Shown piece after piece: positions 1 to 64,000 of a stretch of DNA of 64,000 nt. This DNA is from Alloacidobacterium dinghuense (lineage in GTDB: Bacteria; Acidobacteriota; Terriglobia; Terriglobales; Acidobacteriaceae), in contig NZ_CP060394.1 in assembly GCF_014274465.1 (NCBI RefSeq), positions 868,001-932,000 on the forward strand, read 5' to 3'. A model generated the notes under the pieces. That model worked only from the letters and a program-made list of their open reading frames with translations, was not told the DNA's origin and searched no databases. Numbering within the stretch: the first letter of the stretch is position 1; each line of letters begins with the position of its first letter. The translations under genes and the position numbers were made by a program.

Positions 1-912
1 CTCAAAGCGGTTGGCTACGCGATCGGATTGGGAGCGTTGGGCAGCGTTGCCGTAGCGATTCTGGTTCCTTCCGTTGCCTTCATGCCAACGGGCGAACTGC
101 AGGGAGTTTATTTTCTTAAGAACACGCTGGGGCATATGATGTCTCTCGGGGCGTTCTGCTTTGCCCTGATGGCGCTGTACGAACGCGGCCGGAGGGTGGT
201 GCACGTTGGAATGTTTTTACTCTGCTGTGTGCTGCTGGTGTTGTCGAAGTCGGCGACGGCAGCGGTGGTCACGATGTTGATGCTGATCCTGTTGCCGTTG
301 CGCAAACTCCTTTACCTTCGGACTCGACGTTTACTTGCGGCAATTGCGGTTCTCGGTCCGGTTCTGGCCTTCACGACAATCTGGATCGTCAACTCCTCGG
401 AAGACCTGCTGGCGGCACTGGGCCGCTCATCTTCGCTGTCAGGCCGCATCCCACTGTGGCAGCACGTTCTGCAGCAGATTGGCGACCGGCCAATTCTCGG
501 TTATGGCTTTTCGGCCTTCTGGAACAGTTGGCAGGGCGAGCGGGTGAGTGACGCGGTGAACTGGGACAGCGCCGTGCCTCACGCCCACAACGGCTTTCTG
601 GAGGTGTGGCTGGGGCTGGGCATCGTCGGGCTGGTGATGATTCTGCTCAGCCTGTCGCGCAACTTCCTTCTCTCACTTCGTATCGCGCGCAGCAATCGAG
701 AGATGGAATATTCCTGGCCACTGCTTCTGGTCATTTTCACAGCGCTCTACAACCTGACGGAGAATTCATTCCTTGTGGTGAACACCACGCCATGGATTGC
801 GTACTGTGCGGCGAGCTATTGGCTAGCGGGAACTGCCCGTGAGGCAGCACGGACGACGGAAGAGGAGCTTGAGGCGCAGCCGGCTGAGGCAGAGCCCGCG
901 TTTTCGTCCTGA
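1..912 (+). CDS. O-antigen ligase/polymerase family membrane protein, 5' end outside window
   Basis: The frame is open from base 1, so the N-terminus lies outside the window and 303 residues are visible. The protein is rich in hydrophobic segments. It carries the Wzy_C-type signature PHAHNGFLEVWLGLGIVG near visible residues 190-207 and a conserved-looking NTLGH loop near residue 41. Members of this family join or polymerise O-antigen or exopolysaccharide units on the periplasmic side of the inner membrane. The C-terminus ends in a charged Glu/Ala-rich tail. Glycosyltransferase and FkbM genes follow on the same strand, which supports a surface polysaccharide role. Ligase versus polymerase cannot be decided from sequence alone. 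Confidence 0.85.
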   Translation, partial: LKAVGYAIGLGALGSVAVAILVPSVAFMPTGELQGVYFLKNTLGHMMSLGAFCFALMALYERGRRVVHVGMFLLCCVLLVLSKSATAAVVTMLMLILLPLRKLLYLRTRRLLAAIAVLGPVLAFTTIWIVNSSEDLLAALGRSSSLSGRIPLWQHVLQQIGDRPILGYGFSAFWNSWQGERVSDAVNWDSAVPHAHNGFLEVWLGLGIVGLVMILLSLSRNFLLSLRIARSNREMEYSWPLLLVIFTALYNLTENSFLVVNTTPWIAYCAASYWLAGTAREAARTTEEELEAQPAEAEPAFSS

Positions 913-1002
913 TTGTCCGCGGCATTTGGTCGTTGTCGGGTGCCGGCAATTTTCTGGAAATGTGGGTTGGCGGGGGCCGATCAAGAAAAGTATGAGGTTG
1001 TC

Positions 1003-1335
1003 ATGAAATCCCTGCTGTTCGCGCTGATCTTCATTGCCGCTCAGGCGATCACGATGCAGGACAAGCCGGTTGTCCACTTGAAGCCCCACTCGAATACGAT
1101 CGATTCGAATTCGCGAGGGTCGCTTGTCGACTTAAGTAATGCGCCGGCGACAGTCTATCTTCCTGCGACGCTTCCGGTACCCGACGCCGATGGCGGTCCA
1201 TGGTCGGTCGACGTCAAGAACTTCGGGCCCGCGCCGGTAAAGATCGTCGGCAGGCAAAATTTCAACGCGCTCATCAGCGTGGGCCAAACGATTCATATTC
1301 TCGTCAACGGACAGGGCTATGTACTGAAGCACTAA
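1003..1335 (+). CDS. Small secreted protein of polysaccharide locus
   Basis: A 110-residue protein of unknown function. The frame is open back to 913, but I chose the ATG at 1003 because the next residues, KSLLFALIFIAAQA, form a typical signal peptide and a GAGG-like ribosome site lies just upstream. The rest of the chain is short, beta-rich looking and ends in VNGQGYVLKH. It sits between the O-antigen ligase and a glycosyltransferase on the same strand and is probably cotranscribed. No recognised domain; an exported accessory protein is an inference from position and signal sequence. Confidence 0.6.
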   Translation: MKSLLFALIFIAAQAITMQDKPVVHLKPHSNTIDSNSRGSLVDLSNAPATVYLPATLPVPDADGGPWSVDVKNFGPAPVKIVGRQNFNALISVGQTIHILVNGQGYVLKH

Positions 1336-1361
1336 GCTCGAAAGCACTACGCATTCTACGA

Positions 1362-2447
1362 ATGTCTTCCATCCACGCGCTCGCCAATTCGAATTCCGAT
1401 GCCCTGACGCGCTCTGCCGCGCCATTGCACGTGTTTGTCTGGCCCATCGACCCGCAGAATCCCTACACGGTCTCGCTCTACGCCGAGATGGGACGGGATG
1501 TGCGGGTGGCAGAATTCTCGGTGCTGAATCTCCGGCACCGTCACGACATCTGGCACGTCCACTGGCCCGAAGCCCTCCTGAATATTCGCAACCCTACTCT
1601 CGCATCGGCAAAACTCACCGCATTCCTCGCGATGATCGACTGGGTTTCGCTGCGTGGCGGCAAGATTGTGTGGACGGTACACAACCTCAAGGCGCACGAC
1701 GAACTACATCCCAGGCTTGAAGTGATGTTCTATCGCCGTTTCATTCGCCGCGTGGACGGGGTAATCAGCCTGAGCGAGACCGCTCTGAAGATGGCGCTCG
1801 AGAAATTCGGTCAACTCCGGATCTTACCCACCGCGATCATCCGCCACGGACACTATCGCAATCAGTATGCGCAGTGCCCACCAGATGCGAGGTCGTCGCT
1901 CGGGATTGACAGCGACACGCGCGTAATCCTCTTCTTTGGCGAGATCCGCGGCTACAAGAATGTGGATGTGCTGGTGCGGGCCTTCCGGGGCGTCCAGAAC
2001 GAACGGGCGCATCTTTTGATCGCCGGCCGGCCGAAGCATGATGCTCTGGGTGCAGCTATCGCGAAGGAAGGGGCACGCGATTCACGCGTGCGTCTCGAAC
2101 TTGCGTACATCGACCCTGCGCTGGTCGGCAAGTACTTCGGGGCCGCCGATCTGGTCGTGCTGCCTTACCGACACATTTTGAATTCTGGAGCAGCGCTTCT
2201 TGCGCTGTCGTTCAACCGTCCCGTGTTGGTGCCGGACCTCGGTGCGATGAGCGAACTGACGGTCGATTTCGGTGACGACTGGATCCGGACATTTTCAGGG
2301 GAGATCGATGCAGCCAAACTCGAATCTGCCCTTGAATGGGCCGGACGACGCAGACCGTTGGAGTGTCCGATGCCCCAGGAATATTTGTGGGAAACGATTC
2401 GCTCGCAGACGCTCAGCTTCTATCGACAAGTGATGAGCACGCGATAG
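1362..2447 (+). CDS. GT4-type glycosyltransferase
   Basis: A 361-residue cytoplasmic glycosyltransferase of GT-B fold. The longer open frame overlaps the upstream gene, so the ATG at 1362 (MSSIHALANSNSD) is preferred. The N-terminal half has HVHWPEALL and WTVHNLKAHD, typical of the acceptor-side domain of GT4 enzymes. The C-terminal half has a nucleotide-sugar domain with ILFFGEIRGYKNVDVLVRAF, followed by VVLPYRHILNSGAALLALS. It lies between the small secreted protein and an FkbM methyltransferase, so it probably adds a sugar in exopolysaccharide or O-antigen assembly. Donor and acceptor cannot be read from the sequence. Confidence 0.8.
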   Translation: MSSIHALANSNSDALTRSAAPLHVFVWPIDPQNPYTVSLYAEMGRDVRVAEFSVLNLRHRHDIWHVHWPEALLNIRNPTLASAKLTAFLAMIDWVSLRGGKIVWTVHNLKAHDELHPRLEVMFYRRFIRRVDGVISLSETALKMALEKFGQLRILPTAIIRHGHYRNQYAQCPPDARSSLGIDSDTRVILFFGEIRGYKNVDVLVRAFRGVQNERAHLLIAGRPKHDALGAAIAKEGARDSRVRLELAYIDPALVGKYFGAADLVVLPYRHILNSGAALLALSFNRPVLVPDLGAMSELTVDFGDDWIRTFSGEIDAAKLESALEWAGRRRPLECPMPQEYLWETIRSQTLSFYRQVMSTR

Positions 2448-2479
2448 CGCGGAGCAATCCGTCAACTTCGAGGGCGAGG

Positions 2480-3322
2480 ATGGCCATCAAGGAAATGATT
2501 CCGGACAAGCTGCTGATGCCGCTGGTGGTCTGGAAGGCGCTCATGCGCAGGGAACCTGAGCTCAAGCTCGCGCGCTTCATCTGCAGCCGCTCGGAACTGT
2601 CAGTCGATGTGGGCGCGAATCGTGGGATCTATGCATACCTGTTTGCGAAATACAGCGACAGCGTCCTCGCCATCGAACCGCATCCGGCAATGGCAGAGCG
2701 GCTGAAGCGGTCTCTGCCGGCAAAGGTGAAGATCTTGAACATCGCCGCTTCCGATCAGAACGGTCGCTGCGAATTCCATATTCCGCTGCAATCGGGAAGG
2801 GATGTTGATTCTCGATGCTCGCTCGAGGTCGACGTGAACAGGGAGTTTGCCACGCGTACGATCTCAGTGGAGCGGCGCCGACTGGACAAGCTTGCGATAG
2901 ACCGCAGCAAAGTGGGGGCACTGAAAGTAGATGTGGAAGGTCACGAGATGAGCGCGCTTCGAGGGTTAGAGGGAATTGTTGAGGCGTCCAAGCCCACCGT
3001 TGTCGTCGAGTCCGAGGCACGGCACCACGCGGGCTCGCCGCACGACGTCTTCGAATTCTTTTGGGCGTTCGGCTATCGAGGATATTTTATTCACAGGAAC
3101 CATCTGCGAAGAATTGAGGAATTCTCGGTGGAGGAGTTTCAAGTCTGCGACGAACTATTGCCGGTGGACGGAGGCAAATCGCCCGACTACATCAATAATT
3201 TTCTCTTTATTCATTCGGCGCGGAGCTCCGTACTGGAACGAGTGAAGGGTGTGTTTCCTCTGGCGAATGAATCTGCAACTCATCGGTCTGAGTCGGCGGC
3301 GGTCAAAGGGGAGCGCGCGTGA
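2480..3322 (+). CDS. FkbM family methyltransferase
   Basis: A 280-residue SAM-dependent methyltransferase. The start ATG at 2480 (MAIKEMIPDKLLMPL) is preceded by a purine-rich GAGGGCGAGG; the longer upstream frame overlaps the glycosyltransferase. The SAM-binding motif I is VDVGANRGIYAYLF near residue 42, and the typical FkbM motif KVDVEGHEMSALRG lies near residue 150. FkbM enzymes in glycan loci usually O-methylate a sugar. Its stop codon overlaps the start of the next gene by four bases (GTGA), so the two are very likely translated from one message. Confidence 0.85.
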   Translation: MAIKEMIPDKLLMPLVVWKALMRREPELKLARFICSRSELSVDVGANRGIYAYLFAKYSDSVLAIEPHPAMAERLKRSLPAKVKILNIAASDQNGRCEFHIPLQSGRDVDSRCSLEVDVNREFATRTISVERRRLDKLAIDRSKVGALKVDVEGHEMSALRGLEGIVEASKPTVVVESEARHHAGSPHDVFEFFWAFGYRGYFIHRNHLRRIEEFSVEEFQVCDELLPVDGGKSPDYINNFLFIHSARSSVLERVKGVFPLANESATHRSESAAVKGERA

Positions 3323-4521
3323 ACATACTCATGCTTCACAACAGCTACCAGTTTCGCGGTGGAGAAGATGAGAGTTACGAATCGGAAGTGAGAATGCTTC
3401 GTTCCAATGGGCATTCAATCGAGACGATTCATATGGACTATGCACAGATGAGCGCGAAGGGAAAGATTCAGGTCGCGCTGGAGTCGCTTTGGTCCACGCC
3501 TTCGTACAAACTCGTCGACCGGATGTTGCAGGAGCGCAAGTTTGACGTGCTGCATGTTCAGAATTTTTTCCCATTGTTGTCGCCATCGGTTTACTACGCC
3601 GCGAAAAAGCACGGGGTAGCGGTGGTGCAAACACTGAGAAACTACCGTCTGCTTTGTCCGAGTGTTTTCTTCTATCGCGATGGCCGCCCCTGCGAGGACT
3701 GCATCGACAAGGCGTTCAAGTATCCCGGTATCCTTCATGGCTGCTATCGCGGCAGCCGTGCGGCTACTGCCGCCGTAGCTGCCATGACCGCCCTTCACAC
3801 GATGAGAGGAACTTGGCTGAATGCAGTTGACATCTACATCGCGCTGACAAAGTTCGTGCGTGACAAGTTTATCCAGGCGGGGTTTCCGGAGCAGAAGCTC
3901 GTTGTCAAAAGCAACTTTGTCTATCCCGATCCGGGCTGCGGCGATGGGAAAGGCGATTATGCTCTGTTCGTCGGCCGGCTCAGCCCCGAGAAGGGCCTCG
4001 ATACCTTACTGCAGGCCTGGAGACAATTGAACCGGAACTGGAAACTGAAAGTCGTTGGCGATGGTCCCATGGCGAACGACGTGCGCGCATTCTGCGCCGC
4101 GAACGCGAATGTTGAATGGGTGGGATCGAAGTCGCGCGCCGAAACTGCGGAAATGATGGGCAACGCGCGCCTACTGGTTTTTCCTTCGCAATGGTACGAG
4201 ACATTTGGCAGAGTCGCGATGGAGAGCTTTGCGGCAGGTACGCCGGTGATTGCGTCGCGACTGGGCGCCATGGCCGAGGTTTGCGAAGACGGGCAAGCGG
4301 GGATGCTGTTCGAGACCGGAAATGCGGCCGATCTGGCTGACAAACTGCGTTGGGTGTTCGATCATCCGGCCGAAGCGAAGGCAATGCGGTCTGTCGCGCG
4401 TCAGGTCTTCGAAGCCAGGTACACGATGCCTCAGAACTACTGCGAACTCATCGATATCTATCAGGCCGCAGAGCGCGCGTGCAAGGGAGAACAAAACGGG
4501 AGGGGTTGCACTGCCGCTTAA
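3319..4521 (+). CDS. GT4 family glycosyltransferase with Cys-rich insert
   Basis: A 400-residue GT-B glycosyltransferase starting at a GTG that overlaps the FkbM stop. The N-terminal LHNSYQFRGGEDE loop binds the acceptor. The C-terminal domain shows FVGRLSPEKGLDTLLQAWR near residue 216 and the donor-binding YETFGRVAMESFAAGTPV near residue 292, with the conserved E-x7-E spacing of GT4. A segment near residues 108-142 contains four closely spaced cysteines (LLCPS, PCEDC, HGCYRG), seen in a subset of such transferases and possibly metal-binding. It closes the co-directional polysaccharide operon. Confidence 0.85.
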   Translation: MNILMLHNSYQFRGGEDESYESEVRMLRSNGHSIETIHMDYAQMSAKGKIQVALESLWSTPSYKLVDRMLQERKFDVLHVQNFFPLLSPSVYYAAKKHGVAVVQTLRNYRLLCPSVFFYRDGRPCEDCIDKAFKYPGILHGCYRGSRAATAAVAAMTALHTMRGTWLNAVDIYIALTKFVRDKFIQAGFPEQKLVVKSNFVYPDPGCGDGKGDYALFVGRLSPEKGLDTLLQAWRQLNRNWKLKVVGDGPMANDVRAFCAANANVEWVGSKSRAETAEMMGNARLLVFPSQWYETFGRVAMESFAAGTPVIASRLGAMAEVCEDGQAGMLFETGNAADLADKLRWVFDHPAEAKAMRSVARQVFEARYTMPQNYCELIDIYQAAERACKGEQNGRGCTAA

Positions 4522-4535
4522 CAGACGTCGTTGGT

Positions 4536-5906
4536 TTAACCTGTCATCTGCGCGTGGTCCTCTTCGTCGGCAGGGCCAGTTTGTTTCGTGTCGCGCGGTG
4601 CCACAATTTTGAAGACAGCGAGGATGCGATTGAGCAGGCGACGATCCGGCCACGGCTTTCTGAGCAGCTCCCGCACCAGCTCGGGCTGGTCCCACGGGAC
4701 ATCATGGTAGCCAGTCACAAGGAACTGGCTGCCCGGATCGGTCTTCCAGGCATGAGGAAAAAGGGCGATGACGTCGTTTTCTTTCAGCGAGGATACCGGC
4801 GAGCCGGTAGTTGGACGGTTAGTGAGACTTGCAGCGAGAACTTCAGCGAGGTTGCCCTCGGGACTCACGTTCAAATGACCAAGTTGCGTAGCGCGCGGGT
4901 TCATTTCGATCAAGCAGGGCGCATTCGTGTCTTCCTCGATGATGAAATCGAGGCCATGAAAGCCGCTGAGCCTAAGCCTCCGGGCCATGAGACATGATGC
5001 GCGATCGATTTCATCATTGCGCACGAGGCGGAGAATGGTGGCTACGCCGCCGGGCCGCTGCGAGGCCAGGACCTCTACGGTTACGCTGGCCAGAACCTCG
5101 CCGTCCCAACACGCGAACATTGTTGTCACCTCGCGGCCAACTACGACTTTTTGCAGCGTGGCGAGAGTGCCGTGCCGGCGGCTCCAGAGCCAACGGGCTA
5201 GAGGATGACGATTCGCCAGGAATTGCTTCCATGCGATGGCTGAACGTCGCGCGCCGCTCAGCGAAGGAAATACCTCTGTCGCCTGCTGAGGGCTGGCAAC
5301 GGGAACCACGCCGTCGCCACCCCACGTGCCGTCAATCTTGAGCATCGCCGGCCATTCGAGATCTAGAGCGTGAAGTCCTTCAATCGAATCGATCGCCCGA
5401 GTAGCCGGTATACGGATTCCAAGTTCCGAAGCGACCTGGAGGGTCAGGCTGCGGCTTTCCAGGATCGGATAAGCCTCCGGCGCGCCGAGGGAACGCTCGA
5501 TCAGAGGGCGAAACTCCGGTTCAGCCTGGTGCAGTGCATGAAGTTGCCAGACAGAACCGTCATCGCAGGGAACGATGAGGTCCGGTTTTGCAGCCTGAAG
5601 AGCAGTCCGAAGGGATCCGATGGAGTCGAATCTCCGATAGGGATGGATAGCATGAACTCCGGAGACAAAGCGAAGGGGATGGCCGCTGGGACAGATGGCT
5701 GAAACTCTGCATCCTGCTTTGAGAAACGCGATGGCCAAGCGGGGCGACGTAGGCCACCAAAGGCTTGCGTTCAAGAGAACATCAGGCTGATACTGATCGT
5801 CCAACCGCTCGCTCTTGCAAAACCTACCAAACGATAACCAACAAATAAGCAGAATGCAAACTTTATAAATAGGCAAAAGCGCAAACTTCACAAACGTACC
5901 GTGCAA
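4536..5906 (-). CDS. ATP-grasp domain protein
   Basis: A 456-residue protein of the ATP-grasp superfamily, which couples ATP hydrolysis to formation of an acyl phosphate and then an amide or ester bond. A Rossmann-like N-terminal domain (PDVLLNASLWWPTSPRL, then LIVPCDDGSVWQL) leads to a nucleotide-binding loop MLKIDGTWGGDGVVPV near residue 187 and the metal-binding motif LIEMNPRATQLGHLN near residue 330. The first 30 residues are hydrophobic; there is no later ATG before the domain, so the first start is kept with some doubt. It converges on the polysaccharide operon and diverges, 74 bp away, from the flavoprotein, with which it may share a specialised-metabolite role. The substrate is unknown. 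Confidence 0.8.
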   Translation of the reverse strand: MHGTFVKFALLPIYKVCILLICWLSFGRFCKSERLDDQYQPDVLLNASLWWPTSPRLAIAFLKAGCRVSAICPSGHPLRFVSGVHAIHPYRRFDSIGSLRTALQAAKPDLIVPCDDGSVWQLHALHQAEPEFRPLIERSLGAPEAYPILESRSLTLQVASELGIRIPATRAIDSIEGLHALDLEWPAMLKIDGTWGGDGVVPVASPQQATEVFPSLSGARRSAIAWKQFLANRHPLARWLWSRRHGTLATLQKVVVGREVTTMFACWDGEVLASVTVEVLASQRPGGVATILRLVRNDEIDRASCLMARRLRLSGFHGLDFIIEEDTNAPCLIEMNPRATQLGHLNVSPEGNLAEVLAASLTNRPTTGSPVSSLKENDVIALFPHAWKTDPGSQFLVTGYHDVPWDQPELVRELLRKPWPDRRLLNRILAVFKIVAPRDTKQTGPADEEDHAQMTG

Positions 5907-5980
5907 TCGCCTGAAGGGTCATACGTCGCACGGAATGTGTAGTTCTTTGGTTCGATCTACTTTCAGGAAAGGGCAGAGAC

Positions 5981-7219
5981 ATGTTTGTTGACGTTGTGGT
6001 CATCGGAGCTGGTCCCTATGGCCTGTCGATCGCCGCGCATCTCGCTCAAACCAGCCTGTCATTCAGAATCTTCGGGACACCAATGAAGATCTGGAGGGAT
6101 CACATGCCGCAGGGCATGCTTCTCAAGTCCGAAGGATTTGCCTCCAGCTTGTACGATCCTGGATCGACCTTTACTCTCCGGCACTACTGTCAAGAGACCC
6201 GGCGTCCGTATGCGGACATTGGTTCTCCGGTTCCGTTGGAGACATTCGTGGCGTATGGTCTCGAATTCCGCAACCGGTTTGTGCCCAAACTCGAAGAGAC
6301 CCACATCACCAGCGTTCGTTCTATCGACGGCGGCTTTGAACTGGCCACAGCGGACGGACAAATTGTGAACGCCCGACGAGTTGTAGTAGCCACCGGCATC
6401 ACTTCCTTCGCGTACGTGCCTCCTGAACTGGCCGAATTGCCCCGTGAACTGGTAACGCACAGCTCGGAGCACCAAGATCTGAGCGGATTCAAACGACGCA
6501 GAGTTGCCGTGCTGGGAGCGGGAGCATCAGCGCTCGAGCTCGCCGCTCTGCTTCATGAGGACGGCGCTCGTGTCGAGCTAATTGCTCGCAGTGCAAAGAT
6601 TGCATTCCACACGTTTCTCAAGGAACCGCGCCCATTGTGGCAAAGGGTACGACACCCCCGCTCCGGACTGGGCATCGGGTGGCGTTCGCGCTTATGCACT
6701 GACGTGCCACTGCTCTTTCACTCCATGTCCGAGGAATTTCGGCTGCGCGTGGTTCAAAATCACCTTGGCCCAGCGCCAGGCTGGTTTGTTCGGGATCGGG
6801 TCGAGGGGAAGATCCCCATGTATCTCGAGACATCGGTCCGGGGTGCACGCGCAGACTCAGGCATGCTGCGTCTCACATTGCAGAAGAGCAGTTCGAAAAA
6901 TATAGATATCGCGGTGGACCATTTGATTTCCGCTACCGGATATCGAGTTTCAATGACGAAGTTGTCCTTCTTATCCGAAACGCTGCGCCGGAGCCTCAAT
7001 ACAGCCGAAGACACGCCGGTCCTTTCCCGGCATTTTGAGACTTCGGTCTCTGGACTTTATATGGTCGGCCTTGCCTCGGCGAATTCTTTTGGTCCAATGA
7101 TGCGCTTCGCCTATGGGGCCGGATATACCGCGCGCCGGCTTGTCGGGCATCTGAGAGCTGTGCTCAGCACGTCCAGGCAAGGGCGGCCACAACCGGGCGT
7201 GGAACTGGCGATTGACTGA
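5981..7219 (+). CDS. FAD/NAD(P)-binding oxidoreductase, lysine/ornithine N-hydroxylase-like
   Basis: A 412-residue two-dinucleotide-binding-domain flavoprotein. FAD is bound by VVIGAGPYGLS at residues 6-16, NAD(P)H by VAVLGAGASALELAALL near residue 175, and the ATGYR motif typical of flavin monooxygenases lies near residue 318. The start ATG at 5981 follows AGGAAAGGGC. Relatives hydroxylate amino-acid side chains or other nucleophiles, often in siderophore or peptide pathways. The remnant of a non-ribosomal peptide synthetase just downstream on the same strand fits that context, but the actual substrate is not shown. Confidence 0.8.
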   Translation: MFVDVVVIGAGPYGLSIAAHLAQTSLSFRIFGTPMKIWRDHMPQGMLLKSEGFASSLYDPGSTFTLRHYCQETRRPYADIGSPVPLETFVAYGLEFRNRFVPKLEETHITSVRSIDGGFELATADGQIVNARRVVVATGITSFAYVPPELAELPRELVTHSSEHQDLSGFKRRRVAVLGAGASALELAALLHEDGARVELIARSAKIAFHTFLKEPRPLWQRVRHPRSGLGIGWRSRLCTDVPLLFHSMSEEFRLRVVQNHLGPAPGWFVRDRVEGKIPMYLETSVRGARADSGMLRLTLQKSSSKNIDIAVDHLISATGYRVSMTKLSFLSETLRRSLNTAEDTPVLSRHFETSVSGLYMVGLASANSFGPMMRFAYGAGYTARRLVGHLRAVLSTSRQGRPQPGVELAID

Positions 7220-7385
7220 GCCGAGTTTCAAGTTTGCAGTGAGGTAGTCTATCGGCCCTATGCTGACCAGTCAGTTCAAGGTCTGAGGCAGGCGCGACAG
7301 TTGAAGCCGGCATATTGCCAGATATCCGGCTTCCGCAATCAAACGCGTTGAAGCAGGCAACGCAATAGGGTTCCGTAGCAACATA

Positions 7386-8016
7386 TTGGCCCGCCATCCA
7401 TCGGTCGCGTTTGCGGTGGCCGGTACGCGCACCTCGCCGGAGGGTTCGACACATCTGGTCGCACATTTTCTGCTGGCCGATAAATCAGCAGTTCCCGGGG
7501 AACACGACCTCAAGGCGTATTTATGGGGCGCGCTACCGATTACATGGTTCCCTCGATTTTTGTGCAACTCGAGACTTTGCCAGTTTCGGCCAACGGCAAG
7601 GTCGATCTCTCTCGGCTTCCCGGCCCATCGAGTGCCGGCCAGTCCGTCGTGCGGACGCAATCGGTCACTAATGAAGTCGAGATCAGACTGTCGCGGATCG
7701 TCCAGGATCTTCTGGGCAGACGGTCCATCAGTGAGCATGACAACCTGTCCTATCAGGAGGGCATTCGCTCTTTGGGATGCAGCTCCTGACGCGCGTGCGC
7801 ACGGCGTTCGGTGTCGACCTCTCGCTGCAGCAGTTGTTTGACGCGTCAGCCGTCCACGGCATCGCTTCGGTGATTCGGGGAAATCATGGGCGTCCTCAGA
7901 AAGAAAACCTGAACGGGCGACAAATGTTTGCGACGCACCCGCATCCTGCTGTTTCTCGAACGCAACTGCTGTATTCGTACTGTAATCTCCCTTCCAAATA
8001 CTTCAATCCCGCTTAA
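7386..8016 (+). pseudogene. NRPS fragment: end of adenylation domain plus carrier domain, frameshifted
   Basis: Three overlapping frames join into one recognisable protein piece. Frame one (7386 on) gives LARHPSVAFAVAG and LVAHFLLADKSAVPGEHDLKAYLWGALP. Near 7537 the frame must shift to continue as DYMVPSIFVQLETLPVSANG with KVDLSRLP, the A10 end of an adenylation domain. Near 7745 a second shift gives the carrier-domain core LSGGHSLFGMQLLTRVRTAF and LQQLFDASAVHGIASVI, including the serine that would carry phosphopantetheine. Both shifts look like single missing bases. Upstream adenylation core motifs are absent, so this is a truncated relic. It follows the flavoprotein, suggesting a decayed peptide-metabolite locus. 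Confidence 0.8.
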
Positions 8017-8137
8017 CCATCCTTCCTTGATCGCACCGGAAAGCTTGCGCATTCCGGTTCCCCACATCCTTCCATCAGCCGAGAAGAACGAAGGAAACCG
8101 TTTGCGGTGTTTCTGCGTGAGCTTTGCTCGTGGTCCT

Positions 8138-10384
8138 TTAGAAGACGCTTTCGTTCTCGAGCAAAATGGGATCCTTGGAAATTTCCACGGATCCTCCAAT
8201 GACACCGTGCACAGCTCCGGTGAGATCGTGATATTGGACGTATTGGCTTGGAACGGTGTAGTTCGCTGTTCCCGCTGTGTTCCAGACGGCCTGAGCGACA
8301 TATCCATCGGCGCGCGTAAAGCTGCAGACAAATGTCGTGGGGCTCGCTGGAATCTCGGCGCACGGCTGACTTACGGTGACGCCGGTGATCCATTGGGACA
8401 CCCGTTGATAGCCTTCGCCCGCCGTGTTCAGACCGCCGGTGCTGGTCCAGAGTGTTCCCCACGCTGGATTGTCGTACGCATACCAGAAGGTCCGTTGCAC
8501 GCCGATCGATTGCTCGAGAAGGAGCTGCCGTGCGAGCCAGCCAGCCTGGTCGGATTCTTCGGGAAGATTCGTATTGTTTCGCCAACTCGACTCGGTATCC
8601 CAGATGGGAAGGGAGCCATTTTCGTGTTTTGCTGCCACGGCCTGGAGCTGGTAGACGCTACCCTGGATGGGCTCCGGGGCCCCGCCGATAGTAGGATAGC
8701 CGTGAAAGGACACGATGTTGATGATGCTGTTGCCCCCCAACCCCAGCCAGTTGTCGAGCCAAGTGGTTCCACAGTATTGAACGCTGCCTGCGCACTCGGC
8801 CTGAGTTTCGTAGTTTCCGGTGGTCGAGGGACTAAGAAAGACCGCGGCAGGATCAACGGCCCGAATGATTGATTTCGCATCACTAGCCATGGCAACGAGA
8901 GTTTTGGGATCGCCTTGCCAATAGAAGGGGTCATTCGCCTCGTTCCAGAATTCCCAATATTGAATCGCTCCCGCCCCGAGATGCGAAATCAACTGGGTCA
9001 CAAACTCATCCCAAAGACTCAAACTGGCGGGCGCCTCGGCGCACATGGACGGAGCGTAGGCGCCGCCGCACACAGCACTGATGGTGCCCGCGGATGAAGA
9101 GCTGTCGGCGCCCGATTGCGCGTAGGTGAAGGTGTTGGCGGTGGGAGTTCCAGTCAGATAAAACGTGCCGTTAAAGCTGGAGTTGGAAACTCCGGCAAGG
9201 GTGACCTGACTCTGAGAAGAAGCCGGCTGTGTCGGGTTGTAGTACATCCCGTGAGCCGACGATGTCGTCACGGTCACGAATCCGCCCGACCTTGTGATCG
9301 ATTGGATTGGCACATTTTTTGGTAGCGCCCAGGGCGGAACTCCGCCAAAGGTATAGAGCAATTGGGAGCCGTTTGCGCGAGCCATGCTCACCTGAGCGTC
9401 CAGATTCTTCCATGTGTACGTGGTTGCGCTGGGATTGAGATTGCCCCATTTTGTTCCGGTGTCCCACAGCCTGATGGTGTGGATCGGCAATTCGGGCCAT
9501 GGAGTTCCAGCGGTCAGATAGTCGATGTTCATGGCGAAAAAGGCCGCCGAGGAGTTGGGCGTCCGGACCGGCGTCGAGTGGGGAACGATCGTATAGGAGA
9601 CGGTTGATACGGGTCCGGCGGGGCCGCCTGGCACTGCGGCGACAGCCTTGAGCGTCATATTGCTAGTCACGGTGATCGGACCCGTGTATCGGGTTGACGA
9701 AGTCGTGGGGGTTACGCCGGTGACAGTGTAGTAGGTCGTAGCCCCAGATGTCGCATTGCTGATTGCGATCGACTGCGGGCCCTGGTATACGCCGGCGGCC
9801 TCGCTAAAAGTGGGAGCTACAGCCGAAACGAAGGCATACGTTGCGGATGTAACGGGGCCAGCCGGACCGCCCGGAACAGCCGCGATCGCCTTGAGCGTCA
9901 TGTTCCGGTTGACGGTGATCGATCCGGTGTATTGCGTCGAATAGACGGTCGGCGTTACGCCACTGACGGTGTAATAGATTGCGGCACCGGCCGTTGCGTC
10001 ACTGATCGCGATCGACTTGTAGGCCTGATAAGTTCCTCCAGGTGTACTGAAAACGGGCGCCACTGGCGGGACGAAGGAATAAGTAGCGGTCGCAACGGCG
10101 CTGACCGGTCCACCCGGAACGGCCGCGATCGCCTTGAGTGTCATGTTCCGGTTGACAGAGATCGGTCCAGTGTATTGCGTCGAATAGATGGTCGGCGTTA
10201 CGCCGCTGACGGTGTAGTAGATCGTCGCGCCAGGCGTGGCATCTGTGATGGTGACAGATTTGTAGGCTTGATACGTTCCGCCAGGCACACTGAACTGTGG
10301 CGCAGAAAGTGTCACGGCCAGAGATGAAATCCCGGTGGACAAGGCAAGGAGAAGGATAATTGCGAAAGAACGTACTGCTGGCAT
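8138..10384 (-). CDS. Secreted clan-A glycoside hydrolase with three chitobiase C-terminal-like repeats
   Basis: A 748-residue exported protein. The ATG at 10384 is chosen because PAVRSFAIILLLALSTGISS is a clear signal peptide and GAGGC lies upstream; the frame is open 22 codons further. Three near-identical repeats of about 77 residues follow (roughly 28-104, 105-182, 183-260), each with GGTYQAYKS-like, YYTVSGVTPT and MTLKAIAAVPGGP segments, the chitobiase C-terminal-type beta fold. The rest is a TIM-barrel glycosidase resembling GH39: WEFWNEAND near residue 478 supplies the acid/base Glu and IWDTESSW near residue 595 the likely nucleophile Glu. It probably cleaves a plant or microbial polysaccharide outside the cell; the substrate is not determined. 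Confidence 0.75.
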   Translation of the reverse strand: MPAVRSFAIILLLALSTGISSLAVTLSAPQFSVPGGTYQAYKSVTITDATPGATIYYTVSGVTPTIYSTQYTGPISVNRNMTLKAIAAVPGGPVSAVATATYSFVPPVAPVFSTPGGTYQAYKSIAISDATAGAAIYYTVSGVTPTVYSTQYTGSITVNRNMTLKAIAAVPGGPAGPVTSATYAFVSAVAPTFSEAAGVYQGPQSIAISNATSGATTYYTVTGVTPTTSSTRYTGPITVTSNMTLKAVAAVPGGPAGPVSTVSYTIVPHSTPVRTPNSSAAFFAMNIDYLTAGTPWPELPIHTIRLWDTGTKWGNLNPSATTYTWKNLDAQVSMARANGSQLLYTFGGVPPWALPKNVPIQSITRSGGFVTVTTSSAHGMYYNPTQPASSQSQVTLAGVSNSSFNGTFYLTGTPTANTFTYAQSGADSSSSAGTISAVCGGAYAPSMCAEAPASLSLWDEFVTQLISHLGAGAIQYWEFWNEANDPFYWQGDPKTLVAMASDAKSIIRAVDPAAVFLSPSTTGNYETQAECAGSVQYCGTTWLDNWLGLGGNSIINIVSFHGYPTIGGAPEPIQGSVYQLQAVAAKHENGSLPIWDTESSWRNNTNLPEESDQAGWLARQLLLEQSIGVQRTFWYAYDNPAWGTLWTSTGGLNTAGEGYQRVSQWITGVTVSQPCAEIPASPTTFVCSFTRADGYVAQAVWNTAGTANYTVPSQYVQYHDLTGAVHGVIGGSVEISKDPILLENESVF

Positions 10385-11160
10385 GAATCGGCCTCGGGGG
10401 TAGATTGATTTTTGAGGGCAGATCGTAGAAAGAAGACACCAATGGGGCAAAACGACGAGAATCGTAATTCGGCAGCAGCTGAAGTCTGGAATCGATTGAA
10501 CTATAGTCTAAGCTACATAGGTTACTATATCGCCGTAGCTCTCGCGTTGTTATTCAGAAAATCTGCAAATCCTGTGAAATTCTCGCACTTTATCGGTGCT
10601 TCCAAGTCGCTGCGGTGGGGGCTGATTAGTGGCAGCTTTCCAGCGGGCCGAAATTGCCTATATCTCCGGTGGACCTCGCTCAGGGGCCATGGGTCTTAGC
10701 AATGAAAAGCATTGGAGTACCGTCCGATAGTTCGATGCCCATTCAAGAATTAGAAGCGTTCCGGAAAGTCGCGCTGGTGGTGATTCGGGATTCCTAATGG
10801 GATTCTGAATGTTGAGTGCGCTGCTGCGCAGCGGATGGAGATTGACACGTCATCCCCAAATGGGTACTGTAGAGCGCTTCCGAAGCGGAATCCGTTAATC
10901 TTTGTTTCTATAATAGATTGCCGTTTGATGTTCACGGGCGTAAACATTGCCTTACGCGAGACTTTGCGCTCGGCTGCAACCTCCTGCAAAATGGGGATTT
11001 TTAGACTTAAAATCCGAAAGCAACGCTGAGAAATTCTGGTGTCAGTTCTGGTGTCAGTTTGAATTGTACTTTCCGGCAATTTCGTGCATCACAATGCGAG
11101 CATGAGTTTGAGATAAGAGACTTAAAATAAGTCATATATTGGCGCCGTGCAGGTCTCTGC
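10385..11160. other. Intergenic stretch with no convincing gene
   Basis: Between the glycosidase start and the tRNA-like sequence I see only short frames without family resemblance or good ribosome sites. The near half must hold the promoter of the minus-strand glycosidase. Base composition drops towards 11,000, where AT-rich runs appear. Confidence 0.5.
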
Positions 11161-11232
11161 TACTCTGTGCAGGTGACCCAAGACGGTTTCCTAAACCGCA
11201 GGTCGGAAGTTCGAATCTTCCCAGAGTCACCA
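11161..11232 (+). tRNA. tRNA-Arg(CCT)-like sequence with shortened D arm, possibly a pseudogene
   Basis: The 3' two thirds fold as a tRNA: anticodon stem ACGGT/ACCGC (11183-11187 and 11195-11199, four of five pairs) around loop TTCCTAA with anticodon CCT, T stem GGAAG/CTTCC with loop TTCGAAT (11205-11221), acceptor strand CAGAGTC, A and CCA at 11222-11232. The 5' acceptor TACTCTG pairs at six of seven positions. The D region (11170-11182) is only 13 nt, does not form a normal D stem and lacks the usual GG loop. It may be a decayed gene or the 3' copy left by an integrated element. Confidence 0.5.
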
Positions 11233-11444
11233 TAAAATCAATCACTTACAAGTAAAATTCCAAAGCATAAAATTGACTGGCGGTAGAGGTGGCACTTCAA
11301 ACCATCTGCTTTATTCGCTGGTGTCGCTGGCGGTTGCCAGATCGAAGCAAAGCTTCCGTCCTCACGTTACCGTGGTCCGTGGCCGTCTGCCCGTGACCCA
11401 GCGTTAGCGGGAAGTTGTCGCCAAGGAAATGTGCTCTGCGATTC

Positions 11445-11765
11445 TTACCCAGCCTTGAGTCCACCGTGATCGTTTCGCTCGATCACGACTCCGAGGCGTT
11501 GCAGGCGCGTTCCGAGGCTATCGAGACGTCGGTTGATATTGGCGCGTTCTTTCACTGAGAGCGATTCCGCTGCCAAAACTAGAACCACGGTGTTGTAAGA
11601 TTTTATGGCGTCTTTCCAGAGACTTTCGCGACGTTCGATGTCGAATGTGTGACTGGCTATATCCAGCAAAAAATCAGCACACTTAAGTTCCATCAATAAA
11701 GAAAATGCACTGAGACGTCGAGACTCATCTCGCCATTTCTTAACGCAAATTTCCAGAAGAAACAC
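11445..11765 (-). CDS. Hypothetical helical protein
   Basis: A 106-residue protein without recognised domain. Composition is that of a real, mostly helical protein: amphipathic stretches such as LWKDAIKSYNTVVLVLAAES and a charged segment VKERANINRRLDSLGTRLQR. It lies alone on the minus strand in the sparse block after the tRNA-like sequence. No signal peptide or membrane segment. Its status as a gene is supported by composition only. Confidence 0.5.
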   Translation of the reverse strand: MFLLEICVKKWRDESRRLSAFSLLMELKCADFLLDIASHTFDIERRESLWKDAIKSYNTVVLVLAAESLSVKERANINRRLDSLGTRLQRLGVVIERNDHGGLKAG

Positions 11766-12019
11766 AACGAAGCCTGATCGCCTGCATGTATGCGGTTAGA
11801 TGCAAAGCCGACGAGCACGGGAGGCTTCATGGCAAGACAGCAGAGATCGCCCCGCTCAGTAGACGATCCTCCCGTCTATGTGAAATGCATGGAGGATGAA
11901 TGGCGGGCTTACTCAGGCTTAATCGGTTCATCCCGGGTCTAGAGCATCTTCGTTTGACAATGCAGAGTCAAGCGATGCATGAAGTTCATCAAGGCCCGTC
12001 GCATGGAAGCAGGTGGCAA

Positions 12020-12238
12020 TCAAAGGCGTCCCACCTTGCGTGCCCATGCGTCGAAATCAAACGACAGTCTGCCCTTGAATATCTCCGCTGGCAGGTAGCG
12101 GCGACGTTCACCGCACAGAGGACACGTGTGGATGATCCACGAGTCGGGCATTGTCTGTACGGGCGCCGCGATGTTCTCTTTGCACTGTTTACAGGTGATG
12201 ACGTAGGGGTGGATGCGGGCGGGTGGTTCTTGAAACAT
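12020..12238 (-). CDS. Small zinc-ribbon-like protein
   Basis: A 72-residue protein with two knuckles, ITCKQC near residue 14 and HTCPLCGERRRY near residue 37, spaced as in a zinc ribbon. The frame ends with FDFDAWARKVGRL. A larger frame on the other strand (11900-12274) has no such features, so this strand is preferred. Function unknown; a nucleic-acid or protein contact role would be typical for such ribbons. Confidence 0.55.
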   Translation of the reverse strand: MFQEPPARIHPYVITCKQCKENIAAPVQTMPDSWIIHTCPLCGERRRYLPAEIFKGRLSFDFDAWARKVGRL

Positions 12239-12374
12239 GGCTCACCCAGTATAGCGAATAAAAGGCGAAAATAGACTGAGGAAATTTCACATGTGAATCG
12301 CTATAGCTGGCCTCGTATGGCGCTTGTTCCGCATCCGAATCGTCAGCCGAAAGATAGTCTTCCGCAGCAACACA

Positions 12375-12566
12375 ATGGTTGATACAAAGTTCAGCATGCA
12401 TGACTCCTTCGTCTGGAGAGAAAAGGTAACGACCGCACCCGACGAAGAGCTCCTGGCATTCCGCGAAGCGGACTACCTTGGGCTGCGTGATGTTGAATGC
12501 GAGCACTGGAGAGTGCCCATCGTTGACGACGAGATTCGGCGCCGCAGGCTCAATGTCGGCTCATAG
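12375..12566 (+). CDS. Possible small hypothetical protein
   Basis: A 63-residue frame starting at the ATG at 12375. It is charged and lacks low-complexity sequence (REKVTTAPDEELLAF, HWRVPIVDDEIRRRR), which makes it plausible, but no strong ribosome site or homologous family is recognised. A competing minus-strand frame covers much of the same DNA. Confidence 0.3.
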   Translation: MVDTKFSMHDSFVWREKVTTAPDEELLAFREADYLGLRDVECEHWRVPIVDDEIRRRRLNVGS

Positions 12567-12701
12567 CGTCCGCACCTGGCGTTGTAAAGTCTGGATCAGC
12601 ATTGAGGCCACACTGCCATTAAGACCGGCTTAAGCATCTACTCCTACGATGAAGTGGTTTGCGATGAAGTAGTTCGTTCATAGCGTCTCATCCACAAAAC
12701 C

Positions 12702-12950
12702 ATGACCACAGCAATCGATGCCACAGTTCTAGCCGCCCTCGAAAACCGCAATGTCTGGAGCACAGAAGGGCGAGCCGTATCGAGAAGAGGTTTTTTTGCC
12801 GTGCGAGCGGACGAGTTGGCGCGGCATCTGAAGATGAATCGGGACGCAGTTGCTGAAAGTCTGAGCAGGTTGGCGGCCACGGGCAAGGTGATGAACATTG
12901 GTGGGACCGCTGAGGATCCGTCACCCAGGTATCACTTTGTTTACTCGTAG
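12702..12950 (+). CDS. Small winged-helix-like protein
   Basis: An 82-residue protein. The middle, VRADELARHLKMNRDAVAES with LSRLAATGKV, has the helix-turn-helix plus wing layout of small winged-helix DNA-binding domains, and RYHFVYS ends the chain like a final wing strand. It may be a local regulator or an element-borne protein. No neighbour indicates a target. Confidence 0.5.
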   Translation: MTTAIDATVLAALENRNVWSTEGRAVSRRGFFAVRADELARHLKMNRDAVAESLSRLAATGKVMNIGGTAEDPSPRYHFVYS

Positions 12951-13496
12951 GATGCTTGGAATTTTTCCATGGAGTGGCCAGCAGTGCAAGCGCAGATACT
13001 ACAAGCGGCGGCGGCGGACCAGAGGTTGATCTGTCGCACCTCATACCAGATATCAGGAATGCAGGCTTGTTATGGGTTTCCGGCAGGGGCCCCGCATCGA
13101 TTGCTCTTTTCTGTTGAGAAGCTGGTCTGAGGGATTAGAATCAACCCAACCCTTAATGTGGCGCGAGAACAAAAGTCGGGGCGGCTGAAGAGCAACCACC
13201 CCAGTGTCCTACACCTTTTGTGTTCTGTTTTGAGGCGTGTCCCCCCACACGCCTAGCGCCAGAAATCAGACGCCATTCATGGGATGTTGATGAGGTGAAT
13301 TTGCGTTGTCCATCCATCCGAGGGTAACCAATTCCGATTACAACAAGTGGCGATCGTCCGAACTAAAGAGGGATGGTCAATAGGGCCCCATCCAGCTACA
13401 TTTCCATCAGCAGTAAGAGAACTTAACGAGATATCGCCAGCGGACTAAGGAAACGGGTTCGCTGGCTTTTTTCCATTCGTTGTTGTGTTGAAAGAA
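12951..13496. other. Intergenic stretch, no gene seen
   Basis: No frame with family resemblance is present. One perfect hairpin occurs at about 13232-13254 (AGGCGTGT, loop of C, ACACGCCT) without a following T run, so I do not call it a terminator. Confidence 0.4.
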
Positions 13497-13709
13497 ATGT
13501 CGCTTGAAAGCCTTGTAAGAGAAGTTTCGATCCGTTGTGTAGAGTGCGGCACCAACATCTGGGAAATTGCTGACAGACACCGGTGGGTCTATGAAGACGC
13601 ATCCGACTTCGTCTGTTGCAACCGCGAGCCCACGCCAAAGATGCTGCGCGATCTGGCAAAAGAGTTTCATACCAGGACGGAATGCCTGCGGGAGACGCTG
13701 GATGAATGA
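13497..13709 (+). CDS. Small Cys-containing hypothetical protein
   Basis: A 70-residue protein; the ATG at 13497 is preferred to the GTG twelve bases upstream. It has one CVEC pair and a later CC, with IWEIADRHRWVYEDA between, and an acidic C-terminus. This is compatible with a small metal-binding or adaptor protein of the accessory block. No family recognised. Confidence 0.4.
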   Translation: MSLESLVREVSIRCVECGTNIWEIADRHRWVYEDASDFVCCNREPTPKMLRDLAKEFHTRTECLRETLDE

Positions 13710-13867
13710 GCCGGTTGCTTTTGTCGGGCAGTCTATTTCGTTCGGTTGCTAGATAGGCGCCGACAAAGTGGTCGTTGGGGAATTGTTGTTACCTCCTTTA
13801 GCCCGATGTTATGATGGCCTGCTCCTTGTAGAAAATGCGCTGAAACGTGTGGAGCTGGTGAGCAAGA

Positions 13868-14719
13868 ATGCACCACGCTAGCGTCCCTGGATTCGATATT
13901 GATTATGACGTCGATGTTTCCTCCCCAGGCGGGTTTGACGTAAGTCGTATCGGAATGATGATCTTGGGTCTTCCGCAAGTGGTTGACTCGGCATACATAG
14001 AGCCAAGAGGTCAAATCACGATAAGCGCTTCAGGGAAAATCAAAAGCGATCCCGGGGCCGTTCCGAGGAGTCGCATATTGAGGCTGGGATTCGTGCAGAC
14101 GCTAATCGACTGCCGTCGCGTGGGTTACTACGACAAACATATTTACGTAGAGCGGCACCCTCAATATCCGGTCAAAGATGGCGAAGGGAAGCCTTGGTTC
14201 AAGGGCGAAGCGATTAATCTCGTGACCGTCAAGAGTGATGAAATAAATCCCTCCAAGGATTTCCGGATCGAGGTGACTGACGAACCTCATTGCAGCTTTC
14301 CGCTGGTTTGTCCTTTTGTCTCGCCAAACGAGAACCTGGTCGCCCTTGATTTTCACGATTCATTTAAGACCTGTCTTTTAGCTAGAGTGTACGTAGGGGA
14401 TGGACAAACGCCAGGCCACACTTTTGAAGATCAGGTATTTTTGCATGAAGTGAGATGGGAATTTGATGTGGGGGGAAAATATGCAGCAGGTCCACCTCCG
14501 TCGGTTACCCGTGCAGAGCTAAACGGCTATCGTCATGTTGGCGCTGGATTGGCTATTCCCTGGCCGTATGATAGGCCAGCAGGCATCGTATTGGACACAT
14601 CACCTATGAATTATCGTGATCTTCCTGATGGCACTCAGGTTCCGATTTCTACTTCTGCGAATTCTACTAAACAATGCATGGTAATCAGACAGCCTACGAC
14701 ACTTGTTAAACAGTGGTAA
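13868..14719 (+). CDS. Hypothetical protein, 283 residues
   Basis: I do not recognise this protein. It starts at an ATG preceded by GGTGAG and has no signal peptide or membrane helix. The N-terminal third contains IDYDVDVSSPGG and the middle has conserved-looking aromatic and acidic runs (HIYVERHPQYPVKDGEG, then VYVGDGQTPGHTFEDQVFLH). The C-terminal part is Pro-rich (IPWPYDRPAGIVLDTSP). AT content is higher than in flanking genes, consistent with acquired DNA. It is the only long frame in the accessory block between the tRNA-like sequence and the cobalamin riboswitch. Confidence 0.6.
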   Translation: MHHASVPGFDIDYDVDVSSPGGFDVSRIGMMILGLPQVVDSAYIEPRGQITISASGKIKSDPGAVPRSRILRLGFVQTLIDCRRVGYYDKHIYVERHPQYPVKDGEGKPWFKGEAINLVTVKSDEINPSKDFRIEVTDEPHCSFPLVCPFVSPNENLVALDFHDSFKTCLLARVYVGDGQTPGHTFEDQVFLHEVRWEFDVGGKYAAGPPPSVTRAELNGYRHVGAGLAIPWPYDRPAGIVLDTSPMNYRDLPDGTQVPISTSANSTKQCMVIRQPTTLVKQW

Positions 14720-14889
14720 GCAGCACAAGTCGTATTCTGCAGTGTATTTTGACTTCAATCGCAGGTAGTGGCTCCCCTGTAAAGACGTTTCATCTTTCAT
14801 CGAAAAGCAATTTTGACAGCATGTTCGCTTGCCGGAATAATCAAATCATTCTCCATGTAATGAAGGTTCGGGATCATCTCGCGCGCTTC

Positions 14890-15085
14890 TGCATGGTCCA
14901 CGACAACGATTAACGCATGAGATGCTCGGGAAGACGGTGAGAATCCGTCACTGCCCCGCAACTGTGAGCGCGACCCTGCGTCTGTCAGATGGAGATGCGC
15001 AGGGAAATGTCAGACCTGAATGCCACTGGGAAGATCCGGGAAGGCGGTTTTGACAGACAGCGCGCGAGTCAGGAGACCGGTTTCA
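14890..15085 (+). promoter_or_regulatory. Cobalamin (B12) riboswitch
   Basis: The leader contains the conserved core in order: GGGAAGACGGTGAGAATCCG at 14928-14947, CACTGCCCCGCAACTGTGAG at 14949-14968, GCCACTGGGAAG near 15022, and the 3' B12 box GAGTCAGGAGACC near 15066. The outer segments GCATGGTC near 14891 and GACC...CATGC near 15075-15088 can pair as P1. These are the hallmarks of the adenosylcobalamin aptamer. It ends about 80 nt before the receptor start, so ligand binding would be expected to lower receptor expression. Confidence 0.92.
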
Positions 15086-15163
15086 TGCGGGAAGAGAAAC
15101 GGGATTGGCCATTGCGGCCAAGTTGCCGTTCGAACCGCGTTCCGAGGGGAACGAAGGAGAAAT

Positions 15164-17632
15164 ATGCTGAAAAAGCTGCGGCCTGCTGGCCGTCTCGCCC
15201 TGTTTTCTGTCTCCCTGTTGCTGGCTGCTTTACCGTTACGCGCTGTGGTTGTCACCGGGCGCGTTACCGATCCGCTAGGGCAGCCGATTGCCAATGCAAA
15301 CATATCGCTGATTCAGAATGGCAAAGTTATTATCGCCGGGAAAACGAACAGTGATGGAAGCTATCAGCTTTCGAACCCGGTGACCGGACGCTTTTATGTG
15401 CTGGCAGGTGGGCAGTCGTTTCGCCAACTGACGACGGAGAGCTTTTATGGAGGCTCGCTTGAAGCGGTGGAACAAAACATTGTGCTCGAGCCGGAGTGGG
15501 TGCGGCAATCGATTGTGGTGACGGCGACGGGCACTCCGCTGCCGCAGGCACAATTGAGCGCGTCGATCACGACGCTGAACAAGACAGACTTTATCAATCG
15601 CGCGGACCTCGTGGATGCGATGCGGCAAGTGGCCGGCGTGAATGTGGTGCAGACAGGGCAGCGCGGCGGGCTGACGAGCATCTTTGTGCGCGGCGGGAAT
15701 TCGGATTCGAACAAGATTCTGTTTGACAGCGTGCCGATTGAAGACATCGGCGGGCGGTTCGATCTTTCCACGATTGCGTCGACCGGTGTGCAGAGTGCCG
15801 AGGCGTATCGCGGGCCGAACTCGGTGCTGTATGGATCGGACGCTGCTGCGGGCGTGATCGGCTTCAGCACGCCGCGTGGCTCGACTCCGTTTCCTTCGCT
15901 CCTGTATGAGGGCGATGCGGGGAATTTCGGGACGTATCGGAATGAAGTGCAGCTGGGCGGGACGCATCGGGCGTTCGACTATTACGGCGCCTTTGGTGAC
16001 CTGCAGACGCAGAATTCGATTCCAGACAGTGAGTATCACAATATCAACGAGAGTATGAATCTCGGGTACGCCTTGTCGGGTGCGACGACGCTGCGCGTGA
16101 GCGCGCGCAATGCGGATATTGCGACCGGGCTACCGAATGCGTACCAGTTCTACCAGATTGCGAATGATGCGAAGCAATCGGACCAGGATATTTTTCTCGC
16201 GGGGACGATCGATCATGACTTTTCGGATCGCTGGCATGCGCTGGCGCGTTATGGATTAGCGCGCAAGCGGGAGGAGTCGACACAGTGGTCGCCGACGGGG
16301 ATCTATGAGCCGGATGAGGGGATTTATCTTGGCAATCCGGTAACGATTACAGGCGCGAATGGATACGCGGTGAGCGGGCAGGCGATTCTGAATTACGCCG
16401 GGACGTATCCGGTGACTTCGGAACTGGTGTCGAACCGCGACAACATCTACGCGCAGATGGATTATCAGGTCACGCCGCATTTGCTGGGGATTGCGGGGTT
16501 CCGCTATGAGAATGAGCGCGGGGCGGATCGCTATCCAGGTTTTGTGAATGACACGCTGGTGCGCGCGAACTATGACTACATGCTGCAGGTTGGCGGCGAC
16601 TTCAGAAGCAGGCTGTTTTATTCGCTCGGTGGTGGCATTGAGAAGAACGGGCTGTATGGCACGGAGGGCACGCCACGCGTGGGGCTCTCGTACTATGCGG
16701 TGCGTCCGGGAGCTGGGCATTTTCACGGCACGAAGCTGAACTTCAACTTTGCGGAGGGCGTAAAGGAGCCGACGATTACGGATCAGTTCGACTCGCTGTA
16801 TCAATTCCTTTACTCGTATGGCGGACAGCAGGCGGCGCAGCAATATGGTATCCAGCCGATTGGGGCGGAGCATTCGCGCAGCTATGACGGCGGGGTAGAG
16901 CAGAGCTTTTTCAGCGAGCGCCTGCTGATGCGCGTGACGTATTTCCACAATCAGTTCAACAACCAGATTGAGTCGGTGCCTCCTGCGGCGCTGACTCAGT
17001 TGCTGCCGAACCTTCCTCCGGAGCAGGTGCAGCAGTTGATTACGCTGCTGAATACGTCGTTTGTTTCGCCGACGCTGAACTCGCTGGATTTTCGCGCGCA
17101 GGGAATTGAGAGCGAGGCGCAGTTCGGGATTGGGCGGGATATTTTTCTGCGGGGCGGATACACGTATCTGGATTCCGTGGTGCAGAATTCGTTTTCATCG
17201 GACGCGCTGAATCCGACGTACAACACGGAGTCGTCGTTCCCGAATGTTCCGATTGGTGTGTTTTCGCCGTTGCGCGGGGCGCGGCCTTTCCGGCGTCCTC
17301 CGCATACCGGATTTATTACAGTGACCTATACAGGGAAGCAGTGGACTGTGGTGGGGAATGCGGCATTTTCCAGCCGCAGCGATGACTCGACGTTTCTCGG
17401 CTTCAGCGATGCAAACTTTGGGAACTCGCTGCTGCTGCCGAACCGGAATCTGGATTTTGGATTTGCGAAGCTGGGTGTGGGCGCGGTGTATCAGTTGAAA
17501 AAGTGGATCGCGATCTACACACAATTGGAGAATGGGACCAGCAATCAGCATATCGGGCCGATTGGATATCCTTCGCTGCCATTTAACTACCGTACGGGGC
17601 TGCGTTTCACGTTGGGGAAGGAAGTGAAGTAG
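15164..17632 (+). CDS. TonB-dependent outer-membrane receptor, likely cobalamin/corrinoid uptake
   Basis: An 822-residue outer-membrane transporter. The ATG at 15164 follows GAAGGAGA and opens a signal peptide (LALFSVSLLLAALPLRA); the open frame runs further back into the riboswitch and is not used. A carboxypeptidase-regulatory-like domain spans about residues 26-105 (VTGRVTDPLGQPIANANISL). The plug follows (LVDAMRQVAGVNVVQTGQRG, SIFVRGGNSDSNKILFDSVP, RGPNSVLYGSDAAAGVI), then a barrel ending in YRTGLRFTLG. The cobalamin riboswitch immediately upstream makes B12 or another corrinoid the likely cargo, a role like BtuB. A TonB box is not obvious. No binding protein or ABC genes lie beside it. 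Confidence 0.88.
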   Translation: MLKKLRPAGRLALFSVSLLLAALPLRAVVVTGRVTDPLGQPIANANISLIQNGKVIIAGKTNSDGSYQLSNPVTGRFYVLAGGQSFRQLTTESFYGGSLEAVEQNIVLEPEWVRQSIVVTATGTPLPQAQLSASITTLNKTDFINRADLVDAMRQVAGVNVVQTGQRGGLTSIFVRGGNSDSNKILFDSVPIEDIGGRFDLSTIASTGVQSAEAYRGPNSVLYGSDAAAGVIGFSTPRGSTPFPSLLYEGDAGNFGTYRNEVQLGGTHRAFDYYGAFGDLQTQNSIPDSEYHNINESMNLGYALSGATTLRVSARNADIATGLPNAYQFYQIANDAKQSDQDIFLAGTIDHDFSDRWHALARYGLARKREESTQWSPTGIYEPDEGIYLGNPVTITGANGYAVSGQAILNYAGTYPVTSELVSNRDNIYAQMDYQVTPHLLGIAGFRYENERGADRYPGFVNDTLVRANYDYMLQVGGDFRSRLFYSLGGGIEKNGLYGTEGTPRVGLSYYAVRPGAGHFHGTKLNFNFAEGVKEPTITDQFDSLYQFLYSYGGQQAAQQYGIQPIGAEHSRSYDGGVEQSFFSERLLMRVTYFHNQFNNQIESVPPAALTQLLPNLPPEQVQQLITLLNTSFVSPTLNSLDFRAQGIESEAQFGIGRDIFLRGGYTYLDSVVQNSFSSDALNPTYNTESSFPNVPIGVFSPLRGARPFRRPPHTGFITVTYTGKQWTVVGNAAFSSRSDDSTFLGFSDANFGNSLLLPNRNLDFGFAKLGVGAVYQLKKWIAIYTQLENGTSNQHIGPIGYPSLPFNYRTGLRFTLGKEVK

Positions 17633-17727
17633 GCTGAGCGTTGAACGGGAGAGGGGAATTTGGTTGATTCCTCTCCCCCAGCGACGCTTAGGGTTCCTCA
17701 GTAAAACGACGCTGTGGCTGAGTTGAC

Positions 17728-18705
17728 TCATTCCTTGCCGTCGGCCTTGCTCTTGGCCTTCGCGCATTCTTCCGGCATATTCTTCAGTGTTGGTTCCAAA
17801 GCTGGCCAATACTGACTGTCTTTAAGCATTACGCAGAACTCTTCGAGCGACGCATTATCTCCTGTTAGTGCGTCCGGGTTAGCTTCGCGCACGAACTTCC
17901 AAGCCAACTCAGAGTGCCCCGTATAGATGAAGTCGAGGACCGTATCCCATAACGTTACTCCCAGCGCTCCACGCCTTTCGCCATCCTCCTTCAGCGCGTC
18001 ATCAACGTCTTTTAGTGCTGCTTTCCATTGCTGAGGAGTCGGGGTTGGGTAGCGCATTTTATCCAGGTCCAGCCGGAACCTCTCTCCATCCCACCTGAGA
18101 ATTACCTTGTGGCTAACGGATGACGCAAATGAGGCTGGCCAGTAGGACCAGATATCATTCGTTATGTAATAGTAGCCATGATCTGAATTCAACTTTTCAA
18201 AATGGGCAAGGTCGCTATCCCCATCCTTAATGGTAGCGAGAAGACGAAGCTTCGGCTCCAGTTCAAATATGTAGTGATTGAAGCAGCAATGTGCTCCCCC
18301 AGACCATGAGGTCACAATCATGTCAGGCCGCCCATCTCCGGTCAGATCTTCGCCATTTGAAATTCGGGGTATTTTGAACTGAGTGTTGCCGGGTTGACCA
18401 AGATAGTACTGCTCGGCAGCATCGGCCATGCGATAAACAACGTTGCCGTTGCGGTAAATCCGCAAACAGGCAGGATCATCGTCGGGGTTGGTCGCCTCGT
18501 AGGTCCTAAATACGTATCCGCGTACAGTAACGCTTCCGGTCAAGCGGATTCGCGTGCATAACTTCGAGTTATCAGCCTGTGCAATTGCGGCCGTCGAAAA
18601 GATGATCCAAAATAACTTAAAAACTAACCAGTGCAGGTGAACGAGTTTTCTACGATCTCCAAGGATGCTTATGAGGAATGATGACAAGGAATGCTGGTCT
18701 CCCAT
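17728..18705 (-). CDS. Secreted protein with FG-GAP-like calcium loop
   Basis: A 325-residue exported protein. About 27 residues precede the hydrophobic signal FKLFWIIFSTAAIAQA, so a later start is possible though no other ATG is available. The segment ISNGEDLTGDGRPDMIVTSW is an FG-GAP/VCBS-type calcium loop, followed by SGGAHCCFNHYIFEL, a motif seen in secreted bacterial proteins of unknown role. The C-terminal part is helical and charged. Convergent to the TonB receptor gene. Function unknown. Confidence 0.65.
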   Translation of the reverse strand: MGDQHSLSSFLISILGDRRKLVHLHWLVFKLFWIIFSTAAIAQADNSKLCTRIRLTGSVTVRGYVFRTYEATNPDDDPACLRIYRNGNVVYRMADAAEQYYLGQPGNTQFKIPRISNGEDLTGDGRPDMIVTSWSGGAHCCFNHYIFELEPKLRLLATIKDGDSDLAHFEKLNSDHGYYYITNDIWSYWPASFASSVSHKVILRWDGERFRLDLDKMRYPTPTPQQWKAALKDVDDALKEDGERRGALGVTLWDTVLDFIYTGHSELAWKFVREANPDALTGDNASLEEFCVMLKDSQYWPALEPTLKNMPEECAKAKSKADGKE

Positions 18706-18823
18706 GTCATTCTACGCATCGGAGACAGATCGGTTAGCGGTTATCGGCATGCCTGAGTACGACCGACAAACGTTCTTAGTCTGTAGGTTTCCCGGGGGCG
18801 GTGAAAATGCTTACAATCTAGAC

Positions 18824-19315
18824 ATGGATTTCGTATTGTCCCGAGGGTTGCTGTTCCGCAAGACCGCTGTTCTGTCGCTCTGTTTGTTTCCGCTTCTGCT
18901 GTCAGCGCAGGATGTAAAGCGCGGGCGCAAATACGTGGCTCCGCCGCCGACGTGCAAGGTAACGGTGACCGTCACCAAGGCCACCACCGGGAAACCGGTG
19001 GAGAATGCCGGCGTCATCTTTCATCCGATCAAGAATGGCAAGGATGAAGGCAACATGGAACTGAAGACCAACGAAGAGGGCAAGGCGGTTCTGGACGTGA
19101 TTCCGGTCGGGGATACCGTTCGCCTGCAGATTATTGCCAATGGGTATCAGACCTATGGAGCAGATTACCAGCTTGATGCTTCTTCGAAAGACATTGACGT
19201 AAAGCTGCTGCGGCCCGGGAAGCAGTACTCCATCTACGAGAAGCACGATGGCTCGCAGCTTGGCGGCCAGGATGAGACGGCAAAACCGTCAGATCAGCCT
19301 GCTCAGCCTCACTAA
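18824..19315 (+). CDS. Secreted carboxypeptidase-regulatory-like domain protein
   Basis: A 163-residue protein; the frame opens earlier, but the ATG at 18824 begins a signal sequence (LLFRKTAVLSLCLFPLLLSA) and matches the expected mature start. The mature part carries one beta-sandwich of the carboxypeptidase-regulatory/PEGA kind: CKVTVTVTKATTGKPVENAG, GKAVLDVIPVGDTVRLQIIA, NGYQTYGADY. The C-terminus is polar. Such domains bind or present surface structures; the specific role is unknown. The gene starts close to, and divergent from, the FG-GAP protein gene. Confidence 0.7.
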   Translation: MDFVLSRGLLFRKTAVLSLCLFPLLLSAQDVKRGRKYVAPPPTCKVTVTVTKATTGKPVENAGVIFHPIKNGKDEGNMELKTNEEGKAVLDVIPVGDTVRLQIIANGYQTYGADYQLDASSKDIDVKLLRPGKQYSIYEKHDGSQLGGQDETAKPSDQPAQPH

Positions 19316-19352
19316 GACGTCGGCTAGTTCAGATTATGATTCGGTGATGGGG

Positions 19353-20042
19353 CTACTCGCCCTGGTCGGAGCGCAGTGTCGTAATCTGCACGCGGCCCTC
19401 GCATACGGTGAGCGGGTGATTTACGGAAAAGCTTTCGGTTGCGCCGGGTGCGGTTACGCTGATACGCGAAACGACCGGGCAGTCCTGTCCGGTAGACCAG
19501 CCGATCTGAAACCATGCTTCGCCTTTGGGAGCAATCGTGACCTGGGCGTCGGGTTTTGCGGCTGACGTTTGCATGGGGCCTTGCGAGAGTCGCGCGCTGA
19601 TCGATGATTCAGAGACGCGATCGACGACGAGGTTTGCCACCGGAGTTCCTGTTTTATCGAGCAGTGAAATGGTGGGGTAGCCGCCGATATGGCATGGCGT
19701 GATGCCTTCGTTATCAAAAGCAAGCTTAACGGCGCGGTAATTGCCGTTCACCGCCGCGGCGATTTCCGTGACCGCGAGGTCTTTGCTTTCGCATGGACCA
19801 GATGCGGTTGTTGTCGTTTCGGAACGCTTGACAAGCTGGGGACTGCCGGCTGCCATCAAGTATGGTGCATTGGGATTGGTGCCGCCATGTGCGCGCGGAT
19901 TGTCTTCATCGAGAAGAACAGGAGCCCCGCCCTTGAGAGATGAGGTATGTGTGGAATGCGCGCAGCTTTCCAGCAACGACCCGATGATCATAAGGCTGCC
20001 AGCCAGAACAATCGGGGCGATACGCGACAATGGGGGAGCCAT
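19353..20042 (-). CDS. Exported DUF4232 domain protein, possible lipoprotein
   Basis: A 229-residue protein. Of several possible starts, the ATG at 20042 places a signal sequence (RIAPIVLAGSLMIIGSLLES) directly before a cysteine, consistent with lipid attachment though the lipobox is imperfect. The mature domain has the DUF4232 pattern: NGNYRAVKLAFDNEGITPCH, IGGYPTISLLDKTGTPV, then IAPKGEAWFQIGWS and a late cysteine. DUF4232 proteins are exported beta-sandwich proteins of unknown function. Convergent to the preceding gene. Confidence 0.7.
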   Translation of the reverse strand: MAPPLSRIAPIVLAGSLMIIGSLLESCAHSTHTSSLKGGAPVLLDEDNPRAHGGTNPNAPYLMAAGSPQLVKRSETTTTASGPCESKDLAVTEIAAAVNGNYRAVKLAFDNEGITPCHIGGYPTISLLDKTGTPVANLVVDRVSESSISARLSQGPMQTSAAKPDAQVTIAPKGEAWFQIGWSTGQDCPVVSRISVTAPGATESFSVNHPLTVCEGRVQITTLRSDQGE

Positions 20043-20161
20043 ATGCAGCCTCAAGGTAACCAATGAGATGACATCTGCACCGGATAGGTTGCAGGGGCCA
20101 TCGGAATTTGTCGCGCGCGCCTCGTTCTTGCGGGTGCACACTGACAGGTAAAATCAAATCT

Positions 20162-20887
20162 ATGGATAGTTTACAGGGCCGAGTAGCACTTGTCACAGGC
20201 GCGGCCAAGCGCATCGGGCGCATCCTTGCATTGACGCTGGCGGGCTCAGGAGCAAATGTCGCGATTACGTATCGCGATTCTGAGACCGAGGCGGAAAATA
20301 CGGTTAAAGAATTGAAGGCTTTCGGCAGAGATGCGCACGCGGTTCGTTGCGATGTGCGCGATCCAGCCTGTGTTGAAGGCGCGGTTGCCGCGGTTGCGAA
20401 GCATTTTGGTCAGTTGGATCTACTGGTGAACAATGCAGGTGTTTTCGAGACGGCGGTTCTGGAACAGATCAGCATTGCGCAGTGGGATGCGATGTTCGAG
20501 ACGAACACGCGCGGCCCGTTTCTGATGGCGAAAGCTGCGCACCCGCACTTGAAGGCGGCGCGCGGGCGCATTATCAACATCGGTTCGCTAGGCGGGCTGC
20601 ATCCTTGGCCTACGCATGGACACTACTGTACATCGAAGGCTGCACTGCACATGCTGACGCAGACGATGTCGAAGGCATTCGCGCCGGAGATCAGCGTGAA
20701 CTGCGTTGCGCCCGGGATGATTGTGAATGGCGAGGTTGCAGAGGATTACGAGCACTTTGCCAAGAAGACGCCGATGAAACGGAATGGCACACCGGAAGAT
20801 GTGGCGGCGGCGGTGATGTTCTTTGCAACGGGGCCGCATTTTATTACCGGTCAGATTTTGAGTGTGGATGGCGGGTTGGGGTTGTAG
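20162..20887 (+). CDS. Short-chain dehydrogenase/reductase
   Basis: A 241-residue SDR enzyme. The ATG at 20162 (MDSLQGRVALVTGAAKRIGR) places the nucleotide-binding TGAAKRIG motif at the usual distance from the N-terminus. NNAGVFE, the catalytic Ser in IGSLGG, and YCTSKAALHM (Tyr and Lys of YxxxK) are all present, and the chain ends with the GQILSVDGGLG motif of classical SDRs. It would reduce a carbonyl or oxidise an alcohol with NAD(P)(H); FabG-like or pteridine-reductase-like activity is possible. No pathway partner lies next to it. Confidence 0.85.
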   Translation: MDSLQGRVALVTGAAKRIGRILALTLAGSGANVAITYRDSETEAENTVKELKAFGRDAHAVRCDVRDPACVEGAVAAVAKHFGQLDLLVNNAGVFETAVLEQISIAQWDAMFETNTRGPFLMAKAAHPHLKAARGRIINIGSLGGLHPWPTHGHYCTSKAALHMLTQTMSKAFAPEISVNCVAPGMIVNGEVAEDYEHFAKKTPMKRNGTPEDVAAAVMFFATGPHFITGQILSVDGGLGL

Positions 20888-20925
20888 CTTTCGTTTCTCG
20901 ATTTACCTCGGCTTATTAAGATTTT

Positions 20926-21075
20926 GCTTTCCCACCCTGACTGCGTCAGGATGGGGCACCCGTTTTCGTGCTGATGTCGAGAAAAAGCGGCCTCGCTTGC
21001 CGCAAGGCTTCGCACGAACATTGTTCGGGCGGGTCCTTCGACTTCGCGGCGCTGCGCTCAGGATGACGTCGCGGT
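20926..21075. repeat. Dispersed hairpin repeat, copy A1, with downstream module
   Basis: Begins GCTTTCCCACCCTGAC, loop TGC, GTCAGGATGGGGCACCC, then TTTTCGTGCT. It is followed by the second module ending CTTCGACTTCG...GCTCAGGATGAC. It fills the gap between the SDR gene and the convergent permease gene. Confidence 0.8.
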
Positions 21076-21124
21076 AGGGATCGGCCCGCTCTCTCCGCTT
21101 AGGATGACATCTCTGAGGCGGTAC

Positions 21125-23677
21125 TCACTCCATGCGTAACGCTTTTACCGGGTCGATGGATGCCGCTCGTTGGGCTGGCAGGATGCTGGCGATGAGGGCG
21201 CAGATTCCTAAAGCGATGACTGATCCTGTGAGTACGAGCGGGTCCCAACTTTTGACCTGATAGAGTTGAGCGGCGATAAGGCGTCCGCAAGCGATGGAGA
21301 TGGGGATGCCGATGGCCAGGCCGATGACGATTTGCAGGAAAGCTCCGCGCAGGACGAGCCTCACTACGTCCTTGCGATTTGCGCCGAGGGCCATGCGTAC
21401 GCCTATCTCGCTGGTGCGGCGTTCGACGGTGTAGGCGGTGACGCCGTAGAGGCCGATGGCGGCAAGCACGAGCGCAAGGATTCCGAAGAGTCCGGTCATC
21501 TGCGCAACGACCCGCTCCTGATCAAAGTTGGCTTCGACCTGTTCCTGCATGCTTTGAATGTTCAGGATGGTCAGATTCGGGTCGACTTCGCTGAAGGCCT
21601 TGCGAATTAAGGGTTCCATGCCAAATTCACTGCCGCGCAGGTGCAGGACGGCGCCCGTGATGTAGTGCGTGCGGTGGTCGAACATCAGCATCAATGGGTT
21701 CTTGTAGTTCACGTATTGCGCCAGCGGCAGGAAAACCATGGAATGTGCAGGACTGCGACTGTCTGTGTATTTTGCATCCCGCACGACGCCTACAATCTCG
21801 TAGCTTGTGCTGTTTTCTGCCAGGTCGAGTCCGAAGTGTTTGCCGATGGGATCCTGATCCTTAAGGAATCGCCGGACAAAGGTTTCATTCACAACGGCAA
21901 CGTTACGCGCAGTGCGCGTGTCCTGCTCGGAAATGCTACGCCCACGCAGGATGGGCTGCCCCATGGTTTCGAGGAAGCCTGGACTCACGCGGTCAATCGA
22001 CGAGTTGGCATTTTCATCCATTTGCGGCGCGCCGTGTCCTTCGAGAACGATGAGTTCGCCCCAGTTATCGATGAACGGCGTGTAGAGCGCGAGGCCGGCA
22101 CTTTTTACGCCGGGCAGATGGGAGAGGCGGTCCTGTAGCTCGCGATAGAGCGCGTCAAGCTGTGGTTCGGAATAGCTTGCCAAGGGTGAATTCATCAGGA
22201 TGCTGAGGCGGCGGTCGGTTTCGAATCCCAGATTCTGATGTTCGAGTTTGCCGAGGCTCCGAGTGAGCAGGCCGGCTCCGGCGAGCAGAACAATGGAGAG
22301 CGCGGCTTGCACGATGACGAGAATCTTTTGCGGAAATGAAGAATGATCCTGGGTGCTACGGTTTGCGCCGCGGAGCGCTTCGGCGGGATCGGCACGCGAG
22401 GTGAGCCATGCGGGTGCTGTGCCGAAGAGAATTCCCGTAAGCAGGGACAGGCCGAAAGCAAAGGCGAGCACGGGCAGCGATGGCGTTGCCGCGATGGGCA
22501 CAGCATGCGAGCTACGGAAGGCAAGCGCCACGATGACCTTTACGCCGCCGTAGGCTACCAGGATTCCGGCGATTCCTCCGAGCACGGAGAGAAGGATGCT
22601 CTCGGTCAGCGATTGGCGAATGAGCCGCCGGCGCGATGCACCGAGCGCAAGACGGACTGACGTCTGTGCGCGGCGGGCGGTGCCGCGGGCCAGGAGCAGG
22701 TTCGCAACATTCGCACAGGCGATGAGTAACACGAGGCTGCAGACGGTGATGAGAATGCGCAGGCTATCACCATAGCTCTGCCGCATCTCGCCCACACCGA
22801 TGCCGGCGGGAGTGATTCTGAGGAACTGTTTTGGCAGGGACTGTTCAACCTGCGGCATGAATTCAGCGGGGTAGCCGCTATCGTGCATCATCCAGTTCCG
22901 GACAAATCCAGTGAGTAGCGCGGAGACGCCGGACATGTCTGCACCCGGTTTGGCGCGGCCAATGACGCGGAGCCAAGCTGAGATGGATTGCTTCAGCAGG
23001 GAATTGCCGCCATTGACCATTGGCTCCTGCTGTAGCGGAAGCCAGATCTCGGGCGGGTTGCTGCGCAGCGTCTCGCCAAAGAAGCCGGGAGGTGCGATGC
23101 CGATGATGGTGAATGGATGGCCTTCTACGATGAAGGTGGAACCGATGACGGATGGATCGGAGCCGTATTCCTGCTGCCATGCGCGATAGCTCAGGACGGC
23201 TACCGGAGCAGCGGTTGGTTGATCGTCAGCGGCGGTGAAGGCGCGTCCGGCAAATGCGCCAAGGCCGAAGGTGGAGAAGTAATTTCCGGTGACGAATTCG
23301 CCGCGCAGAGGCTTTGCCTCGTGATCGCTCTCGCCGCGCCGTACGCTGAATTGCGAAGACATGGACTGAAACGCCGTCATCTGCTCGAACTCGGGCGCGG
23401 AATCCTTGAGGCGCAGATAGAGCGGATAGGAGACCATGCCCCAATCATCCTGCGGGCCGCCCTGTACGCAACAGTTGCTGTTGTTTTCACCGATGCGGTA
23501 GAGGCGGGACGGGTCGACGACCGGCAACGACTTGAGCATGACGGTGTGGATGAGCGAGAAGATGGCGGTGGTGGCTCCGATGCCGAGGGCGAGCGTGAGC
23601 ATCGCGGTCAGCGTGAAGACGGGAGTGAGGCGCATCTGACGGAGCGCATAGGATAAGTCTTGCCGCAGAGTCTGCAT
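21125..23677 (-). CDS. MacB/FtsX-type permease of the acidobacterial duplicated orphan permease (ADOP) group, copy 2
   Basis: An 850-residue inner-membrane protein. It has an N-terminal transmembrane helix (VFTLTAMLTLALGIGATTAI), a large periplasmic MacB-like domain, a central FtsX segment with three helices (NLLLARGTARRAQTSVRLAL, then VLAFAFGLSLLTGILFG), a second periplasmic domain, and a C-terminal FtsX segment (YGVTAYTVERRTSEIGVRMA). It ends 14 bp downstream fashion from a close paralogue on the same strand. No ATP-binding subunit lies beside either gene, which is why this group is called orphan. The substrate is unknown; mechanotransmission or efflux is the usual assumption. Confidence 0.88.
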   Translation of the reverse strand: MQTLRQDLSYALRQMRLTPVFTLTAMLTLALGIGATTAIFSLIHTVMLKSLPVVDPSRLYRIGENNSNCCVQGGPQDDWGMVSYPLYLRLKDSAPEFEQMTAFQSMSSQFSVRRGESDHEAKPLRGEFVTGNYFSTFGLGAFAGRAFTAADDQPTAAPVAVLSYRAWQQEYGSDPSVIGSTFIVEGHPFTIIGIAPPGFFGETLRSNPPEIWLPLQQEPMVNGGNSLLKQSISAWLRVIGRAKPGADMSGVSALLTGFVRNWMMHDSGYPAEFMPQVEQSLPKQFLRITPAGIGVGEMRQSYGDSLRILITVCSLVLLIACANVANLLLARGTARRAQTSVRLALGASRRRLIRQSLTESILLSVLGGIAGILVAYGGVKVIVALAFRSSHAVPIAATPSLPVLAFAFGLSLLTGILFGTAPAWLTSRADPAEALRGANRSTQDHSSFPQKILVIVQAALSIVLLAGAGLLTRSLGKLEHQNLGFETDRRLSILMNSPLASYSEPQLDALYRELQDRLSHLPGVKSAGLALYTPFIDNWGELIVLEGHGAPQMDENANSSIDRVSPGFLETMGQPILRGRSISEQDTRTARNVAVVNETFVRRFLKDQDPIGKHFGLDLAENSTSYEIVGVVRDAKYTDSRSPAHSMVFLPLAQYVNYKNPLMLMFDHRTHYITGAVLHLRGSEFGMEPLIRKAFSEVDPNLTILNIQSMQEQVEANFDQERVVAQMTGLFGILALVLAAIGLYGVTAYTVERRTSEIGVRMALGANRKDVVRLVLRGAFLQIVIGLAIGIPISIACGRLIAAQLYQVKSWDPLVLTGSVIALGICALIASILPAQRAASIDPVKALRME

Positions 23678-23691
23678 CGTAAGTCTCCGTT

Positions 23692-26253
23692 CTATTCAGT
23701 GCGCAGGGCCTTTACCGGATCAATGGATGCTGCTCGTTGCGCCGGGAGAATGCTGGCGATGAGAGCGCAGACTCCGAGGGCGATGATCGAGCCAGAGAGG
23801 ACCAGCGGATCCCAGATTTTGACCTGATAGAGTTGGTGAGCAATCAGGTGACCCGTAAGGATGGATATAGGAATGCCGATAGCCAGTCCGATGATGATTT
23901 GCAGGAAGGCTCCGCGCAGGACGAGCCTGACAATCTTTGTGCGATCGGCGCCGAGGGCCATGCGTACTCCGATTTCGCTGGTGCGGCGCTCGACTGCGTA
24001 TGCCGTAACACCATAGAGGCCAACAGCGGCGAGGAGGAGGGCGAGGATGCCGAAGAGTCCAGTCATCTGGGCCATCGCGCGCTGCTGATCGAAGTTCGCG
24101 TCGATGTGGTCTTCCATTGGTTCGAGGTTGAGCAGGGTAATGTTGGGGTCGACCTCGCTGAGGACGCGGCGCACCTGAGGCTCAAGGCCTTCCATGCTGC
24201 CGTGAATCTTGAGCACTGCGCCTTCGATGTAGTGGGAGCCGTCATCGATGCTCTGCATCATGGCGTTGTCATACTTCACGTGCTGGGCGAGCGGCGCGAA
24301 GAAGATGGGTCGCGTCGGGGCTGCCCCATAGAGGTTGTCCCACATATACCTTGCATCGTTGACGATGCCTACAATTTGAAAGGTAGTGCCGTACTGCGGC
24401 AGATCGAGGCCGAAGCGCTGACCGAGCGGATTTTCACCGGGCTTGAAGAAGCGCTTGACGAAGGCCTCGTTGACGACTGCGACATTCTGGGTGGAGGCAG
24501 TGTCCTGTTCGGTGATGGAGCGACCGCGCAGAATGTGATGACCCATGGTTTCGAGGTAGCCAACGCTGACGTGGTCCCACGATGAGCCGACTTCCTCGTT
24601 CATGTTGGGCATACCGTGGCCTTCACGGATAACGATTTCGCCCCAGTTGTCCTGCAGCGGCGCGTAGAGCGCGAGCGCGGCGCTTTCGACCCCGGGAATG
24701 TGCGCGAGGCGCTCCTGCATCTCGCGATACATGGCATCGAGTTTTGGCTGCGGGTAGGAATTGAATGGGCCGATCAGGCTTATGAGCGCACGATGGTCGA
24801 GCTCGTAGCCGAAGTCCTGATGCTGCATCTTCTCGATGCTGCGCGTAAGCAGGCCTGCGCCGGCGAGCAAGACCACAGAGAGCGTGGCCTGAAAGATCAC
24901 GAGAACTTTCTGGGAGAGGGATGAACGGTCATGTGTGCTGCGGTTGGCGCCCCGCAGAGCTTCAGCCGGATCAGCGTGCGTCGCTAACCAGGCAGGAGCT
25001 GTTCCAAAGAGCGCGCCGGTGAAGACGGAGAGAAGAAAAGCGAAGGCGAGCACGGGCAGGGATGGGGTTGCGTCTATCGGGACAAACCTGGCGCTGTGGA
25101 AGGTGAGCGCGACGAGAAGTTTTACTCCGAGATAGGCAATGACCAGGCCAGCGAATCCACCGAAGACGGACAGGACGAGGCTTTCCGTGAGTGATTGGCG
25201 AATGAGTCTCTTGCGCGATGCTCCGAGAGCGAGACGGACGGAGGTTTGCGCGCGCCGTGCGGTTCCTCGGGCGAGGAGCAGATTCGCAATATTGGCGCAG
25301 GCGATGAGCAGCACCAGAGCGCAGACGGCGAGCAGGATACGGAGGTTATCGCCGTAATCCTCTTTCATGAGGCCGACGCCTCCGCCAGCAGGAACAACCT
25401 TGACGAATTGTTTGGGAAGGCCCGCTTTGATGCCGGACATCCAGTCGGCGGGAAAGTCAGCTCCAGTCATGAGCCATTGGCGGATGAGGCTTGTCATGCG
25501 CGCGGGTACTGCATCAGGCGTCGCTCCTGGCTTGAGCCTGCCGATGACCCTCAGCCATGCCTGAAAATGATGCAGAAAGGACTTTTGTCCGGCGAGGACG
25601 GGTTGTTGCAGGATCGGGATCCAGAGGTCGGGCGGGTCGCTGCGCAGGGTATCTCCGAAGAAGCCGGGAGGAGTGATGCCGACGATGGTGAAGGGGTGGC
25701 CATCGAGAATGAAGGATGAGCCTATAACCTTCGGGTCTGATCCATACTGTTGCTGCCATGCGCGGTAACTCAGCATGGCGGCGGGCGCGGCAGTTTCCTG
25801 ATCGTCTGCGGGTTGAATGGTGCGCCCGGCGAAGGCGCCTACGCCAAAGGTGGAGAAGTAGTTTCCGCTGACGTATTCGCCGCGCAGAGGCTTTGCGGTG
25901 CGGTCAGCTTCTCCGCGACGCGTGCTGATCTGGCTTCCACCGGCCTGAAATGCGGCGAGTTCCTCAAACTCGGGCGTGTTCTTTTTCATCAGCTCATAGA
26001 ACGGATAGGAGAACATGCCCCAGTTGCCCTGCGGACTTCCTTCGACGCAGCAGTCGCCCCCGTCACCAATGCGGTAGAGTCTCGATGGATCGACAACCGG
26101 CAACGACTTGAGCATGACGGTGTGAATCAGAGAGAAGATGGCCGTCGTGGCGCCGATGCCGAGGGCTAACGTCAGCATGGCGGTGAGAGTAAAGACAGGA
26201 GAAAGTCGCATCTGACGCAGGGCATAGGCAATGTCTTGTCTCAGGGTTTGCAT
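23692..26253 (-). CDS. ADOP-type permease, copy 1
   Basis: An 853-residue paralogue of the following gene, sharing nearly identical termini (MQTLRQDIAYALRQMRLSPV at the start, ASILPAQRAASIDPVKALR at the end) and the same two-FtsX, two-periplasmic-domain plan. The copies differ most in the periplasmic regions (YELMKKNTPEFEELAAFQ). Being first in the pair, it probably carries the promoter for both; a long perfect-armed inverted repeat lies about 110-150 bp upstream. The spacing of 14 bp to the next start implies one transcript. No ABC ATPase gene is adjacent. Confidence 0.88.
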   Translation of the reverse strand: MQTLRQDIAYALRQMRLSPVFTLTAMLTLALGIGATTAIFSLIHTVMLKSLPVVDPSRLYRIGDGGDCCVEGSPQGNWGMFSYPFYELMKKNTPEFEELAAFQAGGSQISTRRGEADRTAKPLRGEYVSGNYFSTFGVGAFAGRTIQPADDQETAAPAAMLSYRAWQQQYGSDPKVIGSSFILDGHPFTIVGITPPGFFGDTLRSDPPDLWIPILQQPVLAGQKSFLHHFQAWLRVIGRLKPGATPDAVPARMTSLIRQWLMTGADFPADWMSGIKAGLPKQFVKVVPAGGGVGLMKEDYGDNLRILLAVCALVLLIACANIANLLLARGTARRAQTSVRLALGASRKRLIRQSLTESLVLSVFGGFAGLVIAYLGVKLLVALTFHSARFVPIDATPSLPVLAFAFLLSVFTGALFGTAPAWLATHADPAEALRGANRSTHDRSSLSQKVLVIFQATLSVVLLAGAGLLTRSIEKMQHQDFGYELDHRALISLIGPFNSYPQPKLDAMYREMQERLAHIPGVESAALALYAPLQDNWGEIVIREGHGMPNMNEEVGSSWDHVSVGYLETMGHHILRGRSITEQDTASTQNVAVVNEAFVKRFFKPGENPLGQRFGLDLPQYGTTFQIVGIVNDARYMWDNLYGAAPTRPIFFAPLAQHVKYDNAMMQSIDDGSHYIEGAVLKIHGSMEGLEPQVRRVLSEVDPNITLLNLEPMEDHIDANFDQQRAMAQMTGLFGILALLLAAVGLYGVTAYAVERRTSEIGVRMALGADRTKIVRLVLRGAFLQIIIGLAIGIPISILTGHLIAHQLYQVKIWDPLVLSGSIIALGVCALIASILPAQRAASIDPVKALRTE

Positions 26254-26361
26254 AGAAGGTCTCTTGTTGCCATACGAGCAAACGGGTCGCCATGTTCCGG
26301 AAGAGTCTAAGCCGTTAATACGAAATCCTTCGTAATTGAGGGAAGGAGCTGTCCAACGTTC

Positions 26362-26405
26362 GTTTATGGACAGACCTGTCCGGAGCCGGACAGGCGTCCA
26401 TAAAC
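26362..26405. promoter_or_regulatory. Long interrupted inverted repeat upstream of the permease pair
   Basis: Arms GTTTATGGAC (26362-26371) and GTCCATAAAC (26396-26405) enclose a second pair CCTGTCCGG (26375-26383) and CCGGACAGG (26386-26394). Internal spacers are AGA, AG and C. No T run follows on either strand, so a DNA operator or a hairpin is likelier than a simple terminator. It lies between the permease start and the end of the PHP phosphatase gene, both on the minus strand. Confidence 0.6.
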
Positions 26406-26416
26406 CTGGATGGCGT

Positions 26417-27211
26417 TTATTTGGTCGAGAAGAGTCGGCTTAAGAAAGTTTTTCGCGGGCGCATTTCTTCTTCTTCGTACAGGCCGAGCATTTCTGGTTG
26501 TGGCGGGAAGTCGGCGCTATAAAAGGCCGCCTGGGGATTTGTGACGCAAATCCGTTCAGCCGTTTCTTTGCCGTACATGTTTTCGACGAGTTTGTAAGCC
26601 TCGCTCATGACGGGAGGCCGCGAGGTGAGATTATGTGCGTCGGTCGCGATGAAGTGTACCCAGTTCTTGTCGAGATAACTGAATGCCATAGCCTGCGCGG
26701 TCTTACCGAATCGGCCAGTAAGCGACGATGCCGTGACCTGTACAAGGCAACCCTCGCGGAGCCATTCCACCATTCGATTAGGATGTCTCTGGATGGTGTG
26801 GTTGCGCTCGGGGTGGGTGATGATCGGATGCATGCCGGCAACTTTCATTTCATAGAAGGTGTCAGCGATGCCCTGCGGGATCATCAGATCGGCGAATTCG
26901 ACCAGCAGATACTGCTTCTGGTTGATGGTGTATTTCGTCTTGTTCTCGAATGCATCCTCGATGTTGTCGAAGGAGAGATGGAAGTCGCAGCCGAGACCAA
27001 AGGTGATCCTGCCGTCGAGGCGCTGCTGCAACTGCGCGAGGCGGTCAGCATTCTCTGCCGGATCAAAATTGTATCTATGATTCGCGTGGGGCGTGCAGAC
27101 GATGTGAGTGATGCCGTCGTTGGCTGCCATCTCGGCCATCGCGACCGAGGTGTCTAGATCAAGAGAGCCGTCATCGAGTCCAAAGAGCAGGTGATGATGA
27201 ATATCGATCAT
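26417..27211 (-). CDS. CpsB/CapC family PHP-domain phosphatase
   Basis: A 264-residue protein of the PHP superfamily, related to manganese-dependent protein-tyrosine phosphatases CpsB/YwqE that control capsule polymerisation by dephosphorylating a tyrosine kinase. Metal-binding motifs are visible in order: MIDIHHHLLFGLDDGS at the N-terminus, HIVCTPHANHRY near residue 36, GMHPIITHPERNH near residue 125, and HFIATDAHN near residue 190. Its start is 17 bp after the end of purQ on the same strand, so the two are probably cotranscribed. No tyrosine kinase gene is in the window. Confidence 0.85.
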   Translation of the reverse strand: MIDIHHHLLFGLDDGSLDLDTSVAMAEMAANDGITHIVCTPHANHRYNFDPAENADRLAQLQQRLDGRITFGLGCDFHLSFDNIEDAFENKTKYTINQKQYLLVEFADLMIPQGIADTFYEMKVAGMHPIITHPERNHTIQRHPNRMVEWLREGCLVQVTASSLTGRFGKTAQAMAFSYLDKNWVHFIATDAHNLTSRPPVMSEAYKLVENMYGKETAERICVTNPQAAFYSADFPPQPEMLGLYEEEEMRPRKTFLSRLFSTK

Positions 27212-27228
27212 TGTGCAGTCGAACCCCC

Positions 27229-27963
27229 TTACGATACCGCTAGTTCATGGGTCGTGGGGGTCTGGCCCTCTTTCTCCTGAAGCGCTATCACCATAGATGC
27301 GAAAATTTTGTACCCGTCTACAGATCCAAGCAGGTTTTCCGAAGAGCGATCCGGATGCGGCATCATTCCAAGTACGTTGCGGCCCTCATTCAGGATTCCT
27401 GCAATATTGCCGAGTGAGCCGTTTGGGTTCGCATCCGGAGTGATCTTGCCGTCAGACGTCGAGTAGCGGAAGACGATGCGGTCTTCGCGCTCGAGTTTGG
27501 CTAGTGTTTCGGCATCGCAGGAATAATTGCCTTCCATGTGGCCGATGGGGATTTTTACGACCTCGTTTTTGTTGAGTGTCTGGGTGAACGGCGTGCCAGT
27601 GGTTTCGGTGCGCAGGTAAACCTGTTTGCAGATGTACTTGAGTCCTGCATTGCGCATGAGCGCGCCGGGGAGTAATCCTGCTTCAGTGAGGATTTGGAAG
27701 CCGTTGCAGATGCCGAGCACGAGGCCTCCGTCGGTGGCGAATCTCTTGACCGACTGCATGACGGGCGAGAAGCGCGCAATGGCTCCGGTGCGGAGGTAAT
27801 CGCCGTAGGCAAAGCCGCCGGGGACGAGGATGGCGTCACAGTTTTCGAGACTGGGAGAGTCGTGCCACAGGAAGGTTACCGGCTGGTGGGCGATCTCGGA
27901 GATAACGTTATAGGTGTCGTGATCGCAGTTCGAGCCGGGAAAGACGAGGACGCCAAACTTCAT
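27229..27963 (-). CDS. purQ: Phosphoribosylformylglycinamidine synthase, glutaminase subunit
   Basis: A 244-residue class I glutamine amidotransferase that supplies ammonia to PurL for conversion of FGAR to FGAM in purine synthesis. The N-terminus [19 protein letters not shown] is diagnostic of PurQ. The nucleophile Cys lies in [15 protein letters not shown] near residue 91 and the His/Glu part of the triad in [10 protein letters not shown] near residue 210. Length matches the usual 220-260 residues. purL and purS are not in the window; the downstream gene is the PHP phosphatase. Confidence 0.93.
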
Positions 27964-28152
27964 ATTTCTAGGCTAGCAGTTTTGGCCGGGCTCTGCTGCG
28001 AATTCAAGATCAATAAGTTAGGGTTACGGTACGCTCACAACGCTGTTTGATGATCTGCAAGATTGAGATCTGGATGTTGCGCATGACTGCGTCGGTCCGT
28101 GGTCCAATCTTTTGCCAGAAGCCGTGAGTCTAAAGCATACTTAGGAGCACTT

Positions 28153-28656
28153 ATGGGCGGCGGCTTCGACATCAAGACCACGGGAAGAATGGCTGGAAGT
28201 GCGCTTGTGAACTGGTGGCGCGCGGTTTCGATTGAGGCCCTGTGCGTTGCCTTGATGTGGCTAATCGGGTTGTGGCTGCTGCATGTGCCGCTCTTTCCAG
28301 TTTGGGCGCTGATTGGCGGCCTGATGACCTTCATACCAAATATCGGCGGCGCAATTGCGCTGATTGGGCCAGTCTTGTCCATTGTGGCAAGTTGGAAGGA
28401 TCTGGAGCGTCTTGGATTCGTTCTCGGGCTGTACGCGGTGATTGTGGTTGTCGATCAACTGGTTTTGCAACCGATGCTTATGAAGCGCACAGCGCGCGTG
28501 CCGATCTGGGCTTCGATTCTGGCGCCGATTGTGTTGGGGATCGTCATTCCGTTCTGGGGTGTCCTGCTGGCTCCGCCACTGCTGGCCGTCATTTACGCGT
28601 TTCGCAAGCCGAAGGTCAAGGGACCGATTCCGCCCGTTATTCCTCCTGCAAGTTGA
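28153..28656 (+). CDS. Half-length AI-2E/PerM-type membrane protein
   Basis: A 168-residue membrane protein matching only the C-terminal half of the AI-2E/PerM permease family (about 350 residues). FPVWALIGGLMTFIPNIGG is the family signature, followed by VVDQLVLQPMLMKRTARVP and a final helix pair with PFWGVLLAPPLLAVIYAF. The ATG at 28153 has a good AGGAG seven bases upstream, so it appears to be translated as a short protein, although the frame is open from a GTG at 28099. It may be a genuine short form or a truncated gene still carrying a fortuitous start. Confidence 0.65.
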   Translation: MGGGFDIKTTGRMAGSALVNWWRAVSIEALCVALMWLIGLWLLHVPLFPVWALIGGLMTFIPNIGGAIALIGPVLSIVASWKDLERLGFVLGLYAVIVVVDQLVLQPMLMKRTARVPIWASILAPIVLGIVIPFWGVLLAPPLLAVIYAFRKPKVKGPIPPVIPPAS

Positions 28657-29064
28657 ATCCGTCTGGCGTGCTGCGATGGCTGCCGCAATGAGGGCTGAAC
28701 CTCCCGTTTTTGTTCCTGTGGTCAATATACGAATTTTCACTTGACGCCACTGGAATCCAGCGGTAGATGTGGAGGTCGGTCAGATCAGCGCCTGCTCACT
28801 GGACCACTGGATGCGGCGCTGCTTGTGCGCCGACCTGGAGATACGGAAACGCAGACAGGCTGAAGGTTCAACGGCGTTGCGTGCGTGCCGTGGAGTGTAC
28901 CTCCGCTGCATGTGCGACTGATAGTCATTGTTCCCCTGGCCCGCAATTCACCATGCGATTCCTATCGCCTACCTCGACCCCTGGGCTCCAAGACAGTTCG
29001 CGGTGACTCGCTCGATCTCGCCGAACCGCCAATCCAGATGTTCAACGTCAGGAAGGAGATTCCC
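28657..29064. other. Intergenic stretch upstream of the HAF-repeat gene
   Basis: No gene or hairpin of note. It should contain the promoter of the plus-strand gene at 29065; TTGACG at 28740 with TAGATG 20 bases later is a weak candidate only. Confidence 0.35.
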
Positions 29065-30093
29065 ATGCTTAGTATCTGCGCGGACAATTCCGGGCACAGG
29101 ATTTTAACCGCCTTTGCCCGGTGCTTACTGGTGTTGGTGGCCATCATCGGTTGGCTCCCCTATGCTCTTGCACAATCGACAGGCGACCAGCATTTCTTCG
29201 TACTCGACAACCCCGGCGACCCTAACTTCAATCAGTTGCTTGGCATCAACAGCGCACGCGTCATCGTCGGTTATTTCGGCGATGGCACGGTTGTTGCGAA
29301 TAATGGCTATGTGCTAATTCCCAAGAATCATTACGCACCCGATAACTTTACGAATCTACCGTCCGGGGACTTCGCCTCACAGACACAGGCGATCGGTATC
29401 AATAACAAGAGATTTCCGGACATCGTGGGATTCTACACGGACAATGCGACCGGTTTTACCCATGGTTTCCTGGACTCTAATGGCACCCAATCTACTGTCG
29501 ATGACCCCGCAGGCTCTGCGCCGAACGTCACAACGCCAGTCCAGAATCTGCTCGGGATAAACGATTTTGGTGACGCAGCAGGGTTCTGGATGGACAACAA
29601 CGGCCACGAGCATGGCTTCATTGTCTTGCTGGACTTTCAGACGCCCAGCAAGTCGACATTCATCGAGATTCCACCGTCTATGTTTAAAGGCGCCGTCGCC
29701 ACGCAGGCCAGCAATTTCACCGACCTCGGCCAGGTCTGCGGCTTTTGGACCGATGGCGATGGCAACAATCACGGGTTCTTTGGCCTCCTGGGCCCCTTGC
29801 TTTTCATGTTCAATGTCGAAATCAATGGCGTGCCAGCCATCAGCACGTCGCCTTTCGGCTGCAATAACAAAGGGGAAGTCGTCGGTTCCTTCACTGATGC
29901 CAGTGGCAACGTCCACGGGTTCATCTTCAACCACGGCCGATCCGTTCAATTTGACGCCCCAGGTTCGTCGCAGACTCCCGCCTTTGGCGTCATGGGTACA
30001 TTCATCAACGGTGTCAACGATAATGGGGATATCGTCGGATTCTTTTCCGATGGTACGAAGGTGAACGGGTTCGTAAACTACGCGGCACACTGA
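29065..30093 (+). CDS. Secreted HAF-repeat protein
   Basis: A 342-residue exported protein. The ATG at 29065 follows AGGAGATTCCC and begins a signal peptide (FARCLLVLVAIIGWLPYALA). The mature chain has about six HAF-type repeats in which a GINxxxxIVG core is followed by a GF or HGF turn, for example INDFGDAAGFWMDNNGHEHG and CNNKGEVVGSFTDASGNVHG, arranged as a likely beta-propeller. Such proteins are common in acidobacterial and PEP-CTERM-type secretomes; their function is unknown. A terminator lies 110 bp downstream. Confidence 0.75.
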   Translation: MLSICADNSGHRILTAFARCLLVLVAIIGWLPYALAQSTGDQHFFVLDNPGDPNFNQLLGINSARVIVGYFGDGTVVANNGYVLIPKNHYAPDNFTNLPSGDFASQTQAIGINNKRFPDIVGFYTDNATGFTHGFLDSNGTQSTVDDPAGSAPNVTTPVQNLLGINDFGDAAGFWMDNNGHEHGFIVLLDFQTPSKSTFIEIPPSMFKGAVATQASNFTDLGQVCGFWTDGDGNNHGFFGLLGPLLFMFNVEINGVPAISTSPFGCNNKGEVVGSFTDASGNVHGFIFNHGRSVQFDAPGSSQTPAFGVMGTFINGVNDNGDIVGFFSDGTKVNGFVNYAAH

Positions 30094-30202
30094 CGCATGA
30101 GCCAGGACGACAACTAGCACTGACCGCAGGGCACGGCTTGCCCGTCGATGTTGAGACAGAAACCAACTTCACGGCAATGAGTATCCACCAACGCGTCATT
30201 CG

Positions 30203-30243
30203 AAGGACTATGAGGACGGTAGTCTCGTAGTCCTTTGTTTTTT
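30203..30243 (+). terminator. Rho-independent terminator
   Basis: AAGGACTA and TAGTCCTT form the stem, with GAG/CTC pairing inside, followed by TGTTTTTT. It would end the HAF-repeat gene transcript. Confidence 0.75.
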
Positions 30244-30265
30244 GAGGGGCGAATTATGCGTGGTG

Positions 30266-30286
30266 TTTGTACAAACTCTGTACAAA
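30266..30286. promoter_or_regulatory. Possible operator with two TGTACA half-sites
   Basis: The palindrome TTTGTACAAA (30266-30275) is followed by a second TGTACA at 30279-30284, eleven bases on, about one helical turn. It lies about 80 bp before the aldo/keto reductase start. Confidence 0.3.
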
Positions 30287-30361
30287 AAATGATGCAATCT
30301 AGCTAAGCTATGTTTTTAGGCGCATTTATATTCACTTACTTACTAATTGTAGGAGTCAAAA

Positions 30362-31399
30362 ATGGAATATAGACAGCTTGGCTATTCGGGACTGAAGGTT
30401 TCTGCGCTCAGTTTTGGCGCGGGAACTTTTGGCGGCGGCAACGAATTTTTCAAAGCATGGGGCAGCTCGGATGTGGCCGAGGCTACGCGGCTTGTCGATT
30501 TGTGTCTGGATGCTGGAGTGAACCTCTTTGATGTGGCGAATATCTATTCGACTGGACTGGCCGAGGAAATCCTTGGAAAGGCGATCGAGGGCAGGCGCGA
30601 TAAGGTTCTGATTTCTACCAAGGCGACTTTCAAGATGGGGGATGGGCCGAATGATCTGGGGTCGTCGCGCTACCACGTGATTCAGCAATGCGACGCGAGC
30701 CTCAAGCGGCTGGGCACGGACTACATTGACATCTACCACATGCACGGCTTTGACGCGACGACTCCGATTGAAGAGACGTTGGATACGTTGAATACGCTGA
30801 TGCATCAGGGCAAGGTTCGCTATATTGCATGCTCGAATTTCTCCGGCTGGCATTTGATGAAGTCTCTGGCTATCTCTGATCGCTATGGGTGGGCGCGATA
30901 TGTGGCGCACCAGGTGTACTACTCGCTGGTGGGCCGCGAGTACGAGTGGGAGTTGATGCCGCTGGGGCTGGATCAGAAGGTTTCGTCGCTGATCTGGAGC
31001 CCGCTGGGATGGGGACGTCTGACGGGGAAGATTCGCCGCGGGCATCCGCTGCCGGAGACGAGCCGCTTGCACAAGACTGCGGACTATGGACCGCAGGTGG
31101 ATGACGAATATCTCTACACCGTGGTGGATGCTTTGGAAGCGGTCGCCAAGGAGACGGGAAAGACGGTTCCACAGGTCGCGCTGAACTGGCTGCTGCAACG
31201 GCCTACTGTTGCCAGCGTGATTATGGGCGCCCGGAACGAGGAGCAACTGAAGCAGAATCTCGCCGCTGCCGAATGGAATTTGACGGCAAAGCAGGTAGCT
31301 AAGCTCGACAAAGCCAGCGCAGTGCAGCCGGTCTATCCGTACTGGCATCAGTGGCAGTTTGCGGAGCGGAATCCGTTGCCTGTGCCGCAGGTGAAGTAG
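30362..31399 (+). CDS. Aldo/keto reductase
   Basis: A 345-residue NADPH-dependent TIM-barrel reductase. AGGAG lies nine bases before the ATG. The N-terminus MEYRQLGYSGLKVSALSFG is typical of the YajO/potassium-channel-beta-like branch. Catalytic residues are visible: Asp and Tyr in NLFDVANIYSTGLAEE, Lys in LISTKATF, and His in IYHMHGFD. The cofactor end has PTVASVIMGARNEEQLKQN. It probably reduces aldehydes or ketones of sugars or xenobiotics; the redoxin gene downstream could hint at stress, but they are 180 bp apart. Confidence 0.88.
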   Translation: MEYRQLGYSGLKVSALSFGAGTFGGGNEFFKAWGSSDVAEATRLVDLCLDAGVNLFDVANIYSTGLAEEILGKAIEGRRDKVLISTKATFKMGDGPNDLGSSRYHVIQQCDASLKRLGTDYIDIYHMHGFDATTPIEETLDTLNTLMHQGKVRYIACSNFSGWHLMKSLAISDRYGWARYVAHQVYYSLVGREYEWELMPLGLDQKVSSLIWSPLGWGRLTGKIRRGHPLPETSRLHKTADYGPQVDDEYLYTVVDALEAVAKETGKTVPQVALNWLLQRPTVASVIMGARNEEQLKQNLAAAEWNLTAKQVAKLDKASAVQPVYPYWHQWQFAERNPLPVPQVK

Positions 31400-31581
31400 C
31401 GTCATCCAGGGCTGTTTGGGGCGCGGGCTTTTAATCCGCGCCCGCCTGACTGCTTCGACTTTTCTGGTCACGTTTGGATTTCCCGTCGCAAATTCGTTAC
31501 ACATTGATCGACGCATGGCGCCGAGTAGCGTCAATATAGTAGACACCTGCAAGTGATACGGGCCTTTCTCATGAGGTGAGT

Positions 31582-32193
31582 ATGATTCGCAAACCCTTCC
31601 TGTCGATGGGCATGTTGGTGGCGGCGCTTGCTCTTTCTATTGCTGCTTACGCAGTCCGCGTGGGCGATACCGCTCCTGATTTCACCGGAACTGATTCCAA
31701 CGGTAAGGCGCACAAGCTTTCCGAATACAGAGGGAAGTATGTTGTGTTGGAGTGGACGAACAATGGCTGTCCTTACACGCTGAAGCATTATGAGAGCGGC
31801 AACATGCAGGCGCTGCAGAAACAGTGGACGGCGAAGGGCGTGGTCTGGTTGACGGTGCTTTCTTCAGCTCCGGGCGAGCAGGGGTACATGACGGCGGTGC
31901 AGGAGAATGCCTACTTGCGCAAGGAGAATGCTGCGCCTACGGCGGCTCTGCTCGACCCTACGGGAGTAATCGGGCATGATTATGCGGCAAAGACGACGCC
32001 GCATATGTTTGTGATCGATCCTACAGGGAGACTGATTTATGCTGGCGCGATCGATGATCATGCGACAACCGATGTTGGCGACGTTAAGGTGTCGAAGAAC
32101 TATGTCTCGGCCGCACTGACCGAGGCGATGGCGGGTCAGCCGGTGGCTACGTCTTCGACTCGACCTTATGGGTGTTCGGTGAAGTATCAGTAA
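31582..32193 (+). CDS. Exported redoxin (AhpC/TSA-like thioredoxin-fold protein)
   Basis: A 203-residue protein. The ATG at 31582 is preferred to the GTG two codons earlier; GAGGTG precedes it. A signal sequence (LSMGMLVAALALSIAAYA) is followed by the thioredoxin-fold domain: VGDTAPDFTGTDSNGKAHKL, then YVVLEWTNNGCPYTLKHY, with a single active-site Cys rather than CxxC, and KTTPHMFVIDPTGRLIYAGA. A lone C-terminal Cys occurs in YGCSVKYQ. This architecture is common in periplasmic redoxins that reduce peroxides or disulfides; the partner is unknown. Confidence 0.8.
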   Translation: MIRKPFLSMGMLVAALALSIAAYAVRVGDTAPDFTGTDSNGKAHKLSEYRGKYVVLEWTNNGCPYTLKHYESGNMQALQKQWTAKGVVWLTVLSSAPGEQGYMTAVQENAYLRKENAAPTAALLDPTGVIGHDYAAKTTPHMFVIDPTGRLIYAGAIDDHATTDVGDVKVSKNYVSAALTEAMAGQPVATSSTRPYGCSVKYQ

Positions 32194-32254
32194 AACGAAT
32201 CGCGCTTCGGGCCGTAGGGGCGATATCAATGACTCTTCCATTAGTTGGGACGCT

Positions 32255-33580
32255 TCACCCCTTGGCTTCTTTGATCTTGCGGATTTCTTCCATGCGTTGG
32301 GCCAGGAGTTTTTCGCGGCCTTCGTTTGTGGGGTGGTAGTAGGTGCGGTTTCGCAGGCTTTCGGGGAGGCATTCCATGTCGGCCACTCGGCCTGCTTCGT
32401 CGTGGGCGTATTTGTAGTCCTTGCCGTAGCCCAGGTTCTTCATCAGTCCGGTGGGCGCGTTGCGCAGGTGCAGCGGGACGGGTTCGGCGCGGGTGTGTTC
32501 GATGTCGGAGAGGACTTCGCCGTAGGCGGTGTAGAGGGCATTCGATTTGGGCGCGAGGGCGAGGTAGGCGACGGCTTGTGCGAGCGCGAGATCGCCTTCG
32601 GGTGAGCCGAGGAAATCCATCGCGTCCTTGGCGGAGAGGCAGAGGTTGAGGGCTTCGGGCGAGGCGAGGCCGATGTCTTCGACGGCCATGCGGATGACGC
32701 GGCGGGCTACGTACATCGGGTCTTCGCCGGATTGGAGCATGCGGCCGAGCCAGTAGAGCGAGGCGTCGGCGTCGCTGTTGCGGACGGATTTGTGCAGGGC
32801 GGAGATGAGGTTGTAGTGCTCCTCGCCCTGCTTGTCGTAGAGCAGGACGCGCTGTTGCAGGGCTTCTGTCGCGATTTCTTTCGTGATGCGGCTTTTCGCG
32901 GATTGCGCCAGTCTTGCGGCGACTTCGAGGCCATTGAGTGCGTGGCGCGCGTCTCCGTTGGCGTAGTTGGCGAGGAGTTCGAGCGCTTCGTGACTGGCTT
33001 CGATCCCGAAGTCGCCGAGGCCGCGCGTTTCGTCGGCGAGTGCGCGTTCGAGCAGATGAAGGATCTGCTCATCGGTGAGCGCGCGCAGGGTGTAGACACG
33101 GCAGCGCGAGAGCAGCGCAGAGATGATTTCGAAGGACGGGTTCTCGGTGGTCGCTCCGATGAGTCGGATGGTTCCGCGCTCAACGTAGGGGAGAAAGGCA
33201 TCCTGCTGCGCTTTGTTGAAGCGGTGAATCTCATCGATGAAGAGGATGGTGCGCGAGCCGTAGGTCGAGGCCTTTTCGGAGTCGGCCATGACCTGCTTGA
33301 TTTCCTTGATGCCGGAGAGAACGGCGGAGAACTCGATGAAGGTCGCTTTCGTGGTCTCGGCGATGATTTTCGCGAGCGTGGTCTTGCCGACTCCGGGTGG
33401 TCCCCAGAAGATCATGGAGGAGGCGTCGTCGCGCTCGATCTGCACGCGCAGCGGCTTGCCCGGGCCGAGGAGATGCTCCTGTCCGACGTATTCATCGAGC
33501 GTGTGCGGGCGCATGCGCTCGGCGAGTGGAGCGCTTTTTGCCGGCGTGGCGAGATCGGGTGTGTTGCCGAAGAGGCTCAT
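32255..33580 (-). CDS. rarA: Replication-associated recombination protein A, AAA ATPase
   Basis: A 441-residue AAA+ ATPase of the RarA/MgsA/WRNIP1 family that acts at stalled replication forks. The ATG at 33580 (MSLFGNTPD) is chosen; the frame runs further back into the upstream gene. Walker A is WGPPGVGKTTLAKI near residue 62, Walker B LFIDEIHRFNKAQQDAFLP near residue 115, and sensor 1 IGATTENPSFE follows. The N-terminal RMRPHTLDEYVGQEHLLGPG and the C-terminal tetramerisation region (YLALAPKSNALYTAY, GYGKDYKYAHD) match the family length. Its 5' end overlaps the end of the next gene by 89 bp. Confidence 0.93.
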   Translation of the reverse strand: MSLFGNTPDLATPAKSAPLAERMRPHTLDEYVGQEHLLGPGKPLRVQIERDDASSMIFWGPPGVGKTTLAKIIAETTKATFIEFSAVLSGIKEIKQVMADSEKASTYGSRTILFIDEIHRFNKAQQDAFLPYVERGTIRLIGATTENPSFEIISALLSRCRVYTLRALTDEQILHLLERALADETRGLGDFGIEASHEALELLANYANGDARHALNGLEVAARLAQSAKSRITKEIATEALQQRVLLYDKQGEEHYNLISALHKSVRNSDADASLYWLGRMLQSGEDPMYVARRVIRMAVEDIGLASPEALNLCLSAKDAMDFLGSPEGDLALAQAVAYLALAPKSNALYTAYGEVLSDIEHTRAEPVPLHLRNAPTGLMKNLGYGKDYKYAHDEAGRVADMECLPESLRNRTYYHPTNEGREKLLAQRMEEIRKIKEAKG

Positions 33581-34265
33581 ACGACCTGTGTCTTTGATTT
33601 GAGTGTATTCCCTCGTAGAGCGATCCCATGTCTCTGCGAGACATGGGGCACCCGACGCTCTCGTTGATGGGCTGTCGTTGCGTTTCGGCGACAGCCTCGA
33701 TTTTCGGGAGCAGGACAGGCTTGCTTTGTGCGGCTTGCTCGGCTTCCGCATTCAGCCTGGCCTCTTCCGCTTTTCGGGCGCTCAGTTCTTCGGCTTGACG
33801 GAGGAGGATTTCGCCGAGGCTGGGTGGGCGTTTTCTGGCGGCGGCTTCTTCCGGTTCCGGGCTCTGTTTTTCCGGGCCGATGAGGGTGCCGTCTGCGTGT
33901 TCGTGGGCTTCGCGAACCGTCTGCTCGATAGCTGCTTCCTTCACGGCCATGGCGGCGCGGTGGCGGTTGTTCTGCGAGGCTACTTGAAGGCCGTAGATGA
34001 GGATGCGGGCGCGGCGTGAGTCGATGCGGTTGGCGGCTAAGGCCAGGACCACGTCGGAGATGGCGAGTTGGATGGCGTCGGCGTCTTCGAGTGGCGAGAG
34101 GTTGAGGGTGGTTTCCTTGGGTTCGGTGTAGGGCTCGTAGGGCTGGTTTTGCGGCGATGGGCGGCGGCGGGTCTTGTGGTGGAAGTAGCAGAAGTCCTCG
34201 GCCTTGAGGGCGGGTGACTGGCACTTTTTGCCGCTGGTGAAGATGTGTCGGCACTCGTTATACAT
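33492..34265 (-). CDS. Cys/His-motif hypothetical protein with repeat-derived C-terminus
   Basis: A 257-residue protein. The N-terminus (MYNECRHIFTSGKKCQSPAL, then FCYFHHKTRRR) has a C-x9-C-x9-C-x3-H pattern that suggests a small zinc site and recurs, to my knowledge, in acidobacterial proteins of unknown function. The middle (DADAIQLAISDVVLALAANR, then RARILIYGLQVASQNN) is helical, and residues 120-190 are charged. The last 50 residues are encoded by an intergenic-type hairpin repeat and by the start of rarA in another frame, so the original stop was probably lost. Function unknown. Confidence 0.6.
   Translation of the reverse strand: MYNECRHIFTSGKKCQSPALKAEDFCYFHHKTRRRPSPQNQPYEPYTEPKETTLNLSPLEDADAIQLAISDVVLALAANRIDSRRARILIYGLQVASQNNRHRAAMAVKEAAIEQTVREAHEHADGTLIGPEKQSPEPEEAAARKRPPSLGEILLRQAEELSARKAEEARLNAEAEQAAQSKPVLLPKIEAVAETQRQPINESVGCPMSRRDMGSLYEGIHSNQRHRSYEPLRQHTRSRHAGKKRSTRRAHAPAHAR
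33619..33655. repeat. Dispersed hairpin repeat, copy A9 (short form)
   Basis: GCGATCCCATGTCTC, loop TGC, GAGACATGGGGCACCC. It shares the TGGGGCACCC end with the longer copies and lies inside the 3' part of the Cys/His-motif gene. Confidence 0.7.
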
Positions 34266-34362
34266 GGGTTTGGTCTCCCCTATATTTTTCGTAAATTCTT
34301 CTTTTTGCTGGTGGTTATGGTGCTTATATATATGGTGCGCGCTATGCGCGGTCTTTTTAGAC

Positions 34363-34413
34363 CCACCCTATCTCCTCGAACATCGCGAGGAGACAGGATG
34401 GGGCACCCGGCAC
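34363..34413. repeat. Dispersed hairpin repeat, copy A8
   Basis: CCCACCCTATCTCCTCG, short loop, CGAGGAGACAGGATGGGGCACCC. The inner stem is CTCCTCG/CGAGGAG, different from all other copies but self-complementary. Confidence 0.75.
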
Positions 34414-34509
34414 CTGTCTCTTGCCTGGTCGTGAATTGTGACTCCCCCCGTATGTTTTCGCTAAATTCGTCAGATGGTTTGGGTTAGGGCTCGCGTGAGG
34501 CGGTGGAAA

Positions 34510-34600
34510 CCCGGGGGCTAAAGCCCCTTGGACTGCAGGTTTCGTTTCACCGGGCTAAAGCCCGGTGCTTCTACCCTGCGAGCCCGGTGCTTCTACCCTG
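34510..34600. repeat. GGGCTAAAGCCC palindromic repeat cluster
   Basis: Contains CCGGGGGCTAAAGCCCCTTG and then CACCGGGCTAAAGCCCGGTG, each a palindrome around TAAA, followed by GCTTCTACCCTGCG twice. The same unit recurs near 41,716 and 42,545. Confidence 0.75.
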
Positions 34601-34640
34601 CGCTTCGCGCCTTTGAAAAAGCCATTTCCCCTAAACACGA

Positions 34641-34669
34641 AAAGCCCGCCATCTTTGGCGGGCTTTTTT
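34641..34669. terminator. Bidirectional rho-independent terminator without an obvious gene
   Basis: AAAGCCCGCCA, loop TCTT, TGGCGGGCTTTTTT, with A residues before the stem as well. It is a strong intrinsic terminator in either direction, yet no clear gene ends next to it. Confidence 0.8.
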
Positions 34670-34790
34670 CTCTCTATATCCAGTTTAACAATTCAGGGGG
34701 AAATAGTACGCCAAACTGGCCTAAGTTTCTTCTGTTTGAAATGTGCGGGTTAGGAGATTTGTTGGGCCGGAGGGGCTTGACAACTTTTGA

Positions 34791-34852
34791 TGCGATCCCA
34801 TGTCTCTGCGAGTCCCTTCATCGGGCTCAGGGCAGTCAATGGGGCACACAGG
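34791..34852. repeat. Dispersed hairpin repeat, divergent copy
   Basis: Starts GCGATCCCATGTCTCTGCGAG as copy A9 does, then departs and ends in AATGGGGCACACAGG. The inner stem is no longer paired, so this looks like a decayed or chimeric copy. Confidence 0.5.
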
Positions 34853-34938
34853 GTTTGGACCAGGTCGACCGAAAAGTCCGGATTGATGAAGATACGTCCA
34901 GAACGCGCCCCTGACCGTCCAATATATTGGGGTGCGTG

Positions 34939-35424
34939 GTGAAACTCCGGGTTCTCACTGCTCTCAGCGTCATTTCCGTCGTGACGTCGCCGGTCTTTGC
35001 CCAACCTAAGCCTCTTGCACTTTGCATCGTCCATACTAAGTTGCAAACGGAACCCCCGTATGAGCCCGCCGCCGGTCCCTACGCCACCGGGGTGTACGAG
35101 CAACTGGCGGCCCGGAGACTGCAGGACGGTGCAAGCCTCGATATCACTGTACTCGCCGCAACAGCCCAGCAGGACATCCTGCCCGAGGTCCACCGCCTGC
35201 AGTGTAGCTACGTTGTTCAGCTGTGGCACAACCCCCGTCTCGGAGACATCCTCTACTTCTCCCTTTGGAACAGTGCCACCAGGAAGGTCATCGCCCAGGG
35301 CGCATCGCCTATCCGCCTCCTCCTCTCGCAGGATCCCCCTCCTCCCGGACCGCAGCCCGTGGAGCGTGATCCCTGCGCTGACCTTGCCCAACAAATCATG
35401 AAAAAACTGAACAAACTTCCGTGA
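34939..35424 (+). CDS. Secreted hypothetical protein
   Basis: A 161-residue exported protein. Starts at 34927 (TTG), 34936 or 34939 (GTG) are possible; the last gives the most regular signal peptide (KLRVLTALSVISVVTSPVFA). The mature chain contains YEQLAARRLQDGASLDITVL, LPEVHRLQCSYVVQLWHNPR and a final amphipathic DLAQQIMKKLNKLP. The pattern of a divalent interface with one early, one middle and one late Cys is reminiscent of periplasmic folding-type proteins, but I recognise no family. It stands alone between repeat-rich DNA and the VOC-DoxX frame. Confidence 0.6.
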   Translation: MKLRVLTALSVISVVTSPVFAQPKPLALCIVHTKLQTEPPYEPAAGPYATGVYEQLAARRLQDGASLDITVLAATAQQDILPEVHRLQCSYVVQLWHNPRLGDILYFSLWNSATRKVIAQGASPIRLLLSQDPPPPGPQPVERDPCADLAQQIMKKLNKLP

Positions 35425-35711
35425 TTTATTTGGACGACCCAAGCCCGACCAACAATCATCCATTGGCACCACTTCTTTTCATAATGATCCATGGTTGTTG
35501 TTCGCCGGGTTGTTTCCGTGTTATCGGCTACACACTCGAAATCGAGACAGCTCTACTCGTTTTGTCGCACATGAACTGCTTAACATGCTCGTATTTCGGA
35601 CGACTCATCGCGATAGTGGATGGGTGACCGACAATACCGGAGTTTCACGCTCGCCCGACCGACAAGGAAGGAATTTCACGATCTCAGATTCAGACGAATG
35701 GCGATTGCCGA

Positions 35712-36563
35712 TCAGGATGTCCGCTGCACGAATATTCCCGAGAAATATTTGCGGTAGTGGAAGAACAGGAAGACCCACAAGATCGCCGCGAGAACTCCAG
35801 GTTGCCATCCCACGGGCGGCAACAAAAGGAGGAACGCGATGATATTGACAATGATCGGCGCGAGGATAGCCAAGGCGAACGGAACATAGCGGTTTACCAG
35901 CAACAAGGCGCCGCTGATCACCTCGAGCGCGCCCACGAAGAGGATGTAGTGGGCCTGGAACATTGCGCCCACGAACATACCTGCAATGCCCGGAGGAAAC
36001 GGCTTGGGGAGAAAGTGCAGGTAGGCATTCAGGCCGAAGGCGACAAAGATGACGCCTAACAAGATGCGGGCGATGATGACCGCGATTTTCATGAATCCTC
36101 TGTTTATTGCAACAGCAGAATCAGCCCTGAAGTATACGCCAATCGAAATCTGACGGGCAGTTTTTTTGGGGTTTACAGGTGAATATTCAGAAGGCGCTGT
36201 CGAGGATGGAGGGTGCTTGCTCTGCTGGAGGCGGGCAGGGTGGTTGGGGTCGGTGAATTCGAGCAGTTCGATGGGCGCGCCATTTTCGACTATGAACGCG
36301 ACGCGGACACCGTCGGATGGGCTGTTGGGAGGAATCAGGATTTCGCGGCCAGCAAGCTCGGAGGCGAGATCAGCCACTTCAAACGCGACGTGCGGAACCT
36401 GCCGGACGAGATCTGGGACCGCCGCGTCGGCTTCAAAGCGCATCCACTCCATGCCAAATTCGCTTTTCTCGTGGCTGACGACAAAGACTTTCAGGTGCTT
36501 CAAGTGGGTCTCGCCAGGCTTCGCTTCGGTAGTGGGAATTCCGATGTGATGGTATCGGCGCAT
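35712..36563 (-). CDS. Continuous frame: VOC-family domain followed by DoxX-like membrane domain
   Basis: One uninterrupted 283-residue frame holds two unrelated parts. Residues 1-110 form a vicinal-oxygen-chelate (glyoxalase-like) domain: YHHIGIPTTEA, VPHVAFEVADL, and ENGAPIELLEFTD. Residues 111-157 are a linker without domain features. Residues 158-283 are a four-helix DoxX-like protein: KIAVIIARILLGVIFVAFGL, PPGIAGMFVGAMFQAHY, then two further helices. An internal ATG at 36092 has its own ribosome site, so the DoxX part (35712-36092, 126 residues) may be made separately, and the VOC gene may simply have lost its stop codon. Confidence 0.7.
   Translation of the reverse strand: MRRYHHIGIPTTEAKPGETHLKHLKVFVVSHEKSEFGMEWMRFEADAAVPDLVRQVPHVAFEVADLASELAGREILIPPNSPSDGVRVAFIVENGAPIELLEFTDPNHPARLQQSKHPPSSTAPSEYSPVNPKKTARQISIGVYFRADSAVAINRGFMKIAVIIARILLGVIFVAFGLNAYLHFLPKPFPPGIAGMFVGAMFQAHYILFVGALEVISGALLLVNRYVPFALAILAPIIVNIIAFLLLLPPVGWQPGVLAAILWVFLFFHYRKYFSGIFVQRTS
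36097..36101 (-). promoter_or_regulatory. Internal ribosome binding site before DoxX-like part
   Basis: AGAGG on the minus strand lies four to five bases before the internal ATG at 36092 that opens MKIAVIIARILLG. It argues that the DoxX-like membrane protein is, or was, translated independently of the upstream VOC domain. Confidence 0.5.
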
Positions 36564-36707
36564 TGTTTTTCCGTTCTTCGTGGAATTGGCACAAATTCTA
36601 CGCTGTCGGGTACTCTCGTCGGATCGTCACCGCGATGGTGTTGACAGTGTTTCAAATCGGCCTTCAATATTTGACGACGATGGATCATCGCATAAAGGAG
36701 TTCTTTT

Positions 36708-37274
36708 ATGACTGAACCCACATCCGCTGAGGCTTCGGGTGAAGGTGTGCGCGGATCTCAAGCGAACACAGGTAACAAACTGCAGGCGAAGAGTGTTCTA
36801 ACGAAGATTGCAGCGTTTGTTGCGGAGCGAAATATCCCTTTCCTTGTTTGCAGCATTGGAATGATCGTGATGTTGCTGTGGGCAGGCAAGTTCAAAATGA
36901 CAGCACCTGGAGCAGAGGGCATAGTCCCGCTCGTCAGTAACAGCCCGCTTACCAGTTTTCAATTCAAGGTCTTTGGACCATATCTTCTGGGGGATATGAT
37001 CGGGGCCACTGAATGGACAGCAGCAATCCTGCTGATCATTGGCTACTTTAAACCTAAAGCAGGCATTCTGGCCGGGATCATTCTAGTCGGCATGTTCTTC
37101 ACCACAAGCAGCATGTTGATCACGACTCCGGATGACACCATCGTGTTTCACGGCATGCATTACATGAATAATCTCGGCCTGTTTCTCTTCAAGGACATCA
37201 TCTCTTTCGGAGTTGCGTTCTATCTGATCACCTACTATGGCGGAAAAGCGATGCTGGCTGAAAATCAGAGATGA
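36708..37274 (+). CDS. DUF417 family inner-membrane protein (YkgB/RclC-like)
   Basis: A 188-residue membrane protein with a polar N-terminal extension of about 45 residues, then four helices. The family pattern is clear: LLWAGKFKMTAPGAEGIVPL with VSNSPLTSF, then GATEWTAAILLIIGYFKPKA and FHGMHYMNNLGLFLFKDI. AAAGGAG precedes the ATG. Relatives include RclC, linked to reactive-chlorine resistance, but the molecular function is unknown. The gene is divergent from the VOC-DoxX frame; DoxX and DUF417 proteins are distant relatives, so the two may respond to the same stress. Confidence 0.8.
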   Translation: MTEPTSAEASGEGVRGSQANTGNKLQAKSVLTKIAAFVAERNIPFLVCSIGMIVMLLWAGKFKMTAPGAEGIVPLVSNSPLTSFQFKVFGPYLLGDMIGATEWTAAILLIIGYFKPKAGILAGIILVGMFFTTSSMLITTPDDTIVFHGMHYMNNLGLFLFKDIISFGVAFYLITYYGGKAMLAENQR

Positions 37275-37311
37275 TGGTCTGCGGGGAATACCAACAGACT
37301 CGTGAGGATAT

Positions 37312-37370
37312 CATCGGCAATACGGAAACAACCGGGGAGCCCGCGAAACTTCCGGGTTGCCGACAATCAA
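37312..37370. repeat. Imperfect direct repeat, left copy
   Basis: CATCGGCAATACGGAA...GAAACTTCCGGGTTG..GACAAT resembles the sequence at 37950-38005 over about 55 bases. The two copies bracket the frameshifted gene between them. Confidence 0.4.
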
Positions 37371-37381
37371 TGCTTGCGATG

Positions 37382-37802
37382 TCAGCCATTCTGCACACCG
37401 CCCTCCCTCAATCGGCGGAAGAACTCTTCCACATCGAAGGGCAAGTCTTCTCGTTCAGTGTGTCCGATCCATTCCATCGGAATCGTCGCCATCGTTCGGA
37501 AGACAGCATCCGAAACCTCTTCATCCTTGATCCAAGGAGCCAACTGCTCTTGCGCGAATTCGTTGAGCAGTCGAATCATCATTGAGCGATACCAGACCGC
37601 CTCGAAGTTCGCTACCGGCTTGGCGATGGCCTTCGCTTCAATACCGATAGAAACATGCTGACCGGGATCTCTTGCTTGCTCTCTTAACTGAAAGTAGAGT
37701 ATCTCCCGCCAAAAACGTCTTCAGGTCATCCGGGTCAACCTCTGCCACAGGTTCTCCCGGATTGCTTAGGAATGAAGGCGGATTTTCCAGAGCATCGCTC
37801 AC
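37382..37802 (-). pseudogene. Frameshifted hypothetical gene
   Basis: Two minus-strand frames join into one plausible protein of about 140 residues. From a GTG at 37802 the first frame reads VSDALENPPSFLSNPGEP and AEVDPDDLKTFLAGD. After a shift near 37,700 the second frame reads GREILYFQLREQARDPGQHV, AKPVANFEAVWYRSMMIRLL and NEFAQEQLAPWIKDEEVSDA to the stop at 37382. A short in-frame ATG (37582) would give only 66 residues. No family recognised; conservation of sensible sequence across the shift indicates a recent loss or a sequencing error. Confidence 0.55.
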
Positions 37803-37949
37803 TGATTACGACTCCCAAAAACTAGCGCGGCTGAGAATCGCCGGAACATGGCAGTTTCAGCATAGCGCTATTCTGGGCGCGGTTCCCTGAAACCAAGATA
37901 TGAAAGTGCCGGATGCATGTCTTAAGAATGTTCAGTGAAGTTGGCGTGT

Positions 37950-38005
37950 CACCGACAATACGGAACTTTGCCGTGGACCGAGAAGCTTCCGGGTTGACAA
38001 TACGT
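37950..38005. repeat. Imperfect direct repeat, right copy
   Basis: CACCGACAATACGGAA...GAAGCTTCCGGGTTGACAAT, partner of 37312-37370. A shorter related piece, GACCGACAATACCGGAG, occurs near 35,625. Confidence 0.4.
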
Positions 38006-38072
38006 CCAAGCCTCCAGCGAACTTCTCGCACGACTGCTGCGATGAAGCAGCGAAGTATTGAATTTCCACTCG

Positions 38073-38369
38073 TCAATAATCCCAGGGGCTTGGGCTTGAC
38101 ACAAGCAGTACTGCGGCGCCCTCACCATCACAGGTGCTGCCGGAGATACTATAGTTCCCGCTGAGTTCGCTTCCATCCTGGCTCAGGGTTCCGACGAAGG
38201 CGAGAGTGCCGTTGCCGGTCTCGAATTCGAGGCGCACAGACGAGCCGAGAATGAAACTCTTTCCTCCTGCCCGATGTCGAGTCCTTTCTTCCCGGCGAAG
38301 AACGGACAAGGACTCCTGCGTAAGGCGTAAAATGAGCGTCAAAAGTGCAGCGGCGTCATCGACCTTCAT
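38073..38369 (-). pseudogene. Possible fragment of a secreted beta-rich protein
   Basis: The second half of this 98-residue frame, VRLEFETGNGTLAFVGTLSQ then GSELSGNYSISGSTCDGEG, looks like one repeat of a secreted beta-structure protein (TLS..GS.LSG.YS.SG..C). The first half looks unrelated and there is no signal peptide or good start, so it is probably a relic of a longer gene. Confidence 0.3.
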
Positions 38370-38484
38370 CCCATTGGCCCGCAGGCAGCGAAGGGGCGCG
38401 TTCCCTCGAGCATCAAGATCTTCACGGGCCTCAAAGACAATCGCATTTCATCGTTCCAGTTTCATCGCTCCAGGAGGAAAAGAT

Positions 38485-39471
38485 ATGAAAGCCGCAGTTG
38501 TACCCGCCGCGAACAGTTCCTGGCAGATCAAAGATGTTCCTGAACCTCAACCGGGACCAGGTCAAGTGCTGGTGAAGATGCGCGCAAGCGGCATCTGTTA
38601 CACAGATGTGCACCAAACGCTCGGACACCTTCCCGGACAATTTCCCAGAGTCCTTGGCCACGAGCCGGTGGGCGAGATTGTCACCGTGGCTGCCGATGTG
38701 ACCACTCGCAAGGTAGGTGACCGCGTCGGGTCGGCATGGGTTCAGTCCACCTGCGGACGGTGCGAATGGTGCCTGCGCGGGCGCAGAATGTTCTGCCCCT
38801 TTATGAAGGGCACCGGGGCCGATGTGCAAGGCGGCCACGCCGAGTACATGCCGATGAACGCCGATGCTACATTTCTGATTCCCGACAAGGTTTCCTTCGA
38901 GCAAGCTGCGCCGATCTTTTGCGCCGGGTATACGGTTTATAGTGGGCTCCGCTGGGCTGATCCGCAGCCGCACGAGCGCGTGGCTGTACTTGGAATCGGC
39001 GGGCTTGGGCACCTGGCGGTGCAATACGCGAAGGCTGCGGGCTTTGAGACCATCGCGATTTCGCACTCACCCGATAAGGACAAAATGATTCGCGAGTTCG
39101 GTGCGGATGAAGTTGTCCGCGACGGAAAGAGCCTTGCCGCAGCGGGCGGCGCTGACATCATCCTCAGCACCACTAATTCGACCCCATCCATGGTAGACAG
39201 CATTCAGGGCCTGCGCCCGGATGGCCGGTTTATCGTTATGGGCGCCGACGCGGAACCGCTTACTGTCTCGGTGATCGAGTTGCTCTTCAAGCGCATCAAG
39301 ATCATCGGCAGCCAACAAAATGGCCCCGAATATCTCTACGAAGCCCTAGATTACGTAGCTCAAGGAAAAGTTAAATCGGTGATTGAAACTTATCCATTGG
39401 CCGAAGCGACGAAGGCTTATGAACGCGTTGCGGAGGGCAAGGCGCGTTTCCGCGCCGTCCTGACGATGTAA
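38485..39471 (+). CDS. Zinc-dependent alcohol dehydrogenase
   Basis: A 328-residue medium-chain dehydrogenase. The ATG at 38485 follows CAGGAGGAAAAGAT, a strong ribosome site; the frame extends upstream but without features. Catalytic-zinc ligands lie in GICYTDVH and GHEPVGEI; the structural zinc is held by CGRCEWCLRGRRMFC. The cofactor domain has VAVLGIGGLGHLAVQYAKAA. It would interconvert primary alcohols and aldehydes with NAD(H). Length is slightly below the usual 340. Neighbours give no pathway. Confidence 0.9.
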   Translation: MKAAVVPAANSSWQIKDVPEPQPGPGQVLVKMRASGICYTDVHQTLGHLPGQFPRVLGHEPVGEIVTVAADVTTRKVGDRVGSAWVQSTCGRCEWCLRGRRMFCPFMKGTGADVQGGHAEYMPMNADATFLIPDKVSFEQAAPIFCAGYTVYSGLRWADPQPHERVAVLGIGGLGHLAVQYAKAAGFETIAISHSPDKDKMIREFGADEVVRDGKSLAAAGGADIILSTTNSTPSMVDSIQGLRPDGRFIVMGADAEPLTVSVIELLFKRIKIIGSQQNGPEYLYEALDYVAQGKVKSVIETYPLAEATKAYERVAEGKARFRAVLTM

Positions 39472-39547
39472 TCGGCAACTTTCTTGCGAGTGCCGGAGTT
39501 CGCGGTATGCCAGCTTGCAGCTTGTGCCGGCATTGTTCGGAAAGACC

Positions 39548-40168
39548 ATGATGCGCTTAATTGTTTGTGCGCTTTTGTTTGCTTTGGTGTTGCTTGTGCC
39601 GTCTGGATGGGCGCAGGAGGATTCTCCGCAGCTGGTGCGGATTGGGAGTGGGCTGTTCAGCCTGCATGGGACTGATGCCGGTTCCGACACGCAGTATCTG
39701 CGGTATTTTCTATTGGCTGATTCCGGGGAAGAGGCTATGCCGCAGTCGGCTCCGACGCTTGTGATTGAATGCACGCAGGCTCACAACCGGCGCGAGCTTC
39801 ACTTCTTTGTGAACTTTGGCGGAGTGGAGGATATCGCTTTTACGCCGCCGTTCAAGCCGACACCGACCGATCGATTTCCGCCGGCGAATCCAACGGTTGC
39901 TTTCAGGATGACCTTTGAGGGCTACATGCGTTCGAAGCCCTTCAAACGGTCATGGGAGCAGCTGCCGAACGGCAACTATAAGTATCGGAATCCGGGAGCT
40001 GACAGTTTCAATCTGGATGGGCCGCGCTATTTTATGCAGTATCTGAATTCGTTGCCGGGGTTTCGTGTGGTGGCGATGAAGCCTGAGCGGGGGAAGCCTG
40101 CTGAAGTTTTCTTTCAGACGAAGCCGCTGCTGGAGATGGTTTCGCGCGAGGCGCTGTGTCAGCCATGA
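39548..40168 (+). CDS. Secreted hypothetical protein
   Basis: A 206-residue exported protein. Two adjacent ATGs (39548, 39551) precede a signal peptide (RLIVCALLFALVLLVPSGWA). The mature chain has no recognised domain; it contains PTLVIECTQAHNRRELHFFV and FRMTFEGYMRSKPFKRSWEQ, suggesting a beta-rich fold, and ends with a late Cys (REALCQP). Its 3' end overlaps the end of the convergent rRNA methyltransferase gene by ten bases. Confidence 0.65.
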   Translation: MMRLIVCALLFALVLLVPSGWAQEDSPQLVRIGSGLFSLHGTDAGSDTQYLRYFLLADSGEEAMPQSAPTLVIECTQAHNRRELHFFVNFGGVEDIAFTPPFKPTPTDRFPPANPTVAFRMTFEGYMRSKPFKRSWEQLPNGNYKYRNPGADSFNLDGPRYFMQYLNSLPGFRVVAMKPERGKPAEVFFQTKPLLEMVSREALCQP

Positions 40169-40974
40169 TGCGCGCGCTGGCGGCTGGCTTCGTAGAGCAG
40201 GATGCCGGCGGCGATGGCGGCGTTGAGGGATTCGACGGGGCCGGGGCTAGGGATGGTGATGCGGTCATTGCACTGGCTGACGAGTTCGGGAGGCAGGCCG
40301 CTGCCTTCGTTTCCGATGAAAAGAGCGATGGGCTGGGTGAGGTCGAGCTGGTGCGCGGGTGTGCCGCCTTCGACGGTGGTGGCGGCGGAGCGGATGGAGA
40401 AGGAGCGGAACGCGGAGAAAAGTTCCTGGGTGGATGCGGGAATGACGGGCAGACGGAACGCAGATCCGGCTGAGGCGCGGAGGGCTTTCGAGTTCCAGAT
40501 GCTGACGGTGCCGGGCAGGGCGACGACGGCGTTGGCGGCGAAGGCCTCGGCGGAGCGGACGATGGCGCCGAGGTTGCCGGGGTCCTGGAGTCCGGCAGAG
40601 ACGACGATGAGCGGGTGGCGAGCGGCGAGAATTTCTTCGAGGGCGAGTGATGGGGCTTCGGCGAGGGCGGCAATGGGCTGTGGGGTTTCGGTAGTGACGG
40701 CGCTGGCGAAGATGTCGGGCGCGAGTTCGATGATTTCGGTGTCGGCTCGCACCACGAGGTCGTTGAGCAGGTCGAGGCTGCCACTGCGGATGAAGAGGGT
40801 GGCGATATGCAGGCCGCTGCGGAGGGCTTCTTCGACGAGGTGCTGGCCTTCGAGGGCGATGAGGCCAGAGTCAGTCTTTTCGCCATTTCGAAGGGCGGCG
40901 CGCAATTCTTTTACCCGGGCGTTCTGCCGGCTTTGTACAATGCGAACATGCGCGTGATTTGAAGCCGCTTGCAT
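40159..40974 (-). CDS. TrmH/SpoU family RNA 2'-O-methyltransferase
   Basis: A 271-residue enzyme of the SPOUT class that methylates a ribose in tRNA or 23S rRNA using SAM. An N-terminal L30e-like substrate-binding part (ALEGQHLVEEALRSGLHIAT) leads to the knotted catalytic domain with its three SpoU motifs: LQDPGNLGAIVRSAEAFAAN near residue 130, PIALFIGNEGSGLPPELV near 210, and IPSPGPVESLNAAIAAGILL near 240. It is divergent from the t6A synthase gene, 70 bp away, a sensible pairing of translation genes. The target nucleotide is not evident. Confidence 0.88.
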   Translation of the reverse strand: MQAASNHAHVRIVQSRQNARVKELRAALRNGEKTDSGLIALEGQHLVEEALRSGLHIATLFIRSGSLDLLNDLVVRADTEIIELAPDIFASAVTTETPQPIAALAEAPSLALEEILAARHPLIVVSAGLQDPGNLGAIVRSAEAFAANAVVALPGTVSIWNSKALRASAGSAFRLPVIPASTQELFSAFRSFSIRSAATTVEGGTPAHQLDLTQPIALFIGNEGSGLPPELVSQCNDRITIPSPGPVESLNAAIAAGILLYEASRQRAHHG

Positions 40975-41043
40975 GGGTGCGATTCTACCGTGTCCCTGCC
41001 GGTTTCCGTCTGCCTCACGTGTCGTATTCCAGAAGGAGTAGCC

Positions 41044-41688
41044 TTGTCAGCGGAGATTTTGCGCATACATCCGGATGAACCGGAAAAGGAGCGCGTTGAG
41101 TACGTTGTTTCCTGCCTGCACAGCGGCAAAGTGGTCGGGATGCCGACGGACACTTTTTATGGGCTGGCCGTGGATCCGGTGAACCTGCGCGCGGTAGAGC
41201 GTATTTACGAGATCAAAGGCCGGCTGAAGCACAAACCGCTGTCGCTGCTGATTGACAACGTGTCGCAGGCGTATGAGCTGGCGCGCGATCTGGATGCAAA
41301 TTTCGACAGGCTGGCGGAGAAGTTCTGGCCGGGTCCGTTGACGCTGATTGTGAAGGCGAGCTCACGATTGCCATTGCGGGTGACGGCGAATACGGGCAAC
41401 GTGGCGCTGCGGATTCCGGATGCGGCGATTCCGCGGGCGATTGCGAATGTATTTGGATTGCCAATTACGGCGACATCGGCCAACCTGCAAGGTGCGCCGG
41501 AGTGTGCGTATGCGGCGTGCGTGCGCGACCAGATCGGTGATCGGATTCCTCTGATTGTGGACGGCGGGCCGACGGGGCGCAGCCTGCCGACGACGATTGT
41601 CGATCTTTCCGGCGGCGAAAACAGCTGGCAGATTTTGCGTGAAGGCGCGATTGCGACGCATGAGATTGCGCTTGTTTTGCATCCTTAG
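41044..41688 (+). CDS. L-threonylcarbamoyladenylate synthase (Sua5/YwlC/TsaC family)
   Basis: A 214-residue enzyme that makes threonylcarbamoyl-AMP from threonine, bicarbonate and ATP for the t6A modification of ANN-decoding tRNAs. The start is taken as TTG at 41044, five bases after AGAAGGAG; the frame is open 25 codons further back but begins inside the divergent promoter region. YrdC-domain motifs are clear: GKVVGMPTDTFYGLAVDP, the KxR signature KGRLKHKPLSLLI, WPGPLTLIVKA, and LPITATSANLQG. The C-terminal Sua5 domain is absent, as in TsaC-type proteins. Confidence 0.9.
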   Translation: MSAEILRIHPDEPEKERVEYVVSCLHSGKVVGMPTDTFYGLAVDPVNLRAVERIYEIKGRLKHKPLSLLIDNVSQAYELARDLDANFDRLAEKFWPGPLTLIVKASSRLPLRVTANTGNVALRIPDAAIPRAIANVFGLPITATSANLQGAPECAYAACVRDQIGDRIPLIVDGGPTGRSLPTTIVDLSGGENSWQILREGAIATHEIALVLHP

Positions 41689-41715
41689 CGGAGAAAATGA
41701 ATTTCGAACCGAATG

Positions 41716-41780
41716 AACCGGGGGTTAAGCCCTTTCGATTTCTGTCCTGGTTCACCGGGCTGAGGCCCGGTGCTTTTACC
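41716..41780. repeat. GGGCTGAGGCCC palindromic repeat
   Basis: ACCGGGGGTTAAGCCCTTTC then CACCGGGCTGAGGCCCGGTG and CTTTTACC. Same layout as 34510-34600: a first palindrome, a spacer of about 30 bases, a second palindrome, then a C/T-rich tail. Confidence 0.7.
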
Positions 41781-41825
41781 TGAAGAAGCATTTTCGAAGC
41801 GTTTTTAGGCTTTGATTTGAAGTCG

Positions 41826-42452
41826 ATGATTGTTCCGGATACAAATCTGCGGCAGAGGAGCGCGGGCGGCAGTCTGCTGCGACGCGTGATCGTGCTGGTA
41901 TTGATCATCGTGGTGGGATGGATTGCCTGGGTCTACGGTCAGATTCGTTACTATGCCGATCGCGATGAGGCGAGCGCGGCGGATGCCATCGCCGTTTTTG
42001 GCGCGGCAGAATACGACGGGCGTCCTTCTCCGGTGCTGCGGGCGCGGCTGGATCATGCGCTCGAACTTTATGGCCGCGAGTTGGCTCCGCTGATTATTAC
42101 GCTGGGTGGGAGCGATGTGGGCGATCAACACTCGGAGGGCAGCGTTGGGCACGATTACCTGCTGGCGCATGGTGTGCCGGAGACGGCGATTATTGCCGAG
42201 ACGCAGAGCGAAAACACGGAAGAATCGGCTGCGCGGCTGGCGAGGATTGCGCGGGCGAATCACCTGAACCGCGTGATTGTGGTCAGCGACGGGACGCACC
42301 TTTTTCGTATTCACGCGTTGTGCGAGAAGGTTGGGCTTACGGTTTATACATCGCCGCGAGCGGTGGCGCGGAGCATCGGTTGGCAGGATTCTTTTTCGCG
42401 CATGGCGCATGAAATTATCAGCTATACGGCTTGGAGATTACACCTGCACTGA
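41826..42452 (+). CDS. YdcF/SanA family (DUF218) membrane-anchored protein
   Basis: A 208-residue protein; the ATG at 41826 is preferred to the TTG three codons earlier. One transmembrane helix (VIVLVLIIVVGWIAWVYG) anchors a DUF218 domain: AIAVFGAAEYDGRPSPVL, LIITLGGSDVGDQHSEGSVG, then TQSENTEESAARLARIA, and VIVVSDGTHLFRIHALCEK. Family members such as SanA and ElyC influence envelope integrity and lipid-linked precursor use. Two repeats flank the gene. Confidence 0.85.
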   Translation: MIVPDTNLRQRSAGGSLLRRVIVLVLIIVVGWIAWVYGQIRYYADRDEASAADAIAVFGAAEYDGRPSPVLRARLDHALELYGRELAPLIITLGGSDVGDQHSEGSVGHDYLLAHGVPETAIIAETQSENTEESAARLARIARANHLNRVIVVSDGTHLFRIHALCEKVGLTVYTSPRAVARSIGWQDSFSRMAHEIISYTAWRLHLH

Positions 42453-42544
42453 GCCGACATTATTGAGAATCTTCACTGCGCTTCCGGCTTCGTTCAGAAT
42501 GTCGTTTTTTGGCTGTCATCCCCCTGACAAAAGAGAAGCAGGGA

Positions 42545-42610
42545 AAAGCCCGGGGCTGAAGCCCCTTTTGTTGAGGTCCTAACGCGGGGCTGAAGCCCCG
42601 CTCTTTCACC
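42545..42610. repeat. GGGGCTGAAGCCCC palindromic repeat
   Basis: CCCGGGGCTGAAGCCCCTTT, spacer, GCGGGGCTGAAGCCCCGC, then CTTTCACCC. Third copy of the family in the window; the palindrome bases differ from the other copies but remain complementary. Confidence 0.75.
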
Positions 42611-42669
42611 CGTCGCCCTGCTTCGCAGGACAAATGGTCCAACTCCAACATCCCTCAAAGGGATCACCA

Positions 42670-42769
42670 TTTTTTCCTAATTGCATTTTGTGCTGGTGCT
42701 TGAGGTGGCTCTGGGAGGGTTCGTGCTTTCCCACCCTGACTGCGTCAGGATGGGGCACCCTTTTTCGTG
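42670..42769. repeat. First unit of a tandem repeat including hairpin copy A2
   Basis: TAATTGCATTTTGTGCTGG and GTGCTTGAGGTGGCT lead into GCTTTCCCACCCTGAC, TGC, GTCAGGATGGGGCACCC (42724-42769). The same lead-in recurs at 42854, about 185 bp on, so the whole unit was duplicated in tandem. Confidence 0.7.
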
Positions 42770-42853
42770 ATCTCGCCGAGGGGAGCTGAATCTTGCGTTG
42801 TTCAGGGGAAAGAATCGACATTGTGGAGATTCTTCACTTCGTTCAGAATGACG

Positions 42854-43024
42854 TTTTTTCCCCAATTGCATTTTGTGCTGGTGCTTGAGGTGGCTTGGGG
42901 AGAGTTTTGCTTTCCCACCCTTCGCTACGCGAAGGATGGGGCACCCCTTTTCGTGCTGCTGCCTAAGAAAAGCAGATCCTTCGACGCCGCGCTGTCGCGC
43001 TCCGCTCAGGATGACAGCTCTTAA
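42854..43024. repeat. Second unit of the tandem repeat including hairpin copy A3
   Basis: The same lead-in (CAATTGCATTTTGTGCTGG) is followed by GCTTTCCCACCCTTCGC, TAC, GCGAAGGATGGGGCACCC at 42909 and the second module CAGATCCTTCG...CGCTCAGGATGACAGCT. The inner stem differs from the first unit although the surrounding sequence is duplicated. Confidence 0.7.
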
Positions 43025-43033
43025 AGAGGTCTT

Positions 43034-43085
43034 GTTTCCCATCCTGTCGTGAAAAAGTGCGAAGGGATGGGCATCGTTTTTCGGG
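43034..43085. repeat. Degenerate hairpin repeat, copy A4
   Basis: GTTTCCCATCCTGTCG...TGCGAAGGGATGGGCATCG keeps the outer arms CCCATCC/GGATGGG but the inner stem is poorly paired. It ends at the stop of the DUF92 gene. Confidence 0.55.
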
Positions 43086-43088
43086 ATC

Positions 43089-43955
43089 CTACTCGAAAAA
43101 GTGGCGAGACACGATCCAGCCGGCGGCGATGGCGGCGACCAGCGTTGAGAGGAAATTGACGGCGTCATTGTTGAGCCAGCCTCGTCGCTCGAAGACGGCG
43201 CCGAAAAGGCTGTCGGCGAAGAGGCCGAGGATTGCGCTGGAAAAGATCACTGCTCCTTGGCTTACGTTGAGACGGAAGGTCATGGCTGCGACTGCCGTGA
43301 CGATGGCAGCGCCGATGCAGCCAATGGCTGTTCCTGCCAGGGTGACGCCGCCGTCGGTTCCTACGGGGACTGGCTTGAGAGTCGTGATCAGGAGCGGCTG
43401 GCCACCGAAGACCTGACCTAATTCGGAAGAGAGAGTGTCGGCGGCCGCTTCAGCCAGTGCTGCGGAGATGGCGGCGAGGGATGCGATGGCTGTTCGCGAG
43501 GAGGGCGCAAAAAGCTGCGTTGCTGTGAGCGGGATGGCGGCGAGTGCAGCTCCTCCGAGATTAGCGGCGACCTGCGCGGCGTTGCGTCCATGCCTGGCTT
43601 CGGCGGTGCCGAGCTGCTCCTTGCGGGCTCGACCAATGCGCGTGGCGGTCAAGGTGAGGATGAGCATGACGATAAGCGGGATGATCGGCGTGCGCCAGCC
43701 GGGCAAGCGCAGATAGAGGCAGGCGGTAATGATGGCTCCGGTTGCCGCTGCGTAGCCTGTGGCAGCGCGTGCCACCCAGACAACCAGACCGAAGACGATG
43801 CTGATTGCTGCCATCTGCAGGAGGACGGGATCGTGGAAGGCCCATGCATTCGCGACCCGGATGAATATCCAGATGCTGCAGGCAGGCACTACAATCAGGA
43901 GGAGCAGTTGCGATTGCCAGTGCAGGGATGGGCCGGAGTGGTTTCTCTGGTGCAT
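43089..43955 (-). CDS. DUF92 (TMEM19-like) membrane protein
   Basis: A 288-residue polytopic membrane protein. The family core is ALAEAAADTLSSELGQVFGG followed by ITTLKPVPVGTDGGVTLAGT near residues 170-215, with KPVPVGTDGGVT-type loop between helices. About seven hydrophobic segments are visible. Some relatives act as phytyl-phosphate kinases in chlorophyll degradation; in non-photosynthetic bacteria the role is unknown, possibly a CTP-dependent isoprenoid-phosphate kinase. Convergent to the YdcF gene across a repeat-dense gap of about 630 bp. Confidence 0.85.
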   Translation of the reverse strand: MHQRNHSGPSLHWQSQLLLLIVVPACSIWIFIRVANAWAFHDPVLLQMAAISIVFGLVVWVARAATGYAAATGAIITACLYLRLPGWRTPIIPLIVMLILTLTATRIGRARKEQLGTAEARHGRNAAQVAANLGGAALAAIPLTATQLFAPSSRTAIASLAAISAALAEAAADTLSSELGQVFGGQPLLITTLKPVPVGTDGGVTLAGTAIGCIGAAIVTAVAAMTFRLNVSQGAVIFSSAILGLFADSLFGAVFERRGWLNNDAVNFLSTLVAAIAAGWIVSRHFFE

Positions 43956-44152
43956 GCGAGTTTTCCTGAGGTGTGTGGCAAATCGAAACGTGTGAGTGAT
44001 TTACAATCTAGTTTTTAAGGCATTTTGTCTCGATTGTTGCAGGCTTTGCCGCAGTTTGCCAGTTGACCTTTTGCGGTTCGCCGAGGTCAGTGGAAGTGCA
44101 CGGTTATGGCTTGAAGCGTCCTTGAAAGTGCCAGTGCGGGATTTGTTGCTGA

Positions 44153-45649
44153 ATGAGGTGTCTGAGAGTGCGAAGTGTCACCGGGCCTAAGCGCCCATGG
44201 TTTGCCGCTGGGGCGCTGCTGGCTTTGGCGGGTGTGTCTGGTTGCGGCAACCAGTATCGTCCTGTGGTAACCCCTATACCCCCGACCGGTCCGGCGCCAG
44301 CGCCGACATCCTTCGTCGTTGCATTTTCCCAGCCGGGACTCACACCGGGTGGGACGGCTGGGCCGTCCAGTCCTTGTCCCACGAAACCTTATGGTCAGCC
44401 GGGAGTCGTGCAACTGGTCGATTTTTCTGGTGACAGCTTGATGGCGCTGGCTACGATTGGCAACGGACCGCTGACATTTGCACTGGACACCACTGGATCA
44501 ACCGCGTACAGCACGAATTGCGATGGCACGATCAGCACGGTTCCGATCAGCACGACGCTGCAGACGAAGAATGTGCTTACTACGAGTTTGCCGGAGAATC
44601 CCGGCAATGTGAGTACGTTGCCGACGAATTTGCTGGCGACGGCTGCTGGGCAATATGTTGTGGAGCAGAACCGGACAGCGATCGGAGCGCTGACCGGCAG
44701 TCCATCTTCGCTTAAGCAGGAGATTTCGGTTGCTCCGAGCGTGACCAGTGTCATGGGTACGGCCGGCAGCCAATACATTTATTCGATCAGTCAAGGAAAC
44801 AGCACCGACGGTAGTGGAGTTACATGGGGGCAATGCGATCCCAGTTCCGGCGCCGTACCCACGACGAATGGAGAGGTCGATGGAATTCTGGCATCGATCT
44901 ATACCGTCAATAACCGCATTCCGGTTGGAATCTGCCCGGTGTATGGGGTTATGACGGCGGATACCCGGCGCGCCTTTATTCTGAACCGCACAAGCGGGAC
45001 AGTTTCAGTCATCGACAGCTCGAAAAACCAGCTCGATACGACGGTTACGAATTATCTGACGGGCAATGGCACGATCCAGTGCAATCCCGGCACCAGCGTT
45101 TGCCTCGGAGCTGGTCCTGTCCATGCGGACCTGTACACTCCGGCCTCACTGCTGGTTACGGCAAACTACGATAGTGATTCGGTCAGCATCATCAGTGTGC
45201 CCATCAATGGAGCCGTGGAGGGCTATACCGACACGCCGAATTTTGGCCAGGTGCTGGCAACGGTGCAATTGCCTGCGGGAAGCCATCCGGCGGCGGTTAC
45301 TGTGTTGCAGGATGGCAGCAGAGCCTATACCGCAAACGAGGGAACGGGCACCGTCAGCGTAATCAATCTTTCGAGCTTTACGCTTCAGGAAACGATTCCG
45401 GTGAACGGGCATCCGCGCTCGATCGCATCCACGTTCAACGCGCCGATTGGCAAGGTGTACACCGTGGCGCAGGACAGCCCTTACATGTCGGTGATCCGTA
45501 CCGACACCGATATCGTTACAGCGTCGATTCTGTTGCAGGGCAACGGCGTGGATGTACACACGACGACGCAATATGCAGGCAGCAGTTCGACGACCACCGC
45601 GGCGAACTTCATTACGCAGAGCCGTTCGCCGGGATCGGGTGCTCCGTAG
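44153..45649 (+). CDS. YVTN-type beta-propeller lipoprotein
   Basis: A 498-residue exported protein. The signal sequence ends in a lipobox (LLALAGVSGC), so the mature N-terminal Cys is probably lipidated; a Pro-rich linker follows. The rest has YVTN/YncE-like repeats: VISVPINGAVEG, SHPAAVTVLQDGSRAYTANE then GTGTVSVINLSSFTLQETIP. Surface lipoproteins of this kind are frequent in acidobacteria, function unknown. A rho-independent terminator follows 30 bp after the stop. Confidence 0.78.
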   Translation: MRCLRVRSVTGPKRPWFAAGALLALAGVSGCGNQYRPVVTPIPPTGPAPAPTSFVVAFSQPGLTPGGTAGPSSPCPTKPYGQPGVVQLVDFSGDSLMALATIGNGPLTFALDTTGSTAYSTNCDGTISTVPISTTLQTKNVLTTSLPENPGNVSTLPTNLLATAAGQYVVEQNRTAIGALTGSPSSLKQEISVAPSVTSVMGTAGSQYIYSISQGNSTDGSGVTWGQCDPSSGAVPTTNGEVDGILASIYTVNNRIPVGICPVYGVMTADTRRAFILNRTSGTVSVIDSSKNQLDTTVTNYLTGNGTIQCNPGTSVCLGAGPVHADLYTPASLLVTANYDSDSVSIISVPINGAVEGYTDTPNFGQVLATVQLPAGSHPAAVTVLQDGSRAYTANEGTGTVSVINLSSFTLQETIPVNGHPRSIASTFNAPIGKVYTVAQDSPYMSVIRTDTDIVTASILLQGNGVDVHTTTQYAGSSSTTTAANFITQSRSPGSGAP

Positions 45650-45678
45650 CCTGGGCTAATATTGATTGCTTCTCATGG

Positions 45679-45709
45679 GGCGCTCGATTTTTCGAGCGCC
45701 TTGTTGTTT
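45679..45709 (+). terminator. Rho-independent terminator
   Basis: GGCGCTCGA, loop TTTT, TCGAGCGCC, then TTGTTGTTT. It closes the lipoprotein transcript and separates it from the hexosaminidase operon. Confidence 0.85.
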
Positions 45710-45820
45710 ATAGGGGCGAGATTGGATCGCTGGTTTTGCGTTTGAGGCTGCAATCGGTATGCTCTTGTCTTAAGTTCTTTTTGCAACGATGCAAACTTCT
45801 CTCTTGGAAACTTTGACACG

Positions 45821-47890
45821 GTGATCCGGACACTTTTTTGCTCTCTTGTTGTGGGTGTGGCGGTTTCGAGCGTAGCTGCCCAGGCACAGCGGCCCTCCCT
45901 GATTCCCGATCCGCGTGAATTTCAGAGCCGTGAAGACGTTGCGTTGTCTCGCGGTGTCTTGCTTTCAGCTCCAGAAAAAGATGCGGATGATTCGTCTGCC
46001 GCGGATGACCTGCTTGCGTTTTTGAAGGAGCAGGGGATTGCACGCTCAGGGAAGGGCGCGCATATCTATCTGCTGCGCGATAGTTCTGCGGCTGGGAAGC
46101 GCGCACTCGCGGGTGAGAAGCTCGCGATCGATGCTGCGATGCAGGATGAAGGCTATGTTCTGTTTACGTCGAAGAGCGGCGTGTATATCGTCGCGCATTC
46201 GGCGAGCGGCCTTTTCTACGGAGCGCAGACGGCGAAGCAGCTTGTTTCCGGCAATGGCGATCATGCTGTTTTCAAGGGATGCGCGATACGTGACTGGCCA
46301 GCGATGAAGTATCGCGGCGTGCATGACGATCTCTCGCGCGGGCCGGTGCCGACGCTTGAGTTCCAGAAAAAGCAGATTCGCACGTTTGCGGCTTACAAGC
46401 TGAATGTGTATTCGCCTTATTTCGAGAACACGATGCAGTATGCGTCGAATCCGCTGCCGGCATTGCCGGGTGGTTCGATGTCAAAGGCGGACGCTGCCGC
46501 TCTGGTGGAGTATGCGAAGCCGTATCATGTGACGATTGTGCCGGAGCAGGAGGCCTTTGGGCACTTGCACCACGTTTTGACGTGGCAGGAGTATGCGCAT
46601 CTTGCGGAAGTTCCGAACGGGTCCGTGCTGGCGCCGGGGGAGGCGGGATCGCTCGAGGTGATTCAGCAGTGGTTCACGGAATTGGCTGCGGTCTTTCCGG
46701 GGCCGTTTTTGCATATCGGTGCGGATGAGACGTTCGAATTGGGGCAGGGAAAGACTGCGGATGAAGTGAAGCAGCGCGGGCTGGGCGCTGTGTATATCGA
46801 CTTTTTGACGAAGATTCACGCGGAGCTTGCGCCGCTGAACCGGAGGTTGCTGTTCTGGGGCGATGTGGCGATGAATGATCCGGCGCTGGTGCCGCGGTTG
46901 CCGAAGGACATGATTGCGGTGGCGTGGCACTACGAACCGGAAGAGGATTTCAGCAAGTGGCTCGATCCTTATACAAAGGCAGGGATGGAGACGTGGGTGT
47001 CGCCGGGGGTGAACAACTGGAGCCGCGTCTATCCGAATAACAACCTCGCGCTCAAGAATATTCAGGGGTTTGTGGCAGCTGGACAGAAGGCGGGCAGCAC
47101 AGGCGTACTGAACACGATCTGGAACGATGATGGTGAAGGGCTGTTTGCTGAAGACTGGTACGGCGTTCTGTTTGGGGCTGCGGCAGGATGGCAGCCGGGC
47201 GCGAGCGATATTGCCGAGTTCCAGAAAAACTATGGTGCAGTTTTTCATGATGATGCGACCGGGGATTTGGACCAGGCGCAGATGGCGCTGATGCAGGCGC
47301 ATCTGGCATTCGAGAAGGCCGGGCTGGAAGATGCGAAGGATGGGCTGTTCTGGATCGATCCGTGGAGCAGCGAAGGGCAGGAGACGGCGGCGAAGATCAA
47401 GCCGGTGCTGGATGAAGTGAGAGTGGATGCGGAACGCGCGCTGACGTTGATTGCGCAGGCACGGCAGGCGGGGAAGCTTCGCGAGACAGATGCGGTGGAT
47501 GCAATGGAGCTGGGGGCGAGACGGATGGATTTCATCGCGTTCAAGTTTCAGACGGCCAGCGATATTGCCGATACGTATCGCACGATTTATCAGGAGCAGA
47601 ACGATCCCGAGGCGCGGAAACATATGTCGGGCAAGCTGTGGGGTCTTTCGGGCCGTGCGCTGGATCTGCGCGAGGGTTATGGATACATCCGGGACGAATT
47701 CAAGGACGCGTGGCTCAAGGAGAATCGGCCATATTGGTTGGATAATGTGATGGCTGAGTACGATGTGGCCATGCGGTTGTGGATCGCGCGCGCGGACAAG
47801 TTCCGGATGGCGCGCCAGCAGTGGAGCGAGACGCACATGCTTCCGCCGCCGGAAGCTGTTGGGATTGCGCAGGCTGCGGCGCCTAAATAG
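45821..47890 (+). CDS. Secreted GH20 beta-N-acetylhexosaminidase
   Basis: A 689-residue glycosidase starting at GTG 45821, with a signal peptide (TLFCSLVVGVAVSSVAAQA). An N-terminal GH20b domain (residues about 25-140, with GLFYGAQTAKQL) precedes the catalytic barrel, which shows YRGVHDDLSRGPVP and the catalytic Asp-Glu pair in LHIGADETFELG near residues 301-302. The C-terminal 200 residues are helical. GH20 enzymes release terminal GlcNAc or GalNAc by substrate-assisted catalysis. It heads a set of three closely spaced genes ending with a NamZ fusion, so the substrate may be cell-wall disaccharides or chitin pieces. Confidence 0.88.
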   Translation: MIRTLFCSLVVGVAVSSVAAQAQRPSLIPDPREFQSREDVALSRGVLLSAPEKDADDSSAADDLLAFLKEQGIARSGKGAHIYLLRDSSAAGKRALAGEKLAIDAAMQDEGYVLFTSKSGVYIVAHSASGLFYGAQTAKQLVSGNGDHAVFKGCAIRDWPAMKYRGVHDDLSRGPVPTLEFQKKQIRTFAAYKLNVYSPYFENTMQYASNPLPALPGGSMSKADAAALVEYAKPYHVTIVPEQEAFGHLHHVLTWQEYAHLAEVPNGSVLAPGEAGSLEVIQQWFTELAAVFPGPFLHIGADETFELGQGKTADEVKQRGLGAVYIDFLTKIHAELAPLNRRLLFWGDVAMNDPALVPRLPKDMIAVAWHYEPEEDFSKWLDPYTKAGMETWVSPGVNNWSRVYPNNNLALKNIQGFVAAGQKAGSTGVLNTIWNDDGEGLFAEDWYGVLFGAAAGWQPGASDIAEFQKNYGAVFHDDATGDLDQAQMALMQAHLAFEKAGLEDAKDGLFWIDPWSSEGQETAAKIKPVLDEVRVDAERALTLIAQARQAGKLRETDAVDAMELGARRMDFIAFKFQTASDIADTYRTIYQEQNDPEARKHMSGKLWGLSGRALDLREGYGYIRDEFKDAWLKENRPYWLDNVMAEYDVAMRLWIARADKFRMARQQWSETHMLPPPEAVGIAQAAAPK

Positions 47891-47906
47891 TTTGTAACTA
47901 TTACTG

Positions 47907-49409
47907 ATGCATATTCCGCTGCGTACAGTCGATCTGATTCTGGTGGTTCTTTACCTGATAGGGATCACGTGGTTCGGTCTGCGCTTTCGTAAAGATGGAG
48001 AGCGGTCGATCAAGAGCTATTTTCTGGCTGACCGGAATATTCCGTGGTGGGCGATCTCACTTTCGATTGTGGCGGCAGAGACGAGCACCCTGACGATCAT
48101 CAGCGTGCCGGGAATCGCGTTCACCGGGGACTTCGGCTTTCTTCAGCTTGTGATGGGATATCTGCTGGGCCGCATTGTGATCTGCGTTCTGTTTCTGCCG
48201 CGGTATTTTCGCGGCGAATTGATGACGGCGTATCAGTTGATTGGCCAGCGATTCGGAACGCGCCTGCACCGGCTGACAGCGTTGTTGTTTCTGGTGATGC
48301 GGGCCGCGGCGGAGGGTGTGCGTGTCTTCGCCGTGGCCATTGTGGTTGGCGTTGCGCTGGGGACGGGGGATATTGCGTCCATCGTCATCCTGTCTCTGCT
48401 CACGCTGCTCTACACGTTTGAAGGCGGGATGAAGGCGGTGATCTGGACCGATGTGCTGCAGATGCTGCTGTATGTTGTGGGCACAGTGGTGAGCCTGTGG
48501 TCTATCTGCGGGCATATTTCGGGCGGAGCGCACACGCTGCTGTCGGTTGCATCTTCGGCTGGAAAGCTGACTGTCTTTCACTTCTCGCTGTCGGTCGCGC
48601 AGACGTATACGTTCTGGGCCGGCGTTGTTGGCGGTTGCTTTTTAACAATGGCGAGTCACGGAACCGATCAGTTGATGGTGCAGCGGCTGCTCGCGGCGAA
48701 GAATCTGCGTGAATCACGCATGGCGCTGCTCTCGAGCGGCGTTGTGATCCTCGTGCAGTTCACGCTCTTTCTGTTTATCGGCGCTGGATTGTTTGTTTAT
48801 TACCGGCAACTGGGCGTGGCGCCGCACGTCGCGAGCGCGGATCGCATTTTTCCGCAGTTCATTGTGCAGCAGATGCCGGTTGGGATTTCAGGGCTGATGA
48901 TTGCGGCGATTCTTGCGGCTGCGATGTCGAACCTGAGCGCGGCGCTGAATTCGCTGGCTTCCACTTCGATGGTGGATTTTTATCTTCTGCGGAGAACGAA
49001 TGTGAGTGAGGCTGCGAAGACGCGGTTGTCGCGACTGATGACATTGGGATGGGCGGCGATCTTGCTGGCTTTGGCGATTGTTTCTCGCGGCAGCGGACAT
49101 GTTCTGGAGATCGGGTTGTCGATTGCTTCGGTTTTGTGGGGTGGGATGCTGGGAGTTTTTCTACTCGGTACGCTCACGGAACGCGCGAATGAAAAGGGCA
49201 CGATGATTGGTTTGCTTGCTGGATGCGTGTTGAATCTGCTGCTTTGGCGCCAGAGTTCGGAGATTCATGCGAGTGTGCTGGGGCATGATCTTGTTTTTCC
49301 AAAGGTTGCGTGGACGTGGTACGTCGCCATCGGTGCGGTTGTGACGTTCGGAATTGGCTATATGACGAGCCTCTTCAGTAAGTATGAGCGTGTCGGGAGT
49401 GCGATGTAG
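47907..49409 (+). CDS. Sodium:solute symporter (SSS family)
   Basis: A 500-residue inner-membrane transporter with about 13 hydrophobic helices. The N-terminus (IPLRTVDLILVVLYLIGITW) and WAISLSIVAAETSTLTIISV, then LVMGYLLGRIVI, are typical of SSS transporters, as is GTDQLMVQRLLAAKNLRESR. It would use the sodium gradient to import a sugar, amino sugar or similar solute. It starts 16 bp after the hexosaminidase and its stop TAG abuts the ATG of the next gene, which links all three in one operon and points to import of a GlcNAc- or MurNAc-type product. Confidence 0.87.
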   Translation: MHIPLRTVDLILVVLYLIGITWFGLRFRKDGERSIKSYFLADRNIPWWAISLSIVAAETSTLTIISVPGIAFTGDFGFLQLVMGYLLGRIVICVLFLPRYFRGELMTAYQLIGQRFGTRLHRLTALLFLVMRAAAEGVRVFAVAIVVGVALGTGDIASIVILSLLTLLYTFEGGMKAVIWTDVLQMLLYVVGTVVSLWSICGHISGGAHTLLSVASSAGKLTVFHFSLSVAQTYTFWAGVVGGCFLTMASHGTDQLMVQRLLAAKNLRESRMALLSSGVVILVQFTLFLFIGAGLFVYYRQLGVAPHVASADRIFPQFIVQQMPVGISGLMIAAILAAAMSNLSAALNSLASTSMVDFYLLRRTNVSEAAKTRLSRLMTLGWAAILLALAIVSRGSGHVLEIGLSIASVLWGGMLGVFLLGTLTERANEKGTMIGLLAGCVLNLLLWRQSSEIHASVLGHDLVFPKVAWTWYVAIGAVVTFGIGYMTSLFSKYERVGSAM

Positions 49410-51806
49410 ATGAGGATGTATCGCTGGTGGCTTCTTCTGGTTGTTGTTGTCGGTTGGAGCAGCGGCCGGTTATTCGCGCAGCGGCCCGACCTTTCTTCGC
49501 CCGACTTTTCTTCGATTGATGCGCTTGTCGATCAGGCGGTAGAGCAGAAGCAGATTCCGGGCGCGGTGGTTGAGGTTGGTCATGCCGGCCATGCGGTTTT
49601 CCGCAAGGCGTATGGGCAGCGTTCGCTTGAGCCTGTGCGAGAAGTGATGACGGTGGATACCGTCTTCGATATGGCGTCGCTGACGAAGGTGTTGATGACG
49701 GCGACGGCGGTGATGCAGCTTTGCGAGCGGGGGAAGCTGAGCTTCAACGATCCGGTGGCAAAGTATCTGCCCGATTTTGCTGCGAATGGGAAGCAGGACA
49801 TTACGATTCGGCAACTGCTTACGCATTATTCCGGTCTGCCGCCGGATCTTTCACTGGAGCAGCCCTGGGAAGGGAAGAGCGAGGCGTTTCGGCAGGCTCT
49901 CGCTACGCAGCCGGCTACGCCCGCGGGTGTTCGCTTTGTCTATAGCGACATTAATTACATTGTGCTGGGCGCACTGGTCGAGAAGCTCTCCGGCATGCCG
50001 GAAGATGAGTATGTTGAGCGGAATATCATCGCGCCGCTTGGTTTGCAGAGTACGCGCTATCTTCCTCCTGTGGAGTGGCGGGACCACATTGCGCCGACGC
50101 AGTATGAACATGGCGTGATGCTGCGTGGAGTGGTACACGATCCGACGGCACGGCGGATGGGTGGAGTTGCCGGTCATGCGGGACTCTTCAGCTCGGCTGA
50201 TGATGTTGCGGTGTATGCGCAGAATCTTCTGGACCGGCTTGCGGGGAATCCGAGCAAGTTTCCGGTATCGCGCGCGATCCTCGAGAAGATGGTGACGCCG
50301 GAGCAGCCGGCAACCGGCACGGCGCTGCGCGGCTTTGGCTGGGATATTGAGTCGCCATACTCGAGTAATCGCGGAGAGATTTTTCCGGTGGGGTCGTTTG
50401 GGCACACGGGGTTTACGGGTACTTCGCTTTGGATCGATCCAGTGTCCGATTCGTATTTGATTGTGCTGACGAATGCTGTACATCCGGATGGAGGAAAGAG
50501 CGTAGTTGCGCTGCGCAGGCAGCTTGCAGATGCTGCTGCGGCAGCGCTGGGCATTGTTCCTGATGGTGGGAAACTTTCAGCGAAGCTGACGGGCTATAAC
50601 GAGTCGCTGAGCGGCATGCATCGCTGGGTTGCGCGCAATGGTGATGTGAAGACGGGGATTGATGTTCTGGAGGCGGATGGTTTTTCTGAGCTTCATGCAT
50701 TGGCGAAGAAGCATGACGGGCATCTGCGCGCTGGGCTGCTGACAAATCAGACTGGCGTGGACGCGAGCGGGCGCAGGACGATCGACATTCTTGCCCATGC
50801 TGATGGGATTGAATTGAAGACACTCTTCAGTCCTGAGCATGGGATTCGAGGAGCCGAGGACACGGAAAATATCGGCAACGGAAGGGATGCGCAGACGGGA
50901 CTGCCGGTTGTGAGTCTCTATGGGGCGACGGACGCGCAGCGCAGGCCACCGCTCGACGTAATGCGTTCGCTCGATGCGGTCGTCATTGATCTGCAGGATG
51001 TGGGCGTGCGCTTCTACACCTATGAGACGGTGATGGGATATTTTCTGGAAGCTGCTGCGAAGACAGGGACTGAGATCGTTGTGCTGGACAGGCCGAATCC
51101 GATCAACGGCGCGTTTGTGCAGGGGCCGCTTTCAGATAAGGGAAGGGAAAGTTATGTGGATTACATGCCTCTTCCTGTGCGTCACGGTATGACCATGGGT
51201 GAGCTGGCGCGCTACTTCAATGGCGAGCGTGACCTGCATGCTCCGCTGACCGTGGTGAAGATGGAGGGATGGCAGCGCGGCGACTGGTATGACTCGACTG
51301 GGCTGAGTTGGGTCAATCCTTCGCCGAATCTGCGCGACTTGGAGGAGGCGATGCTGTATCCCGCGCTGGGATTGGTGGAGACAACGAATATTTCGGTGGG
51401 GCGCGGAACGGACACGCCGTTCGAGATTCTGGGCGCTCCCTGGGTCGATGGGCGCAAGCTGGCGCACGATTTGAATGCGCGGTTCCTGCCGGGTGTGCGT
51501 TTTGTTGCCGTGGATTTTACGCCGCAGAAGCCTTATCCCTATGCCAGTGAGCTTTGCCATGGTGTGCGTGTGCTGCTGATGGATCGCAATGTGCTGGATG
51601 CGCCGGAATTAGGGATTGTGCTCGCGTCGGTTTTGCATAAGCTTTATTCGCAGGAGTACAAGCTGGAGCGGATCAATAGGCTGCTTGCGAACCAGCATGT
51701 GCTGGAGGCCTTGATGCGTGGGGATGATCCTTCGAAGATTGCTGAGGATTGGCGCGGAGAGCTGGAGGCGTTTGAGGCGAAGCGGAAGGCGGCTTTGCTT
51801 TACTGA
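49410..51806 (+). CDS. Fusion of serine beta-lactamase-like domain and NamZ-type (DUF1343) exo-N-acetylmuramidase domain
   Basis: A 798-residue exported protein with signal peptide (WWLLLVVVVGWSSGRLFA). Residues about 30-390 are a class C beta-lactamase/penicillin-binding-like serine hydrolase: SLTK at 90-93, YSDIN near 178 and HTG near 332. Residues about 415-798 match DUF1343: HLRAGLLTNQTGVDASGRRT, LKTLFSPEHGIRG, VIDLQDVGVRFYTYETVMGY, and GLVETTNISVGRGTDTPFE. This domain is the NamZ exo-lytic muramidase that removes terminal MurNAc. Its start follows the symporter stop without a gap. One chain could act on peptide and glycan sides of muropeptides; that is inference. Confidence 0.87.
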   Translation: MRMYRWWLLLVVVVGWSSGRLFAQRPDLSSPDFSSIDALVDQAVEQKQIPGAVVEVGHAGHAVFRKAYGQRSLEPVREVMTVDTVFDMASLTKVLMTATAVMQLCERGKLSFNDPVAKYLPDFAANGKQDITIRQLLTHYSGLPPDLSLEQPWEGKSEAFRQALATQPATPAGVRFVYSDINYIVLGALVEKLSGMPEDEYVERNIIAPLGLQSTRYLPPVEWRDHIAPTQYEHGVMLRGVVHDPTARRMGGVAGHAGLFSSADDVAVYAQNLLDRLAGNPSKFPVSRAILEKMVTPEQPATGTALRGFGWDIESPYSSNRGEIFPVGSFGHTGFTGTSLWIDPVSDSYLIVLTNAVHPDGGKSVVALRRQLADAAAAALGIVPDGGKLSAKLTGYNESLSGMHRWVARNGDVKTGIDVLEADGFSELHALAKKHDGHLRAGLLTNQTGVDASGRRTIDILAHADGIELKTLFSPEHGIRGAEDTENIGNGRDAQTGLPVVSLYGATDAQRRPPLDVMRSLDAVVIDLQDVGVRFYTYETVMGYFLEAAAKTGTEIVVLDRPNPINGAFVQGPLSDKGRESYVDYMPLPVRHGMTMGELARYFNGERDLHAPLTVVKMEGWQRGDWYDSTGLSWVNPSPNLRDLEEAMLYPALGLVETTNISVGRGTDTPFEILGAPWVDGRKLAHDLNARFLPGVRFVAVDFTPQKPYPYASELCHGVRVLLMDRNVLDAPELGIVLASVLHKLYSQEYKLERINRLLANQHVLEALMRGDDPSKIAEDWRGELEAFEAKRKAALLY

Positions 51807-51844
51807 CCTTGAGGGTGAGCGTTCGACGGCCGTTTTGGGGTCTT

Positions 51845-51973
51845 GCTTTCCCACCCTGTCGCAAATGGCGCGACAGGATGGGGCACCCATTTTCGTGCTT
51901 CCGCCGAAGAAAGTAGATCCTTCCCCTTCCTCTTCGTTGCACTCAGAGTCAGGGTCAGGATGACAGCTTTTAA
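51845..51973. repeat. Dispersed hairpin repeat, copy A5, with downstream module
   Basis: GCTTTCCCACCCTGTCGC, loop AAATGGC, GCGACAGGATGGGGCACCC, TTTTCGTGCTT, then the second module AGATCCTTCCCC...GGGTCAGGATGACAGCT. It lies in the convergent gap between the NamZ fusion and the SprT-like gene. Confidence 0.82.
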
Positions 51974-51976
51974 AGA

Positions 51977-52663
51977 CTAGAGCATCTTCAGGTAGGCTTT
52001 TGCCTGTTCCAATTCTGGAAAGAGTTTTTCGTCTGCCTGGAACTCGCGGGGGTGTACGCAGCGGCGTCCGCGGCGCACTTTGACGGGATGCCTGAGGTGC
52101 AGCATCTCGTGGTACATCAGGTACTCGATTGCGTAACGTGGGGTGTTTTTGCGGTCGAAGACGCGGCTGACCATGATGGTGTTGTGGGCGGCGTCATAGT
52201 GGCCGAGGAGACGGCGCGCCTTGTGCTCGCTCCAAGTGAGAAGAGGCCTGCCGAGTAAGCCATGGAAGAAACGGCGGTTCAGCGTTTCGAAGACTTCGTC
52301 GAGATCGTAGTAGTCACCTTTGGCGGTTGAGATTTTTTTGCGCCCGCGTGTCTGGCGGATGCGCTCGGTCTGCCGGAGCACTCCTTCGCTCGATGCGAAT
52401 CGGCGGTATCGCGCGTTATGAGACGGATCGAGCGGCTTGCGGTAGAGCTTGGCAAGCAGGATGTGCGCGATTGCTCGCAGGACTGTGTCGGGCGCACCTT
52501 CGAGAAGATCGGAAAGGTGGACTTTGATCTGGCCTTCACGCAGGCGAATGGTTGTGTTCAGGCTCGTGAATCGGTAGAAGCGAACATGGATAGGTGGAAT
52601 AGGAGCGCGCGGACGGATGGCGCGATACTCTTCTTCAAACAAACGCGAAAGCTCGGGGTTCAC
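51977..52663 (-). CDS. SprT-like zinc metallopeptidase domain protein
   Basis: A 228-residue protein. The zinc motif YHEMLHLRHP (HExxH) lies near residue 186, with conserved IEYLMYHE before it and REFQADEKLFPELEQAKAYL after it. The family core LNRRFFHGLLGRPLLTWSEH precedes the catalytic part. An N-terminal half contains a second, non-catalytic copy-like stretch (LRAIAHILLAKLYRKPLDPS) where the HExxH His-Glu are replaced, suggesting an ancient internal duplication. Substrate unknown; SprT relatives act on DNA-protein crosslinks, but bacterial members are not well defined. Confidence 0.75.
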   Translation of the reverse strand: MNPELSRLFEEEYRAIRPRAPIPPIHVRFYRFTSLNTTIRLREGQIKVHLSDLLEGAPDTVLRAIAHILLAKLYRKPLDPSHNARYRRFASSEGVLRQTERIRQTRGRKKISTAKGDYYDLDEVFETLNRRFFHGLLGRPLLTWSEHKARRLLGHYDAAHNTIMVSRVFDRKNTPRYAIEYLMYHEMLHLRHPVKVRRGRRCVHPREFQADEKLFPELEQAKAYLKML

Positions 52664-52719
52664 CTAAGCTGAGCGTAGCACAGACGCGTTGATTTTTTTC
52701 GTGACCTTTGCGCTCTGGC

Positions 52720-53256
52720 TTACGAGGGGCCGGTTCCGTTCTTGCCTGCCTGGTCCTTGTGTTCGGCGAAGTATTTCTCCTGATCTTTCTGCAGGGTCTT
52801 TACCTGATCGCTGATACTCTGCGCTGCTTCAATCGCGGTCTTGCGGGCAAAGTCATAGGTTGGATCGGGAGGTGGTTGGACGAGAGCCGCTTGCCATTTG
52901 TCAGATTCCGGAACCAAGTCTTTCAGGGCCTTGCGAACGTCGGCGTGCTGGCCATCATAGGTGTCGAGGTTGTCCTGCAGTTCGTCGACGAGGCGGGTGA
53001 ATTCTTCGATCTTCGCGCGCATTTCGGTGGCGCGGGTTTCAGCTCTCTTGTTGGTAGAAAGCTCTTTGATGGCTGTGACGCGCTGTTCGATGAACTTCGA
53101 ATAGAGCTTGATGCGTTCGTTGGGCCGATCACCGAACTCACGCACTTGATCGATCTCTTCATCATTGAGTGGATCTCTTTGTGATTGGGCCCAACTCCGC
53201 AGCGTGAGGGGGGATAGAAGCAGGACAGCACTCAGGAGGATGAGAAGGCGGCGCAT
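52720..53256 (-). CDS. Secreted coiled-coil hypothetical protein
   Basis: A 178-residue exported protein. The ATG at 53256 starts a signal peptide (RRLLILLSAVLLLSPLTLRS); the frame is open further but without purpose. The mature chain is nearly all helix and charged, for example KRAETRATEMRAKIEEFTRL and VDELQDNLDTYDGQHADVRK, with likely coiled coils. No domain recognised. It is divergent from the TPM gene. Confidence 0.65.
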   Translation of the reverse strand: MRRLLILLSAVLLLSPLTLRSWAQSQRDPLNDEEIDQVREFGDRPNERIKLYSKFIEQRVTAIKELSTNKRAETRATEMRAKIEEFTRLVDELQDNLDTYDGQHADVRKALKDLVPESDKWQAALVQPPPDPTYDFARKTAIEAAQSISDQVKTLQKDQEKYFAEHKDQAGKNGTGPS

Positions 53257-53351
53257 GAGAGCACTCCCTTTGCTGCCAAGTTTAGATGCACGATGCACCT
53301 TTTGCACGTTGAAAGAATGGGGATCGCCGACAGGCATTTAGAATAGCGGAG

Positions 53352-54140
53352 ATGAGGTCTCTCGCTATCCGAAAATTCCTGACCGCTGCAGCTCTGATCT
53401 TGTTTGCGATGGCTGCGGGTCAAGCAACGGGACGCTCGGAGGCGGTGAAAGACCTTCCCAAGCCAACGAATTACGTCAGCGATTTTGCCAATGTTCTGTC
53501 CCCGGAGACAAAGCAGCAACTGAACCAGCTATGCGGACAGGTGGACCATCAGGCGCATGCGCAGATCGCCATTGTAACAGTCAAGACGCTCGATGGCGAG
53601 GAGATTCAGGATTACGCGGTTCAGCTTTGGGATGCGTGGAAGATTGGCCAGAAGGATCGAGGCGTCCTGATTTTGCTGGCAGTGCAGGAACACAAGCGAT
53701 GGATTGCGACTGGTTATGGGCTTGAGGCGATTCTGCCGGATGCCAGGGTAGGGAATATTGGAAGGCAGATGGTGCCGTATCTGCGCTCAGGCGATTACGA
53801 CGATGCTGTGTCGCTGGCTGTGGACCAGATCTCGCAGATCATTGCGCGCGATGCGGGAGTCACGCTGCAGTCGATTCAGAAACGTAGGCCGCCCCAGCAG
53901 CAGGCGATTCGACTAAGCCTTGGCCAGCTGATTATTTTCGCCGTCATTATTTTTCTCGTCATTCTGTTTCTGGCTCGTGCCGGCGGCTCAGGACTGCTGG
54001 GTTTTCTGCTGGGGATGTTTCTCGGCGGCGGCGGTCGCGGCGGCTGGGGTGGTGGTGGTGGCAGCGGCGGCAGTGATGGCGGGTTTGGCGGATTCGGCGG
54101 CGGAAGTACCGGTGGTGGCGGCGCCGGCGGAGATTGGTAG
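53352..54140 (+). CDS. TPM domain protein (YgcG family)
   Basis: A 262-residue protein with a signal peptide (FLTAAALILFAMAAGQATG), a TPM domain (YVSDFANVLSPETKQQLNQL, IAIVTVKTLDGEEIQDYAVQ, RWIATGYGLEAILPDARVG), one transmembrane helix (LIIFAVIIFLVILFLARAG) and a long Gly-rich tail beginning FLGGGGRGGWGG. This is the usual YgcG plan: periplasmic domain, anchor, Gly-rich cytoplasmic or unstructured end. It is followed by a LemA gene, its habitual partner; the pair is linked to envelope maintenance in other bacteria. Confidence 0.88.
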   Translation: MRSLAIRKFLTAAALILFAMAAGQATGRSEAVKDLPKPTNYVSDFANVLSPETKQQLNQLCGQVDHQAHAQIAIVTVKTLDGEEIQDYAVQLWDAWKIGQKDRGVLILLAVQEHKRWIATGYGLEAILPDARVGNIGRQMVPYLRSGDYDDAVSLAVDQISQIIARDAGVTLQSIQKRRPPQQQAIRLSLGQLIIFAVIIFLVILFLARAGGSGLLGFLLGMFLGGGGRGGWGGGGGSGGSDGGFGGFGGGSTGGGGAGGDW

Positions 54141-54221
54141 GGTGCTTCACCTCTTCGGCTAATGGCTTGAGTCGTGTAGTCTCTGGATGAAGAGCACAGG
54201 TTTTGCAAGGAGAATTTGCCC

Positions 54222-54803
54222 GTGATGAGACGTGGGTTGTGGATCGCAATTGCGGTTGTGGTCGTGATCTTTTTGGCAGTGCTGCTGGTTTTTGGCAGCT
54301 ACGTGAGTGCGAAGAATCAGATGGTGGCGAAGCAGGAGGCCGTCCATGCGCAGTGGTCGCAGGTGGATGTGGTGCTGCAACGGCGCGCGGACCTGATTCC
54401 GAATCTGGTGAACACGGTAAAGGGCTATGCGCAGCATGAAGAGACCGTGTTTTCGGACATTGCAAATGCACGCTCCGCGTTGCTCAATGCGCACGATCCT
54501 CAGGGAAAGATTGCGGCAAATGGCCAGTTGGACTCAGCTCTCGGACGATTGCTTGCGCTTTCAGAAAACTATCCCAATCTGAAGGCAGATCAGAACTTTT
54601 TGCAGTTGCAGGACCAGCTAGAGGGTACGGAAAACCGCATCGCGGTGGAGCGTCGCCGCTATAACCAGACGGTGCAGGACTACAACACTTTCATCCGGCA
54701 GTTTCCAAACAGCATCTGGGCAGGCATGGCTGGATTTCAGCCTGATAATGCGTACTTCCAGGCAAGCGAGACGTCGAAGCAACCTCCCAGCGTTAAGTTC
54801 TAG
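54222..54803 (+). CDS. LemA family protein
   Basis: A 193-residue protein. The start is GTG 54222 or ATG 54225; AAGGAG at 54207-54212 is too near the TTG at 54216 for that start. One N-terminal helix (WIAIAVVVVIFLAVLLVFGS) anchors a four-helix LemA domain: VHAQWSQVDVVLQRRADLIP with NLVNTVKGYAQHE, then LLALSENYPNLKADQNFLQL, the family signature ENRIAVERRRYNQTVQDYN and TFIRQFP. It follows the TPM gene by 80 bp on the same strand. Confidence 0.9.
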   Translation: MMRRGLWIAIAVVVVIFLAVLLVFGSYVSAKNQMVAKQEAVHAQWSQVDVVLQRRADLIPNLVNTVKGYAQHEETVFSDIANARSALLNAHDPQGKIAANGQLDSALGRLLALSENYPNLKADQNFLQLQDQLEGTENRIAVERRRYNQTVQDYNTFIRQFPNSIWAGMAGFQPDNAYFQASETSKQPPSVKF

Positions 54804-54929
54804 ATAGGATGAATTGCGAGAGAGGTCGCCGTATCTGGCAAGCGTGATCACGGTGGCCTAAGCCATTCTTGCTGTAACTGGTTTGGACGTTTTCTTCTTC
54901 GTTCAGGATAAGAGCAGCAGGCCCGGATG

Positions 54930-55330
54930 GCGCGGTCCGGCCGTTCGAGCGCCTGAAGAGCCGCCCCCGTCCTTTGCGGATCGACAAGCCCGGAGGGGGA
55001 GGAACCAACGAAAAGACTCGCTTGCCTGAGCCCATGGACCTTCTCTTCCCCAAATGGCAGCGCGAATTGTTCAACACCATTCTCGACGAAGAGAAACTTA
55101 AAGCTGACCGGGACGGTCAAGCGCGCACTGCTTACAGCCTGCGCCATACCTACATCTGCCTGCGCTTGATGGAGGGGGCGGATATCTACCAGATCGCCAA
55201 GAATTGCAGGAGATCGGTCGAGATGATCGAAAAATTCTATGCCTCCCATATCAAGACCCGCCTCGACGCGGCGGCTATCAACATCATGCGCAAGAAGAAG
55301 GTGGCCAAGGAACTTCGCACCGGCACTTAG
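54930..55330 (+). pseudogene. Tyrosine integrase, C-terminal remnant
   Basis: Only the last part of a phage-type integrase is left. AVRPFERLKSRPRP is visible near 54,930, then MDLLFPKWQRELFNTILDEE, TAYSLRHTYICLRLMEGADI with the catalytic RHT box, and YQIAKNCRRSVEMIEKFYAS with the nucleophile Tyr. The N-terminal DNA-binding and first catalytic Arg regions are missing. It ends 21 bp before the tRNA-Leu gene on the same strand, so it is probably the stub of an element that used this locus. Confidence 0.7.
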
Positions 55331-55351
55331 CCTTATACTTAAGGTGGCCAC

Positions 55352-55699
55352 GCGGGCGTGGCGGAATCGGCAGACGCATCGGACTTAAGCGTAACTTGAG
55401 TGCTCGCCGGGAAACCGGCGATGCAGAACTGTTCAAATTCGGGGAACCCTGTGAAATGGCGATCCCGAGCCAAGCCCCGACGGAGAACTCCGGAGGGGAA
55501 GGTGTAGAGACTAGACGGGCAGCACCTACCGCCGAACGGCGACAGACCGAACGGTCACGGTGAAGGTATAGTCCAGACCACAAACCTGCCGGAGCGTCCC
55601 TCGGACGCGCTTTCCGGCAGGACGGCGAAAGCCGCAGATGGTAAGAAAATCCGTTGGGGCGCAAGCCCCGTGAGGGTTCAAGTCCCTCCGCCCGCACCA
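55352..55699 (+). tRNA. trnL: tRNA-Leu(UAA) interrupted by a group I intron
   Basis: Exon 1 (55352-55386) reads GCGGGCG acceptor, TG, D arm GCGGAATCGGCAGACGC, A, anticodon strand TCGGA and CTT, ending after U34. Exon 2 (55646-55699) starts AAAATCCGT, giving loop CTTAAAA with anticodon TAA, then a long variable arm GGGGC/GCCCC, T stem GAGGG/CCCTC with loop TTCAAGT, acceptor CGCCCGC, A and encoded CCA. Acceptor pairing is complete. The mature tRNA would be 89 nt, a class II leucine tRNA. Confidence 0.93.
55387..55645 (+). ncRNA. Group I intron in tRNA-Leu(UAA), 259 nt, no ORF
   Basis: Splice-site U34 pairs as U-G with internal guide GAGT (55398-55401) against exon ACTT. P2 is CGCCGG-GAAA-CCGGCG (55405-55420). 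The Q-like AAATTCGGGGAACCC lies near 55436. P7, the guanosine site, pairs GACTA (55509-55513, in GTGTAGAGACTAGACGGGC) with TAGTC (55569-55573, in AAGGTATAGTCCAGA). A P9-type hairpin CGGC-GAAA-GCCG is at 55623-55634 and the intron ends with the terminal G at 55645. Size, insertion site and core match the IC3 introns of cyanobacterial and plastid trnL. Confidence 0.92.
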
Positions 55700-56069
55700 G
55701 CCTAACTCTTTTATTCGCGTCCCCACCTCTCCCGGAGGTCCAACAACGACGCCTCCGTACAACCAAAGTCTCCTATGAATCAGCAAGATGTGTGTTGCGA
55801 ATATGGGAGATACTGAAGCAACCTAATCCAATAGCATCTCTGATTCTTGCGCTGAGAGCGCACGCCACAGAATGAATATCGAAGCCGATACCTGCCGGAA
55901 ATATGTTGTCCCAAGGCTGCTCATCTTAGGCGGGGGAGCTGTTCGTGCAAAAGAAGTGCGAACGTTTGAATTCGGCAACGCTTCGCGAGTACGTCGGAAT
56001 CGCCTGCGAGCATTACGCTTCGAATTTCGGAGTGAAGATCGACTACCGGACTGTGACCATGCAGAAGAC
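55700..56069. other. Intergenic stretch after the tRNA, no gene seen
   Basis: Short frames here lack family resemblance, and no clear attachment repeat of the tRNA 3' end is visible downstream. The frame at 55945 on the plus strand runs into the convergent esterase gene and is not accepted. Confidence 0.4.
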
Positions 56070-57077
56070 CTATTCGGAAACCATACCGATCGTGCTTAGC
56101 CACGTCTCCACCAGACTGGGCCAGCCGGTAATCGGAAATTGCGTGCGCCGTAGGCCAAACGCATGCCCGCCATGCGCATACAGATGCATCTCCACGGGAA
56201 CCCCAGCCTGCTTCAGCGCAGCGTAGTAAGACAGCGAGTCGTTTACGTTGTCCACGTGATCATCTTCTGCCTGGAGCAGAAACGTGGGGGGCGTCTGGCT
56301 GGTGATATGAATCTCAGGATTCAACGCAAAGGTGCTATCGGCAACCGACCGATGTTCCGGCTGAGGAAGTGCGAACTTTTTCGTGCCCTGCTTCGCGTCC
56401 CACTGCGCAGCGGAGAGGGACAGATGTCCCGGATAAAGAACGACCGCAAAATCCGGGCGGCAGCTTTCTTTGTCGGCCGCATCCACCGCCGAATACAGCC
56501 GCTTTTCGAAATGCGTGCTCATTGCCGCCGACAAGTGGCCGCCCGCTGAAAATCCCAGCACGCCGATCTTGTGCGGATCGATATGCCAGTTCGCGGCGTG
56601 AAAGCGCACGAGACCTACTGTTCGCTGCGCGTCTTCGAGCGCCATCGGTGATTCCGGATACGGCCCTGATTTCGGATAGGGACCCACATCGGTCACGCGG
56701 TATTTCAGCAGCACGCACGTGATTCCTTTGGGGGTCAGCCAATCACAAACCTCCGATCCTTCGAGGTCGATGGCCAGAACCTGATATCCCCCACCGGGAA
56801 ATACGACGACTGCTGCGCCGGTGTTCTTTCCTGTCGGCGAATACACCGTCATCGTCGGCTGCGTCACATTGCTCACGCCCATGGCTGGCCTTCCGGCAAC
56901 GAGGAATGTTGGATCGACTTCTGCGACCTCTGGCCCCTTGACCGGCTGCGGATCAGGTGGCGCGCCCGGCCATATCGGAAGCTGAGTGTGCCCGGCCGAC
57001 GGCTGCCAGACAGATGTTTGCGCACCAAGATTGGCGGATGCAAAGACAACACAAAGAGCATAGAGCAGCGGCTTCAT
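56070..57077 (-). CDS. Secreted alpha/beta-hydrolase (esterase-like)
   Basis: A 335-residue exported hydrolase with signal peptide (PLLYALCVVFASANLGAQT). The oxyanion motif is VVFPGGGYQVLAIDLEG, the nucleophile elbow GVLGFSAGGHLSAAMS, the acid FLLQAEDDHVDNVND, and the base His HLYAHGGHAFG. LPIWPGAPPDPQPVKGPE near the mature N-terminus is typical of carbohydrate acetyl-esterase-like proteins of this group. A sugar-ester substrate is plausible; it stands beside a periplasmic sugar dehydrogenase gene. Confidence 0.85.
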   Translation of the reverse strand: MKPLLYALCVVFASANLGAQTSVWQPSAGHTQLPIWPGAPPDPQPVKGPEVAEVDPTFLVAGRPAMGVSNVTQPTMTVYSPTGKNTGAAVVVFPGGGYQVLAIDLEGSEVCDWLTPKGITCVLLKYRVTDVGPYPKSGPYPESPMALEDAQRTVGLVRFHAANWHIDPHKIGVLGFSAGGHLSAAMSTHFEKRLYSAVDAADKESCRPDFAVVLYPGHLSLSAAQWDAKQGTKKFALPQPEHRSVADSTFALNPEIHITSQTPPTFLLQAEDDHVDNVNDSLSYYAALKQAGVPVEMHLYAHGGHAFGLRRTQFPITGWPSLVETWLSTIGMVSE

Positions 57078-57265
57078 AGAGTTCCTACAAGCGGGTTCGT
57101 CATAAGTGAATAAGCCGAGTGCAGGGCTGTCGAGGAGGGATTTGTTCCGTTGTTCGTTTGGGAATCGACTCAGTCAACAGACATGTGAGGAGACATGTGG
57201 GGGGATGAGACTGACTCCTGTGAAGAAGTCAGTCTCGAAAGGTTGAAAGAGTCCTCAAGGTTGGT

Positions 57266-59047
57266 TTAACGGTGGCTCAACGCCCAAATGTACGCGCCCA
57301 CCGCCGATGCCTGTTCCGGTGTCAGTTGAGACCCACCCATAGCCGGCATGGGGCTGCGATATTCCTTAGGCAGCGAGACGCCATCGGTGATTGTCTTGGT
57401 GATTCCCGCCCAACTGCCATCGCTCCACAAAAATTTGTTCTTTGTCAGGTCAGGACCCAAGGGACTTCCAGTCGCATTCTCACCGTGGCAAGCTGTGCAT
57501 GTTCCGCCGGCCACTTCACCGTGGTAGATTTGATCGCCCAACGCGACCATCTCTTGCGTCGCTCCTGGAGGGACAGGGAGAGCAGCTGCCCCGGCGTCGG
57601 GGTGGGTCCCCTCGGGCGGCTTGGCTTCGGCGCGAGCGATCTCGCCAGCGCCCGCTGTCAAGCTCGGGCAGGGAGTAAATTGAGGCCCGGTTGCAGTTGC
57701 GGGACCACCGACATAAGTAATTTTGTATATCGTTCCCTTCATGTCGTCCGAAACATAAAGTGACCCGTCTGGACCTACAGCGACGCCAGAGGGACGATGT
57801 ATGGCTCCTTCCGGTGAGACTGCCGATCCTGCGAATCCATCAGCAAAGACTTCGCAGGATGCAGGCGGCAGAGGTCCGGCGAGCGACTGGAAAACGATGT
57901 TGTAGCCGCCTTGCGCATAGGGAGCGCGATCCCATGATCCGTGAAAGGCAATGAAGACGCCGTTATCGTAGCGGGAGGGAAACTGCTTCTGGTTATAGAA
58001 GACCATTCCGTTCGGCGCCCAGTGTGCAGGGGTTACTGCGACCGGACCTGTCTTGCTGGCGCAGACACCGACAGCGTGGCCGCCGTCTCCTCCGTACTCG
58101 GGCGCCAGGACCAGCTTCGCTTGCCCTGGATCGTAATAGCACTCCGGCCATCCGTAATCGCCACCTTGCTTGAGGAGCAGGACTGTTTCAGAAGGCAGCG
58201 TTGCTTCCTCTTCCGGCTTGTAGAGTTCAGGCCAATTGGCATGAAGCTGGTCTCGTCCATGCTGCGTCACATAGAGGCGATGGCTACTGGGATCAACGCC
58301 GAAGCCCTCGCCATTGCGTATTCCGGTCGCATAACGATCTGCGGGAGAGAATTTCTGATCAGTTTTCTTCGCGTCGTATTTCCAGATGCCGCCCCGGGTC
58401 TCAAGCTCTGTGCATGGCTGGGCGCCGGGCGAGTGGAGCTGCCGGTTCTTCAATTGGCAGGCATTGGTCGCCGTGCCCACATCCACGTAAAGAGTGCCAT
58501 CGGATGTGATGACGAACGGATGCATGGGATGGTCGCCGCCGAGAGGTAATCCGGAGACGACTGTAACGGCTTGCCCAGTAGGCACAAGTGCTCCCGGAGG
58601 CAAGGCATAGCGCACGATGCGGTCGTTCACTTCCGCGTAAATCGATCCATTGTAGAGGGCAATTCCTGTACCGCCGGCCGCTCCGGTCTTGGCCGTTTCA
58701 CCGAAGCGCTGAATCACATCGGCTTTCGCCGAACCGCTTTTGTCCTGAAGCGCGACGAGGAAACCGCCTTCTGGTGCTGGCTGGTTCGGAGGATAGTAGT
58801 CACCGGACCACGTGTTGACGTACACGACTCCATTCGGAGCTACCACCATATGACGGGCATGCCCGATGCCGTCGGCAAAGATGGTCGCGCAAAATCCGGG
58901 AGGCAGTTTCAATCCGCTGTCATCTTTTGGACATGCCGTGCTTCCAGCGCCTGAACCCGAAGAAGCAGCCACGGGATGATCGATTGAGAATGGAGCCAGT
59001 GCAGCGATGAGGAAGACAAGAACTCTGTGCAAGCCACGCAACCGCAT
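57266..59047 (-). CDS. PQQ-type sugar (sorbosone-like) dehydrogenase fused to cytochrome c
   Basis: A 593-residue exported protein. The ATG at 59047 follows AGGGAGAG and starts a signal peptide (LHRVLVFLIAALAPFSIDHP). Residues about 50-470 form a six-bladed propeller of the glucose/sorbosone dehydrogenase type (GHARHMVVAPNGVVYVNTWS, YATGIRNGEGFGVDPSSHRL, GVFIAFHGSWDRAP). The C-terminal 90 residues are a class I cytochrome c with haem motif CTACHG near residue 515 and a likely Met ligand in MPAMGGSQLTPEQ. The fusion would pass electrons from sugar oxidation directly to haem in the periplasm. Confidence 0.85.
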   Translation of the reverse strand: MRLRGLHRVLVFLIAALAPFSIDHPVAASSGSGAGSTACPKDDSGLKLPPGFCATIFADGIGHARHMVVAPNGVVYVNTWSGDYYPPNQPAPEGGFLVALQDKSGSAKADVIQRFGETAKTGAAGGTGIALYNGSIYAEVNDRIVRYALPPGALVPTGQAVTVVSGLPLGGDHPMHPFVITSDGTLYVDVGTATNACQLKNRQLHSPGAQPCTELETRGGIWKYDAKKTDQKFSPADRYATGIRNGEGFGVDPSSHRLYVTQHGRDQLHANWPELYKPEEEATLPSETVLLLKQGGDYGWPECYYDPGQAKLVLAPEYGGDGGHAVGVCASKTGPVAVTPAHWAPNGMVFYNQKQFPSRYDNGVFIAFHGSWDRAPYAQGGYNIVFQSLAGPLPPASCEVFADGFAGSAVSPEGAIHRPSGVAVGPDGSLYVSDDMKGTIYKITYVGGPATATGPQFTPCPSLTAGAGEIARAEAKPPEGTHPDAGAAALPVPPGATQEMVALGDQIYHGEVAGGTCTACHGENATGSPLGPDLTKNKFLWSDGSWAGITKTITDGVSLPKEYRSPMPAMGGSQLTPEQASAVGAYIWALSHR

Positions 59048-59278
59048 GAAAACTCTCCCTGAATTTCGATCGAGCAAATTGAAAGTGATTGCTCTTTGGA
59101 AGTGGTACAGCGTAAAGCTTGAGTCTGTTGAATTTATTATGCTCCAAAGATCGTATCGCTTCGTTAAAGCCAATTCTTTTCAGAAATTCAGGTTTTGTAG
59201 AGAGTTGCACTTGCGGCGTGTGCACGATGGACGCGGGAACACTTGAAGATTCTCTTGCTCTTGAGTGGTGTTACTTAG

Positions 59279-59761
59279 TCACAGGTTGAAATAGAAGACT
59301 GGGGCCAGTGCGGAGAGCGCGGCTCCGGCTTGCATCGCGAGCACATAGAACGATTGCCTGGGCGCTTTTGGCAACCACTTGATGGCGAAAAAGAGAAGTA
59401 CAGGCATCTGTCCGGCCATGAGGATTTGCCAGATATGGGCAGCCGCGCCCTCGTCGGCTTCGCGGGCTGCTCCATACAGGGCAATGTGACCAAGCACGAC
59501 GGCCAGCGCGGTGAGCGACATCGCCATCGGAACGAAGGCACTCGGGCGCCTTACGATGGCGCCGAAAGAACTGGGATTGCGATCCATTTTGGGTCCTCCG
59601 GTTGGGAAGAAGTGCTCGGAAAGTGCCGATTTGATGACATTGGCTCCGGTGCGTAGATCCGGACTTCCGGTTTCGAGAAGAGATTCAAACTCCTCGCCAT
59701 AGCGCTCTCTCCATGCCTTTGGATACAGGCGGGTGAGCAGACGGGCGAGGCGTGGGTTCAT
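59279..59761 (-). CDS. Membrane protein partner of PadR regulator
   Basis: A 160-residue protein. The N-terminus has LYPKAWRERYGEEFESLLE, a motif found in small proteins encoded next to PadR regulators. Three hydrophobic segments follow (AMSLTALAVVLGHIALYGA, ILMAGQMPVLLFFAIKW, AGAALSALAPVFYF). Its start overlaps the PadR stop by four bases (ATGA), so translation is coupled. Function unknown; a membrane sensor or permease-like component under PadR control is a reasonable inference. Confidence 0.75.
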   Translation of the reverse strand: MNPRLARLLTRLYPKAWRERYGEEFESLLETGSPDLRTGANVIKSALSEHFFPTGGPKMDRNPSSFGAIVRRPSAFVPMAMSLTALAVVLGHIALYGAAREADEGAAAHIWQILMAGQMPVLLFFAIKWLPKAPRQSFYVLAMQAGAALSALAPVFYFNL

Positions 59762-60096
59762 AGCTCTTCGAGCCTCTTCAGACCGGCGTTTGAGAACTGG
59801 TGCAGGGTGGTGAGTTTTGCGCGCAAAACGCGCAGACCCTCGGGAGTGATGCGGTAGGGGCGGCGTCTATCTTCGGGCGGAAGCGGCTCGATCCAACCCT
59901 GCTGTTCCAGGCGGCCGATGGCTCCATAGAGCGTTCCGGGTCCAAGGCGCGTGCCACATAGGGTAGCGATGTCTTCGATCATGGCGTGTCCATGCTTGGG
60001 GCCGTTTGCGAGACTGGCCAGGACGAGCACCGGTGGGTCGGAATAGTGGCCGAGGGCGGGATCCTCTGGATCTGCTACTTGGCGCGTACTACGCAT
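59758..60096 (-). CDS. PadR family transcriptional regulator
   Basis: A 112-residue winged-helix repressor. The ATG at 60096 is chosen; the frame is open 110 codons further but through a hairpin repeat. The PadR pattern is clear: PPVLVLASLANGPKHGHAMI, LGPGTLYGAIGRLEQQGWIE, then DRRRPYRITPEGLRVL. The C-terminal helix is short, as in small PadR proteins. It likely represses its own two-gene operon with the membrane partner that overlaps its end. No operator is obvious next to the start. Confidence 0.87.
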   Translation of the reverse strand: MRSTRQVADPEDPALGHYSDPPVLVLASLANGPKHGHAMIEDIATLCGTRLGPGTLYGAIGRLEQQGWIEPLPPEDRRRPYRITPEGLRVLRAKLTTLHQFSNAGLKRLEEL

Positions 60097-60175
60097 GACG
60101 TAGTTATTGCACAGGCGAGCCGAGTTTGCAAGGGATTTCTTCGCTCGAATTACAAGATTGCCGGGATGAAGTTGT

Positions 60176-60290
60176 GCTTTCCCACCCTTTCGCGATGCGA
60201 AAGGATGGGGCACCCTTTTATCGTGCAGATGCCTGGAGAAAACAGATCCTTCCCCTTCGTTGCCCTCAGGGTCAGGATGACAATCCTTGA
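60176..60290. repeat. Dispersed hairpin repeat, copy A6, with downstream module
   Basis: GCTTTCCCACCCTTTCGC, GAT, GCGAAAGGATGGGGCACCC, TTTATCGTGC, then the second module CAGATCCTTCCCC...GGGTCAGGATGACAATC. It lies between the PadR start and the end of the diguanylate cyclase gene. Confidence 0.82.
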
Positions 60291-60292
60291 GA

Positions 60293-61279
60293 CTAGGAGG
60301 GTGAAATTGGCTGGTCGGATTCTGTTGAGTCGGTGATGACTTGGATGGGTTCCGCTGGTTGGCCGTAGCAGCGGATGCAGTTACGGCCTGCGAGCTTGGC
60401 GTTGCCGAGGGCGCGTTCGGCTTCACGCAGGACGATGAGCGGGGAACGTCCTCTGCTGGTGGCGATGCCGATGCTGGCGGTGACGCTTAATACATCACGA
60501 TGGATGTGATAGGGCTTTTCGAGCACTGTGGTTTGAAGTCGATCGGCCATGGTTGCCGCCTGTTCGGCAAGGCAGCCGGGAAGGCCGACGAGGAACTCAT
60601 CTTCGCCGCAGCGTCCGAGTATGTCGTAGCTGCGCAGGTAGCGGCGAAGACGTTGAGAGAATTCGCGTAGAATGACGTCTCCGGTACCGTAGCCGAATTC
60701 GATGTTGACATCAGAGAACTTATCGAGATCGATGAGCATGAGCGTAAGGGGAGTGCGCATGCGCTGGACGCGATCTGTCTCCTGAAAGAGGAGACGCATC
60801 ATGGCTTCGCGATTGAGCAGGCCAGTCAGACTATCGTGCGACGCGTGAAATCGGACGGCTTGCATCTGCTCCTGTAACTCATGATAGAGGTGCTGGACAC
60901 GTTCGGCGGTGCGGAGACGGACGAGGAGGTCCATTTCGTTGACCGGTTTGAGGAGAAAGTCGTCGACGCCCGCTTTGGTGGCCATTTCGATCTTTTCGAG
61001 GTCGGCGGCGCCGCTCATGAGCATGAGCCAGGGGGCATGCTGGCGGGAGCGGCGGCGTGTTTCGGCGATAACCTCGAAGCCTTTCATCGAGGGCAATTCG
61101 TAGTCCACAATGGCCAGCTCCGGCGGCTGGGGACTGTTGAGACGCTTGTAGGCGGCGGCTCCGTCGGCGATGACCTCGACCTGGTAGTTCCAGGATTCGA
61201 GAAGCGTGCTGAGGATGGTCGCGGAGGTGGGGTCTGCATCGGCGAGCAGGACGGAGGGTTTTTCAGGTAAAACCGGCAT
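60293..61279 (-). CDS. Response regulator with GGDEF (diguanylate cyclase) output
   Basis: A 328-residue cytoplasmic protein. The ATG at 61279 (MPVLPEKPSVLLADADP) is preferred; upstream codons give no domain. Residues about 8-122 are a receiver domain with phospho-acceptor Asp in LAIVDYELPSMKGFEVIAE near residue 57 and the Lys in DDFLLKPVNEMDLL. After a coiled linker (LYHELQEQMQAVRFHASHDS) the GGDEF domain starts; its signature reads RCGEDEFLVGLP near residue 225, with Glu in place of the second Gly. It should make cyclic-di-GMP on phosphorylation if that variant is active. The partner kinase is not in the window. Confidence 0.87.
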   Translation of the reverse strand: MPVLPEKPSVLLADADPTSATILSTLLESWNYQVEVIADGAAAYKRLNSPQPPELAIVDYELPSMKGFEVIAETRRRSRQHAPWLMLMSGAADLEKIEMATKAGVDDFLLKPVNEMDLLVRLRTAERVQHLYHELQEQMQAVRFHASHDSLTGLLNREAMMRLLFQETDRVQRMRTPLTLMLIDLDKFSDVNIEFGYGTGDVILREFSQRLRRYLRSYDILGRCGEDEFLVGLPGCLAEQAATMADRLQTTVLEKPYHIHRDVLSVTASIGIATSRGRSPLIVLREAERALGNAKLAGRNCIRCYGQPAEPIQVITDSTESDQPISPS

Positions 61280-61428
61280 GGATGGTGTCTCCCATATATG
61301 GTTATCGGGAGATTCGCGGAAGGGATTAGGCGGAGCGACAGGGTGGGTCTGTGAAAAATTCTCTGAAATTCTCAAGAAAGTTGTTGATTTTTTCCCAGAA
61401 TCGGAAAAAACTTCATGTATACGCACAA

Positions 61429-61446
61429 CCCGGTATATCTACCGGG
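61429..61446. promoter_or_regulatory. Inverted repeat in the cyclase leader region
   Basis: CCCGGTA, TATC, TACCGGG, a perfect 7-bp dyad 150 bp upstream of the cyclase start. It could be an operator; no T run follows, so it is not a terminator. Confidence 0.35.
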
Positions 61447-61592
61447 CATCTATTCAAATCAAGCGATAACTGTAACTGGCTTAATCCGCGGGCTCTTCTG
61501 ATCGACATAACAAAATAGATTGTTGAGTCGACCGTAAGTACTTGGCGGGGTAATGCTCCCAGTCAACCTCTAATAACGCTGGAGTGCGAGCC

Positions 61593-61808
61593 ATGATTCC
61601 CACCGTCACCACCACTCATGCGGTCCCGCAGAAGTTGCTTCCAGCACGCGTGCATGTTTCGCGGGCTCGTTTGACGATCTGCCATCACTGTTTCCAGGTT
61701 CTGGGCTCGGCCCAGAATAAGGCAGAAGTTCGCGCGCTTCAACTCGCGCACATCTGCAAAGAGAAACTGAACGATCAGCAACCTGCTGCAGCTCTCCCTT
61801 TCAACTGA
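61593..61808 (+). CDS. Small Cys/His-containing protein
   Basis: A 71-residue protein from the ATG at 61593, with GGAG eight bases upstream. It contains ARLTICHHCFQVLGSAQNKA and a later HICKEKL, so three cysteines and three histidines could hold a metal. A strong terminator starts 28 bp after the stop, which supports a real short transcript. No family recognised. Confidence 0.5.
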   Translation: MIPTVTTTHAVPQKLLPARVHVSRARLTICHHCFQVLGSAQNKAEVRALQLAHICKEKLNDQQPAAALPFN

Positions 61809-61835
61809 TTTACAGAAGAATTTCTTATTTCAGGA

Positions 61836-61861
61836 AACGCGCCTTACGGGGCGCGTTTTTT
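61836..61861 (+). terminator. Rho-independent terminator
   Basis: AACGCGCC, loop TTACGG, GGCGCGTT followed by TTTTT. It ends the short transcript starting near 61,580 and insulates the thioredoxin gene. Confidence 0.85.
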
Positions 61862-61885
61862 GCGCTTACTGGGAAAACTGCACGC

Positions 61886-62437
61886 ATGGTAGCCTGCCGG
61901 GGAGGGAAAAACAGCTTGCGGTTGCTTGTGCCTCTTCTTGTGTGGATTTCGTTTGCGGTTCCGGGTTTCGCTCAACGCTTGGCTCCTCCGTTTTCAGTGA
62001 CGACGATCGACGGGCGGCGTGTGTCGCTCGACGATCTTGCAGGGAAAGTTGTGCTGCTAGATTTCTGGGCGACGTGGTGCGGGCCGTGCATAGAAGCGCT
62101 GCCGCACATGAAGAGAATTGCCCAGGAATTTGCCGATGAGCCGCTGGTGATCCTGAGCGTGAGTCTGGATTCAGATGCAAACGATCAGAAATGGCGGACG
62201 TTTGTGGCGCGGAACCAGATGACGTGGCTGCAGGCGCGGGACGGCGGTTTCAACGGTCCGACGGCGAGGCTGTTCGGAGTGACGGCGATTCCGCATACGT
62301 TCACGATTGACGCTGAAGGTGTGTTGCAGGACGAGCAGATTGGTGACGCGGCCATCGAGTCAAAGCTGAGGAAGCTTTGTGACCGTGCTCGCCGGATGCG
62401 TGAGGGGTCGCGGAGCGAGATTGCTCTGGCGCGGTGA
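61886..62437 (+). CDS. TlpA-like periplasmic thioredoxin
   Basis: A 183-residue exported disulfide reductase. The ATG at 61886 precedes a signal sequence (LRLLVPLLVWISFAVPGFA). The thioredoxin fold has FSVTTIDGRRVSLDDLAGKV, the active site FWATWCGPCIEALPHMK near residue 64, and the cis-Pro loop GVTAIPHTFTIDAEG. TlpA/ResA proteins reduce apocytochrome or other exported thiols. The C-terminal 20 residues are basic. Convergent to the porin gene across a hairpin repeat. Confidence 0.9.
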   Translation: MVACRGGKNSLRLLVPLLVWISFAVPGFAQRLAPPFSVTTIDGRRVSLDDLAGKVVLLDFWATWCGPCIEALPHMKRIAQEFADEPLVILSVSLDSDANDQKWRTFVARNQMTWLQARDGGFNGPTARLFGVTAIPHTFTIDAEGVLQDEQIGDAAIESKLRKLCDRARRMREGSRSEIALAR

Positions 62438-62470
62438 TCTCGGGCAGTGAGAACGGCTCTTTGAGTTTGT

Positions 62471-62583
62471 GCTTTCCCACCCTATCGCAAAGTGCGCGAT
62501 AGGATGGGGCACCCATTTTCGTGCTTCAGTTGAAAACAGCAGATCCTTCGCGTTGCTCAGGATGACAGGGTCAGGATGACAGC
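62471..62583. repeat. Dispersed hairpin repeat, copy A7, with downstream module
   Basis: GCTTTCCCACCCTATCGC, loop AAAGTGC, GCGATAGGATGGGGCACCC, TTTTCGTGCTT, then AGATCCTTCGCGTTGCTCAG with GATGACA. It fills the convergent gap between the thioredoxin and porin genes. Confidence 0.82.
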
Positions 62584-62611
62584 ATGAGGATTACGGGTGG
62601 CAGCTTGAGGG

Positions 62612-64000
62612 TTAATAGTCGACGTGCATGCGGACGCTGGGAACCCAGACGGGGCCACGGTCGCGGTTGTAGCCGGGATTGTCGATGTGGCTGAGGCCAA
62701 GGGCGAAGAAGACGCCGCGCCAGGTGTGCCAGTTGTAATAGCTTTCGACGATGTTTTCGCGGCGATAGTTGAGGCGTCCATCGCCCAGGATGAAGCCTAG
62801 GCCGCCGTACTTCAGGTAGTTCTGGTGGTCGCTCTTGATGGCGTTCGAGACGAAGGCTACGCCGATCTTGTCGACGGGGCGATGCCAGCGCTGGCCAGCG
62901 AGATCGCCACCAAATTGGACGGTCTGGTCGTCTTCGGTGTATGCGTATGATTCGTGCTGGCCTTCGTTCCATCCTACACGGCTGAAGATGCGGAAATCCT
63001 CGGTGATCTCCTGCTCGTTGTTCCAGCCAAAGCCGTATTTCACGGCGCCGAAGTGGGCGTACTTGGTGATGATTGGTGTGGGGTCGGTTCCGTTGAGGTA
63101 GGCATCGACGGCTTCGCGGTAGGTTCCCATGTGCGCGTGGTTTACGAAGCTTAGGATGCGTGTGACGCCTTTGCGCCCCTTGATGAAGGAGTGGCGCAAC
63201 TCGAATTCCCAGTTCTGGCCGTTGGCGCGAGAGAATGCCCAGTCGAGATCGATGCCGTTGGCAACGGTGGGCATGGCATAGATGCCGTAACGCGCACTCC
63301 AGTTGCGATCGTCGTACTCGGCGACACCACCAACCGTATAGCCTCTGGTGTCGGCGGCGTAGTCCCATGCGCCATCGTTATCGACGGTCCAGTTGGTGAA
63401 CTGAAGGTGGCTGTCGCTGCCAACGGAGTTGATATCGAAGACGTCAGGGAGGCTCATTTTGCCGATGCGGAAGTCGAAGCGGCGGACGGAGACTTCGGTT
63501 GCGAGCGAAAAAGGGCCGCGGTCGGACTCGGTCATTTCGCTGGTGAGGCCGATGGTCTGATGGATGACGCCGCGCGCTAAATAGGGCTTGGAGCCGAGAT
63601 TTGGATTGCGGACGACGTCGAGATTGGTGAAGCCGGCGAGGCCGAGGGCCTGGCTGAGTCCGCGGCCGCCGGCGCTTTCGAAGTCGACGATGAAGTCGGT
63701 GTTGTAACGAAGGTTGCGGTGCGGCTGGTAGCCGAGGAAGAGGGTTCCGACGAGCGAGGTTTTGTATTCGCCCGCACCGTGGAAGCTGTTTGTGCCTTGA
63801 TAGGGCGAGTGAAATGGTGGATGCGCCTGGAAGATGATATTGGTCTGACCGGAGATCCACCAAGGGGCACTGTCGCTGTGCGGGAAGAGCGTAACGGGAG
63901 GAGCGTCAGGAACTTCGCGCTCTTCCGGGGATATGCCAGCGGCGCTGGATTGACTTCGCTGGGCGTTGTCGTCAGCGCCGAGAAATGACAGAGTGAATTG
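62612..64000 (-). CDS. OprB-type carbohydrate porin, 5' end outside window
   Basis: The minus-strand frame is open to base 64000, so 462 residues are visible and only the signal peptide and a few residues are missing; an ATG at 63535 would cut the family domain. The mature start contains SDSAPWWISGQTNIIFQAHP and YQGTNSFHGAGEYKTSLVGT, characteristic of OprB-type sugar-selective porins. Later strands include FRIGKMSLPDVFDINSVGSD and LKYGGLGFILGDGRLNYRRE, ending in GPVWVPSVRMHVDY with the aromatic-terminated last strand. It would let sugars or related solutes pass the outer membrane. Confidence 0.85.
   Translation of the reverse strand, partial: QFTLSFLGADDNAQRSQSSAAGISPEEREVPDAPPVTLFPHSDSAPWWISGQTNIIFQAHPPFHSPYQGTNSFHGAGEYKTSLVGTLFLGYQPHRNLRYNTDFIVDFESAGGRGLSQALGLAGFTNLDVVRNPNLGSKPYLARGVIHQTIGLTSEMTESDRGPFSLATEVSVRRFDFRIGKMSLPDVFDINSVGSDSHLQFTNWTVDNDGAWDYAADTRGYTVGGVAEYDDRNWSARYGIYAMPTVANGIDLDWAFSRANGQNWEFELRHSFIKGRKGVTRILSFVNHAHMGTYREAVDAYLNGTDPTPIITKYAHFGAVKYGFGWNNEQEITEDFRIFSRVGWNEGQHESYAYTEDDQTVQFGGDLAGQRWHRPVDKIGVAFVSNAIKSDHQNYLKYGGLGFILGDGRLNYRRENIVESYYNWHTWRGVFFALGLSHIDNPGYNRDRGPVWVPSVRMHVDY

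Follow-up and report, generated by a model that had tools for sequence, protein, structure and literature searches.

The 64,000-nucleotide stretch of the Alloacidobacterium dinghuense genome analyzed here (NZ_CP060394.1, positions 868,001 to 932,000; hereafter the window) contains a tRNA-Leu(UAA) gene that is interrupted by a group I intron and is very probably the rescue gene of an integrative element, i.e., a complete tRNA gene that travels with the element and replaces the host gene broken by its insertion. We are fairly confident that the window holds a decayed form of such an island. The explanation as a whole, which adds that the intron shields the rescue gene from the element's own integrase, appears probable.

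The split tRNA-Leu(UAA) gene and its intron

When introns were allowed, ARAGORN read a split tRNA at positions 55352 to 55699, in agreement with the coordinates given in a first-pass annotation of this DNA; the program placed a 257-nt intron and called the gene Phe(aaa). Among five junctions tried, the removal of 259 nt after U34 that the annotation had proposed (55387–55645) was the only one that yields tRNA-Leu(UAA). The locus has the following features:

54878..55330, + strand, putative truncated tyrosine recombinase (integrase) gene, C-terminal third, 150-aa open frame (blastp and tblastn matches to relatives)
55352..55386, + strand, 5′ exon of tRNA-Leu(UAA), from the acceptor strand GCGGGCG to U34 (ARAGORN with introns, exon joining, sequence)
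55383..55401, + strand, P1, exon ACTT with guide GAGT and the U-G splice pair, plus AAG/CTT (U-G kept in 43 of 43 introns)
55387..55645, + strand, group I intron of 259 nt in the anticodon loop, CTT^AAAATC (RF00028, covariation, fold z-score)
55429..55434, + strand, P3 5′ strand, partner 55517–55522 (100% of cells paired)
55509..55513, + strand, P7 5′ strand GACTA, partner TAGTC at 55569–55573 (five pairs, invariant in 43 of 43 introns)
55523..55526, + strand, P8 5′ strand CACC, partner GGTG at 55559–55562 (two pairs changed on both sides)
55646..55699, + strand, 3′ exon of tRNA-Leu(UAA), terminus CGCCCGCACCA, its acceptor strand complementing the 5′ exon (ARAGORN and exon joining, sequence)

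Without introns, ARAGORN found no tRNA in the whole window; because such a plain search misses the gene, elements of this kind are easily overlooked. A promoter scan of positions 55250 to 55780 found none. Elsewhere in the window, a weak match to the tRNA model (32.3 bits) lies at 11161–11229 on the plus strand (G000:C1:879161-879229, locus L046), where ARAGORN reads no tRNA, and a cobalamin riboswitch (RF00174, 79.5 bits) lies at 14903–15099 on the same strand.

A covariance search had been proposed as a check of the intron, and Rfam model RF00028 indeed matches positions 55377–55591 with 50.1 bits, a thin margin above the gathering score of 50 (E = 9.7e-10); scores across the family range from 34 to 59 bits. 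The intron strand folds better than all of 200 shuffled sequences (z = −4.43). In an alignment of 43 introns, comprising that of the window and 42 relatives, nine named helices were paired in 98.1% of cells, compared with 24–44% when the partners were slid by one to three columns, a control that somewhat flatters the fold because the structure was drawn on the window's own sequence. Stronger evidence for the fold is provided by the pairs that had changed on both sides: 13 were observed, and shuffling gave 5.6 on average. None of the nine helices lacks a pair in the window's intron, whose last base is G, as the first-pass annotation had stated; the U-G splice pair with guide GAGT and the P7 pairing GACTA/TAGTC, both also named there, are kept in all 43 introns.

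The search for further copies covered the single 6.27-Mb contig of the window's genome. The tRNA covariance model gave 52 matches, with 150 of 186 candidates scored, and the leucine genes among the 15 stretches examined, which included every match of at least 80 nt, were those for UAG, CAA, CAG, and GAG. The spliced tRNA, used as a query, matched the two exons of the split gene, trnL(UAG), and seven weaker stretches. A second intact trnL(UAA), which together with an unspliced copy here would have refuted the first-pass annotation by its own criterion, was found by neither approach, and the split gene is the sole tRNA found for codon UUA in this genome. Because tRNA-Leu(UAA) is required to read UUA by established decoding rules and no other trnL(UAA) was found, the tRNA of the window must presumably be spliced. 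That the gene is instead a decayed and unspliced pseudogene is extremely improbable: the truncated integrase alongside is the one feature that would fit such decay, but all pairs of the nine helices form, the tRNA is complete once the 259 nt are removed, and the genome yielded no substitute.

Integrase remnant and island architecture

The open frame upstream of the tRNA gene ends 21 nt before it and aligns to residues 276–412 of a 428-aa relative. It shares 72% identity with the integrase of locus L082 (blastp) and 64–89% identity over 80–122 residues with seven other loci (tblastn), and shorter matches occur at more. Pfam gave no match for the remnant alone and a SAM-like integrase domain in its relatives, which measure about 410–450 aa from stop to stop and, at other loci of the family, immediately precede intron-bearing trnL genes. 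When a full-length relative was modeled (mean pLDDT 80, pTM 0.53), its predicted structure retrieved XerA as the best Foldseek match (E = 2.7e-8), together with lambda Int and Tn1549 Int, at TM-scores of about 0.3–0.5 over the whole chain. By domain and fold, the proteins of the relatives are tyrosine recombinases, presumably active ones; four of the integrases had no match to any NCBIfam model at E 0.001.

Matches to RF00028 were obtained in 52 of 300 genomes of the family, a count from which the filters lose weak matches. Thirty matching loci were examined with their flanks and comprised 21 intron-bearing trnL genes, two CAT tRNAs, and seven loci without a tRNA reading. Integrase matches, some of them short, lie upstream of 11 of the 21 intron-bearing trnL genes, and the flanks examined for the other 10 contained none. 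Two loci (L019 and L025) have a 5′-half-like stretch directly before the intron gene and no integrase match, an end state similar to that of the window. Matches other than trnL(UAA) in the family were L002, L004, L005, L006, L008, L010, L012, L013, and L014, with L005 and L013 being read as the CAT tRNAs with introns.

The complete module in relatives consists of the 5′ half of a native trnL, the integrase gene, a foreign trnL(UAA) with intron, cargo, and the 3′ half of the native trnL, and we are confident in this architecture as read from the sequences. Upstream of the integrase, seven loci have a tRNA-Leu 5′ half that lacks an intron and breaks off at CTTAAAATC (six loci) or at CTCAAAATC (L064, a CAA gene). 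Pattern searches in 28 genomes detected native 5′ halves in 15 and native 3′ halves in 10; one genome (G195) also contains an intact intronless trnL. Both halves lie on one contig around the intron gene in four genomes, enclosing 59 kb (G168), 50 kb (G190), 37 kb (G158), and 33 kb (G283), respectively. The acceptor strands of the native halves are mostly GCCCGGA/TCCGGGC, and those of the element gene in the family loci are GCGGGCG/CGCCCGC, so that the native halves pair with each other and not with the intron gene. An element that supplies only the 5′ exon and the intron while the native 3′ exon is retained was considered and rejected on the basis of this complementarity. Nine right ends (L092–L096 and L098–L101) lack an acceptor 5′ strand, and the native tRNA is therefore not rebuilt there. 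No right end was found within about 15–16 kb of the tRNA gene at L082 and L084; the G168 island extends over 59 kb.

The repeats at the ends of the four islands measure 9, 18, 25, and 35 bp, the shortest being CTTAAAATC. This 9-bp repeat would mark the recombination core, and the insertion point of the intron (CTT^AAAATC) falls inside it. When the flanks of the G283 island were joined across the native tRNA, the joined sequence matched a congeneric genome, G208, over a single stretch (positions 2–495 of 495, 92%), and it matched G283 itself as two pieces that overlap at 232–266, the 35-bp repeat. The empty site in G208 holds a complete intronless trnL. Target halves at both ends and an empty site, as in a tRNA-targeted integrative element, are thus present in relatives (G283/G208, and halves around the G158, G168, and G190 islands). 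Across 34 loci, the rescue 5′ exon agrees only partially with the relic, on average at 20.4 of the last 24 letters, and the median identical run back from CTT is 7 nt.

The cargo of the G158 island includes a type I restriction system, a PtuA-like ATPase with a weak PtuB-like neighbor, an error-prone polymerase set (RecA-like, ImpB/MucB-like, and DNA polymerase III alpha), two further phage integrases, and a sigma factor. A TrwC relaxase and a TrwB coupling protein mark this one island as integrative conjugative or mobilizable. By eye, TTACACATT-like motifs recur near element ends (e.g., L104, L108, and L150) and may be integrase arm sites. Also by eye, an element in trnL(CAA) (L085/L064) carries behind its integrase a pair of genes that we take to encode a short helix-turn-helix protein and a HipA-like protein.

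In the window's own genome (G000), neither the spliced-tRNA query nor the pattern search found a native 5′ half. Two native 3′-half relics lie on the minus strand at 1226117–1226170 and 2802170–2802223 (L379), about 303 kb and 1.88 Mb from the intron gene and on the other strand. Because no 5′ half was found and the 3′-half relics are distant and on the other strand, the island is not delimited here, and the boundaries seen in relatives were not recovered in this genome. The simplest reading is that the window's gene is the leftover of an old insertion that was later broken up, the relics probably stemming from the same event.

Of the first-pass annotation's interpretation, the presence in an acidobacterium of a trnL(UAA) split after U34 by a group I intron stands; the alternative it posed between very ancient descent and an unspecified lateral move is not supported as framed, since the intron gene is probably part of an element that is driven by an integrase and bounded by native tRNA halves. 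The intron resembles those of cyanobacterial and plastid trnL(UAA) genes in its tRNA, its group I fold, and presumably its anticodon-loop position; we take the subgroup (IC3) and the exact insertion position to be the same. Ancient vertical inheritance within the Acidobacteria of an intron shared with cyanobacteria would explain this common tRNA and presumed common position. This already disfavored explanation is highly improbable, because RF00028 matches are patchy in the family, intact intronless trnL genes occur in the same family (e.g., at the G208 empty site), and the intron gene and the broken native gene coexist in one locus as different tRNA genes. The intron could also have entered an intronless trnL by homing or reverse splicing, a usual route for group I introns, without involvement of the neighboring integrase. 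However, the relics show the intron gene and the native gene to be separate genes with different acceptor stems, and a 259-nt intron with such a core would leave no room for a homing endonuclease gene; we thus consider this route very unlikely.

Distribution among public genomes, plasmids, and viral contigs

When public bacterial genomes were scanned with an alignment of the integrases, at least 561 relatives were obtained; the following counts refer to the best 80 of these. According to the record titles, the best 80 belong to the Acidobacteriota (41), Pseudomonadota (31), Planctomycetota (3), Gemmatimonadota (1), and Candidatus Binatota (1), with three unplaced; the single cases from the Gemmatimonadota and Binatota may be misbinned, because most public loci are binned metagenome contigs. 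A UAA relic lies upstream at 40 of the 80 loci, of which 36 have an intron-bearing rescue gene, three end at a contig edge, and one (L152) has no rescue gene in the 900 nt behind the integrase. CAA relics occur at 25 loci, accompanied by a plain CAA tRNA in 10 cases and by a UAA rescue gene with intron in one (L150), and for 14 no rescue gene was found within that distance. These 14 insertions would be understandable if tRNA-Leu(UAA) also reads UUG, and reading of UUG by wobble is established decoding for this tRNA. The remaining 15 loci, without a relic detected by pattern, comprise six plain rescues, four rescues with intron, and five without any; they include L192, although a UAA relic is visible there by eye. 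The loci were read by script and by eye, the rescues of L150, L192, L198, and L202 by eye.

Among 385 alphaproteobacterial genomes drawn, 14 contained the integrase, including the genome at the center of the draw. Apart from the locus of the latter, 16 alphaproteobacterial integrase loci were read: four with an intron-bearing trnL, two with other tRNAs nearby, and 10 with none. The four intron-bearing rescues keep the core and may overlap with the best 80. In 392 Planctomycetota genomes, drawn likewise, the integrase was detected at E 1e-60 only in the central genome itself. Seven loci on alphaproteobacterial plasmids (L075–L081) contain the integrase in whole or in part; ARAGORN detected no trnL at any of them, and a scan of five with Rfam gave no group I intron. 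Because many alphaproteobacterial and plasmid loci have the integrase without an intron-bearing trnL, the integrase family extends beyond the intron module.

Some match to the window's gene occurs in 1,278 of 72,556 plasmid records from several genera. On two enterobacterial plasmids, an intron-bearing trnL(UAA)-like gene, read by ARAGORN as a split tRNA in both, lies beside aac(3)-IId (L031, 5996–6292; L032, 5996–6293); the L031 gene looks complete by eye, and no integrase of the element's family was found in L031. One Bradyrhizobium plasmid (L033, 6503–6792) carries integrase remnants and a trnL(UAA) that is complete and contains a 204-nt intron, and another (L034, approximately 8001–8255) a decayed intron-bearing trnL(UAA) that Rfam does not report. 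Viral contigs contained 12 integrase relatives (tblastn), among them L331, which has a UAA relic, and L332, in which a CAA relic is accompanied by a plain CAA tRNA. A pattern scan of viral contigs for cyanobacterial-type trnL introns gave at least 120 stretches, 45 of them with intron core motifs, and no trnL(UAA) reading in the 420 nt tested. The 735-kb record of an uncultured phage (LR756501.1) matches positions 2–162 of the split-tRNA query at 190377–190527 with 71% identity.

A possible shield function and comparison with known systems

These observations would be accounted for by the following mechanism. A tyrosine recombinase would insert the element into the anticodon loop of the host trnL(UAA), or of trnL(CAA) in other members, and the insertion would cut the host gene into a 5′ half and a 3′ half. 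The broken gene would be replaced by a complete tRNA-Leu(UAA) with a different acceptor stem that is encoded just behind the integrase gene. Because the same anticodon loop must be encoded, the rescue gene would itself be a target of the integrase. Since the group I intron sits inside the core, the joined core is absent from the DNA, and self-splicing would restore it in the RNA, presumably also in vivo. After decay of the integrase, the host would have no other trnL(UAA) and would therefore keep the intron gene, which is the state seen in the window. We put the chances that the intron thus hides the rescue gene from the element's own integrase at roughly even.

The letters of the anticodon stem bear on this role. 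All 65 relics that were read have G30-A31, and the rescue genes with intron keep G30-A31/T39-C40 in 38 of 38 readable cases (of 41), whereas the stem letters are changed in 12 of 16 intronless rescues, including the sole intronless UAA rescue (L197). The four intronless rescues with an unchanged target stem are L171, L180, L181, and L204, of which L180 and L181 share the same tRNA. This count excludes L132, L135, and L170, where the sequence is masked or cut. The association between intron and stem change was strong (Fisher's exact test; p = 5e-9, uncorrected for relatedness), but a tree-corrected test on the integrase tree, with eight changes of intron state, contained seven independent pairs, of which four were as predicted, none was against, and three showed no difference (p = 0.125, not significant). 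The second tree excludes L194, which has a broken frame, and the loci from the alphaproteobacterial draw are off the tree. With only seven independent pairs at p = 0.125, the pattern is suggestive. Further points that count against the explanation are the UAA rescue with intron in a CAA insertion (L150), the lack of a rescue gene at L152 and at the 14 CAA loci, the alphaproteobacterial and plasmid integrase loci without an intron-bearing trnL, the 10 family loci without an integrase match, the undelimited island in the window's own genome, and the partial agreement between rescue exon and relic.

The rescue tRNA could also have been captured from an intron-bearing donor, with the intron being a passenger that plays no role against the integrase. 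This explanation is consistent with the small number of independent changes behind the corrected test and with the existence of intronless rescues with unchanged stems. It would leave unexplained why the intron position coincides with the shortest end repeat and why most intronless rescues are altered in the stem while those with intron are unaltered in every readable case. The presence of the intron in only one of 25 loci with a CAA relic also speaks against a passenger, although the need for a U-G splice pair would likewise forbid an intron in a CAA tRNA. On balance, we regard a passenger intron as rather unlikely and favor the shielded rescue gene. A tentative extension, for which the odds seem slightly short of even, is that the group I intron serves as a DNA-level mask of the rescue gene, while elements with a CAA rescue, which has no U34, use changed anticodon-stem pairs instead.

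Several known systems share features with the element. In IStrons, the intron removes the element itself from the RNA, and splicing renders the element harmless to the host gene. Here, the intron resides instead in a rescue gene beside the integrase, and what both have in common is a group I intron joined to a mobile element (for IStrons, according to a title cited in PMC4853749). Islander-type islands are characterized, in the available text of PMC4383910, by a tyrosine integrase, a tRNA target, crossover in the anticodon loop, and tRNA fragments as end marks, all of which are shared by the element described here. Islands in tRNA genes normally restore their target, with attP containing the restoring fragment (PMC4383910, same portion). 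In contrast, the target here remains in two halves and is replaced by a separate, complete tRNA gene inside the element; restoration of the Islander type was not seen at the nine right ends read. Tycheposons likewise are large, cargo-carrying elements with a tyrosine recombinase and a tRNA at the border, but the available part of PMC10872708 mentions no group I intron for them.

Group I introns in bacterial tRNA genes are well known (PMC3984707), and the terms integrase, attachment, and genomic island do not appear in the main text of that article, as far as available. For Thiomargarita and the BOGUAY genome, both outside the cyanobacteria, putative group I introns have been reported in tRNA-Leu-TAA, with no mention of an integrase in the accessible sections (PMC4853749). 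The introns described here differ by their link to an integrase. BOGUAY is presumably a Beggiatoa. The distribution of the cyanobacterial trnL(UAA) intron has been described as one acquisition followed by several losses (available text of PMC4476775). The trnL introns of cyanobacteria and plastids are unlike the present case, in which the intron-bearing gene is carried along with an integrase and stands in for a native gene that has been broken. That they are themselves fossil rescue genes of such an element is improbable. Within the open-licence literature, which set the scope of the search, no description of an intron-bearing rescue tRNA on an integrative element was found, including in the available parts of PMC4383910, PMC10872708, PMC4476775, PMC4853749, PMC8450103, and PMC3984707.

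The element has boundaries, an integrase, and an empty site in relatives and would thus constitute a vehicle for a trnL intron in the Acidobacteriota and Pseudomonadota, with fewer loci in other phyla. Introns in trnL have traditionally been taken as signs of very old descent, and we know of no described vehicle for their moves between lineages. A suggested reason for the retention of the intron is that it protects an essential spare gene against the enzyme of its own element. Such an element would explain how a foreign tRNA gene with an intron can take the place of an essential one and persist after the element itself has decayed.
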